In this document: positions 1 to 37,262 of the stretch, one piece after another | Layout of the letters: each line of letters begins with the position of its first letter | How positions within the stretch are numbered: position 1 is the stretch's first letter | From: an uncultured Pseudomonadota bacterium | GTDB taxonomy: Bacteria > Bdellovibrionota_B > Oligoflexia > Oligoflexales > CAIYRB01 | Direction: 5' to 3' | Assembly: GCA_903915625.1 (NCBI GenBank) | Contig: CAIWTN010000014.1 | Coordinates: forward strand, 1-37,262 | DNA: 37,262 bases | Made by a program: the position numbers and the translations under genes | Notes under the pieces: model-generated | Databases searched by the model: none | What the model saw: the letters and a program-made list of their open reading frames with translations, nothing else | What the model was told of the DNA's origin: nothing

Positions 1-39
1 AACACTTGAACATTAGTGAATTAAAAAGGAGGGCGTCGA

Positions 40-240
40 ATGTCTGCTGATGAAATGCGTGAATACTGCAAAGGTCTCAGCTCGTTCAAGGTTCGCGTCC
101 AGATCCGCCTCAAAAACGGCCAAGAGATTATGACTGGCCGGATCGGTAAAGTTGATGCCGACAGGTTCCAGTTAGTCAGCGACAGCAATGACATTCAGGA
201 CCTTAATTATGCTTGGGTCGCCCGCATCAAGAATGCCTGA
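40..240 (+). CDS. Small LSm/Hfq-like protein, 66 aa
   Basis: The start ATG has a strong Shine-Dalgarno (AGGAGGG at 27-33, 6 bases upstream). The protein has a short N-terminal helix (about residues 3-13). A beta-rich segment follows: alternating hydrophobics at VRVQIRL, then KNGQEIMTGRI at 25-35, and a final YAWVARI strand. This spacing matches an Sm1 motif (hydrophobic strand, L.NG....G.I) followed by an Sm2-like strand, and lines up along most of its length with Hfq. The Hfq Sm2 residues YKHA are replaced by YAWV, so the classical RNA-pocket Lys and His are absent. It may be an RNA-binding LSm homologue or a small SH3-like barrel of other function. The fold assignment is by eye and moderate. 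Confidence 0.75.
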   Translation: MSADEMREYCKGLSSFKVRVQIRLKNGQEIMTGRIGKVDADRFQLVSDSNDIQDLNYAWVARIKNA

Positions 241-465
241 ACACTGAACATAGCCCGCTACCCGGACCGAAAAGCAATTCAGTACTAGTCCTCAGCGTCC
301 CTTTCGCATGCCTGTATTATCTCAGTAAATCTACTTCCGACGTAATCGCTGCCCCCTGACACTAGCATCAGTGCTAAACGAGGCATGAGGATTTCATCGG
401 CAGATGATTTACAATAAGAAAAGCACAGCAATCATCAGGACGCAGCGAGAGGACATAGATCACCT

Positions 466-2160
466 GTGACCATAAAAAGTAACGCAGGCCAACAATCACT
501 CGCCTTACACAAATATCAAATATGGTCAGCTTTCATTATCCTTGCCGCGGTTGCCATAGTTTTCGGCCAGAGCATTGGATTTGACTTTTTATCCTGGGAC
601 GACGATCAAAATGTCGTCAATAATAAGTGGCTATACCCGAGCCTATGGATCCAGTTCTGGTACAAGCCGTACTTATGTTTGTTTTTACCCCCAGTCTATT
701 CTGTCTGGTATCTGCTATCCCAAATAACCTCTCCCCTGGATCCCAAACTTTTTCACGCTACTAACGTCATCGTCCATGCCATCAATTCCTGCCTCGTATT
801 TTTCATTGCACGGACCTGGATTCACAATGACGCAAAATCAAGCCTAGAAAAAGGCGGAGAATTTAAAGTATTTGGTTTTGCTCTAACGGCGGCATTACTA
901 TTCGCAGTCCACCCATTGCAAGTCGAGCCGGTCGCTTGGGTTACGGGATTGCGCGATCTGCTTAGTGCCATGGGGGCCTTATTAGCGACGACTTGTTTTC
1001 TTCAAGATTCCCGCCGACCCGCACTAGCTATTCTTGGGTGGCTAGCGTTTGTTTTCGCAATGCTATGCAAGCCATCCGCGGTCGCATTACCGGTAGCTCT
1101 ACTTTTTGTGATGTGGAGTCATAGGCCGGAATCCCAACGTAAATTATTTCGGCTAGTTTCTGCATGGCTATTGACCACTATACCGATCATATTGATAACG
1201 AATGCGGCCCAAACCGAAATCGCTGACAGGGACATCCTAAATATTGGGCTTGCCCAACGGTTCCTGGTCGCCGTCGATAGCTACGGATTTTATCTAAAGA
1301 AGTGGCTCGTGCCCATAAAGTTGATAAGTGACTACGGGCGCAAACCAAACGTAGTACTTGCTGACCCAAATCTGGCCACTAACTTTCTGATAATCTCGCT
1401 GCTAGCAGCACTATTTTGGGTCTTTCGGCACAAGCTGAGCTTCAGGTTTATTGGCTGGATACTGTTCGCAGGCGTAATGGTATTACCGACTTCAGGTATA
1501 GTTCCTTTTCCATTTCAGCACACATCGACCGTTTCTGATCATTACTTCTACTTGAGCATGATCGGCTTTTCTATCTGTCTAGCTCAGATAATTTGGCGCC
1601 TTTCTACTCCGCTAGCACTAGCACTGTCTTTAGCGGTTTTACTTACATGGTCATCACTTAGTCTTAGGCAAATACAGAAATGGCAAAATGATGAAACACT
1701 ATTCCCCGCTATGATTGCAGAAAATCCTCTGAGCTATGCCGGGCAGACTGGAATGGCCGCACTAGCTATGAGACAAAAAAAATACGAAGAAGCGCTATCT
1801 TTCATCCTAGCTGCACAGCGCCTTGACCCCCTCAAAGTCGACCTTCTCGCTAATAAAGGACTCGTACTCAATGAGCTCGGACGATACCAAGAGGTCTTGG
1901 CCGAACTTGGATCTCAACTCCCAAGCAAACAAATCGTTTTCAATAGCCCCGTATCTGCGCCAAGTGTTGCCGTAATGTTCATGATGGTGGCATATGCAAA
2001 TATTAAATTGGGCCATATCGCAGAAAGCTTACCGCCGCTGTGCATGGCTCAATGGGCCGACGCGAACAACAAAGACGTCATTGGTTTTATGCCGCTGGTA
2101 CTTAAGCATTTGAATCGAAATCCGTCAGATCCGAATACCTGCGCTCCATTCATCAACTGA
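466..2160 (+). CDS. TMTC-like GT-C membrane glycosyltransferase with C-terminal TPRs
   Basis: A 564-residue polytopic protein with a GTG start; the nearest purine-rich site (GAGAGGA) is unusually far, about 13 bases upstream, and no better in-frame start exists. The first membrane helix is at about 19-38. It is followed by the acidic lumenal-type motif WDDDQNVVNN (44-53), a second conserved block HPLQVEPVAW (149-158) with a following R-D pair, and SDHYFYL (about 357-363). These blocks are typical of TMTC/O-mannosyltransferase-related GT-C enzymes, which use polyprenyl-phosphate sugar donors. The C-terminal 150 residues contain helical pairs of TPR type. Substrate unknown. It converges on galM with one base between the two stop codons. 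Confidence 0.8.
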   Translation: MTIKSNAGQQSLALHKYQIWSAFIILAAVAIVFGQSIGFDFLSWDDDQNVVNNKWLYPSLWIQFWYKPYLCLFLPPVYSVWYLLSQITSPLDPKLFHATNVIVHAINSCLVFFIARTWIHNDAKSSLEKGGEFKVFGFALTAALLFAVHPLQVEPVAWVTGLRDLLSAMGALLATTCFLQDSRRPALAILGWLAFVFAMLCKPSAVALPVALLFVMWSHRPESQRKLFRLVSAWLLTTIPIILITNAAQTEIADRDILNIGLAQRFLVAVDSYGFYLKKWLVPIKLISDYGRKPNVVLADPNLATNFLIISLLAALFWVFRHKLSFRFIGWILFAGVMVLPTSGIVPFPFQHTSTVSDHYFYLSMIGFSICLAQIIWRLSTPLALALSLAVLLTWSSLSLRQIQKWQNDETLFPAMIAENPLSYAGQTGMAALAMRQKKYEEALSFILAAQRLDPLKVDLLANKGLVLNELGRYQEVLAELGSQLPSKQIVFNSPVSAPSVAVMFMMVAYANIKLGHIAESLPPLCMAQWADANNKDVIGFMPLVLKHLNRNPSDPNTCAPFIN

Positions 2161-2161
2161 A

Positions 2162-3205
2162 TCATTTATTTTGCGCGGTTCCAAACTTATATATCGTACT
2201 CTGAGTATAAGTTTCACCCACGTCTAATCTGGTAGTCGGGAACTCAGGTCTATTTGGCGAGTCTGGAAAGTGCTGCGCCTCTATGCAAAAACCGGCATGG
2301 CGACTGTATTTTCGCCCCTGTTTACCAATGAGTTGGTTACCGAGGAAATTACCCGAATAGAATTGCACTCCAGGCTCTGTGGTCCACACTTCCAGAGTAC
2401 GACCGGATACAGGCTCATAGATATCTGCCGCCAAACGCAGCGACTTGTCGTAACCGTTAATGATGTAATTATGATCATAGCCACTGGCAAACTTTAGCTG
2501 ATCAAAGTCCTGATCAATCCGACTGCCAATTAACTGCATCTGCCTAAAATCTAGCGGCGTCCCTTCAACTAACCGCATCTCTCCAGTAGGAATCATAGTC
2601 GAATCGACCACGGTAAATTTATCCGCATGGATTCTCAAATAGTGGCTAAGAATATTTGAGCTTTGAAATTTAGAACTCAGATTAAAATATGAGTGACTCG
2701 TCAGATTTACTACAGTCGCATGATCGGTATTCGCTTCATAATCTATTCGCAACGAGTTATCGCTAGCCAAAGTATAGGTTACAGTAACCGAGAGCCTACC
2801 AGGATAGCCCTCTTCACCGCATTGACTCAAATATTGCAGCTTAAGGATATCAGTGCCACGCTCCGCGGCCTTTGGACTAAACTCCGGTTTCCACAACACC
2901 TTATCAAAACCAACACGGCCACCATGAAGATGATGGTGGCCGCTGTTGGCCTCAAGCTGATAATCCACACCATCAAGCGAAAATCTGGCGTTAGCAATGC
3001 GATTGCCATACCGACCAATGATCGCACCAAAATAAGGCTGATTTTGACGATAGCTGCCGACATCATCAAACCCAAGGACGACATCTTCACAAAGTCCATC
3101 ACGATCAGGGACTGTGATCGACATGATAATGCCGCCAAGATTGCAAATCTTGACGGCCATACCGTTGACACTCTTTAGTTGGAACTGATGGGGTAGCTCT
3201 GGCAC
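2162..3205 (-). CDS. galM: Galactose mutarotase (aldose 1-epimerase)
   Basis: It interconverts alpha and beta anomers of aldoses. Family hallmarks: GRYGNRIANARF (64-75), LHGG with candidate catalytic H94, TSHSYFNL with H171, GYDHNY with D244, and IEAQHFPDSPN with candidate base E309. Its 347 residues match the family. The usual NNGxNHLHGG stretch reads NSGHHHLHGG, a small deviation. There is no signal peptide, so it should be cytoplasmic. The GTG start lies 7 bases after the stop of the GH31 gene, with AGGAAG about 11 bases upstream, so the two form an operon in which sugars released by the glycosidase could be taken up and epimerised. An out-of-frame ATG sits just upstream and is not the start. 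Confidence 0.93.
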   Translation of the reverse strand: MPELPHQFQLKSVNGMAVKICNLGGIIMSITVPDRDGLCEDVVLGFDDVGSYRQNQPYFGAIIGRYGNRIANARFSLDGVDYQLEANSGHHHLHGGRVGFDKVLWKPEFSPKAAERGTDILKLQYLSQCGEEGYPGRLSVTVTYTLASDNSLRIDYEANTDHATVVNLTSHSYFNLSSKFQSSNILSHYLRIHADKFTVVDSTMIPTGEMRLVEGTPLDFRQMQLIGSRIDQDFDQLKFASGYDHNYIINGYDKSLRLAADIYEPVSGRTLEVWTTEPGVQFYSGNFLGNQLIGKQGRKYSRHAGFCIEAQHFPDSPNRPEFPTTRLDVGETYTQSTIYKFGTAQNK

Positions 3206-3212
3206 TTATTCA

Positions 3213-5711
3213 TTACTTCCTGAGTAGACTGCCATTCATGTCAACCTGCAGTTGATGGGTCAAAGACCCTTCGCGATTAAACTTAACATAAAGGACACGC
3301 ATCCCAGCCTCCCAAAACGCTCCCTGTGCGCTGCGGTTAAAATCATCCATAGTGGCCGCAAAATTTAACCCCTGGTTATTAACAGCAGCTTTCAACGGCA
3401 CGGACTTTAAATGAAACTGAACGACATAGCTTTGAGGGACGAATTTATCGTTGCTGGATTTTATAGTTAATATTTCGGTCTTATTATCAATCAAAATACT
3501 TTGCATTTTAGTCTCGGTGAATCTTCTGTCACGCTCGAAAGACATCGTCGTGCCATCGTCGGAATACAGAACAAAATTCGATTCACCATCTGGATACACA
3601 TCAATCGTAAGCGGATCCCAGGGCTTTTCGTCAGTGCTTAGCATTGGGGGGGCCATGGGAATGATCGCACCAGATTTCACAAACAAAGGTATGCGCTGAA
3701 ATGGAGCTGCGATGTCATAAGATTTACCACCAATATATTCTTTGCCATCCTCGTAGCCGAACCACTTACCTTCAGGTAAATAAACTGACCGACTCGTTGT
3801 ATCTTCCGTCAAAACCGGAGCAACGAGGATTTCGGTTCCGAACAAAAACTCATCTTTAATGTTCACAACATTGGGATCTGATTGGTACTCAAAGATGAGC
3901 GGGCGAATCATTGGAGCGCCGCTTACGTGGGACTCCCACGCATATGAATACAAATAGGGGAGTAATCTGTAGCGCATTTGTAGATAGTGCCGACTACTTT
4001 CTTCGACCTCGGCACCAAAGTCCGTCGGCGAAGCCATACCTACGTGATGTGCCCGAGCGATTGGCACAAAAGCTGAAAACTGTAACCAGCGCTGATACAA
4101 ACGACCATGTGCCTCCAGATTATTCTTGTAATAACCTTCAAGAAAACCACCAGAGTCGTTGGACCACATCGGAATGCCAGAAAGACCTGAGTTGAGCAGT
4201 GCAGGCACCTGTGCCGCAAAAGTCTCATAATCAGAATAAATATCACCCGTCCAAATTGCGGCGCCGTAGCGCTGGATTCCCGAAAAGCCTGTCCTTGTCA
4301 GGATAAAAACGCGCGCATTAGGATCAGCTGTCGTAAGCATCTCGTGGTAAGTCTTACTGGTCAGCAGAGAAAACGCATTGTGAATGCGAGCTGCTGCCCC
4401 ACCCTTATAGACAGTCTCCACTGGTTCACCCTCAGGCTCAGTCAAATCCAACCACCATCCCTTGATGCCGTCACGGTGTAGATGACTGATTTGAGGCCAA
4501 AGCCAATCCTTCATATTTGGTGCAGTAAAGTCCATTAGATCACCGCCGTAGTAGCCACAAGTAACGGTTTGCCCCTTGCCGTCTGTGGCAAAAATGCCGT
4601 TCCTGAGACCATCCTGATAGTTACTACTATCCTTGCGGATCATCGGACCTGACTGTGAAATCATGAACTTAATGCCCTGCTTACTATAGTCGCTAAGGCG
4701 TTGTGGACTTTCACCGTTCCACCTAGGCGCCCAACGATAATTCTGCAGCTGCTCAGGCCAATCAAAATCTATAGCTAGGCTGTCATTGGGAATCTGCTTG
4801 GTGCGTAAATTTTTGATTACGTCATCAATCTCTTCCCATGTGTAATATGCACATTTACTTTGCATATAACCTAGCGTCCAAAGATTAGGCAGTGAAGGAC
4901 GCCCAGTCAGAGCAGTGTAGCGGTCAACTATATGTGCAAATTTAGGCCCGTACATGAAGTAGTAGACAGCTTCACCGCCTGCCGCATGCCATGCGTAAAC
5001 ATCGTTTGAGGTTTTACCAAGGTCCAATGTAGTGTGATACGAATTATCAAAAAAAACGCCGTAGCCACCACCTGCCCCACCAGTACTGAGCAAAAATGGG
5101 ATCGGGACATCTGCCGTCACCTTGCCATGATTGATTCTTTGACCAGTCCATAACTCTCGCACGGTGCCGCGCCGATCTAAAGTGCCGAGAAATTCAGTAT
5201 TGTCCTGCCCGAGCCCATAGATATGCTCGTCAGACTCGAGTTTTCGAAAAATACTTAAGTTTTTTTTCTCACCCCATTCCATACCACGGGAACGGTCATC
5301 CAAGCTGATTGGAGTCCGATCGTCTTCACGGTAGAAATCGACAGCAAGCGGCTTTTTATGCACGCGAACAGCAAGTCTGTTTGTGCTAATCCGCAAATAA
5401 CCGCCTTGATCAGTAACGCTATATTGCACTGGCGCCCAAGACTCGCTTAGGACAGCAAATGAAGGTTGCTTATTGAATTGACCAACAGGATCAAGCCAGA
5501 CCCGGACGACATCATCAGAGACGAGATTAATCTTCAACTTGAGTGCACCATTGGTCGAAATAGTGACCACACCGTCACGGCTATCGTATCCGTTGAAATC
5601 AAACTGATGAATGCTAGCTAACTCGCTCGCCGCAGGTGATGCCGTCGCCGCGAAGGCTATACCACCTATGAGAGTTGCCGCGCAGATAATCCAGCTCAGT
5701 CGCGGTTGCAT
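3213..5711 (-). CDS. Secreted GH31 family glycoside hydrolase (alpha-glucosidase/alpha-xylosidase type)
   Basis: An 832-residue protein with an N-terminal signal peptide (hydrophobic core about 8-20, AFA/ASA-type cleavage). Next come a GH31 N-terminal beta-sandwich, the catalytic barrel, and a C-terminal region with the DUF5110-like block DVYPDGES. The nucleophile is probably D422 in WWLDLTEPE and the acid/base D490 in WTGDIYSDYE. The block SGIPMWSNDSGGF (511-523) is also characteristic. It hydrolyses terminal alpha-linked glycosides in the periplasm or outside; the exact sugar (glucose, xylose, galactose) cannot be read from sequence. The start has an ideal AGGAGG 7 bases upstream. It is first in an operon with galM and divergent from the GH5 mannanase. 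An interrupted palindrome lies in its leader. Confidence 0.93.
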   Translation of the reverse strand: MQPRLSWIICAATLIGGIAFAATASPAASELASIHQFDFNGYDSRDGVVTISTNGALKLKINLVSDDVVRVWLDPVGQFNKQPSFAVLSESWAPVQYSVTDQGGYLRISTNRLAVRVHKKPLAVDFYREDDRTPISLDDRSRGMEWGEKKNLSIFRKLESDEHIYGLGQDNTEFLGTLDRRGTVRELWTGQRINHGKVTADVPIPFLLSTGGAGGGYGVFFDNSYHTTLDLGKTSNDVYAWHAAGGEAVYYFMYGPKFAHIVDRYTALTGRPSLPNLWTLGYMQSKCAYYTWEEIDDVIKNLRTKQIPNDSLAIDFDWPEQLQNYRWAPRWNGESPQRLSDYSKQGIKFMISQSGPMIRKDSSNYQDGLRNGIFATDGKGQTVTCGYYGGDLMDFTAPNMKDWLWPQISHLHRDGIKGWWLDLTEPEGEPVETVYKGGAAARIHNAFSLLTSKTYHEMLTTADPNARVFILTRTGFSGIQRYGAAIWTGDIYSDYETFAAQVPALLNSGLSGIPMWSNDSGGFLEGYYKNNLEAHGRLYQRWLQFSAFVPIARAHHVGMASPTDFGAEVEESSRHYLQMRYRLLPYLYSYAWESHVSGAPMIRPLIFEYQSDPNVVNIKDEFLFGTEILVAPVLTEDTTSRSVYLPEGKWFGYEDGKEYIGGKSYDIAAPFQRIPLFVKSGAIIPMAPPMLSTDEKPWDPLTIDVYPDGESNFVLYSDDGTTMSFERDRRFTETKMQSILIDNKTEILTIKSSNDKFVPQSYVVQFHLKSVPLKAAVNNQGLNFAATMDDFNRSAQGAFWEAGMRVLYVKFNREGSLTHQLQVDMNGSLLRK

Positions 5712-6042
5712 AGGGTCGCCTCCTGCTTGTTGTTTAAACTGTCATCGATCGAAAGGCGCTCCACCTTTAGGATCGAGTGTGGCCCTGCTGCATATTTCAA
5801 CGCTTGTCCTAAGCGGGCTTATTGGTCAAGGAACTTTCGAAAGCCGCAGCCGGATGCATTTAGAGAGATAGCATGCGAAGAGTGCCGAGTCTCAGCCTCG
5901 TAGTAAATTTTTGGTGGTAGATATTTGGAGTTGGATGGTTGAAAGAATGCCTGTTATTAACAATTTTAACTGACCACACTTACCAATAGCAAGCCGCGGC
6001 CAGACTCTGCTATAAAGAACTTAAACTTGCGGGAGCTTAGCA
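5712..6042. other. Divergent intergenic region between GH31 and GH5 genes
   Basis: This 331-base stretch holds the regulatory region for two oppositely directed polysaccharide-degradation genes. It contains the AGGAGG site of the GH31 gene, the interrupted palindrome at 5745-5776 and the GGGAG ribosome binding site of the GH5 gene at 6031-6035. An AT-rich patch around 5952-5970 and TATAAA at 6011-6016 could be promoter parts, but no -35/-10 pair with good spacing is convincing. No coding frame here looks real. Confidence 0.6.
5745..5776. promoter_or_regulatory. Interrupted palindrome in the GH31 leader
   Basis: Arms TCGATC-g-AAAGG (5745-5756) and CCTTT-ag-GATCGA (5764-5776) are complementary over 11 pairs, with one bulged base on one side and two on the other, around a 7-base centre. 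It lies 34-65 bases upstream of the GH31 start codon. It could be an operator for a sugar-responsive repressor or a leader hairpin. Function is inferred from position only. Confidence 0.5.
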
Positions 6043-7356
6043 ATGAAAATCCATATTTTAGCATCAGCCTTGCTTATGGTTTGCCTGAGCGGCAATGTAT
6101 TGGCACATGCGAAACCAGCACAGAATTTGGCAAGAAGCGAAAAATTCATCCAAGTGCAAGGCACCCAATTCATAATAGGTAGTCAAGCGCATCATTTTTT
6201 GGGAACCAATTTGTGGTACGGCATCAATCTCGGGAGCCGTGGCCCAGGCGGTGACCAACCGCGTTTACTGCGAGAGCTGGATCGATTACAGGCTCTGGGA
6301 GTAACCAATCTTCGCGTCGTAGCAGCTAGCGAGGGTCCGAATGCGGCCCCCTTTCGGATGCAACCATCATTACAAACCAGCCCCGGTGTCTTCGACGAAC
6401 AATTACTGCATGGTCTCGATTTTCTCTTAGTTGAAATGCAAAAACGTGACATGCATGCAATCATGTGTCTCGGCAATTTCTGGCAATGGTCGGGTGGGTT
6501 CGCTCAATACGTATCTTGGGCGGACGGCACGTCAATCCCATATCCCGAACAATTCGGCTGGACGACCTTCGAAAACTATTCGGCTAGCTTCTACGTCAAC
6601 GACAAAGCCAAGAGCATGTATAACAGGGCTGTCGATCTTATAGTCAGCCGTGTCAACACAATCTCAGGCGTCAGTTACAGCAGCGATCCCACTATTATGG
6701 CTTGGGAGCTAGCTAATGAGCCGCGAGGACAAAATCAGCCCGATGCATATTTGAAGTGGGTCAGTGACACCGCAGCTCGCATCAAGCAATTGGACACCAA
6801 CCATCTGGTCACTACAGGTAGCGAAGGTCTGACAGCAAGCCAGGACAATACTCAAACTCGTCCGGAATTAGTGCATGCACTGCAAAACATCGACTATCTG
6901 ACCTTTCACATCTGGATACAAAACTTTGGTTGGTACGATCCACATATCCCAGCAACCTATGAAAAAGCGACGAAACAGGCTCTCGAATATGTAGAACAAC
7001 ATATAAGCATGGCCGAGCGCCTCGGTAAACCTGCAGTTTTTGAAGAATTTGGTATTGCTAGGGATGGTGGTGACTTTAATGTCACAGCAACCACTAGCGT
7101 GCGTGACCAATATTATCAAACAATGTTCGAGGCAAGCTTACAAGCGGCCACTAAGGGTCGCCCACTTAATGGGATGAATTTTTGGGCCTGGGCTGGCGAA
7201 GGCCGCCCGGTAAACGCGGGTGGTCTTTGGCAAATTGGAACCCCGTTCATCGGTGATCCACCTCACGAGCCACAAGGTTGGTACTCCGTGTACGATCAAG
7301 ACAGTAGCACCACGGACATCATAAAACACTATGCTCGGCAGATGAATTCGCTTTGA
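6043..7356 (+). CDS. Secreted GH5 endo-beta-1,4-mannanase (GH5_7-like)
   Basis: A 437-residue protein with a clear signal peptide (residues 1-21 or 23, cleavage near VLA/AHA). The mature part is a single GH5 barrel with FLGTNLWYG near the N-terminus, candidate acid/base E226 in WELANEPRG and nucleophile E335 in VFEEFG. The ANEPRG block and the long His/Trp-containing loops resemble subfamily 7 mannanases, which cut beta-1,4-mannan backbones. Cellulase activity is less likely. No carbohydrate-binding module is seen. The ribosome binding site GGGAG lies 7 bases before the ATG. It is divergent from the GH31-galM operon, suggesting shared induction by hemicellulose-derived sugars. Confidence 0.9.
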   Translation: MKIHILASALLMVCLSGNVLAHAKPAQNLARSEKFIQVQGTQFIIGSQAHHFLGTNLWYGINLGSRGPGGDQPRLLRELDRLQALGVTNLRVVAASEGPNAAPFRMQPSLQTSPGVFDEQLLHGLDFLLVEMQKRDMHAIMCLGNFWQWSGGFAQYVSWADGTSIPYPEQFGWTTFENYSASFYVNDKAKSMYNRAVDLIVSRVNTISGVSYSSDPTIMAWELANEPRGQNQPDAYLKWVSDTAARIKQLDTNHLVTTGSEGLTASQDNTQTRPELVHALQNIDYLTFHIWIQNFGWYDPHIPATYEKATKQALEYVEQHISMAERLGKPAVFEEFGIARDGGDFNVTATTSVRDQYYQTMFEASLQAATKGRPLNGMNFWAWAGEGRPVNAGGLWQIGTPFIGDPPHEPQGWYSVYDQDSSTTDIIKHYARQMNSL

Positions 7357-7362
7357 ATATAA

Positions 7363-7390
7363 ATGTGAATAGATCACTGCATGTTCACAT
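7363..7390. terminator. Weak inverted repeat at the convergent GH5/Usp ends
   Basis: ATGTGAA (7363-7369) and TTCACAT (7384-7390) are perfect 7-base arms around a 14-base loop, between the stop of the GH5 gene and the stop of the opposing Usp gene. It is AT-rich with no flanking T tract, so termination is only a possibility. Confidence 0.25.
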
Positions 7391-8368
7391 GGGCGGCGCA
7401 ATCAGAACACCGTAGGTGCGCGCATGAAGCACATGCAGCGCTAAAGAACCTAGCCTGAATAGTCGACGCTGTTGATGCGGTCTGCCAAATACAACTAGAT
7501 CAGGTTTAAAGTGCTTCAGAGCCTGATCTAGTTCCTCAGGCACATCACCGGTAAGTACTAATTGCTTATAATGCCCTCCAACAGCCTCGATCAAGTGAGG
7601 CAATCCGTTTGCTCGCTCAAGTAGGGCCTCATAAGCACGCTGTTCAGCTAACGCCCACAGCTCTTGCGGTGATTGAGAGGTCAATGCGTCATCGGTCTTA
7701 ATAAATTCCAGTCGCGCTACGAGATCTTTGAAACTGTAGTCAATCACATGGGTATGCATGACGTCACTGTGAGTCAATGCAGTGGCAAGCGAGGCACCAC
7801 AATTGAAAGCTTGCTCACCGTCCGGCGATAAATTATCGGCTACAAGTACTTTGTAAGAATCTTTCTGAAAATTCAGCCCTTCAGGAAGGATCAAAACCGG
7901 TATCGGTGTGATGGCCATAATATTGATAGCGGTTGATAAATCCCGCTGAAAAAATCCGTGACGCTCTTTATTGATCCCAACAATAAGCAGTGAAGCGTGC
8001 TGAGCTACGGCATCAGCAAGCAGTGCCTCAGCCGGATCCGTCGAGGCAACGATGTGATACTCACCAACAACTGGAGAGGGATTTTCGGCGAGAAAATCTT
8101 CCATCTTTTGACGAGCCCTCTGAATACTCTCGTCTCTGAGATCTGACGTAATATCAGCAAATTCTCGCCCCCCAAGCAGCTGTTCATAATAAGCCTCATC
8201 GCGGTATATCCAGCGGCTTAGAATGTTTTGGGTAATATGCACCACCCTCAAAGACATGCCTGTTTTTGCACAAAGCTGACACGCGGCAATAAAGAGATCA
8301 CGGCTTTCAGAGTCAAATTTGATACCCACCACTGCTTTCGCATCTGGACCCTTGAAACGCTTGCTCAT
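7385..8368 (-). CDS. Tandem universal stress protein (UspE-like)
   Basis: Its 327 residues comprise two Usp domains, about 8-160 and 170-327. Each begins with a hydrophobic strand (KAVVGIKFDSES; YKVLVADNLSPDGE) and ends with the ligand-loop strand pattern (LLIVGINKE...IPVLILPEG; LVVFGRP...YGVLIAPP). This matches cytosolic UspE-like proteins, which accumulate during stress. The nucleotide-binding G-x2-G-x9-G(S/T) signature is degenerate in both halves, so ATP binding is uncertain. The ATG is preceded by a G-rich ribosome binding site. It is divergent from epmC across about 100 bases and convergent with the GH5 gene. Confidence 0.88.
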   Translation of the reverse strand: MSKRFKGPDAKAVVGIKFDSESRDLFIAACQLCAKTGMSLRVVHITQNILSRWIYRDEAYYEQLLGGREFADITSDLRDESIQRARQKMEDFLAENPSPVVGEYHIVASTDPAEALLADAVAQHASLLIVGINKERHGFFQRDLSTAINIMAITPIPVLILPEGLNFQKDSYKVLVADNLSPDGEQAFNCGASLATALTHSDVMHTHVIDYSFKDLVARLEFIKTDDALTSQSPQELWALAEQRAYEALLERANGLPHLIEAVGGHYKQLVLTGDVPEELDQALKHFKPDLVVFGRPHQQRRLFRLGSLALHVLHARTYGVLIAPPM

Positions 8369-8470
8369 GAAGCCGCCCCCCCTGTCGGTATTGCATCACC
8401 TTGACTACCTAACTTTGCTGGTGCAAAAATCGTGCTTGGCCGCCTCCGTTGATCAGCTTAAGGTCCCGCA

Positions 8471-9076
8471 TTGGCACTAAAATACACTGATTTAATTAGA
8501 ATATTTGACAGTCTCTTCGCTGCCAGCGAGCAGACAACCCTGGTGTGTGGCGAGCAGGAGCCATTTTATCAACCATCCAAAAACCCATTAGAGCTCCACA
8601 AGATCACATTTGCTCATGGCTACTTTGCTAGTGCCCTGCATGAAATCGCTCATTGGTGTATTGCCGGAACCAAACGGCGGCTCTTGCCTGACTATGGCTA
8701 CTGGTACCAACCGGAGGGGCGAAGCTCAGAGCAGCAGCAAGAATTCACCAAAGTTGAGGTGAAGCCGCAGGCTCTAGAATGGATCTTCTCCACTGCTGCC
8801 GGCTCGCCTTTCCATTTCAGTGCTGATAATCTCGCCGATGGCGGCATAATCACTGGCTCTGAATGGGTAGACTTCCAACAAAAAGTGGCGGCCCAAGCAC
8901 GGCGCTACATATCCTCTGGTCTACCGCCTAGGGCGCTGCGATTTACGAGGGCCCTGTCTCAATTTTATCGCACCGGTGATCGCTGGCGCAGCCTGGAATT
9001 ATTTACGGTCGCATCGGAGCTCGAACGATGCTCAACCCAGAATCAACAAGTTGAACCTTTAGCGGCAGAAAATTAA
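8471..9076 (+). CDS. epmC: Elongation factor P hydroxylase (EpmC/YfcM family)
   Basis: A 201-residue protein strongly resembling E. coli EpmC. The core AHGYFASALHEIAHWCIAG (48-66) carries an HExxH metal-binding motif (H57, E58, H61). The segments GYWYQPEGR (76-84) and VEVKPQALEW (96-105) are also family-specific. EpmC hydroxylates the modified lysine of EF-P after EpmA/EpmB act; those partners are not in this window. The start is TTG, with AAGG about 8 bases upstream and no nearby in-frame ATG. The Mpo1-like gene follows after 21 bases, probably in the same transcript. Confidence 0.9.
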   Translation: MALKYTDLIRIFDSLFAASEQTTLVCGEQEPFYQPSKNPLELHKITFAHGYFASALHEIAHWCIAGTKRRLLPDYGYWYQPEGRSSEQQQEFTKVEVKPQALEWIFSTAAGSPFHFSADNLADGGIITGSEWVDFQQKVAAQARRYISSGLPPRALRFTRALSQFYRTGDRWRSLELFTVASELERCSTQNQQVEPLAAEN

Positions 9077-9097
9077 GAGAAATGGGAAGATTGACAC

Positions 9098-9598
9098 GTG
9101 CAAAACATCAAACAACTCATGCTATCATATGCATCTTATCACCGTGATCCTCGCAATAAAGCCACCCATTTCGTCGGCGTCCCACTCATAGTGTACGCTT
9201 TATTTGTTGCACTTAGCTGGATACGCCTCGACTTTGTTGACAAGCTTCCAGTGCCGGTCACGGGTGCTACTATTTTCTTTGCTGCTAGTATCGCCTACTA
9301 CCTGCGACTTGATCTTTTACTGACGGTCATTCAGCTACCCTTCAGCTTAGTTTTGCTTTTCCTAGCTGAAAAGACGGCGTCGTTACCGTTTCAAACAGCC
9401 CTGACTCTGTTCCTTGGCGCGTTTATCGGTGGCTGGATTATTCAACTTATTGGTCACTACTTTGAGGGCAAAAAACCTGCACTGGTGGATAACATCATGC
9501 AGGTTTTTAATGCGCCACTTTTCTTAGCAATGGAAATTGCCTTTGCAATTGGATTACGCAGTGACCTACGCGGCGACATCGAAGCATCGAAGCCGTAA
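9098..9598 (+). CDS. Mpo1-like (DUF962) membrane protein, putative Fe-dependent 2-hydroxy fatty acid dioxygenase
   Basis: A 166-residue protein with about four membrane segments. It opens with the family signature YASYHRDPRNKATHFVGVP (H15, H24), and near residue 119 has GHYFEGKKPAL (H120). Conserved histidines of this kind bind iron in yeast Mpo1, which performs alpha-oxidation of 2-hydroxy fatty acids derived from phytosphingosine. The bacterial role is largely untested. The GTG start has a GGGAAG site close upstream. It lies 21 bases after epmC, likely an operon, and converges on the coiled-coil protein gene at 9626. Confidence 0.85.
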   Translation: MQNIKQLMLSYASYHRDPRNKATHFVGVPLIVYALFVALSWIRLDFVDKLPVPVTGATIFFAASIAYYLRLDLLLTVIQLPFSLVLLFLAEKTASLPFQTALTLFLGAFIGGWIIQLIGHYFEGKKPALVDNIMQVFNAPLFLAMEIAFAIGLRSDLRGDIEASKP

Positions 9599-9625
9599 AG
9601 ACAACTAAATCTAATTAGCACTTGA

Positions 9626-10300
9626 TTATGGCTGCGCTCCCGCAGCTTTGGCCTTCATCTTGGCACTAATCTCAAAGGCGTCATTAAGCGTCGATTCGCC
9701 TCGCTGCGTCTCAACCCAGGTGCCATCTTTGGTAAAATAGCCCGAGGCCTTGTAAGGTTGACCTGGCAGACCATGTTTCTCGCGAACAATGACCAATTTG
9801 CGTTTGCAGGCATCGTTTTGCTCTCGTGCAAGTTTCTTCATGCGCCGCAATGTGGCTTGATATTTTTTCTCAGATTTTAACTGCTCCTCGAAGGAACGTT
9901 CTTTCACGACTCGTAACTCACCCTCTTCGTCAAGACCCATGCGTTGCTTAATTTCTGGATCATTCTTTAGCTCGTCGATATCGTGATTAGCAGTTGCTTG
10001 ATCATTTCCACCAAGGCGCGGATCGTTGAGCTGAGCTTCGCAGGCCTTTAACTCATGTAAGTCTCGTTCAACCTCATCACGTAAATGAGTATTGGCTATG
10101 TCTAAAACCGCCAAGTCATCTTGTGCTGAGGTGTTCTCACGAATAACTACTTCGTCCTTATTATTTATCCCAATCTTACCGCTGGCGGCGTTTCCCTTAG
10201 CCTTAAAGGATTTAGTCTCAATGTCTTGAACTTTATCCGGCGTCGTACAGGCCCAATTAATGCTGCAAGTCACACCAAAAATAAATGCTCTTAAACGCAT
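9626..10300 (-). CDS. Exported, highly charged coiled-coil protein of unknown function
   Basis: 224 residues not recognised as a known family. The first 18 residues form a short signal-like segment ending SINWAC, which could be a non-canonical lipobox with Cys18. The rest is highly charged and predicted mostly helical (about 60-170, rich in E, K, R, D), with a small folded-looking end around GYFTKDGTWVETQRGE. The ATG has an AGGGGG site about 6 bases upstream. It follows the GT9 gene by 22 bases on the same strand, so it is probably co-transcribed with it, hinting at an envelope role. No function is assigned. Confidence 0.75.
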   Translation of the reverse strand: MRLRAFIFGVTCSINWACTTPDKVQDIETKSFKAKGNAASGKIGINNKDEVVIRENTSAQDDLAVLDIANTHLRDEVERDLHELKACEAQLNDPRLGGNDQATANHDIDELKNDPEIKQRMGLDEEGELRVVKERSFEEQLKSEKKYQATLRRMKKLAREQNDACKRKLVIVREKHGLPGQPYKASGYFTKDGTWVETQRGESTLNDAFEISAKMKAKAAGAQP

Positions 10301-10322
10301 AAGTGCCCCCTAACAGAATGAA

Positions 10323-11564
10323 TTATGTAGATGGCCGCATCGGCGCCGCTACGACACGACTTAAACACTCTGTCACTTTGGCAAATACCATATCGACCGT
10401 GATTGCCTGCATACATAAATTGTTATTACAGGGCGACAATCGATGATTTAACGCATTTATACACGGACTACACGCAAGCTGCGCCCAAATCGGTTCCGGG
10501 TGGCCATCAATTGGTCCATAAAGTTGCGGGGTTTCAGGTCCAAATAGCACAATATTTTGGATAGACGTCATAGATGCAAAGTGTGCAGGGCCACTATCGT
10601 TAGTGACTAAGACATTGCAAAGTGTAAACAAAGTCACGAGCTGGCTCATGGTGGTTGCACCCGCAACGCTAATGACTCGAGACGCCTGAAGTTCGCACAT
10701 GATTCGTTCAATCGCCGGCGCCTCGCGTGGAGCACCAGTTAAGATAATAAGACCTTCAGGATACTCTGCAAGCAATCGACGAGCCAATTCCAGAAAGCGC
10801 TCTGTCGGCCACTTTCGCAAAGGCATTAGATCGCTTGCGTTAGGATTCAAGATCATCAACGGACCGGATGGTAGATCTGCCCCAAAACGCTCTTTAAGCA
10901 GACCTTTTACAACCGCCACTTCAGCTACAGTTGGGGAAAATAGTGGAGCTAAGGCTCCATTTTTAGGCAGTGCCATTTTATTAATCGGGATCTGCTCGTC
11001 AGATTGGGCCAATACTTCGACCAATGCCCGATATGTTTTCGACGTGTGCATATAAGGGTTGTATGAAATGCGATGCGTCATCAGATCACCGCGATATGGC
11101 CCATCCATGGTGAACCTATGCAGCCCAACACGCCTCTTTGCACGCGTTAGGTAGCCAATGATCGCAGAACCACGTGAGAAAAACTCAAGATCGACCGTTG
11201 CCGTGATGCCAAGTTTATGGGCTTTGCGGAGCATCCTCAGTAAATCTAAAGCAAAAACCCAGATGTTTTGGTTGCGCAATGCCCATACGTTGTTCGGAGG
11301 AAGCTGCTCCAGCAGATCGATAATCGGCCTGTTCTCAACAAACACGCAGATGTAGACATTCTCACGACCAACCAGCTCGTATGCCCGATTTAACGCATCT
11401 GCAGCCAACACAGAAGCGCCCTGTTCAATCAGCTTGATGAACAGAATGGAGCGCAATGGATCATTTGTTTGTCGACTCTCAAAGACCTTACGGTGCAAGG
11501 TTAGCAGCAGACATAGCAACTTCCCGGCCCAAGCATCTAACCGGCGCATAAGTTGTTGATTCAT
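10323..11564 (-). CDS. GT9 family glycosyltransferase (LPS heptosyltransferase-like)
   Basis: A 413-residue protein with two Rossmann-like halves. The N-terminal half has SILFIKLIEQGASVLAADA. The C-terminal half has LNPNASDLMPLRKWP, NDSGPAH (about 322-328) followed by LFGPETPQLYGP, and a Cys-rich end (CSPC...LSPC...LC) seen in many GT9 members. Enzymes of this family transfer ADP-heptose or related sugars to LPS core. The exact donor is not readable, and the first loop is less conserved than in WaaF/WaaC. The ATG at 11564 is preferred over the TTG two codons earlier because AGGAG (11571-11575) would abut the TTG but is 6 bases from the ATG. It leads an operon with the coiled-coil protein. Confidence 0.88.
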   Translation of the reverse strand: MNQQLMRRLDAWAGKLLCLLLTLHRKVFESRQTNDPLRSILFIKLIEQGASVLAADALNRAYELVGRENVYICVFVENRPIIDLLEQLPPNNVWALRNQNIWVFALDLLRMLRKAHKLGITATVDLEFFSRGSAIIGYLTRAKRRVGLHRFTMDGPYRGDLMTHRISYNPYMHTSKTYRALVEVLAQSDEQIPINKMALPKNGALAPLFSPTVAEVAVVKGLLKERFGADLPSGPLMILNPNASDLMPLRKWPTERFLELARRLLAEYPEGLIILTGAPREAPAIERIMCELQASRVISVAGATTMSQLVTLFTLCNVLVTNDSGPAHFASMTSIQNIVLFGPETPQLYGPIDGHPEPIWAQLACSPCINALNHRLSPCNNNLCMQAITVDMVFAKVTECLSRVVAAPMRPST

Positions 11565-11570
11565 CGACAA

Positions 11571-11575
11571 CTCCT
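11571..11575 (-). promoter_or_regulatory. Ribosome binding site fixing the GT9 start
   Basis: On the minus strand AGGAG lies 6 bases before the ATG at 11564 and directly touches the upstream TTG at 11570. The ATG is therefore the start. Confidence 0.75.
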
Positions 11576-11601
11576 AGAACAGCATGCGGGAAATAAGATA
11601 C

Positions 11602-11625
11602 TGACACAGCTACCTAAAAGTGTCA
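11602..11625. promoter_or_regulatory. Small inverted repeat between GT9 and RutE-like genes
   Basis: TGACAC (11602-11607) and GTGTCA (11620-11625) form a perfect 6-base dyad separated by 12 bases in the divergent promoter region. The geometry fits a helix-turn-helix dimer site about 1.5-2 turns apart, but a 6-base dyad may be chance. Confidence 0.3.
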
Positions 11626-11759
11626 CCAAAGCAAAAAGCTACCGAAGACTTTGATTCGTTAAAATTGAGAAGCAAGAGACCAAAAAATAGACTCGGCGAT
11701 TATTGATCCAGAGAGTAACATCACACTGCCTCGAAGGCATTGCAGCACACAAACCGGTC

Positions 11760-11764
11760 GGAGG
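11760..11764 (+). promoter_or_regulatory. Ribosome binding site fixing the RutE-like start
   Basis: GGAGG is 8 bases before TTG at 11773. A TTG at 11740 would begin upstream of it and adds 11 residues absent from the family, so 11773 is preferred. Confidence 0.7.
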
Positions 11765-11772
11765 TACATTCA

Positions 11773-12360
11773 TTGGGACCCATTTCTCAAGAAGCACTAG
11801 AACAGCTATTCACCAAAGCCAGGACGCACAATGGCTGGCTTAACAAGCCGATCCCTGATTCCATCCTGCACGAGATTTACGAACTGGCTAAATGGGGACC
11901 TACTAGTGCCAACGGTTCTCCAGCTCGTTTCTTTTTCGTGAAAACACCGGAGACCAAGAAAAAACTCCTCGAGTGCGTGGCCCCGGGTAACGTAGAGAAA
12001 ACAAAGTCGGCACCAGTAACGGTAATTATTGCCGAAGATCGCGAGTTCTACGAAAAGCTGCCAAAGCTCTTTCCAGCGGCCGATGCCAGATCTTGGTTTG
12101 TTGGCAACCAACCGCTGATCGAAGCAACTGCATTTCGCAACTCATCTCTACAAGGCGCCTATTTGATGCTCGCAGCGCGATCATTGGGCCTCGACTGCGG
12201 TCCAATGTCTGGATTTGATCAAGCCAAAATAGATGCAGCCTTCTTCGCCGGCACCACGTGGAAGTCAAATTTTATCTGTAATCTTGGCTATGGGGACCAA
12301 AGCCAATTATACCCGAGGTCGCCACGCCTCACATTTGAAGAGGCGTGCCGAATCACTTGA
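11773..12360 (+). CDS. Nitroreductase-family malonic semialdehyde reductase (RutE-like)
   Basis: A 195-residue protein closely matching E. coli RutE in length and blocks: TKARTHNGW near the N-terminus, [57 protein letters not shown], and LPRL-like [10 protein letters not shown] at the end. Members are FMN enzymes that reduce malonic semialdehyde to 3-hydroxypropionate or related small carbonyls. No other rut genes are nearby, so a pyrimidine pathway role is not supported here and it may be a general quinone, nitro or carbonyl reductase. The start is TTG, chosen from GGAGG spacing. It converges on the OsmC-like gene. Confidence 0.85.
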
Positions 12361-12412
12361 GTTCACACTGAGGAGTAAAGCGCACCACCAGATTACCGTT
12401 CAAACTTACCTA

Positions 12413-12817
12413 TCAGGCATAGACGAAGGTAATCGGGGCCTCAACTTCGGGATGTAGGCTCGCATGGACTGGACAGTGCTTAGCGGCATTCTCAAGCTTC
12501 TGTCTTTGGGGCGGAGTGAGTGCTGCCGGCATCGTAATCACTACCGGCAAACTCTTGATGCGACGCGGATTGGCATTCATTTCCTTCACGACGCTACCCT
12601 GGGCCCCTTCGATATTGAGTCCATCGCGCTCAGCTACCAATGCCATCGTTGTCAAGATACAGCTTACCAACGCCGCCCCAACTAAATCGGTAGGAGAAAA
12701 ACGCTCTCCTAGCCCCTGATTGTCCTTAGGTGCATCAGTCTCAATAACTGAGCGCGAAGGTTCATGCTCAAGCGTACAATGTTTCTTACCCTGATAAACT
12801 GAAGTCATTCTAACCAT
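12413..12817 (-). CDS. OsmC-like peroxiredoxin
   Basis: A 134-residue OsmC/Ohr fold protein. Two conserved cysteines are visible: C53 in AALVSCILTTMA and C115 in KHCPVHASL. These reduce organic hydroperoxides in the family. The GERFSPTDLVGAALVSC stretch is typical of the YhfA/OsmC-like branch rather than Ohr. The ATG has GAGG 7 bases upstream; an alternative ATG three codons in is less well placed. It is last in a probable operon after glpX and the Cys-cluster protein (26-base gap). Confidence 0.9.
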   Translation of the reverse strand: MVRMTSVYQGKKHCTLEHEPSRSVIETDAPKDNQGLGERFSPTDLVGAALVSCILTTMALVAERDGLNIEGAQGSVVKEMNANPRRIKSLPVVITMPAALTPPQRQKLENAAKHCPVHASLHPEVEAPITFVYA

Positions 12818-12843
12818 GGAAAACCTCGCCTGAAGAATGCCAC

Positions 12844-13227
12844 TTAACTTGGGCTTTGCTTACGCGCCGGACAATAGCCAGGTCGCGGTCCGACGGTGGG
12901 AAATCTACGACAAACATCCGGCCGTTGGTCGTACACTGTACACAAGCGGTCCGTACCGAGAAAGTGGCAATCCCCATTAGGCTTTTGCGCCAAGGTAAAG
13001 ATACCTGTGACAGCACGATACTGGTGCACTTTACCATCAGCAATCAGCTGACGAGCCACCTTCTTCAAGGACCCAACTGCTTCGTCTGGACTGACTAAGC
13101 CTAATCGAACCAAATCATCAATAGAGGCCTCGACCGGTAGTCGGCAGCAACCAGCCCAGCAACCGCGACACAAACTTGGTTTGAATCGCGTCCATCGACT
13201 TAACTTATCGAGATCCCCATTGCTCAT
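12844..13227 (-). CDS. YkgJ-type cysteine cluster protein
   Basis: A 127-residue protein with eight cysteines (C20, C23, C27, C28, C87, C96, C106, C119) in the arrangement CxxCxxxCC...C...CxVYDQRPxxCRxFP...YCP. This is the signature of the zinc- or iron-chelating YkgJ family, whose exact function is unclear. Soluble and probably cytoplasmic. The upstream glpX stop is 10 bases before its ATG, and only a weak GGTAAGTG sits in front, suggesting translation coupled to glpX. OsmC-like follows, which may link metal binding with peroxide defence. Confidence 0.88.
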   Translation of the reverse strand: MSNGDLDKLSRWTRFKPSLCRGCWAGCCRLPVEASIDDLVRLGLVSPDEAVGSLKKVARQLIADGKVHQYRAVTGIFTLAQKPNGDCHFLGTDRLCTVYDQRPDVCRRFPTVGPRPGYCPARKQSPS

Positions 13228-13237
13228 ATACGATCAC

Positions 13238-14197
13238 TTACCAACCGTAGCGCGGCTTACGATCGAAATGGTGCCTAGTGTGAATTTCTCGCACTGTTCC
13301 AGTCTCTGATCTCATTACGATAGAATGCGTAAAAGCACCCCGTCCGCTGAAGCGGACACCTGATAGAAAACTGCCATTAGTAACACCGGTCGCAACGAAC
13401 ATGACGTGGCCGCGCGCCATATCTTCCAGCTGATAAACTCTATCCTGGTCTGTGATGCCCATCGTTTTCGCCCGAGCAATTTCTTCGGGTGAGCTGAATA
13501 TCAGTTTCGCCTGCATATCGCCACCCAAACAGCGTAAAGCTGCAGCGGCGATCACTCCTTCGGGCGCCCCACCTGAGCCAATTAGAATATCGACCCCCGA
13601 TTCAGGTTGAGCGGTTGCCACCGCTGCAGATACGTCTCCATCGCTGATAAGGCGAATGCGCGCACCCGCCGCTCTAACTTCCTTGATCAAATCCGCATGA
13701 CGTGGGCGATCCAAAATGATCACCATGAGATCTTCCACAGCCTTCCCAACGGCCCGAGCAACCTCTTGCAAATTCCAAGTTGGACTCTTACTGATGTCAA
13801 TAGCACCCCGAGCCATGGGACCGACGGCAATCTTATCCATATACATATCTGGAGCAGCTAGGAAGCAGCCCCTTGCCGCTGCGGCAATCACAGCGATAGC
13901 CTCGCTACCACCTTTAGCGGTTATGGTGGTTCCCTCTAGCGGATCACAGGCAATATCAATTTGTGGCCCGGTTCCCCTACCCACGCGTTCACCGATGTAC
14001 AGCATGGGGGCTTCATCCATCTCACCCTCACCGATGACGACAAGCCCGTCAAAGTCCATCGACTGAAAGGCACCGCGCATTGCAGTGACCGCCGCGTCGT
14101 CAGCAGCATTTTTTTCGCCTCGACCGATCCAACGCCCCGAGGCCAAGGCAGCCGCCTCGGTAACCCTGACGAATTCAAGAGCTAAGTTCCGATCCAT
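13238..14197 (-). CDS. glpX: Fructose-1,6-bisphosphatase class II
   Basis: A 319-residue protein with the class II blocks MDRNLALEFVRVTEAAAL, ADDAAV (D33), GEGEMDEAPM (E57), and DIACDPLEGT (D81, D85, E88), whose acidic residues bind Mg/Mn and phosphate. It converts fructose 1,6-bisphosphate to fructose 6-phosphate in gluconeogenesis, and in some bacteria also sedoheptulose 1,7-bisphosphate. The ATG at 14197 is preferred to the GTG at 14209 because GGAGG (14203-14207) precedes it by 5 bases and homologues begin MDRNLALE. It is first in a three-gene operon. Confidence 0.95.
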   Translation of the reverse strand: MDRNLALEFVRVTEAAALASGRWIGRGEKNAADDAAVTAMRGAFQSMDFDGLVVIGEGEMDEAPMLYIGERVGRGTGPQIDIACDPLEGTTITAKGGSEAIAVIAAAARGCFLAAPDMYMDKIAVGPMARGAIDISKSPTWNLQEVARAVGKAVEDLMVIILDRPRHADLIKEVRAAGARIRLISDGDVSAAVATAQPESGVDILIGSGGAPEGVIAAAALRCLGGDMQAKLIFSSPEEIARAKTMGITDQDRVYQLEDMARGHVMFVATGVTNGSFLSGVRFSGRGAFTHSIVMRSETGTVREIHTRHHFDRKPRYGW

Positions 14198-14202
14198 AAC
14201 TG

Positions 14203-14207
14203 CCTCC
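14203..14207 (-). promoter_or_regulatory. Ribosome binding site fixing the glpX start
   Basis: GGAGG on the minus strand is 5 bases before ATG 14197 and overlaps the in-frame GTG at 14209, ruling the GTG out. Confidence 0.8.
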
Positions 14208-14292
14208 ACCGCAATGTGTCTAAACTAAATATCACAAGGCACCAAAACTAGCCTTAAAGTTACGTTTGGATAAAATTTGATGCAAAAAGTTG

Positions 14293-14328
14293 AAATGCCG
14301 ACACGAGGCAGAGCTCATATCGGCATTT
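14293..14328 (-). terminator. Rho-independent terminator candidate after the GH6 gene
   Basis: AAATGCCGA (14293-14301) and TCGGCATTT (14320-14328) are perfect 9-base arms with an 18-base loop. Read on the minus strand the hairpin is followed by CAACTTTTTGC. It lies about 50 bases past the GH6 stop and before glpX, so it likely separates the two transcripts. Confidence 0.6.
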
Positions 14329-14374
14329 ATGGCAAAAAATATATCGTAGTTTCTGGAGTTTATCGCCCTTGCGA

Positions 14375-15616
14375 CTAGCCGTTACGCACTAGGCGCAGCA
14401 GGGCATCGGGGAACCACGCACCAGCTTCTGGAGCAGGCGCAAGTGAGTCACTCGAACTGCACATATAATCATAACGCGGAGCAGATGCGTCACTGGTACC
14501 GTCAGACTCTCCCGGCGGCTTGATCCAAACGAAGGCATCGATCTCAGGCATAGGCTCAGCTTGAGGGAACTTGCCAATCGCAGCATTGGCAATATTGCAC
14601 CAGCTACCCCATGATTGACGAGAGTTCTGGGCGCCATTACGCCCGGTATCAACGATGAAGTGACGGCTAGACACACCAGCAGCAGCCAGATCCTGGCTCA
14701 GCAGCTGGACATAAGTCAATTCGTCACGCGCCGGGTTGGACTGGTCATACCAAGGCGATGGACGATTGTAATCAAACTGAAGCACGCTATAATTTGCAAC
14801 GTTTGTGGCGAATCCCCGAATCTTCTCGCTACCTCCGACTCGCTGGAGCACTCGTGCGATGACTTGGGCCACGCCGCTGCGGTTACCTTGCCAGCCGAGC
14901 CAGCCACCATGCGCCATGTCTAAATAGAGGCTGATATGCTGAGCTTGTAGCTTTTCAATGGCATAAGCTACTCCGGTCTCATAATTTGCTAGAACTTCGC
15001 TCGAACATCGTCTTTGCCCAACGTTGGTTACCACGTTCGGAAGCGAGTCGGGCTCAATAACTGCAGCGATCCGCACAGTCTTATAAGCGTTCAGAACCCC
15101 AGCAACCTCATCAATATAGGAAAAATATTCCTTAAGTCCATTAGGGCCACTCAACTCGCCATTTGAGGCAGAAGCGGCACAGTCCCGATCAGGAAGGTTA
15201 TAAACGACAACGGTGGCAGTGACGGGCGATGATTTTTCTTGGCTGACCTTTAATGCAGCGTCCAAATAAATCCGCAAGCCACTAATTGCAGCTTTTTTAT
15301 CAATCCAAAAAGCCGTGCTGGCGTTTGCAATTTTATCTAATTTTTCAGATAGTTCCGGGGCACTCGCGATAGCGCTACGGACTTTTGCAGAGTAAGCCGG
15401 ATCGACAAACATTGTGCTACCTGCAAAAGGGTTTAGCCCATCAGCTAGCTCTGTAAAGGTCGATTCAGACGACACTACACCTTGCCCATTCCGCGGCCGT
15501 TCAGCGCCGGTAGGATCGTTAATCGGTGGATTTTTATGAGACTTTTTGAGGTCGCTACATGCTGTTAAAGCCATCAGTAAAGAAGCAATGCCCAGGGGAA
15601 TACGCTTCGTTAGCAT
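14375..15616 (-). CDS. GH6 family cellulase, predicted lipoprotein
   Basis: A 413-residue protein with a lipobox (LTAC, Cys20) after a hydrophobic leader, then a linker rich in polar residues and one GH6 catalytic domain. Both GH6 signatures are present: YNLPDRDC (D145) and IEPDSLPN (D190, proton donor candidate). Also present are YLDMAHGGWLGW, FATNVANY and the C-terminal WIKPPGESDG. GH6 enzymes are inverting endoglucanases or cellobiohydrolases on beta-1,4-glucan. There is no cellulose-binding module. Endo versus exo action cannot be decided. Lipid anchoring would hold it on the envelope. ATG 15616 is chosen because AGGAG is 8 bases upstream; an in-frame TTG at 15634 has no site. Confidence 0.92.
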   Translation of the reverse strand: MLTKRIPLGIASLLMALTACSDLKKSHKNPPINDPTGAERPRNGQGVVSSESTFTELADGLNPFAGSTMFVDPAYSAKVRSAIASAPELSEKLDKIANASTAFWIDKKAAISGLRIYLDAALKVSQEKSSPVTATVVVYNLPDRDCAASASNGELSGPNGLKEYFSYIDEVAGVLNAYKTVRIAAVIEPDSLPNVVTNVGQRRCSSEVLANYETGVAYAIEKLQAQHISLYLDMAHGGWLGWQGNRSGVAQVIARVLQRVGGSEKIRGFATNVANYSVLQFDYNRPSPWYDQSNPARDELTYVQLLSQDLAAAGVSSRHFIVDTGRNGAQNSRQSWGSWCNIANAAIGKFPQAEPMPEIDAFVWIKPPGESDGTSDASAPRYDYMCSSSDSLAPAPEAGAWFPDALLRLVRNG

Positions 15617-15966
15617 CAAAATCACTCCTCTCAAAATTACCGTTCCAAGTGTTGGATTTAGGTACTAGGCAGTAACTTCAGATTTTATGGCCACAACGGA
15701 ATCTTGGGCCCACAGACCTGCGGGCACATTCATCTGCATCTTGCATGCCATGGCTCAAATTATCGATTTACTGCTTTTTGGTTTCTGCATGTTAGTTATA
15801 TCCCAACAACTTCTTTTTTGCCAATACTGCGAAGAAGCGCCGAAAATGTACCGCTAAGGGCGATCGCTTTACGTCTAACGAATAGCCACCTGTCAATCCC
15901 GCAGCCGATCGCGCGACAACGCCGATGGACTTAAAGCTAGCCCGAGCGACAACACGCAGCCTATGT
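15617..15966. other. Intergenic region upstream of the GH6 gene
   Basis: This 350-base stretch holds the GH6 promoter region and the downstream region of the ceramidase gene. It includes the AGGAG site of the GH6 gene (15625-15629). I found no clear terminator for the ceramidase gene and no convincing -35/-10 pair. Short open frames exist on both strands but lack ribosome sites and recognisable features. Confidence 0.55.
15625..15629 (-). promoter_or_regulatory. Ribosome binding site fixing the GH6 start
   Basis: AGGAG on the minus strand, 8 bases before ATG 15616. The in-frame TTG at 15634 lies upstream of this site and would have none of its own. Confidence 0.7.
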
Positions 15967-18024
15967 TCAACTACCGACTTTAAACCCACTCGAACAACCT
16001 GAATATGGGCTTAATTTCCCCGTTACCGGCGCCTTGGATTTGCCGTGTTGACAAATTCGGTAGAGACCAGCGGGGGTATCCAATGGAATGCCCCAATTGA
16101 TCTTAAGTACAGAACTAGCTAATCCGTGGCGACGCCAGTGTAGGGTTGTCTGACCATCCCAATCAAAAAACATTGGTTTCCAATTCTGATCTTGCCACTG
16201 TTCTATCGTCAAGTACGAGAACCCGGGAGCAAGGCTGTTATTTGGATGTGCTCCCCAAATTTCAACAGCCGCTACTTCGCCAAGCTTATAATCAGATTTC
16301 GCATCGACCAAGATGTCGCCAAACTTGCCGCCACGTGGTGCCAAATCAAATAGAACAGGGTGCGGCAATACGACCTGTTTATGAGAGAGATCAGGTGGCG
16401 GTGCTCCCGCGGGCCGCTGCCGCCCGGTACTCATGTCAATCGCCAGATTGGCAAATATTTCAGTATAAGCTGCTAGAGACCAAGGCCCATACAGTGTAGA
16501 GCCGCCTTCGTAGGCCTGAACCTTGTATTCTTCTCTGGTAGTTACATAATGAAGATACTCATTCGTAAGCCCAGAGAGGACAACGAAACGAACTCCGTCA
16601 CCGGCCATCCGGCGCTTTATCTCTTCTTTAAGACGATGCCCAGCCACTGTGGTGATCTCAAAAGGTGCGCCGATAATGACCAATGGCCCGATTCTTAACA
16701 GTTGAAATGGCGCCACACTGGCAGTCCAGGGATTGGGCTTGGCAAAGCCCGTAGGCAACAGCAAAACCTTCTCTTGATGGCACCCCTGCTCCTTAGGCAT
16801 CAAAGTGATCCTGGGCCAGGTCTTGCCATAAATCGCATGCGATACAAAAAGTGGAAACGGCTGGCCATTAAGCGTACCTGCAGCAAAACTTTCGCCTAGT
16901 ACCGCATTACAAGTAGTGGCCTCTAACTCACCGCCTGTGAATTCCGGTGATACTTTGCGATAGGCTAAGCTCTCGAAGCGATGTGAATATGTAACCGCTC
17001 CTCGCAGCTCCTCAGCCACTGGACTCTGAAAGATTTGCCAAGCTTTATTAAACTGGCCGCGCGCTGACCATTCATTACGCTCAAATCCGTCTGTTTTAGG
17101 CAAAGAGCCGTGTGTAACATCGTGTGGACTAATATCACCTGCATTAGCCTGCATGAAGCCAGCGACGAATTCTTGGTCTTTCCGGTACGTCGCACCAAGT
17201 TGATGCTCAAAATAAAGCGAAGCCAAGCCTTTGTTGTCCCCACTCACCAATTTATTGGTAAGCGGAAGCGACACACCATGCACCGGATACCAATTGAACG
17301 CCGCAATCGGAGTGCCATCGGATGCAATAGCCTTTACAAGAAACATCTCGGTATCTGCCATATCCGGCAAAGCCGCATGATCGACTGCAGGATTAGCATC
17401 GAATGCCTCTGGCGAGCGGTTAAATTGATATCCGTACAAATGGCCTGATGACACCGACAGGTTTGCTTTCTGTCTTTGTTTATAAGCTGTAACTACTGCA
17501 CGGGCTGTACCCGCAACAATTGCCTCGAAATTATCAGGATTAAAACCATATGTAGTGATGTTGTAGAGAGTGTTGTGCGCAAAGCCGCCTGGGCCTGCGT
17601 GCGTATGAGTCGCACTAAACATCAAATTAGCATGCGTGAAAACACCTGGCAGCTCGTGCTCCAAGCGATCTATCACCGCCTGTTTGAGACCATGAAAAAC
17701 CATAGCCAGATCACCGATGACAAGTGCAATTGTAGAACCTGAGCAAGGATCGCTGACTACCATTGCGCGGGACCACAACCGCGTATGCAAACCCTCGTCA
17801 AGTTGCCCCAAATCCGCGTACCCCATCATACCGACACCGACGATTGGTCCGGTTATGTCACCACGAGCCGCACCTACAAGATATGGGGCACCATCACAAG
17901 ATGCAGACGCTTCTGCTACTTGCGTAGACAAATTCAAGATCCACAAACAGCCAATAATCGCAAAAATCCAAACCTTGCTAAATGTTCGCCTCTGTTCGTT
18001 CAAACTTATTTCTGCAAGATTCAT
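15967..18024 (-). CDS. Neutral ceramidase (alkaline/neutral non-lysosomal ceramidase)
   Basis: A 685-residue exported protein: hydrophobic signal or anchor at about 17-33 with a cleavage-like AEASAS. Family motifs: SATHTHAGPGG (137-147; Zn ligand candidates H140/H142), NWYPVHG (H249), and NAGDISP with nucleophile candidate S299. The Ig-like C-terminal domain of the family follows (about 530-685). It hydrolyses ceramide to sphingosine and fatty acid, outside the inner membrane. The length fits bacterial enzymes. The ATG has a weak AAGAGCAG site. It follows the membrane-protein gene by 24 bases, so the two are likely an operon. Confidence 0.93.
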   Translation of the reverse strand: MNLAEISLNEQRRTFSKVWIFAIIGCLWILNLSTQVAEASASCDGAPYLVGAARGDITGPIVGVGMMGYADLGQLDEGLHTRLWSRAMVVSDPCSGSTIALVIGDLAMVFHGLKQAVIDRLEHELPGVFTHANLMFSATHTHAGPGGFAHNTLYNITTYGFNPDNFEAIVAGTARAVVTAYKQRQKANLSVSSGHLYGYQFNRSPEAFDANPAVDHAALPDMADTEMFLVKAIASDGTPIAAFNWYPVHGVSLPLTNKLVSGDNKGLASLYFEHQLGATYRKDQEFVAGFMQANAGDISPHDVTHGSLPKTDGFERNEWSARGQFNKAWQIFQSPVAEELRGAVTYSHRFESLAYRKVSPEFTGGELEATTCNAVLGESFAAGTLNGQPFPLFVSHAIYGKTWPRITLMPKEQGCHQEKVLLLPTGFAKPNPWTASVAPFQLLRIGPLVIIGAPFEITTVAGHRLKEEIKRRMAGDGVRFVVLSGLTNEYLHYVTTREEYKVQAYEGGSTLYGPWSLAAYTEIFANLAIDMSTGRQRPAGAPPPDLSHKQVVLPHPVLFDLAPRGGKFGDILVDAKSDYKLGEVAAVEIWGAHPNNSLAPGFSYLTIEQWQDQNWKPMFFDWDGQTTLHWRRHGLASSVLKINWGIPLDTPAGLYRICQHGKSKAPVTGKLSPYSGCSSGFKVGS

Positions 18025-18048
18025 TTTCGATCTGCTCTTTAAAAATAT

Positions 18049-18900
18049 TTAAGCTGTAGGGATACTAATTGCCGCCAATTGCATAACTGAATGCGCCAGT
18101 GCCTTCTCAGTACTGTCACCGTGAATAGCGAGCTCGCGCAAGTATAAGGGGCCTAACTGATCATCCGTTGCGAGCGCCAAAAACAAAGCCTCAAGCCCCC
18201 CTTCGGGCAAATATTGTCTCTTATTTTTCGACAACGCCTTACGAACTGCGACCAGATTATTTTGAACGAATGACTTCGCAAACTGACCCGCCCGCTGCGC
18301 TGATTCAGGTGCAGTCGTGCCAGAAGCATGGGCAGCCAGATAACTACGCAGCTCTCCTTGCATCGCAGCCAAGGTTGCCAAGCAATGCTTTCGTAATGAC
18401 ACCTCCAGCGTGAGTCCGGCCGAATGTCGCGCGCGCTCATCGTTACCAAGAATTAACGGCGCCATTCCCGCAGCCACGGATTCTTTATCTGTTTTAGAAA
18501 GCGTTAAAATTCTAGCCCAAGCATGAATACGATCGCTATTATTATCGGCAGCGATCCATTCAATTACCGTCGGCACATCGGTACCACGCAACCATTCGTA
18601 GGGAGCGACAGCTTTCTCCACTTCTAGAAACGCTGTTGGCGCAAACAACGCCACGAGAGCAGCCACTAACAACACCCTTAAGGCTCCGCCCAACCACCGT
18701 GCACCCCCCGCTATTCCCACCAGAGTAAGGGTCAGGATTAAGGCTCCGGCAAACACTAACGGCGCGATCATTGCGACATGACTGGTATACCATTTAACTT
18801 TGCCATGCTCTGACACGGCTAAAACTACTGCAGCAATGCTGGAAACCGTGATAAGCAGCAGATCCCATTTATATTTCTTCAATGACTGGGCAGCCGTCAT
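18049..18900 (-). CDS. Membrane protein of unknown function with C-terminal helical domain
   Basis: A 283-residue protein not recognised as a named family. Three membrane helices lie in the first third (about 14-30, 44-66, 73-90). A long soluble part rich in Ala and charged residues follows, which looks like a helical repeat. The ATG at 18900 is preceded by AGGGGA at 18906-18911; a further upstream TTG is in frame but has no such site. It sits 24 bases before the ceramidase gene and is probably co-transcribed with it, so it may serve ceramidase export or membrane lipid sensing; that is inference. Confidence 0.75.
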   Translation of the reverse strand: MTAAQSLKKYKWDLLLITVSSIAAVVLAVSEHGKVKWYTSHVAMIAPLVFAGALILTLTLVGIAGGARWLGGALRVLLVAALVALFAPTAFLEVEKAVAPYEWLRGTDVPTVIEWIAADNNSDRIHAWARILTLSKTDKESVAAGMAPLILGNDERARHSAGLTLEVSLRKHCLATLAAMQGELRSYLAAHASGTTAPESAQRAGQFAKSFVQNNLVAVRKALSKNKRQYLPEGGLEALFLALATDDQLGPLYLRELAIHGDSTEKALAHSVMQLAAISIPTA

Positions 18901-19042
18901 ATAGTTCCCCTGATAAAAATATTTGAACAAGACCTAGTACATACACATTAAACATAGCAATTGGCGATAATAAAAGTTAAAGAAGTGTCCTCGCTACCCA
19001 TTGGTATGCCCCCCCAGTTCTTAATCTTAAGAAAGGATAGTA

Positions 19043-20542
19043 ATGCAAAATCAATTGAAGGACCCTATCGAGCCGGGATTTGGCTCTCTGGGCCTCGACA
19101 GCCGTCTGCTTACTGTCCTAGCTGGGCTAGGCCATACAGAGCCAACACCGATTCAAAGGTCGGCAATCCCTCCGCTTATGGAAGGCCATGATTTAGTTGG
19201 ACAAGCAGCCACGGGTACCGGCAAAACTGCGGCTTTTGCCTTACCTCTGATCCACAGAATTGCCGCTCAGTCGAACAGGGGTGTAAATCCCGTCGCACTA
19301 GTGCTCACACCCACCCGTGAACTTGCGAATCAGGTATCCGAAGCCATGCATCGGTACGGAAAAGCACTGAACATACGGGTGCTTCCAATTTACGGCGGCC
19401 AATCCTACGACCCACAAATACGTGCTCTCAAGCGCGGCGTCGATATCGTAGTAGCGACCCCGGGTAGAGCTCTGGATCACATCCAGCGCGGTACTCTTAA
19501 TCTTTCTAGTATTCAGGCCTTAGTACTAGATGAAGCCGATGAAATGCTCGACCTCGGGTTCCTAGACGATATCGAGGCACTAATCGCTGCAACGCCACCA
19601 GAGCGGCAAGTCATGTTGTTTTCAGCAACCATGGCTCCAAGGATCGCCTCCATTGCTAAACGCCACTTAAAAGATCCGGTACGCGTAACTATCAGCCGTG
19701 ACAAACTTGCTAGCGGAAGCGCTCCGCTCATACGTCAAACGGCCTATGTTGTGCCACGTCCGCGCAAACTCGAAGCCCTGTGCTCTTTGCTCGATCTCGA
19801 AGAACCAAGCGCAGCGATCATCTTCTGTCGTACCCGTGAAGACGTTGATATTTTGTCCGAAACTCTAAACGGCCGGGGACACCGAGCTGAGGCTCTGCAT
19901 GGTGGCATGACACAATCGCAAAGAGAGCGAGTGCTTTACCGCCTGAAGGCTGGGCACGCTGAACTCGTCGTTGCGACTGACGTAGCAGCACGCGGATTAG
20001 ATATCGAACACCTCTCGCACGTCGTTAATTTCGATGTACCTTCGGCCCCAGAGGCATACGTGCACCGGATTGGCCGGGTTGGTCGCGCTGGTCGAGAAGG
20101 CACAGCATTAACCATGTCCGAACCACGCGATCGTCGCCTGATGCTTAATATCGAACGCGTCACGAAGCAAAAGATTCCAGTCGGCAAGCTCCCCACTGCT
20201 GCTGACATTGATCTTAAAAAACGAGACGATACGAAGGCACGAGTACGCGCTGCTATGCAAGAGGCGGATCTTGAAAACTATCGTGGCCTAGTGGAAGCCA
20301 TGACGGAAGATGGATCGGACTTAGTAAAAGTGGCATTAGCTGCTCTTAAATTGGTGCACGAGCAGAATGCAACACCGCAGAAGATGGTGAACTTTGCTCC
20401 GCCCGCGCCAGCCGAAAGACGTGAGCGCGAGCCACGGCGCGATGACCACCGCCGCAACGAAAGACGCGACGAACAACGGCGAGGGGACGAACGCGGCGGC
20501 AAACGTCCGCAGCGTCGAGGCGCTTACGCCGCTCGCCCTTAG
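19043..20542 (+). CDS. DEAD-box ATP-dependent RNA helicase with basic C-terminal tail
   Basis: A 499-residue protein with all core motifs: Q motif (about 13-38, ending PTPIQ), ATGTGKT (56-62), PTRELA (90-95), DEAD (163-166), SAT (194-196), and HRIGRVGRAG (341-350). The core is followed by a CsdA/DeaD-like segment (about 360-445) and a low-complexity tail from about 450 rich in R, E, D and G, likely disordered and RNA-binding. It unwinds short RNA duplexes in ribosome assembly, RNA decay or cold adaptation. The ATG has AAGGA 7 bases upstream. A GC-rich hairpin lies 40 bases beyond the stop. Confidence 0.95.
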   Translation: MQNQLKDPIEPGFGSLGLDSRLLTVLAGLGHTEPTPIQRSAIPPLMEGHDLVGQAATGTGKTAAFALPLIHRIAAQSNRGVNPVALVLTPTRELANQVSEAMHRYGKALNIRVLPIYGGQSYDPQIRALKRGVDIVVATPGRALDHIQRGTLNLSSIQALVLDEADEMLDLGFLDDIEALIAATPPERQVMLFSATMAPRIASIAKRHLKDPVRVTISRDKLASGSAPLIRQTAYVVPRPRKLEALCSLLDLEEPSAAIIFCRTREDVDILSETLNGRGHRAEALHGGMTQSQRERVLYRLKAGHAELVVATDVAARGLDIEHLSHVVNFDVPSAPEAYVHRIGRVGRAGREGTALTMSEPRDRRLMLNIERVTKQKIPVGKLPTAADIDLKKRDDTKARVRAAMQEADLENYRGLVEAMTEDGSDLVKVALAALKLVHEQNATPQKMVNFAPPAPAERREREPRRDDHRRNERRDEQRRGDERGGKRPQRRGAYAARP

Positions 20543-20581
20543 ATTTGATTAGAGGTTTGCCAACGCCAACGCGCGTGATAG

Positions 20582-20605
20582 GGTGCGGCCGCTATTGGCC
20601 GCACC
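20582..20605 (+). terminator. Perfect GC-rich hairpin between helicase and downstream gene
   Basis: GGTGCGGCC (20582-20590) and GGCCGCACC (20597-20605) form nine perfect pairs around the loop GCTATT. No T tract follows, so it is either a weak terminator or processing barrier for the helicase message, or a leader structure for the gene starting 38 bases further on. Confidence 0.55.
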
Positions 20606-20642
20606 GCCAAGGCAAGACCCCCAGCTCCGACAGGACTTAATC

Positions 20643-21071
20643 ATGGAACGAAAAAGCACCTCGCGCGGCGGTCGCGTTGTTAACCTTCGCTCAATCGGTG
20701 GCGGTGAAAGCGGCGACAAGTCAGACGGGCCTAGCCAGGAGCTGATTGGAATCGCACTTGGATTCCGTCTAGTTTTTTCGAATGAGGCGGAAGTCTGGAC
20801 AGTGCGCGGAATTCTGCGCGATGGGTCACCGTCCAGGGAAGATATCGGCGAGGTCAGCTTTATACTGATCCCGGGAGATGTCGAGCCAGCTACCGCGGTC
20901 ACCGGATTTATCGCTCCACCCCCACCCTACGTTTTAGCGGTGCCGGAAGAGACTCTTTGGCAGCAATTAAGGGGCATGGTGGTACAGCTAGGCTACGATC
21001 TAGATGGCTTTTACGTATCCCTCGGTGTCGGCGGCAAAGCTAGATATTTTGAGGAATTCAGTCGCAACTGA
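20643..21071 (+). CDS. Hypothetical small protein, 142 aa
   Basis: Not recognised. The N-terminal 35 residues are basic, Gly/Ser-rich and probably disordered. The rest looks like a compact beta-rich domain (GIALGFRLVFSNEAEVW, DIGEVSFILIPGD) with a C-terminal helix and a Gly-rich end. No signal peptide or membrane segment is seen. ATG 20643 has AGGA 7 bases upstream; an upstream GTG in the same frame lies inside the hairpin and is rejected. It follows the helicase by 100 bases on the same strand and could be a readthrough partner, or controlled by the hairpin in its leader. Confidence 0.7.
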   Translation: MERKSTSRGGRVVNLRSIGGGESGDKSDGPSQELIGIALGFRLVFSNEAEVWTVRGILRDGSPSREDIGEVSFILIPGDVEPATAVTGFIAPPPPYVLAVPEETLWQQLRGMVVQLGYDLDGFYVSLGVGGKARYFEEFSRN

Positions 21072-21079
21072 CAATTGTA

Positions 21080-21099
21080 GGTAGCGCAAGAGCGCTGCC
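21080..21099. terminator. Hairpin at convergent gene ends (first)
   Basis: GGTAGCGC (21080-21087) pairs with GCGCTGCC (21092-21099) through eight pairs including one G-U wobble, with an AAGA loop. It lies 9 bases past the stop of the small gene ending at 21071. No strong T tract follows. Confidence 0.5.
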
Positions 21100-21122
21100 A
21101 GAATTCGCTTTGTGGTTACGGA

Positions 21123-21144
21123 TCGCAGCTCCGATAAGCTGCGA
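21123..21144. terminator. Hairpin at convergent gene ends (second)
   Basis: TCGCAGCT (21123-21130) and AGCTGCGA (21137-21144) form eight perfect pairs around CCGATA. The stem extends by two more pairs with one bulged base. It lies 6 bases before the end of the opposing PLP-enzyme gene. Together with the first hairpin it probably blocks readthrough in both directions. Confidence 0.5.
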
Positions 21145-21150
21145 ATCACT

Positions 21151-22392
21151 TTAGAAGAAACACTGCCCCTGGCCTCGATAAGTTGGCACGACAGCTTCAA
21201 TCTTACCACCCCGGACTAGATGCAAGCTGTTGAAGCGCTCACACAATTCACCAGCCTTAGCATGACGAAAAAATACCGGATCTCCGATTTTCAGCGTCAG
21301 GTCACTAGTTATCGATGTCTGCACTTCACCCGCCCCAAGCAGCTTCATAAGCTTAATCCCAGTTGGCAAATAGGGTGTAGGCTGCTTGTCGCTTGCAGTA
21401 GGGCCTGATGCTATATAACCGCCACCAGCGCAAGCATAAATCCCTGGTCTAGCAGCCCTTACTACGGGCAGAGCAAAACCAGCTGCCGGCAAATGCTTGA
21501 AGTTAGAATAGTGATCAAAAAGCCCGGGAGCATAAAGCCCTGAACCGACGGTTAATTCTGTAACCGAGGAATCTTGGCTAGTACTTTCAATACTGCCAGT
21601 GCCACCGCCGTTTACAAAGCGCAAGTTATAACCCAGATTATGTAGCGCCCCCACCAAGCCCTGACGCCTGGGAAAACTCTCTCTCTTCGCAATCCACTTC
21701 AGGATTCGCAGCAAAATGTTCTGTAATGGAGACCCCGGCAGATCATCAGCGACGCCCGCCAACTGAGCCTCATAGCCCATCACTCCCTCTAGGCGCACAT
21801 GTGGCAAGCTTCGCATTGCCATCAGCAAGGGCTCGGCGTCGCGGAAGTTCGTAATGGGCGACCGGAAGACACCAAAATGCAACCCAGGAAAAGAGGTGGA
21901 AAGGTCAATATCCAAACACACCGGTGCGACCACGCCCGCCGCAGCTGCCATTGCCTCTAATATCTGTACGTGATCGACATGGTCGACCATGAAGCAAATC
22001 GATCGCCCAGCCTTTAAAGCCTGCATACAAAGGCTGATTTCTGTGGTCTCCATGGTTGGATAACCCAACAGCACATCATCAAAACCCTGATCGATCAAAA
22101 ACGCAGCTTCTCCAGGAGAGAAGGCCATCACTCCACGAAAGGAAGGAAAGTTATCGAGTAAATATCTAATGACCCAAGCGCAGCGCAAAGACTTAGTCGC
22201 TAACCGCATGGGCAAGGCCCCGGCACGCTCAGATAGTGATTTCGCGTTGGCGTCGAGAAGGTCGAGGTCAACAAAGGCAAGTGGGAGCCGCTCTTTTCGA
22301 AACGTCTGCCTGTAGTATTCGTAGTCACGATTCAACATTCTAATCGTATAGCGCAAAAGCGGCCCAGGGTCAAAACGACTGCAGTCCAACAT
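21151..22392 (-). CDS. PLP-dependent amino acid deaminase/aldolase (alanine racemase-fold, D-threonine aldolase-like)
   Basis: A 413-residue fold-type III PLP enzyme. FVDLDLLDAN (40-49) opens the barrel and the PLP lysine is K67 in LRLATKS-like MRLATKSLR. GVMAFSPGEAAFL and the NGGGTGS phosphate-binding loop follow, with a C-terminal beta domain. Relatives act on D-amino acids or D-3-hydroxy amino acids as dehydratase, aldolase or deaminase; the substrate is not readable. No ribosome site precedes either ATG 22392 or the later ATG 22338, so translation may be coupled to the lipoprotein gene ending 24 bases upstream. Confidence 0.8.
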   Translation of the reverse strand: MLDCSRFDPGPLLRYTIRMLNRDYEYYRQTFRKERLPLAFVDLDLLDANAKSLSERAGALPMRLATKSLRCAWVIRYLLDNFPSFRGVMAFSPGEAAFLIDQGFDDVLLGYPTMETTEISLCMQALKAGRSICFMVDHVDHVQILEAMAAAAGVVAPVCLDIDLSTSFPGLHFGVFRSPITNFRDAEPLLMAMRSLPHVRLEGVMGYEAQLAGVADDLPGSPLQNILLRILKWIAKRESFPRRQGLVGALHNLGYNLRFVNGGGTGSIESTSQDSSVTELTVGSGLYAPGLFDHYSNFKHLPAAGFALPVVRAARPGIYACAGGGYIASGPTASDKQPTPYLPTGIKLMKLLGAGEVQTSITSDLTLKIGDPVFFRHAKAGELCERFNSLHLVRGGKIEAVVPTYRGQGQCFF

Positions 22393-22416
22393 AGACTAGC
22401 ACCGCAGAAAGTCGGG

Positions 22417-23811
22417 CTACTTCTTTACGGCATTCAGAATTGGAGTCATGATTGGCTCAACGCTGGCCCCATCCTGCATACTCGCACAGGTCGGCTCACT
22501 GCCAGGCATGACCTCGACATGCAAAGTACAGCTATTTACGCTTTCCGTTGTAGCCACAAAGTCCAGCGCCACTCTCCCGTAGCTACCGCCGACAAAATAT
22601 CGTGTAGCCCAATCTAGCGTCGGTAGCCCTTGATTCTGCGCCAAAGGCAACCCCCTTACGTTAGTCCAAAACCATTGACCTACATCGTTATCAACCTGCT
22701 GCACCAAGTCATCTGCGAATGATAGCCCGCCCACTTGACCAAATGTATCCCTGACACCAAAACCATCCTCGCCCATAGAACCGGCACAATGTCCCTCTGG
22801 ATTGCGGAACTTCCGATGCTGACAATCACCACTCGCCCTCAATCGCCCAGATAACCCAACCAGCTGCGGCCAAAGCTTCAGGAAGCCGCGGTACTGGACT
22901 TGTGTCAGCACATGCTCCGTTGATAAAAAGACTCGATAATGACAATTAGATGGCTGAATAACATCTGCGCTGCAGACCACTTGCGTCAATTGCGGAGCAA
23001 GCGACTCGCTGGACCCTAGTTCAAAACGAGGACCTTCACCTGGGCGGGATAAAATCTGTACGCCGTAGGCCATCGGTTTCCACTGTTTAGTGAATACAGT
23101 ATCAGCGCGGATAGAACGCACATACTGTACGTGATGTCTTAAAACATCGCCGAGTGCAGCACTGCTCGCCACTGTGGTCTCTTTTGTTTTAACGCTGAGT
23201 TCGCCGGATTCTCCTATAACCGCTACCGGCACGCTGGAGGTGTTAGCATTTGAAGCTTCGGTAGGTTTCGGCCAAGCCTTGGGGTCTGGGGGAGGATTCC
23301 ACGGCCTAATGACCACCGACTCGGGACTCAATTTCCACGCTCCAAAACTATAAGTCACCGAGACATTTGGATTGACCTCGCGACAGCCCAACCCACTTCC
23401 ACGACGATGGTCGCTGCTTAAGAGTTGGGTTAACTTCGGACCATCTCCCTCAATTTGCGAGTACCAAGGATGTCCGCAGCTATTAAATGGTAACTCGTAC
23501 CCCAAAATATCGGCCACATTCACAAGGCCGATATGGTCATGTTTGTCACTCAGGTCAGGATTAAGACCCATAATTTTCTTAGAAATATTGAAAAGCGCCT
23601 GACTCTCATCAAGCACCAAAGAATAATCCCCCCTCTCAGTACCGCTTAGGTTTAAGGCTGAGCCATTCTGGGCTCCCCCCAAGGCTAAGTTGCTTTGGTT
23701 ACTAGAAGAAGGTCGCGGCTTACAGCCAACCAAAGAGATAAATACCACAGCAGTCGCACAGACAAGAGGCTGACGGTAATCGCATCGGAATAAAAAATAA
23801 TTGTAATGCAT
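22417..23811 (-). CDS. Large lipoprotein of unknown function, 464 aa
   Basis: Not recognised. The leader ends in a good lipobox (SLVGC, Cys30). The next stretch is Ser/Asn/Gly-rich and likely a flexible linker. The mature protein has about eight cysteines (for example NSCGH, GLGCRE, CSADV, SNCHY, GDCQH, GHCAG, NSCTL, PTCAS), suggesting disulfides in an exported domain. Hydrophobic and Trp-rich strands near FLKLWPQL and QWFWTNV imply a folded body, possibly enzyme or binding protein. It precedes the PLP enzyme by 24 bases, a probable operon. Confidence 0.8.
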   Translation of the reverse strand: MHYNYFLFRCDYRQPLVCATAVVFISLVGCKPRPSSSNQSNLALGGAQNGSALNLSGTERGDYSLVLDESQALFNISKKIMGLNPDLSDKHDHIGLVNVADILGYELPFNSCGHPWYSQIEGDGPKLTQLLSSDHRRGSGLGCREVNPNVSVTYSFGAWKLSPESVVIRPWNPPPDPKAWPKPTEASNANTSSVPVAVIGESGELSVKTKETTVASSAALGDVLRHHVQYVRSIRADTVFTKQWKPMAYGVQILSRPGEGPRFELGSSESLAPQLTQVVCSADVIQPSNCHYRVFLSTEHVLTQVQYRGFLKLWPQLVGLSGRLRASGDCQHRKFRNPEGHCAGSMGEDGFGVRDTFGQVGGLSFADDLVQQVDNDVGQWFWTNVRGLPLAQNQGLPTLDWATRYFVGGSYGRVALDFVATTESVNSCTLHVEVMPGSEPTCASMQDGASVEPIMTPILNAVKK

Positions 23812-23923
23812 AGCTACCAGTATATCGCAAGAACATGCGCAACTGGTAGCAAGCCTAATCAGCGCCTAGGCACCAACGTCTGGACTATTTAAATCAAATC
23901 GCAACGAAGGCACGGGACACTAG

Positions 23924-24358
23924 TCAAAGCCACCCGCGTTCGCGAGCGTACTTCTCACTGACTACATAAAACGATTCGCCTGAGTTCAGAATCTGAGCTG
24001 TAAAAGCATGCTCGCTACCACATGCCGCGATCTGCGCATCAAAGGCCATGCGCCGACCATCAGACCTGACCCTCACAACTAGGCGCAGATCTTCCTCGTT
24101 GGCAAACTGGGCCCTCAAGGCGGCAACTTCATTGTCCGGGGCGACCATGATGAATTTTCTGACGCCACATTCATCATCGCACGAGCGGTAGATTGTATGA
24201 AGGATGATGATGCCTCCATTTTCAATTCCAACATCAGTAAATGTTGTCGGAACTTCAACAAGCTCATCATTTACGGTTGCCAAAGCAACCTTAGCACTGG
24301 CCAACATCAAGAAGATCGAGGTTGCGATGCTAGCAACCGATGCAAACTTCCTACTCAT
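23924..24358 (-). CDS. Small secreted protein of unknown function
   Basis: A 144-residue protein with a clear signal peptide (about 1-27, core SIFLMLASAKVALA). The mature part has three cysteines (C60, C64, C113), alternating beta-like segments (GGIIILHTIYRSC; DLRLVVRVRSDGRR) and a final helix. Not recognised as a known family. Its ATG overlaps the stop of the upstream regulator gene (ATGA), which ties translation of the two. The regulator could respond to or control this protein's stress, or both could form a toxin/immunity-like or sensor cassette; neither is shown. Confidence 0.75.
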   Translation of the reverse strand: MSRKFASVASIATSIFLMLASAKVALATVNDELVEVPTTFTDVGIENGGIIILHTIYRSCDDECGVRKFIMVAPDNEVAALRAQFANEEDLRLVVRVRSDGRRMAFDAQIAACGSEHAFTAQILNSGESFYVVSEKYARERGWL

Positions 24359-25134
24359 GCATCGCTCCTGTCGCGGTTCAATGGGGTCCTGTCATAGATA
24401 TTCATCATCATGTCAACAAATAGCGGAATATCGCCGCTATTCCGGGGATCATCCTTCAAGTCAATGACATCTCTTATAGCAGAAGAAAGGATGTCATGAA
24501 TGCGTTCAAGCGTCCTCTGATCAATAGACGCGGTTGCATGGAACAGGCGAGCTGCCTTGGTACCGATCAAACTGCGATCGAAGTGGTCCGCTGATAACTT
24601 CATCTGCGCCAACGCCATATCACAATCGCTGGAAAGCATGGCTGGCAAACGATAGATGGTGTCTTTGCCAACCCGTTCGACCTGCATAACCTCATGCTCA
24701 ACCAGCTCATCCAAAGCCTCGACCCCACGCTCGCCAGCAATACGCTGGACGGTTTCACGAGTCGTACCCCTGTCATTGTGTGCCAGATTAAGGATGTAGT
24801 TATGGGGATCGCGAACATAAAAAGCCTTGAGCGCTTCTTGTCGGGGCGAGTTTGACGCAAACGCCCCAGCCTGTAAGCCACTGACGTTCACAACTATCTC
24901 TGGATAGTACCGACGGATAAATTCCAGCTTCTCCTCGTTATTGAGGGCAACATCGACAATTTTGAGCACAGGCTCAGCAGTCGGGTTACCCTCCCTCTGA
25001 TACAATCGGCGCAGAGTGGTATAGCTGACACCCGAGGCTCTTGACAAGGTCGCTAGTGAGCGGTTGCGATGACCGTTAAGATAACGATCAATAACATTCC
25101 TTAGATTGTCGGAAAGTTCCCCCGTGCTCGTCAC
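24355..25134 (-). CDS. Helix-turn-helix regulator-like protein
   Basis: A 259-residue protein with an N-terminal HTH (about 26-47, LATLSRASGVSYTTLRRLYQ), where 'VSYTTLRRLY' resembles a recognition helix. A helical middle follows, with a second winged-like part (about 120-170: TTRETVQRIAGERGVEALDELVEHEVMQVE) and a helical end rich in charged residues. The architecture recalls XRE-type regulators with a C-terminal sensor found in Bdellovibrionota-like genomes, but no named family was identified. The GTG start has GAGGG 4 bases upstream. It overlaps the secreted-protein gene by 4 bases. Two palindromes lie upstream and are candidate self-operators. Confidence 0.7.
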   Translation of the reverse strand: MTSTGELSDNLRNVIDRYLNGHRNRSLATLSRASGVSYTTLRRLYQREGNPTAEPVLKIVDVALNNEEKLEFIRRYYPEIVVNVSGLQAGAFASNSPRQEALKAFYVRDPHNYILNLAHNDRGTTRETVQRIAGERGVEALDELVEHEVMQVERVGKDTIYRLPAMLSSDCDMALAQMKLSADHFDRSLIGTKAARLFHATASIDQRTLERIHDILSSAIRDVIDLKDDPRNSGDIPLFVDMMMNIYDRTPLNRDRSDA

Positions 25135-25215
25135 GGTGCCCTCATTAGTGTATTGGAATGTCCTCAGTTAGTTTCACTACCATAAAACCAAATCTTTACT
25201 CAAGTCACCAAAATA

Positions 25216-25231
25216 CTGAGGCTCGCCTCAG
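25216..25231. promoter_or_regulatory. Palindrome upstream of the regulator gene
   Basis: CTGAGGC (25216-25222) and GCCTCAG (25225-25231) are perfect 7-base arms separated by TC. It is centred about 90 bases upstream of the regulator start. A two-base centre suits a protein-binding dyad better than a terminator. Confidence 0.5.
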
Positions 25232-25278
25232 AAAATCACCAACTTGGCGTTTTTAACCGTGGTGGCGTTACTTTAACA

Positions 25279-25300
25279 CCATGGCGGATAATCGCCATGG
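25279..25300. promoter_or_regulatory. Long palindrome upstream of the regulator gene
   Basis: CCATGGCG (25279-25286) and CGCCATGG (25293-25300) are perfect 8-base arms around GATAAT, centred about 155 bases before the regulator start. No T tract follows on either strand, which argues against a terminator and for an operator or structured leader. Confidence 0.55.
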
Positions 25301-25557
25301 GAACTAAGCACGCTCCTTGACCACCCGCCTCCCGACATGGCAAGTCTTTAAAAGCACATGTTTTACACATGAAATGACTTACGGAATGTACGTGGACACC
25401 CTGGATTTACACACCCTCAAGATGTTTCTGCCACCTGCGCTTCCATGCTCGAAGCGTTGACCAACCCGTTGCGGGATGGTTCTTGTCTCACTCCGCCTTT
25501 TCGTTCTGCGTTAGCGACGATTTTGCCGCCGCCTCCTCCAGGGTTCCACGTCAAACC

Positions 25558-26538
25558 TCAATTGCGGTCAGCCTCAAGCCGCTCCAAGGTCCGAATCCGC
25601 TCTTGGTCAGTCGCAGTAATGGTAAGGCCTATATCGAACAATAAATCGTCTGCCCCCGGCTTCAGTCCCAGCGCCAAATCGAAGGGTAGGGCCAACTCTG
25701 CCATGTGCTCTCTATCTCCAAGCTGAAGATCAGAAACCACCTCAGTCAGTATAGTTGCCAGTAGACCCGCACCCAATGCGCCCAAAGCTCTGTGATGAAC
25801 CGTCCAACGGCGCAGCGCATACTTCTGGAGCTTGAATAAAAATCCAAACACTATCAGGCCGTAGCTGAGATGGCGCAAGTAACCAGCGCCCACCAAGTTA
25901 TGAAGATTGAAAATCAACATGGGCATGAAGACGCTAGTAGCTTTTGCCGTAGCAAAGGTAAAGGTGATTAAAAGCAACACATTATAGAAATGAAATTGCT
26001 TCACATTTAGTTTGCAGAACAAGGAGACGACAAAAGCCGCAGCTACTGTAGCCAACCAAATGAGCACTGCCTTACCTAATAAGGAACCAAAGCGTTCGGG
26101 GGGCCAGTACAGCTGATACTGATCTACAGCGGGTACCAATCCAGCAATTAATAGCGCCAGTAGTAGTCCGATTACAATTTTTGCAGTAACCCACCTCGTG
26201 TTTTCACTATGCTCATGCGGCAGCAGACGATTTGCATGGGTGCGCTCCGGTAAATCTTTGGTGATAAAATCGAGGCGCACATCTCCCAAGTAAACCGTTT
26301 CAAGTGCGGCCAATGCAACTTCGCGAACTCGCTCACCACGCAGCCAGATACCATTTGTACTATGCATATCTCGAAGCAAGTAACCATCGACTGTTGCATG
26401 AACTTCGGCGTGACGAGCCGAGACACTCGGATCATCGATCCGCACTCCACAGTGCATGGATCGACCGATAACACATGGAAAAATCTCAATCCGAGATATT
26501 TCAAGGCGCTCGGGCTCATGAACTTTAACCAAGATCAT
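25558..26538 (-). CDS. FHA-domain membrane protein
   Basis: A 326-residue protein with an N-terminal FHA domain (about 3-92): GRS at 25-27, SARH at 40-43 and the STNG loop at 60-63, the residues that bind phosphothreonine. A linker (93-116) is followed by about five membrane helices (first at 119-137), and a C-terminal soluble tail of about 50 residues. The FHA domain would face the cytoplasm and read Ser/Thr phosphorylation. Its ATG overlaps the protease gene stop (ATGA), so the two are translationally coupled. No kinase or phosphatase lies in the window. Confidence 0.85.
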   Translation of the reverse strand: MILVKVHEPERLEISRIEIFPCVIGRSMHCGVRIDDPSVSARHAEVHATVDGYLLRDMHSTNGIWLRGERVREVALAALETVYLGDVRLDFITKDLPERTHANRLLPHEHSENTRWVTAKIVIGLLLALLIAGLVPAVDQYQLYWPPERFGSLLGKAVLIWLATVAAAFVVSLFCKLNVKQFHFYNVLLLITFTFATAKATSVFMPMLIFNLHNLVGAGYLRHLSYGLIVFGFLFKLQKYALRRWTVHHRALGALGAGLLATILTEVVSDLQLGDREHMAELALPFDLALGLKPGADDLLFDIGLTITATDQERIRTLERLEADRN

Positions 26539-27848
26539 CGGGACTCCGGCCGAATGCTATTTATTAATGTCCGTAAGATTGCGAGCACATTGTGCGAGGA
26601 AAAACCGAGAAAGCTCCCGGCGAGCATAAATGCTTTTTGCCCTTCATTTATCGTAGCCAACTCGAATTCCAGGTTATAGGACTCTGCGTATGGAATATAG
26701 CTATTCACGCAATAATGTACTCGCATGGGCACTTTGTAAGTATTGAGCAAATCAAGCTGATGACATTTAATTTTAGTCGTAAATTTATCCACAGATTCAG
26801 TTAGATTAAAGGCAAAATCATCCAAGGATTCGTTAATGTAATGCACGAACTGCAGCTTATTTAATAACCGGTTCTCTACAGCTTGGTATTTAAGACGAAA
26901 AGTCCCAGTATCCAAATATCGACGAATCGAAGTCGCTCCAGACAAGTAGCATTGCTCACTGATAATTAAAGTCTCATCACGCGGCCCACTCTCTTGTGAG
27001 TGCCAACACTTAACCATCTGATTAGGCTTAAGTACCTGCCACCCTCCGATGTTAATGTTACTGCTCCCACCCTTTAAAAAAGTCGCTGTAAGCTGCTCCT
27101 GAACTTGCTCAATTTGACCACGCATCTCTTCATCAAATGTTGCATGATCCTCAGGGCGACTAAAAATCACAGGCTTTTTCTTCATCAAGGATCGAAGTAG
27201 ATCCTGCGGCACAGCAAATGCAAGACTCTGTGAATCGGTTCGCAATGAAACATTAACGCCAATTACCTCACCAAGTTCATTTATAGTAGGACCACCACTC
27301 ATTCCAGGGTTTAACGGAATGGACATCTGAATTTTGCGGTATGGGCCAGCAGTCATTAAACCGTTAAAATTCCCTTCGCTAACCGCCTTGTTCAGATCTT
27401 CAGGCCAGCCAATTGAATAAATTTTGTCGCCAGCATCTGGGAGTCCTGAAGCCAGCCGAACCGCTTTAGAGAATATCTTGTCTACTCGCACTATCGCGAT
27501 ATCATTGACTGCATCGAAGGCCACTACCTCAGCCGGAATTATGTGATCACCATCGAGAAGGAAGAGATGGTACTTTTCCGGATCATGAAGCGCAAATGCG
27601 ACAACGTGAAAATTAGTCGCCAAAAGCCCTGCCGTGGCGATCACAAAACAAGAGCCATAGGCAGCCTTGGGCGCAGTTGAGTCAGTGGCGATTTTAATTT
27701 GGTAGACCTCATTAAAAACGCTGGCGACAAGTTTACTATTGGCGGGTAATGTTTCGGCGCTCGCTAAGCCAGTGGCTATAAAAGAACAGGTCAAAAGGTT
27801 GAAGGTGAACACTATGAGCTGGGATAGTTCTAGAAAAAGGCGCGCCAC
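26535..27848 (-). CDS. Exported trypsin-like serine protease with extra C-terminal domain
   Basis: A 437-residue protein with signal peptide (about 1-31, TGLASA cleavage). A chymotrypsin-fold domain (about 35-225) carries the full triad: H81 in TNFHVV, D116 in NDIAIV, S184 in GMSGGP, in the HtrA-like pattern. There is no recognisable PDZ. Instead the last 200 residues form an unrecognised domain with four cysteines (KCWHSQ, EQCYLS, IKCHQ, HYCVN). The start is GTG with GGAGG 7 bases upstream. It overlaps the FHA gene by 4 bases and is divergent from the DUF420 gene. Periplasmic quality control or signal cleavage is plausible. Confidence 0.88.
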   Translation of the reverse strand: MARLFLELSQLIVFTFNLLTCSFIATGLASAETLPANSKLVASVFNEVYQIKIATDSTAPKAAYGSCFVIATAGLLATNFHVVAFALHDPEKYHLFLLDGDHIIPAEVVAFDAVNDIAIVRVDKIFSKAVRLASGLPDAGDKIYSIGWPEDLNKAVSEGNFNGLMTAGPYRKIQMSIPLNPGMSGGPTINELGEVIGVNVSLRTDSQSLAFAVPQDLLRSLMKKKPVIFSRPEDHATFDEEMRGQIEQVQEQLTATFLKGGSSNINIGGWQVLKPNQMVKCWHSQESGPRDETLIISEQCYLSGATSIRRYLDTGTFRLKYQAVENRLLNKLQFVHYINESLDDFAFNLTESVDKFTTKIKCHQLDLLNTYKVPMRVHYCVNSYIPYAESYNLEFELATINEGQKAFMLAGSFLGFSSHNVLAILRTLINSIRPESR

Positions 27849-28004
27849 TAAGGGGCCTCCAAGAGCAATTCAGATCAAAAGATCACGGCGAGATTGCCAA
27901 AGTTCATTCTTTATTCTAGCAGAATTCTTAACTTTCTTTTGCCGTTTAATACCTGCAACTTTTAAAACACTTTCAATATTGCCTGATCATCTGAGGAGTT
28001 TGAA

Positions 28005-28478
28005 ATGGCCGATGGCCTGTTCCCATTCAGTCGCGGCACGGTTACCTTAGACATGATGCCTGTTGCCATGCTGGTGACAGTACCCCTACTATCGCTAAGC
28101 ATTTACCTTGTCAGGTTTCGGCACAAGTACCGAACTCATGCATGGATGCAAGGATCAATAGCTGCACTATTGATGGTAGCCATAATATTCTTTGAAATCG
28201 ACGTTCGGCTAAATGACTGGCGGCGTTTGGCGATACCTTCACCATATTATGAAAGTTGGTTATTTCCAGAGCTTTATCTACATCTATTGTTCGCGGTAAC
28301 AGCGACATTACTGTGGGCCTACATGATCGGAACAGTGATAAAAAATCGCCCTATTCCTGGCTCACGAAACTCATCCACTGCACGGCACCGCTACGTAGGC
28401 ATGGCCACTGCCACACTCACCATTGCAACCGCCATAAGTGGATGTGCCTTCTACTGGATGGCTTTTATCGCTTGTTAA
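28005..28478 (+). CDS. DUF420-like membrane protein
   Basis: A 157-residue protein with four membrane helices (about 17-36, 46-64, 86-107, 130-150). Between them are conserved-looking histidines and acidic residues: HAWMQG, EIDVRLNDWRR, ELYLHLLF and ARHRYVGM, an arrangement typical of DUF420, a family often linked to cytochrome oxidase assembly. No oxidase genes are in the window. The ATG is preceded by GAGGAG (27993-27998) at 6 bases. It is divergent from the protease gene. Confidence 0.75.
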   Translation: MADGLFPFSRGTVTLDMMPVAMLVTVPLLSLSIYLVRFRHKYRTHAWMQGSIAALLMVAIIFFEIDVRLNDWRRLAIPSPYYESWLFPELYLHLLFAVTATLLWAYMIGTVIKNRPIPGSRNSSTARHRYVGMATATLTIATAISGCAFYWMAFIAC

Positions 28479-28514
28479 ATGCTAATCGTCGCATTACTTG
28501 TGCCATAGCTACCA

Positions 28515-28535
28515 ATTTGTTTATGATTAACAAAT
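28515..28535. promoter_or_regulatory. AT-rich dyad upstream of the SH3b lipoprotein gene
   Basis: ATTTGTT (28515-28521) and AACAAAT (28529-28535) are perfect 7-base arms around TATGATT. It lies 36 bases after the DUF420 stop and 36 bases before the lipoprotein start. It could be an operator next to the promoter or a weak terminator. Confidence 0.35.
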
Positions 28536-28570
28536 ATATATTTAGCGCGACAGCCCTAAAGGAGTGCTCC

Positions 28571-29269
28571 ATGAGGTTCACAAAAGCATTGTTGCTACTT
28601 GCAGCATTTGCAATGGTCCCCGCCTGTGTCACGAAGAAAAAAGGCGGCGATGACGATGAAGATGAAGCGGGGGAAGAAGCCGCAACAGAAGAGGGAAAGG
28701 GCGAGGAAAAGACAGAAAACACATCGACGGCAGAACAACCACCCATGGTGCCGCCACCACCAGCCGTACCAGTAGTAACACCCCCTCCTCCACCAGCTGT
28801 AACTTTTCAACCGCCTCAAGCAACAAGAGCAGTGCCGTTGCCAGCACCATTGCCAACCCCTAAGCCCGCAGTGCAAGTGACGCCACCAGCTTTCAGGCCC
28901 GCAGTAGTCCCAGCGCCAGTTGCAGCCGCACCTGCTGTAGCAGCCCAGGCACCAACTCGCGCGGTAGCCCCTGCCACGGCTCAAGCACCCGTGACAGCCA
29001 CCACGAGCTCGCCCCCAACAACTGCACCAGCCGTCAACGCCCCAGCAGAAGTTTATCCAGGATTCGACGGACCCAGAGTCATCAGATACGTCAAAGTTGT
29101 CGCTATCAAAGTGCGCTCCGCTCCATCGAAGGAAGCGCCCGTCGTAGGCTGGGTTGCACAGGGCGATAAAATTGAAGTCGTGGTCAATGGTGATTGGGCC
29201 AAATTAACAGCATCGGGCCAATACTTATCGACCAAATATCTGGTAACGAAGCCCCCCCAAACTAAATGA
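28571..29269 (+). CDS. Lipoprotein with acidic and Pro-rich linker and C-terminal SH3b domain
   Basis: A 232-residue protein. The lipobox MVPAC puts lipid on Cys19. A strongly acidic stretch with Lys (about 22-47) and a long Pro/Ala/Val-rich linker (about 55-160) follow. The bacterial SH3 domain occupies about 168-228, with the typical VKVRSAPSKEAPVVGWVAQGD-type strand-turn-strand pattern. SH3b domains bind cell-wall peptides; the linker could span the periplasm to reach peptidoglycan. ATG 28571 has AAGGAG 6 bases upstream; longer frames overlap the DUF420 gene and are rejected. Function beyond envelope binding is unknown. Confidence 0.85.
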   Translation: MRFTKALLLLAAFAMVPACVTKKKGGDDDEDEAGEEAATEEGKGEEKTENTSTAEQPPMVPPPPAVPVVTPPPPPAVTFQPPQATRAVPLPAPLPTPKPAVQVTPPAFRPAVVPAPVAAAPAVAAQAPTRAVAPATAQAPVTATTSSPPTTAPAVNAPAEVYPGFDGPRVIRYVKVVAIKVRSAPSKEAPVVGWVAQGDKIEVVVNGDWAKLTASGQYLSTKYLVTKPPQTK

Positions 29270-29289
29270 TCGTGGTTAACTTCTTAAAG

Positions 29290-30552
29290 CTAGCGCGCAG
29301 CGGAAATCATTACTTCGAGACGCGATAATGCCGTAGAAAGCGTCTCGAGTTGTGGGCCAAAAGAAAATCGAACATAATTTCTAAACCGGGAAGCGCCACC
29401 CTTGCGGCGTTTCCCGGGGTTAACGTCAAAAAACTCGCCCGGCACGGTGATAATCTTTTGCTCAAGTGCGGCTCGAAAGAAACTCATACCGTCGTTTAGG
29501 CCAGCTGGCAAATTCGCAACCGACCCCCAAGCATAAAAAGTCCCTTCAGGTGCTCGTCCTATGTCGATGCCCAAATTCGCTAGGCGTGGCAATATGAAGT
29601 CGCGTTTGCCTCGGAATGTAGACTGAATCGCCTGCGTTTCGGCTTTCACTATGTCCGTGGTCAGGAGTTGCAGTGCTGCTCGTTGTAGCGGCTTTGATCC
29701 ACCGCCATCGAGAAAAGATCCAGCGCTACCTAGCGCCTCGATCACCGGCTTCGGACCAACAGCCCAAGATACGCGCCAGCCCGGATAACGCCAATTCTTC
29801 GTAAATCCATCAAAAATAAGCACTGGATCCCTATCAACATCCTCAACGTATCTAGCAGCAGTGGCAATATAGGCTTCTTCCGGGGATTTCCGATAAACAT
29901 AATGCGAATAGAATTCATCTATTAGTAGTGTGCAATCAAGCTCACGAGCTAGCCCCACCCAATCTGCCATTGATTGACCGTCTACCAACTTTCCGGTCGG
30001 ATTGCATGGGTTGGAAAATAAAAGTGCTGAAAGTCCCCGCCCAAGGATCTCGCGACGCAGGTCCGTCAGGGAAAAACTGTACTCATTTTCCCCCTCCAGC
30101 AGGATGGGAATTGCTGTGAATGCCTTGAAAATATCAAGGAGCTCCTCATAGGCAGTATAATCCGGCAAAAAGTGCCCAAGATTTACCTGCCCTAAACTCG
30201 CTGCTGCCCGAGTTAAAAGAGTTCTCCCCCCACCCGCAACGCACACATTTTCTGCGCTGTACTGCGATTTCATTCCCCGTCGAAACATTTGATTATAGAG
30301 CGAGGCAATCGCCTCTCTAACTTCCCATAAGCCAACCGTAGGTGCATACTCTTGGTCATCAGGGCGTATTGAGATCTCGTGAATCCTTGCAGCTGCATTT
30401 GCCAGCGCTCCGGTCTCCGGTTGACCCTGGCCCAAATTGCACCACTCGGGATTTTCCGGACGAAAACCGAGTCTCTGCGCCTCGGTAGTTACATAGATAA
30501 CGCCAGTCCGTGGCACTGGTCTAAAAGCTGCTGGTGTAGTGATCCCGTGCAT
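29290..30552 (-). CDS. Fold-type I aminotransferase (class I/II)
   Basis: A 420-residue PLP enzyme: SNPCNPTGK (180-188), DEFYSHYVY (212-220), PLP lysine K252 in DGFTKNWRYPGWR with R260, and YVRFSFG near the end. It transfers amino groups between amino and keto acids; the specific substrate (aspartate, aromatic or other) is not readable. No signal peptide. Upstream, AGGGA lies about 10 bases before the ATG, a weak ribosome site. It is divergent from the lipoprotein gene at 30721 and ends 20 bases from the SH3b gene. Confidence 0.85.
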   Translation of the reverse strand: MHGITTPAAFRPVPRTGVIYVTTEAQRLGFRPENPEWCNLGQGQPETGALANAAARIHEISIRPDDQEYAPTVGLWEVREAIASLYNQMFRRGMKSQYSAENVCVAGGGRTLLTRAAASLGQVNLGHFLPDYTAYEELLDIFKAFTAIPILLEGENEYSFSLTDLRREILGRGLSALLFSNPCNPTGKLVDGQSMADWVGLARELDCTLLIDEFYSHYVYRKSPEEAYIATAARYVEDVDRDPVLIFDGFTKNWRYPGWRVSWAVGPKPVIEALGSAGSFLDGGGSKPLQRAALQLLTTDIVKAETQAIQSTFRGKRDFILPRLANLGIDIGRAPEGTFYAWGSVANLPAGLNDGMSFFRAALEQKIITVPGEFFDVNPGKRRKGGASRFRNYVRFSFGPQLETLSTALSRLEVMISAAR

Positions 30553-30720
30553 GCTGCGAAAATCCCTAACTTTAAGTTGGCTGGAGGTAGTTCCCCTAAA
30601 CCTTATTCTAACACCAAATTAATTAGATTCAGAATCCGACCGATAACTTCTAAGCGTTGTAATGAATTGAGTATAGCCTGTGGTAACGCTTGCGATAGGC
30701 AGACCTTGGGGGTAGCCAAC

Positions 30721-31515
30721 ATGAAGTCAAGAAAACTGGTGGGCACCCTAATAGGCTTTTTGCTGCTCACATCCTGCGTGACATTTAGCGGAATCCGTCA
30801 AGCAGAGCAGCCATTTGCTAACGATACTGAGTTTAGAGATTGGTTTGCTTTTTACTATCAGCATCCGCAACCCGATCGCATCACAGTCGCTTTGAAATTC
30901 ATGGGAAGCCACCGATACCTAGACGAAAAGTCAAATAAATACAAAGATATGCCACTCATCGCCAGCGTCTTTTTAGGACGCATTTTTGCAACAAATGAAG
31001 ATAGCCTATCCACCTGGGTGCCTAGTTGGCAGAGTTTAAATGAAGTCGAGTGGTATGTAGTTTTAGTGGCACTTCACATGGCTGAGCACGAAAACGCCAA
31101 AAAAATATTAGCGGCAAATTTAACAAAAGTTGATGACGAACACCAAAGGCGCCTAACCAGAATTATGAAAACTGATTCTTCTAGCTTCGATCCTTTAGCA
31201 GCAGACATTGTCACCAGCCGACAAATCAATCTCCTCTGGTCAGCATTTAGCGCTACTGGGGACATCAGATACGTAAAAAAAGTCATCACTCAAATTCATC
31301 ACTTTGGTGATGAAGAAGATAATGAGCGCCAGATCGGGGAGGCCGCATTGATGAGTTTAGCAAATAATGCAGTACAACATGAGGCGGTAGGCAAACTATG
31401 TCTTGAAGAGCAAAGACTAAACGACGACGCCAAGACGCGACTTCTCTTAGAGGCTATGATCACAGCAATTGTAAAGCTCGATGACCACGCCGATCCTCGT
31501 TCACTCAGCCATTAA
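30721..31515 (+). CDS. Lipoprotein of unknown function, 264 aa
   Basis: Not recognised. The leader MKSRKLVGTLIGFLLLTSC ends in a good lipobox (LTSC, Cys19). The mature part is predicted mainly helical (for example EVEWYVVLVALHMAEHENAKKILAAN), consistent with an alpha-helical repeat, and it carries charged Asp/Glu/Lys stretches. The ATG has GGGGGT upstream. Its stop overlaps the ribosome binding site of the next gene (AAGGAG 31514-31519), so both proteins are made together. They may act as a pair at the envelope. Confidence 0.78.
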   Translation: MKSRKLVGTLIGFLLLTSCVTFSGIRQAEQPFANDTEFRDWFAFYYQHPQPDRITVALKFMGSHRYLDEKSNKYKDMPLIASVFLGRIFATNEDSLSTWVPSWQSLNEVEWYVVLVALHMAEHENAKKILAANLTKVDDEHQRRLTRIMKTDSSSFDPLAADIVTSRQINLLWSAFSATGDIRYVKKVITQIHHFGDEEDNERQIGEAALMSLANNAVQHEAVGKLCLEEQRLNDDAKTRLLLEAMITAIVKLDDHADPRSLSH

Positions 31516-31519
31516 GGAG
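31514..31519 (+). promoter_or_regulatory. Ribosome binding site overlapping a stop codon
   Basis: AAGGAG begins within the TAA stop of the lipoprotein gene. It is 6 bases from ATG 31526 but touches the in-frame ATG at 31520, so 31526 is the start. Confidence 0.75.
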
Positions 31520-31525
31520 ATGGCT

Positions 31526-32206
31526 ATGCTAATTCAAAACATCCGAAATCAATGCAGCCGAAATCGAACCATTGCTCTGATATTTTGTTTCTTAACTTCA
31601 TCTCATATTGCGAATGCCAGCGCTCCGTCCTCCGAATCAAGCGAACCACTCGATTACGCAACTATGACCCATGAGATTACTATCGAAATGTTACGCGCAG
31701 GAACCGAAAGCGGCGCCAAACAGAATGAATTTCAGTTCATCGTCACAGGTTACGGTCTAATAAATTCGCCTGAAGAGAAATCCCTCGATTTAGCGAAGCG
31801 AAAAAAAGTGACGATTGAACTAGGGCGCTTTGGCGAAACCAAAATAGATGCACTCGCAATTTGGCGCGCAGACGACAAAGCGAAGGACTTTAAACAGTTT
31901 CATGTCGACGGCAAGGCTATTCGCGACCTAGTGGCCAAATCTATGAACGAACTAAAGATCCCCGAAAAGGAAGTCATCATTCAAGCTGATGTCAGTTTGA
32001 TTGCTAAGAAGAAAAAATACTTCCTACTTCCCGACGAGCAGATTGTCGCAACTATTTCCTATCTCCCTTTAAGTGATGGATCTGCCGCGGAGCCACAGAA
32101 GTCTTATGTACTAACTGACGACAAAGGCGCTTACGTGAAACTGTCTGTCCGGTATAAGAAAGAGCCGAACAAAAAGGACCAAAAAACTACAAACAATAGT
32201 AAATAA
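31526..32206 (+). CDS. Secreted protein of unknown function, 226 aa
   Basis: Not recognised. A basic N-terminus, then a hydrophobic segment (about 15-27) and an ANASA-type cleavage site give a plausible signal peptide. The mature part looks beta-rich with amphipathic strands (QFIVTGYGLI, KVTIELGRFGETKIDALAIW) and a Lys-rich end. There is no lipobox. It is coupled to the lipoprotein gene upstream (10 bases between stop and start). Confidence 0.75.
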   Translation: MLIQNIRNQCSRNRTIALIFCFLTSSHIANASAPSSESSEPLDYATMTHEITIEMLRAGTESGAKQNEFQFIVTGYGLINSPEEKSLDLAKRKKVTIELGRFGETKIDALAIWRADDKAKDFKQFHVDGKAIRDLVAKSMNELKIPEKEVIIQADVSLIAKKKKYFLLPDEQIVATISYLPLSDGSAAEPQKSYVLTDDKGAYVKLSVRYKKEPNKKDQKTTNNSK

Positions 32207-32208
32207 AA

Positions 32209-32239
32209 CGCCCTCCGCACAAATTAAGTACGGGGGGCG
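32209..32239 (-). terminator. Rho-independent terminator of glnN
   Basis: Read on the minus strand, CGCCCCCCG (32239-32231) pairs with CGGAGGGCG (32217-32209) through nine pairs. One is non-canonical in this direction and becomes a G-U wobble in the plus-strand RNA. The hairpin is followed by TTTTATTT. It lies about 72 bases past the glnN stop and could also act on the plus-strand gene. Confidence 0.7.
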
Positions 32240-32310
32240 ACTTATCTATTTAGATCAGACCAAAGCTCGAACAATTAGTTCAATTTTGGGCTTCGCTGCA
32301 CAGCAGCTGT

Positions 32311-34497
32311 TTACTTCATAGAGTGATGAAATAGCATTTCACGATACTTCGGCAGAGTCCAAAGCTCATCCGCAACCTCTTGCTCGGCACGATCGGCAGC
32401 GGCGCGCAGCTTATCTGCTGTAGGCCTGCAATCACGGACTAACATAGCTACCTTAGCGACCTCATCGTGAGTCTCGCCTAATTTATCAAGCGATTTCTTC
32501 AACGAATCACAATGCGATAACAAATCAGCAAAGGTCGATTCAAGAATAGCAGTGCGGCGTCCGAGAGCAGACTTCAAACTATCGTTCTTGACATCCCGCT
32601 GAACGGCATAGGTGCGTTCCAGTTGCTTCTCGATAGCTGGGACAACGTACTCATTGACCAAAGCGACCGTGGTATCGAGCTCGACTTCCATAGATTTAAC
32701 GTAGCGCTCCATTTGTACGTTGTATCTCGAAAGGATTTCCTCGCGGCTCAAAACCTTAGTTGAAATCAAAAACTCAGTAGCCTTTTCGTCATTCCACACT
32801 GCAAATGCATCAGCTGCTGAGTCAATAATCGGCAAGTGACGTCGCTTAGCCTCTTCGCGCCACTCAGCGGAATAGTTATTACCCGAGAACAGAATGGCAC
32901 TATTCTCATTGATCAGGTCGCGCACCAACGTAATTACCGCTTCATCACGACTTGGTGTCTTAGCCAAAATCACTTTAAGACGAGCCGATGCCTCAGCGAG
33001 CGTGTCTGAAACCGCAGCATTTAGCACCGACATAGGCACAGCCACATTGGCTGAAGCACCAACCGCACGGAACTCAAACTTATTGCCGGTAAAGGCAAAA
33101 GGGCTAGTACGGTTACGATCGGTGTAATCCTTAGAGATATCCGGAATGTGGCTGACGCCTAAATTGATAATCTCTCGCTCAGAGCCACGAGCCGCCTCTC
33201 CGCGAGCGATTGTCTCAAAGATCTTTTCAAGCATGGAGCCCAAGAAGATAGAAATAATTGTCGGTGGCGCTTCATTGCCCCCTAGACGCAAATCATTGCC
33301 AGGACTCATGATCGATGAAGCAAGTATGCCTGCGTGCTTATGCACGGCCCGAATAACAACCGCTGCGACGGCCAAAAAACGCAAATTTTGATGCGGTGTA
33401 TGGCCCGGATCTAACAGGTTTTCACCCTTGTCATTCGACATGGACCAGTTGCAATGCTTGCCACTGCCGTTAATCGCGGCGAACGGTTTTTCATGGAGAA
33501 GGCACATGAAGTTATGACGGGCAGCAACCCGCTTCATGGTCTCCATCGCTAAGGTGTTGTGGTCCGAAGCAATCGACATGCTTTCGAAGATCGGCGCCAT
33601 CTCAAACTGGCTCGGCGCTACTTCGTTGTGCCGTGTCTTCACAGGCACCCCAAGACGGTAAAGTTCGCGCTCCAGATCTTCCATGAATGAGATTACGCGG
33701 GTGGGGATCGAACCAAAGTAGTGATCCTCTAGCTTTTGGCCTCGAGCTGTAGGCGCTCCTAATAATGTCCGCCCGGTCATCATCAGGTCCGGGCGTCTTG
33801 CAGCAACTTCCCGATCAACCAGGAAATACTCCTGCTCTGCCCCAAGTGTCGCCATTACTGACTTGACGTCGACATCTCCCAGGAGTTTTAGGAACGCACA
33901 CGCTTCCTGCGACAAGGTCTGTACGGAGCGCAAAAGTGGGGTTTTATTATCAAGCGCCTGACCATGGTATCCAAAGAATACGGTAGGAATACAAAGAGTC
34001 TTCGCACCAACCGCGTTTTCTACAATAAATAATGGCGAGGTGGGATCCCATGCGGTGTATCCGCGCGCTTCAAAAGTTGATCTCATCCCTCCAGAGGGGA
34101 AACTCGATGCATCGGGCTCGCCTTGGATAAGCATGCTACCGGTGAAGCGCTCGATTACTTTTAATTCAGAGTGATTGGCATGCTGGATCGAGATGAATGA
34201 ATCATGCTTTTCGGCAGTGAGACCTGTCATCGGCTGAAACCAGTGGCAAAAGTGAGTAGCACCCTTCCGGATGGCCCAGTCCATAATCGCCTTAGCAATG
34301 GCATCGGCTGTATCTTTTGAAAGCTTACGCCCATGCTCCAAAGTCTTGATCAGCTCATTGAAGGCCTCACGCGGCAAACGCTCGCGCATCTCACCTAAGC
34401 CAAAGGTAAGCTCGCCAAAATACTCTGAAATCGGCTGAGCCGGGGTATCCCGGCCGATAGCTAAAGACGAAAACTGGCTAATATTATCAGCTGACAT
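32311..34497 (-). CDS. glnN: Type III glutamine synthetase
   Basis: A 728-residue protein, the size of GSIII and far longer than the common type I enzyme. Family blocks: GATHFCHWFQPMTG (79-92), GAEQEYFLV (219-227), RHNEVAPSQFEMAP (289-302), NGSGKHCNWSM (343-353). It makes glutamine from glutamate and ammonia with ATP. The ATG is preceded by AAGGAG 8 bases upstream. A terminator follows. No regulatory protein gene (for example a GlnB type) is near, and no sigma-54 promoter could be seen. Confidence 0.95.
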   Translation of the reverse strand: MSADNISQFSSLAIGRDTPAQPISEYFGELTFGLGEMRERLPREAFNELIKTLEHGRKLSKDTADAIAKAIMDWAIRKGATHFCHWFQPMTGLTAEKHDSFISIQHANHSELKVIERFTGSMLIQGEPDASSFPSGGMRSTFEARGYTAWDPTSPLFIVENAVGAKTLCIPTVFFGYHGQALDNKTPLLRSVQTLSQEACAFLKLLGDVDVKSVMATLGAEQEYFLVDREVAARRPDLMMTGRTLLGAPTARGQKLEDHYFGSIPTRVISFMEDLERELYRLGVPVKTRHNEVAPSQFEMAPIFESMSIASDHNTLAMETMKRVAARHNFMCLLHEKPFAAINGSGKHCNWSMSNDKGENLLDPGHTPHQNLRFLAVAAVVIRAVHKHAGILASSIMSPGNDLRLGGNEAPPTIISIFLGSMLEKIFETIARGEAARGSEREIINLGVSHIPDISKDYTDRNRTSPFAFTGNKFEFRAVGASANVAVPMSVLNAAVSDTLAEASARLKVILAKTPSRDEAVITLVRDLINENSAILFSGNNYSAEWREEAKRRHLPIIDSAADAFAVWNDEKATEFLISTKVLSREEILSRYNVQMERYVKSMEVELDTTVALVNEYVVPAIEKQLERTYAVQRDVKNDSLKSALGRRTAILESTFADLLSHCDSLKKSLDKLGETHDEVAKVAMLVRDCRPTADKLRAAADRAEQEVADELWTLPKYREMLFHHSMK

Positions 34498-34672
34498 AAC
34501 GCGGTCTCCTTAATCTTCCTGAATCAAACGCTGACTCTAAGAAACACAAACCAAATGGTACTCCGAGAATTTCATTAAACCCAACTCCACGGAGAACCAG
34601 CTGGCGGATTATGTCGACAAGGACAAGCAAAAGGCAAGCAAGATCAGGAGCTATTGCATCTAAAAGAGAAAA

Positions 34673-34696
34673 GGCGCTCTCCCTGCGGAGTGCGCC
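34673..34696 (-). terminator. Rho-independent terminator of the RRM-protein gene
   Basis: On the minus strand GGCGCACTCC (34696-34687), loop GCAG, GGAGAGCGCC (34682-34673) pair with one internal mismatch, followed by TTTTCTCTTTT. It lies about 25 bases past the gene end. Confidence 0.8.
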
Positions 34697-34719
34697 TCGA
34701 TTGTTTATTTCAAATTAAA

Positions 34720-35160
34720 TTACCAGCGATTACCGCCGCGATCACCGCCGCCGCCGTAACCACCGCCGCCGCCGTAACCACCGCCGCCGCCGTAACCACC
34801 GCCGCCGCCGTAACCACCGCCGCGATCACCGCCACCGTAGCCACCACCGCCGCCGCCGCCGCCGTAACCGCCGCCACTACTACGCCCACCGCCGCCGCCG
34901 CCGCTACGAGCAGGACGCTCTTGAGCTTCGTTGACCTTAATCGTACGGCCATCTAACTCTTTGCCATCCATTTCAGACAAGGCTGAAGCTGCATCACTGT
35001 CAGACTCAAACGTGACAAATCCGAATCCACGGGAGCGACCGGTTTCACGATCTGTAATGACCTTAGCTTCGCTGACATGACCAAATTTTTCGAACGCCTG
35101 GCGCAGACTTTCGTCATCTGATCCCCAGCTCAAACCACCTACAAAAAGCTTCTTAGACAT
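34720..35160 (-). CDS. RRM RNA-binding protein with Gly-rich repeat tail
   Basis: A 146-residue protein. One RRM (about 3-80) carries RNP2 LFVGGL (5-10) and RNP1 RGFGFVTF (44-51). The C-terminal half (86-146) is Gly/Tyr/Arg-rich (GGGGGY and DRGG units). Bacterial and cyanobacterial Rbp proteins with this layout are cold-induced. The tail could promote clustering on RNA, an inference. The ATG has AGGAG 9 bases upstream; a candidate promoter lies about 130 bases upstream, giving a leader of about 120 bases. The tail includes four perfect 18-base repeats. Confidence 0.93.
   Translation of the reverse strand: MSKKLFVGGLSWGSDDESLRQAFEKFGHVSEAKVITDRETGRSRGFGFVTFESDSDAASALSEMDGKELDGRTIKVNEAQERPARSGGGGGGRSSGGGYGGGGGGGGYGGGDRGGGYGGGGGYGGGGGYGGGGGYGGGGDRGGNRW
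34756..34827 (-). repeat. Four tandem 18-base repeats in the RRM protein tail
   Basis: Plus-strand GTAACC recurs at 34756, 34774, 34792 and 34810, with Gly-codon complements (CCGCC) between. The 18-base unit encodes six residues (GGGGGY type), so changes in copy number keep the reading frame. Confidence 0.85.
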
Positions 35161-35288
35161 CCTGACTCGCTCCTCTTATCGGCACAGTCCGCGACCGTGC
35201 ACTCCTCTGACATCCCGACCCCTTCAGCAATCTGCTGTGGGTACCCGGTGGTGGCCCCGATGACCTCCAACTTACCGGATATATGATT

Positions 35289-35317
35289 ATCTTATAAAAT
35301 GTAACTTAATTTACCAA
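35289..35317 (-). promoter_or_regulatory. Sigma-70-like promoter for the RRM-protein gene
   Basis: On the minus strand TTGGTA (35317-35312) and TAAGAT (35294-35289) are separated by 17 bases, each matching four of six consensus bases. The expected start lies near 35282, leaving a leader of about 120 bases with a small CAGCA/TGCTG hairpin (35226-35238). Confidence 0.5.
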
Positions 35318-35439
35318 CCAGCTGCGATACCATAAAATCTTTGGCCAAAATGCCAACCTGCCACCCTGTGGCTGGGTCCCTCATTCTGATTTTTTTGCCA
35401 ATCTTTTCTGCTTCATACGAAATAAACAGAATGGCCACA

Positions 35440-36810
35440 CTATCTCACCGTAATAGACTTCGCGTTAACAAACTCCCGAAGTCCATGTAGCGACAACTCC
35501 TTACCGTACCCAGAATTACCAATACCCCCAAACGGCAACCGCGGATCCGAGACCACCATGTCATTTACCGCGACCAATCCCGCAGCAATTTCGGACCGCG
35601 CGAGATACTCTGCTCGCTCGCAATCACTGCTAAAAATTGCACAACCAAGGCCAAAATTCGTGTTAGCTGCCAAGGCTAGGGCTTGCCGTTCGTTTTTGGC
35701 GCTGATGATTGGCGCCACTGGTCCGAACACCTCTTCATGAAAGACCGGCATCTCCGGATTAACATTCACAAGGATAGTCGGTGGGTAAAAATACCCAGGC
35801 CCGTCAACACGCTGGCCACCGAGAAGTACACGAGCACCTAAAGACACACTAGCTTTTACCTGCCGATCGATCGCTTCGACTATTGATAGCTTTGCTAAAG
35901 GACCAATATCGTGAGCCTTGTCGCGGGGATCTCCTACCCGACGCGCCCGCGCTTGCTGAAGGAACGCTTCGAGAAATGAGTCATAAACCAACTCATCTAC
36001 AATAAATCGCTTAGCTGCAACACAGCTTTGACCGTTGTTTATAAAACGCGATTGCGCGCAAATTTTGGCTGCCTGCATCACATCAGCATCACGCAAAACT
36101 ATATATGGATCGCTGCCACCAAGTTCGAGCACAGTTTTCTTAAGATACTTACCGGCGAGCGCTGCTACAGAGCTTCCGGCTCGCTCACTACCGGTCAGAC
36201 TGACTGCACGAATACGCTGGTCAGCTATCACCGGCTCAATGCCCTTATGGTCTACAAATAGTGTTGTAAAGACTCCTTCCGGCAGTCCAGCCTCTCTCCA
36301 CAACTCAGCTAGGATTAGCGCCACACCCGCACTATTATCAGCATGTTTCAGGAGGACCGTGTTACCGGCGGCAATTGCAGGTGCCGCGCAGCGGATAACC
36401 TGCCAAAAGGGGAAATTCCACGGCATGATCGCAAGAATCGGCCCCAGTGCTTGATAGGCCACGTAACTCTTCGCATGCCCGGTAGACACCACGTCATCAG
36501 CCAACATACTTGCGGCATGTTCTGCATAATACAAACAGGCTGTTGCACACTTTTCTAATTCTGCTTCAGCCTGAAGAATGGGTTTGCCCATCTCATCGGT
36601 CACAAGTTCGGCAAGAGCCTCTTTTTTTTGTATTAGCAACTGGGCTAACTTACGCAGAGCCTCCGCACGCGTGGTGATCGGCGCGCGAGACCAGTGCTGA
36701 AAAGCTCGCGATGAGGCCACGAGGGCCGCCTCAATTTGCTCTGGAGCCAAGTACTCATAACGCCGAATTTCTTGAGCATTCTTGGGATTTATCGTGGAAA
36801 AACCAGACAT
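35440..36810 (-). CDS. NAD(P)-dependent aldehyde dehydrogenase (succinate-semialdehyde dehydrogenase-like)
   Basis: A 456-residue ALDH: PWNFPFW (130-136), LELGGSDP with E229, catalytic C263 in NNGQSCVAAKRF, and EEVFGPV. The short N-terminus and INPK opening resemble the GabD/Sad group, which oxidises succinate semialdehyde. It is cytosolic. Cofactor preference cannot be read. The ATG has GGAGG 9 bases upstream. It is divergent from the Lys-rich lipoprotein gene. No GABA aminotransferase lies in the window. Confidence 0.9.
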   Translation of the reverse strand: MSGFSTINPKNAQEIRRYEYLAPEQIEAALVASSRAFQHWSRAPITTRAEALRKLAQLLIQKKEALAELVTDEMGKPILQAEAELEKCATACLYYAEHAASMLADDVVSTGHAKSYVAYQALGPILAIMPWNFPFWQVIRCAAPAIAAGNTVLLKHADNSAGVALILAELWREAGLPEGVFTTLFVDHKGIEPVIADQRIRAVSLTGSERAGSSVAALAGKYLKKTVLELGGSDPYIVLRDADVMQAAKICAQSRFINNGQSCVAAKRFIVDELVYDSFLEAFLQQARARRVGDPRDKAHDIGPLAKLSIVEAIDRQVKASVSLGARVLLGGQRVDGPGYFYPPTILVNVNPEMPVFHEEVFGPVAPIISAKNERQALALAANTNFGLGCAIFSSDCERAEYLARSEIAAGLVAVNDMVVSDPRLPFGGIGNSGYGKELSLHGLREFVNAKSITVR

Positions 36811-36901
36811 TAGATCATACCTCCGCGATAAAGATTAAATTCTTTCCACCGAACAGTGTCCTGGCGGAGTCAATGTTTTAACAGCTGTGGGGGTTTCGGC
36901 T

Positions 36902-37189
36902 ATGAGTTTAGGCTTGGATTCGGCAACGATTAAGAAATTGATGTGGTCTCTTTCCTGCGGGATGTTGCTAAGTGTCTCGGGTTTTGGCACCTCCGGATGC
37001 TTTGGCACCGGTGGCAAAAAAGACAAAACCGAAGAAGTTAGCGAAGAAGAAGACGGCGGCAAAATGGACGACACTGGTAAGAAAAAAGGTAAAAAGAAAG
37101 CCGCCAAGAAAAAAGGTAAAAAGAAGGCTGATCCAGGCAAAGGCAGCACTGAAAGCACCCCACCGGCCGAAGGGGACGTGGCGGAGTAA
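36902..37189 (+). CDS. Small Lys-rich putative lipoprotein
   Basis: A 95-residue protein with a hydrophobic leader ending GTSGC, a likely lipobox with Cys33. An acidic stretch (about 41-57) follows, then a run of GKKK/AKKK units that is very basic, and a short Pro/Glu end. It resembles in layout the acidic-linker lipoprotein at 28571. The exact start is uncertain: ATG 36902 has GGGGG about 8 bases upstream and gives a longer leader; ATG 36941 gives a more typical signal length. Function unknown. Confidence 0.65.
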   Translation: MSLGLDSATIKKLMWSLSCGMLLSVSGFGTSGCFGTGGKKDKTEEVSEEEDGGKMDDTGKKKGKKKAAKKKGKKKADPGKGSTESTPPAEGDVAE

Positions 37190-37262
37190 TGACCTGCCCC
37201 AGATGCATCATCGGAAGCAGAGGGTCGAGCAGGTCTGAATAAGCCTATAATTCACAGCAAAT

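Follow-up and report, generated by a model that had tools for sequence, protein, structure and literature searches.

Overlapping genes for an HtrA-like exported protease and an FHA-domain membrane protein, kept together in three distant bacterial groups, probably encode a transmembrane control unit

The window (the whole stretch of DNA that was analyzed, 37,262 nucleotides) carries on its minus strand a gene for an exported trypsin-fold serine protease and, overlapping its stop codon, a gene for a membrane protein with an N-terminal FHA domain. The features of this locus are as follows.

26535..27848, minus strand: gene for an exported HtrA/S1C-like trypsin-fold serine protease, 437 aa, GTG start (ORF, Pfam, AlphaFold2, and Foldseek)
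27756..27848, minus strand: predicted signal peptide, protease residues 1-31, with AXA-type cleavage ASA/ET (read from the sequence)
27297..27608, minus strand: span of the catalytic triad, with H81 at 27606-27608, D116 at 27501-27503, and S184 at 27297-27299 (sequence and alignment)
26538..27176, minus strand: unassigned C-terminal domain of the protease, residues 225-437, 213 residues (AlphaFold2 and profile searches)
26709..27008, minus strand: four invariant cysteines of that domain, C281, C300, C362, and C380 (alignment; strands from AlphaFold2)
26535..26538, minus strand: 4-nt ATGA stop/start overlap of the protease and FHA genes (sequence)
25558..26538, minus strand: gene for the FHA and five-helix membrane protein, 326 aa, ATG start (ORF, Pfam, and AlphaFold2)
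26254..26538, minus strand: predicted cytosolic FHA domain, residues 1-95 (Pfam and AlphaFold2)
25726..26199, minus strand: five predicted transmembrane helices, residues 114-271, N-in/C-out (AlphaFold2 and charge pattern)
25561..25725, minus strand: C-terminal tail, residues 272-326 (~55 residues), predicted periplasmic, acidic, with a terminal helix (AlphaFold2 and charges)

Residues 65 to 198 of the protease matched Trypsin_2 in Pfam (E 7.8e-20), and a trypsin fold was seen in the AlphaFold2 model (pLDDT 81.5, pTM 0.80). The H81/D116/S184 triad is intact in the window protein and was invariant in 30/30 aligned proteases. The N-terminal hydrophobic stretch reads as closing with a signal-peptidase I-type AXA site at residues 29 to 31, and a gammaproteobacterial homologue (L136) likewise has an AXA site. 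When the whole protein, rather than its C-terminal domain alone, was used as the Foldseek query, the best 50 matches were all trypsin-fold proteases; HtrA, DegS, Deg1/Deg5, MarP (3k6y), and RsgI9-type (7sjy) structures matched the catalytic part. The protein has the trypsin-fold domain and His-Asp-Ser triad of family S1C, but the PDZ domain of that family was not found in it by Pfam or NCBIfam searches. Scores for the NCBIfam equivalogs DegS (52.4 bits; cut-off, 422.95) and MarP (54.1 bits; cut-off, 250) fell below threshold. There is no fused CvpA-type membrane domain on the chain either, which carries only the N-terminal signal. The protease is predicted from these features to be periplasmic and without a membrane anchor of its own once the signal peptide has been cleaved.

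The C-terminal domain matched nothing in Pfam or NCBIfam or, when a C-domain profile was used, among PDB sequences, and its profile became the family-defining feature in our genome searches. Structure prediction, which the sequence-only reading had proposed as a check on this domain, gave a long helix (model residues 203 to 230) followed by two beta-rich parts, each ending in a helix (AlphaFold2). Both this model and the cysteines differ from PDZ. All four cysteines were invariant in 23 aligned sequences spanning all three lineages in which the pair occurs. Since each successive pair of cysteines faces across a predicted beta hairpin, two disulfides are likely. The same reading had called the domain unrecognized and Cys-rich; it is unrecognized, but four cysteines in 213 residues do not make it Cys-rich. 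The strands and cysteines follow one another in a way that hinted at an internal duplication, but this was not supported when the profiles of the two halves were compared (probability, 0.3 percent).

In the second protein, residues 22 to 77 matched FHA (E 2.7e-13; 50.6 bits, above the Pfam gathering cut-off of 20.7), and the modeled domain resembles solved FHA domains. The phosphothreonine-site residues R26, S40, H43, N62, and G63 (motifs GR, SxxH, and NG) are present in the window protein and were invariant in 29 sequences from its genus and from a Myxococcaceae-like family. Their retention in two lineages suggests that the domain really does read phosphopeptides. Among the gammaproteobacterial sequences scored, 9/18 (including L146, L140, and L142) carry Cys where SxxH has Ser, with the R and H retained.

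The AlphaFold2 model of the membrane protein, of modest quality (pLDDT 71.6, pTM 0.46), comprises the FHA domain, five helices, and a C-terminal helix. Mean charges over 29 homologues were +3.0 for loop 2-3, +1.8 for loop 4-5, about 0 for loops 1-2 and 3-4, and −4.6 for the tail, a positive-inside pattern that places the FHA domain inside and the tail outside. The membrane region had no Pfam match, including none to CvpA. The whole protein scored 32.8 bits against TagH (TIGR03354; cut-off, 120.25), and all scores against other NCBIfam membrane and signaling FHA families were well under their cut-offs. Between lineages, the membrane part is weakly conserved (about 10 to 17% to the window protein), which weakens the case for a specific common interface within it; an LLPP-like tail motif is common to the Myxococcaceae-like members and several gammaproteobacterial ones. 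The sequence-only reading had described the locus correctly in proposing a periplasmic trypsin-like protease (export being predicted) that overlaps by 4 bases an FHA domain with about five helices: both ORFs lie on the minus strand and have a common ATGA. The predicted periplasmic tail is an addition to that description.

Conservation and co-occurrence of the two genes, a check that this reading had proposed, gave strong results. Of the searched genomes, 106 had the C-domain; 6 belong to the window's genus, 64 to the Myxococcaceae-like family, and 36 are of gammaproteobacterial type. In 105 of these the protease gene is directly followed by that of the five-helix partner, in the same strand and order and nearly always with an overlap; in the 106th (L183) the locus ends at the end of a contig. 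Within the genus, 6/6 genomes carry both genes side by side, and a search of 58 genomes from the window's phylum found the C-domain in no other genus. A profile search of 195 genomes of another phylum detected the C-domain in 64, all of which fall within a single Myxococcaceae-like family (f41; 64/96 genomes). A profile of the membrane part recovered the identical 64 genomes, each with the two genes adjacent and on a single contig and strand.

One further genus (G533) came from a wide search of 383 genomes; its gene content (trpS, rpe, nhaA/nhaR, and dam) suggests a gammaproteobacterial origin. Across the order of this genus, the C-domain occurred in 19/296 genomes from 14 genera, with the FHA-membrane gene directly downstream in 19/19 and start codons that allow overlaps of 1 to 16 nt. 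In its class, the C-domain was found in 18/284 genomes and the membrane part in 15, adjacent in 15/15. Of the three apparent exceptions, one is the contig-end cut in L183, and the other two (L181 and L182) have a five-helix gene directly downstream, so that the partner was adjacent in 35/35 assessable genomes of gammaproteobacterial type. The membrane-part profile, run against 96 and 284 genomes, revealed no orphan partner, and no relatives were found on plasmids. A single-protein search of genome contigs matched only a near-identical Lake Pavin MAG. For both genes, dN/dS was about 0.06 to 0.09 (two genome pairs), indicating strong purifying selection. The pair is not a product of chance.

The L181 and L182 loci are syntenic, with tyrS upstream and a Dps-like gene downstream. 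In L182 (4066-4950), the FHA fold is still recognized (26.5 bits; cut-off, 20.7), with changed residues at GR, S, and NG. In L181 (4607-5245), the FHA domain is gone, leaving a 213-residue protein of five helices and tail that is 37% identical to the matching part of the L182 protein over 203 residues (E 1e-27). Despite this decay and loss, the protease, overlap, helices, and tail are all retained, which makes the membrane part the obligate partner and the FHA domain an input that can be dropped. The irreducible core is the protease with its membrane partner, and the FHA domain most plausibly acts as an input from the cytosol.

Pkinase matches numbered 5 to 12 per genome in 6/6 genomes of the window's genus. 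In the order of G533, at least one kinase was present in 19/19 pair-bearing genomes versus 26/30 controls without the pair; because kinases are this common in pair-less genomes, their presence is not diagnostic and was rejected as a discriminating correlate. In one family (f285), the gene that comes next on the strand of the pair, 222 to 374 nt past it, encodes a Hanks-type Ser/Thr kinase in 4/4 genomes (L156:9797-12160, L167, L170, and L172); after the kinase gene lies one with weak TPR matches. Around the pair in the window's genus, no kinase motif turned up. Several Myxococcaceae-like genomes (loci L104, L105, and L110) have a phosphofructokinase/Ser-Thr kinase/TPR/FHA-GAF-sigma54 activator cluster beside the pair. 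Clusters of this type are reminiscent of pkn4-pfk, but the family is very rich in kinases, and the cluster is for this reason weak evidence.

A fixed wider operon was rejected, since neighbors vary between lineages and even within the genus: CheB/CheR-like genes lie directly upstream of the pair in one genus genome, and an unrelated divergent gene does so in the window. Downstream of the pair in the window (21151-25134, minus strand) are an HTH gene and genes for a small exported protein, a 464-aa protein without known family, and a PLP-type racemase-like enzyme; their order is likewise kept in most of the genus. One genome (G003) has two diverged copies of the pair (L120:54-1858 and L119:8387-10680) with the same HTH gene after both; the second copy, diverged and at a contig edge, has the protease, FHA, and downstream HTH genes together. 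Elsewhere in the window, a large secreted enzyme that by eye is neutral ceramidase-like (15967-18024, minus strand) is encoded near GH6-like (14375-15634) and GH5-like (6043-7356) glycosidases.

The joint occurrence of the two genes in three distant bacterial groups makes it probable that they form one undescribed transmembrane control unit, and the topology, with the FHA domain inside and the protease and partner tail outside, makes this the best reading. Our preferred form of it, with a nearly even chance of being right, is a conserved protease unit in which the partner tethers and gates the protease and the FHA ligand switches or places protease activity from the inside out. The C-domain, which sits where DegP/DegS have PDZ, would dock on the membrane partner, whose periplasmic tail and loops are the most likely site of contact, and this docking would tether and gate the protease at the inner membrane. 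In the cytosol, the FHA domain would bind a protein that a Hanks-type Ser/Thr kinase has phosphorylated on threonine, and binding would alter the partner so as to switch or place protease activity outside. We infer the physical contact, the gating, its direction, and the nature of the FHA ligand as a kinase product. Counting against this reading are the Ser-to-Cys change in half of the gammaproteobacterial FHA domains scored, the absence of a kinase motif near the pair in the window's genus, the frequency of kinases in pair-less genomes, the weak conservation of the membrane part, and the modest quality of its model.

The full proposal, that Ser/Thr phosphorylation in the cytosol is read by the FHA domain and, by way of the five-helix partner, governs a periplasmic HtrA-like protease, in a system undescribed and present in at least three distant lineages, is possible but falls short of an even chance. 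Known couplings between a periplasmic protease and the cytosol (DegS/RseA and RsgI) run outside-in via anti-sigma factors, and if the proposal is true, a unit joining Hanks-kinase signaling to a periplasmic protease would be new wiring. Because the pair occurs in genetically tractable groups (Myxococcaceae, by our reading, and marine gammaproteobacteria), direct testing is possible.

The sequence-only reading had suggested a transmembrane signal unit that links proteolysis outside to phosphorylation inside. Its pairing and topology hold up; its direction is mildly countered by the FHA loss in L181/L182. Modeled on DegS and its start of the RseA cascade, such a relay would have the protease sense envelope stress through the C-domain, cleave the partner's periplasmic tail, and so shift a cytosolic partner of the FHA domain. 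The HtrA/DegS-like fold of the protease agrees with this, as does a conserved partner tail predicted to lie on the protease side. If the FHA domain were the output, however, its loss should abolish function, yet L181 keeps protease, helices, and tail. We regard this relay as improbable; the natural loss of the FHA domain in one lineage while the protease was retained argues mildly for inside-out over outside-in control.

That same loss bears on a static role for the partner, mainly as membrane anchor or assembly factor of an envelope quality-control protease, in which the FHA domain would only place the complex, perhaps by addressing it to, e.g., a phosphorylated division or growth protein, and would switch nothing. 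The protease pairs obligately with the helices and not with the FHA domain (L181), and it has no anchor of its own, whereas MarP-like proteases have fused membrane helices. The phosphothreonine residues kept in two lineages, in contrast, suggest phosphopeptide reading, though not the gating of activity. A purely static partner seems unlikely to us, if worth serious consideration. Mere co-expression of two proteins that do not interact is very hard to credit: an overlap can stem from co-translation alone, and the kinase neighbor is limited to some lineages, but across the three lineages just these two genes stay together in 105/105 assessable genomes while the neighbors differ. Inside-out control of a tethered protease remains the reading that we prefer.

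As the sequence-only reading had supposed, the open-access literature yielded no description of the pair, a provisional result given that most subscription papers lie outside that scope. PMC7159879 concerns different systems, and the main text of the Kil locus paper mentions FHA proteins and no protease. Two protein domains without an assigned family come with the pair: the C-domain with its four cysteines and the partner with its five helices.

Among known systems, the catalytic domain is placed with DegS/HtrA (S1C), exported trypsin-fold proteases with a Ser-His-Asp triad, by Foldseek and NCBIfam; the protease of the pair differs from these in having no PDZ domain and no N-terminal anchor and in having an unassigned C-domain with four cysteines and, as a separate protein, the five-helix FHA partner. 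Like MarP (Rv3671c; structural match 3k6y), the pair combines a trypsin-like protease outside with a multihelix membrane module, but MarP is a CvpA-like fusion, whereas the pair is two genes whose membrane part bears a cytosolic FHA domain and has no CvpA Pfam match. Two of the nearest precedents are in PMC2605481, which lists a Colicin_V-Tryp architecture and an FHA-FHA-Tryp fusion, NP_811686.1 of Bacteroides thetaiotaomicron; RsgI9, below, is the third. The fusion likewise unites FHA and trypsin-type domains within one system, but it is one polypeptide in which FHA precedes the protease, and the passages on it mention neither a five-helix part nor the C-domain (PMC2605481). RsgI9 of Clostridium thermocellum, a membrane anti-sigma factor with an S1C peptidase-NTF2 module, similarly joins an outside S1C-type domain to a cytosolic signaling domain (7sjy; PMC12203970), but on a single chain with an anti-sigma output and without FHA (PMC12203970). 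In TagH/T6SS, GltG, FhaA-MviN, and KilF, FHA is a phosphorylation-dependent input to envelope machines, as it may be here, but these systems are without a protease partner. Set beside them, the pair is undescribed and widely spread; it joins a protease type and a phospho-reading domain that are both known to two parts that are unassigned.
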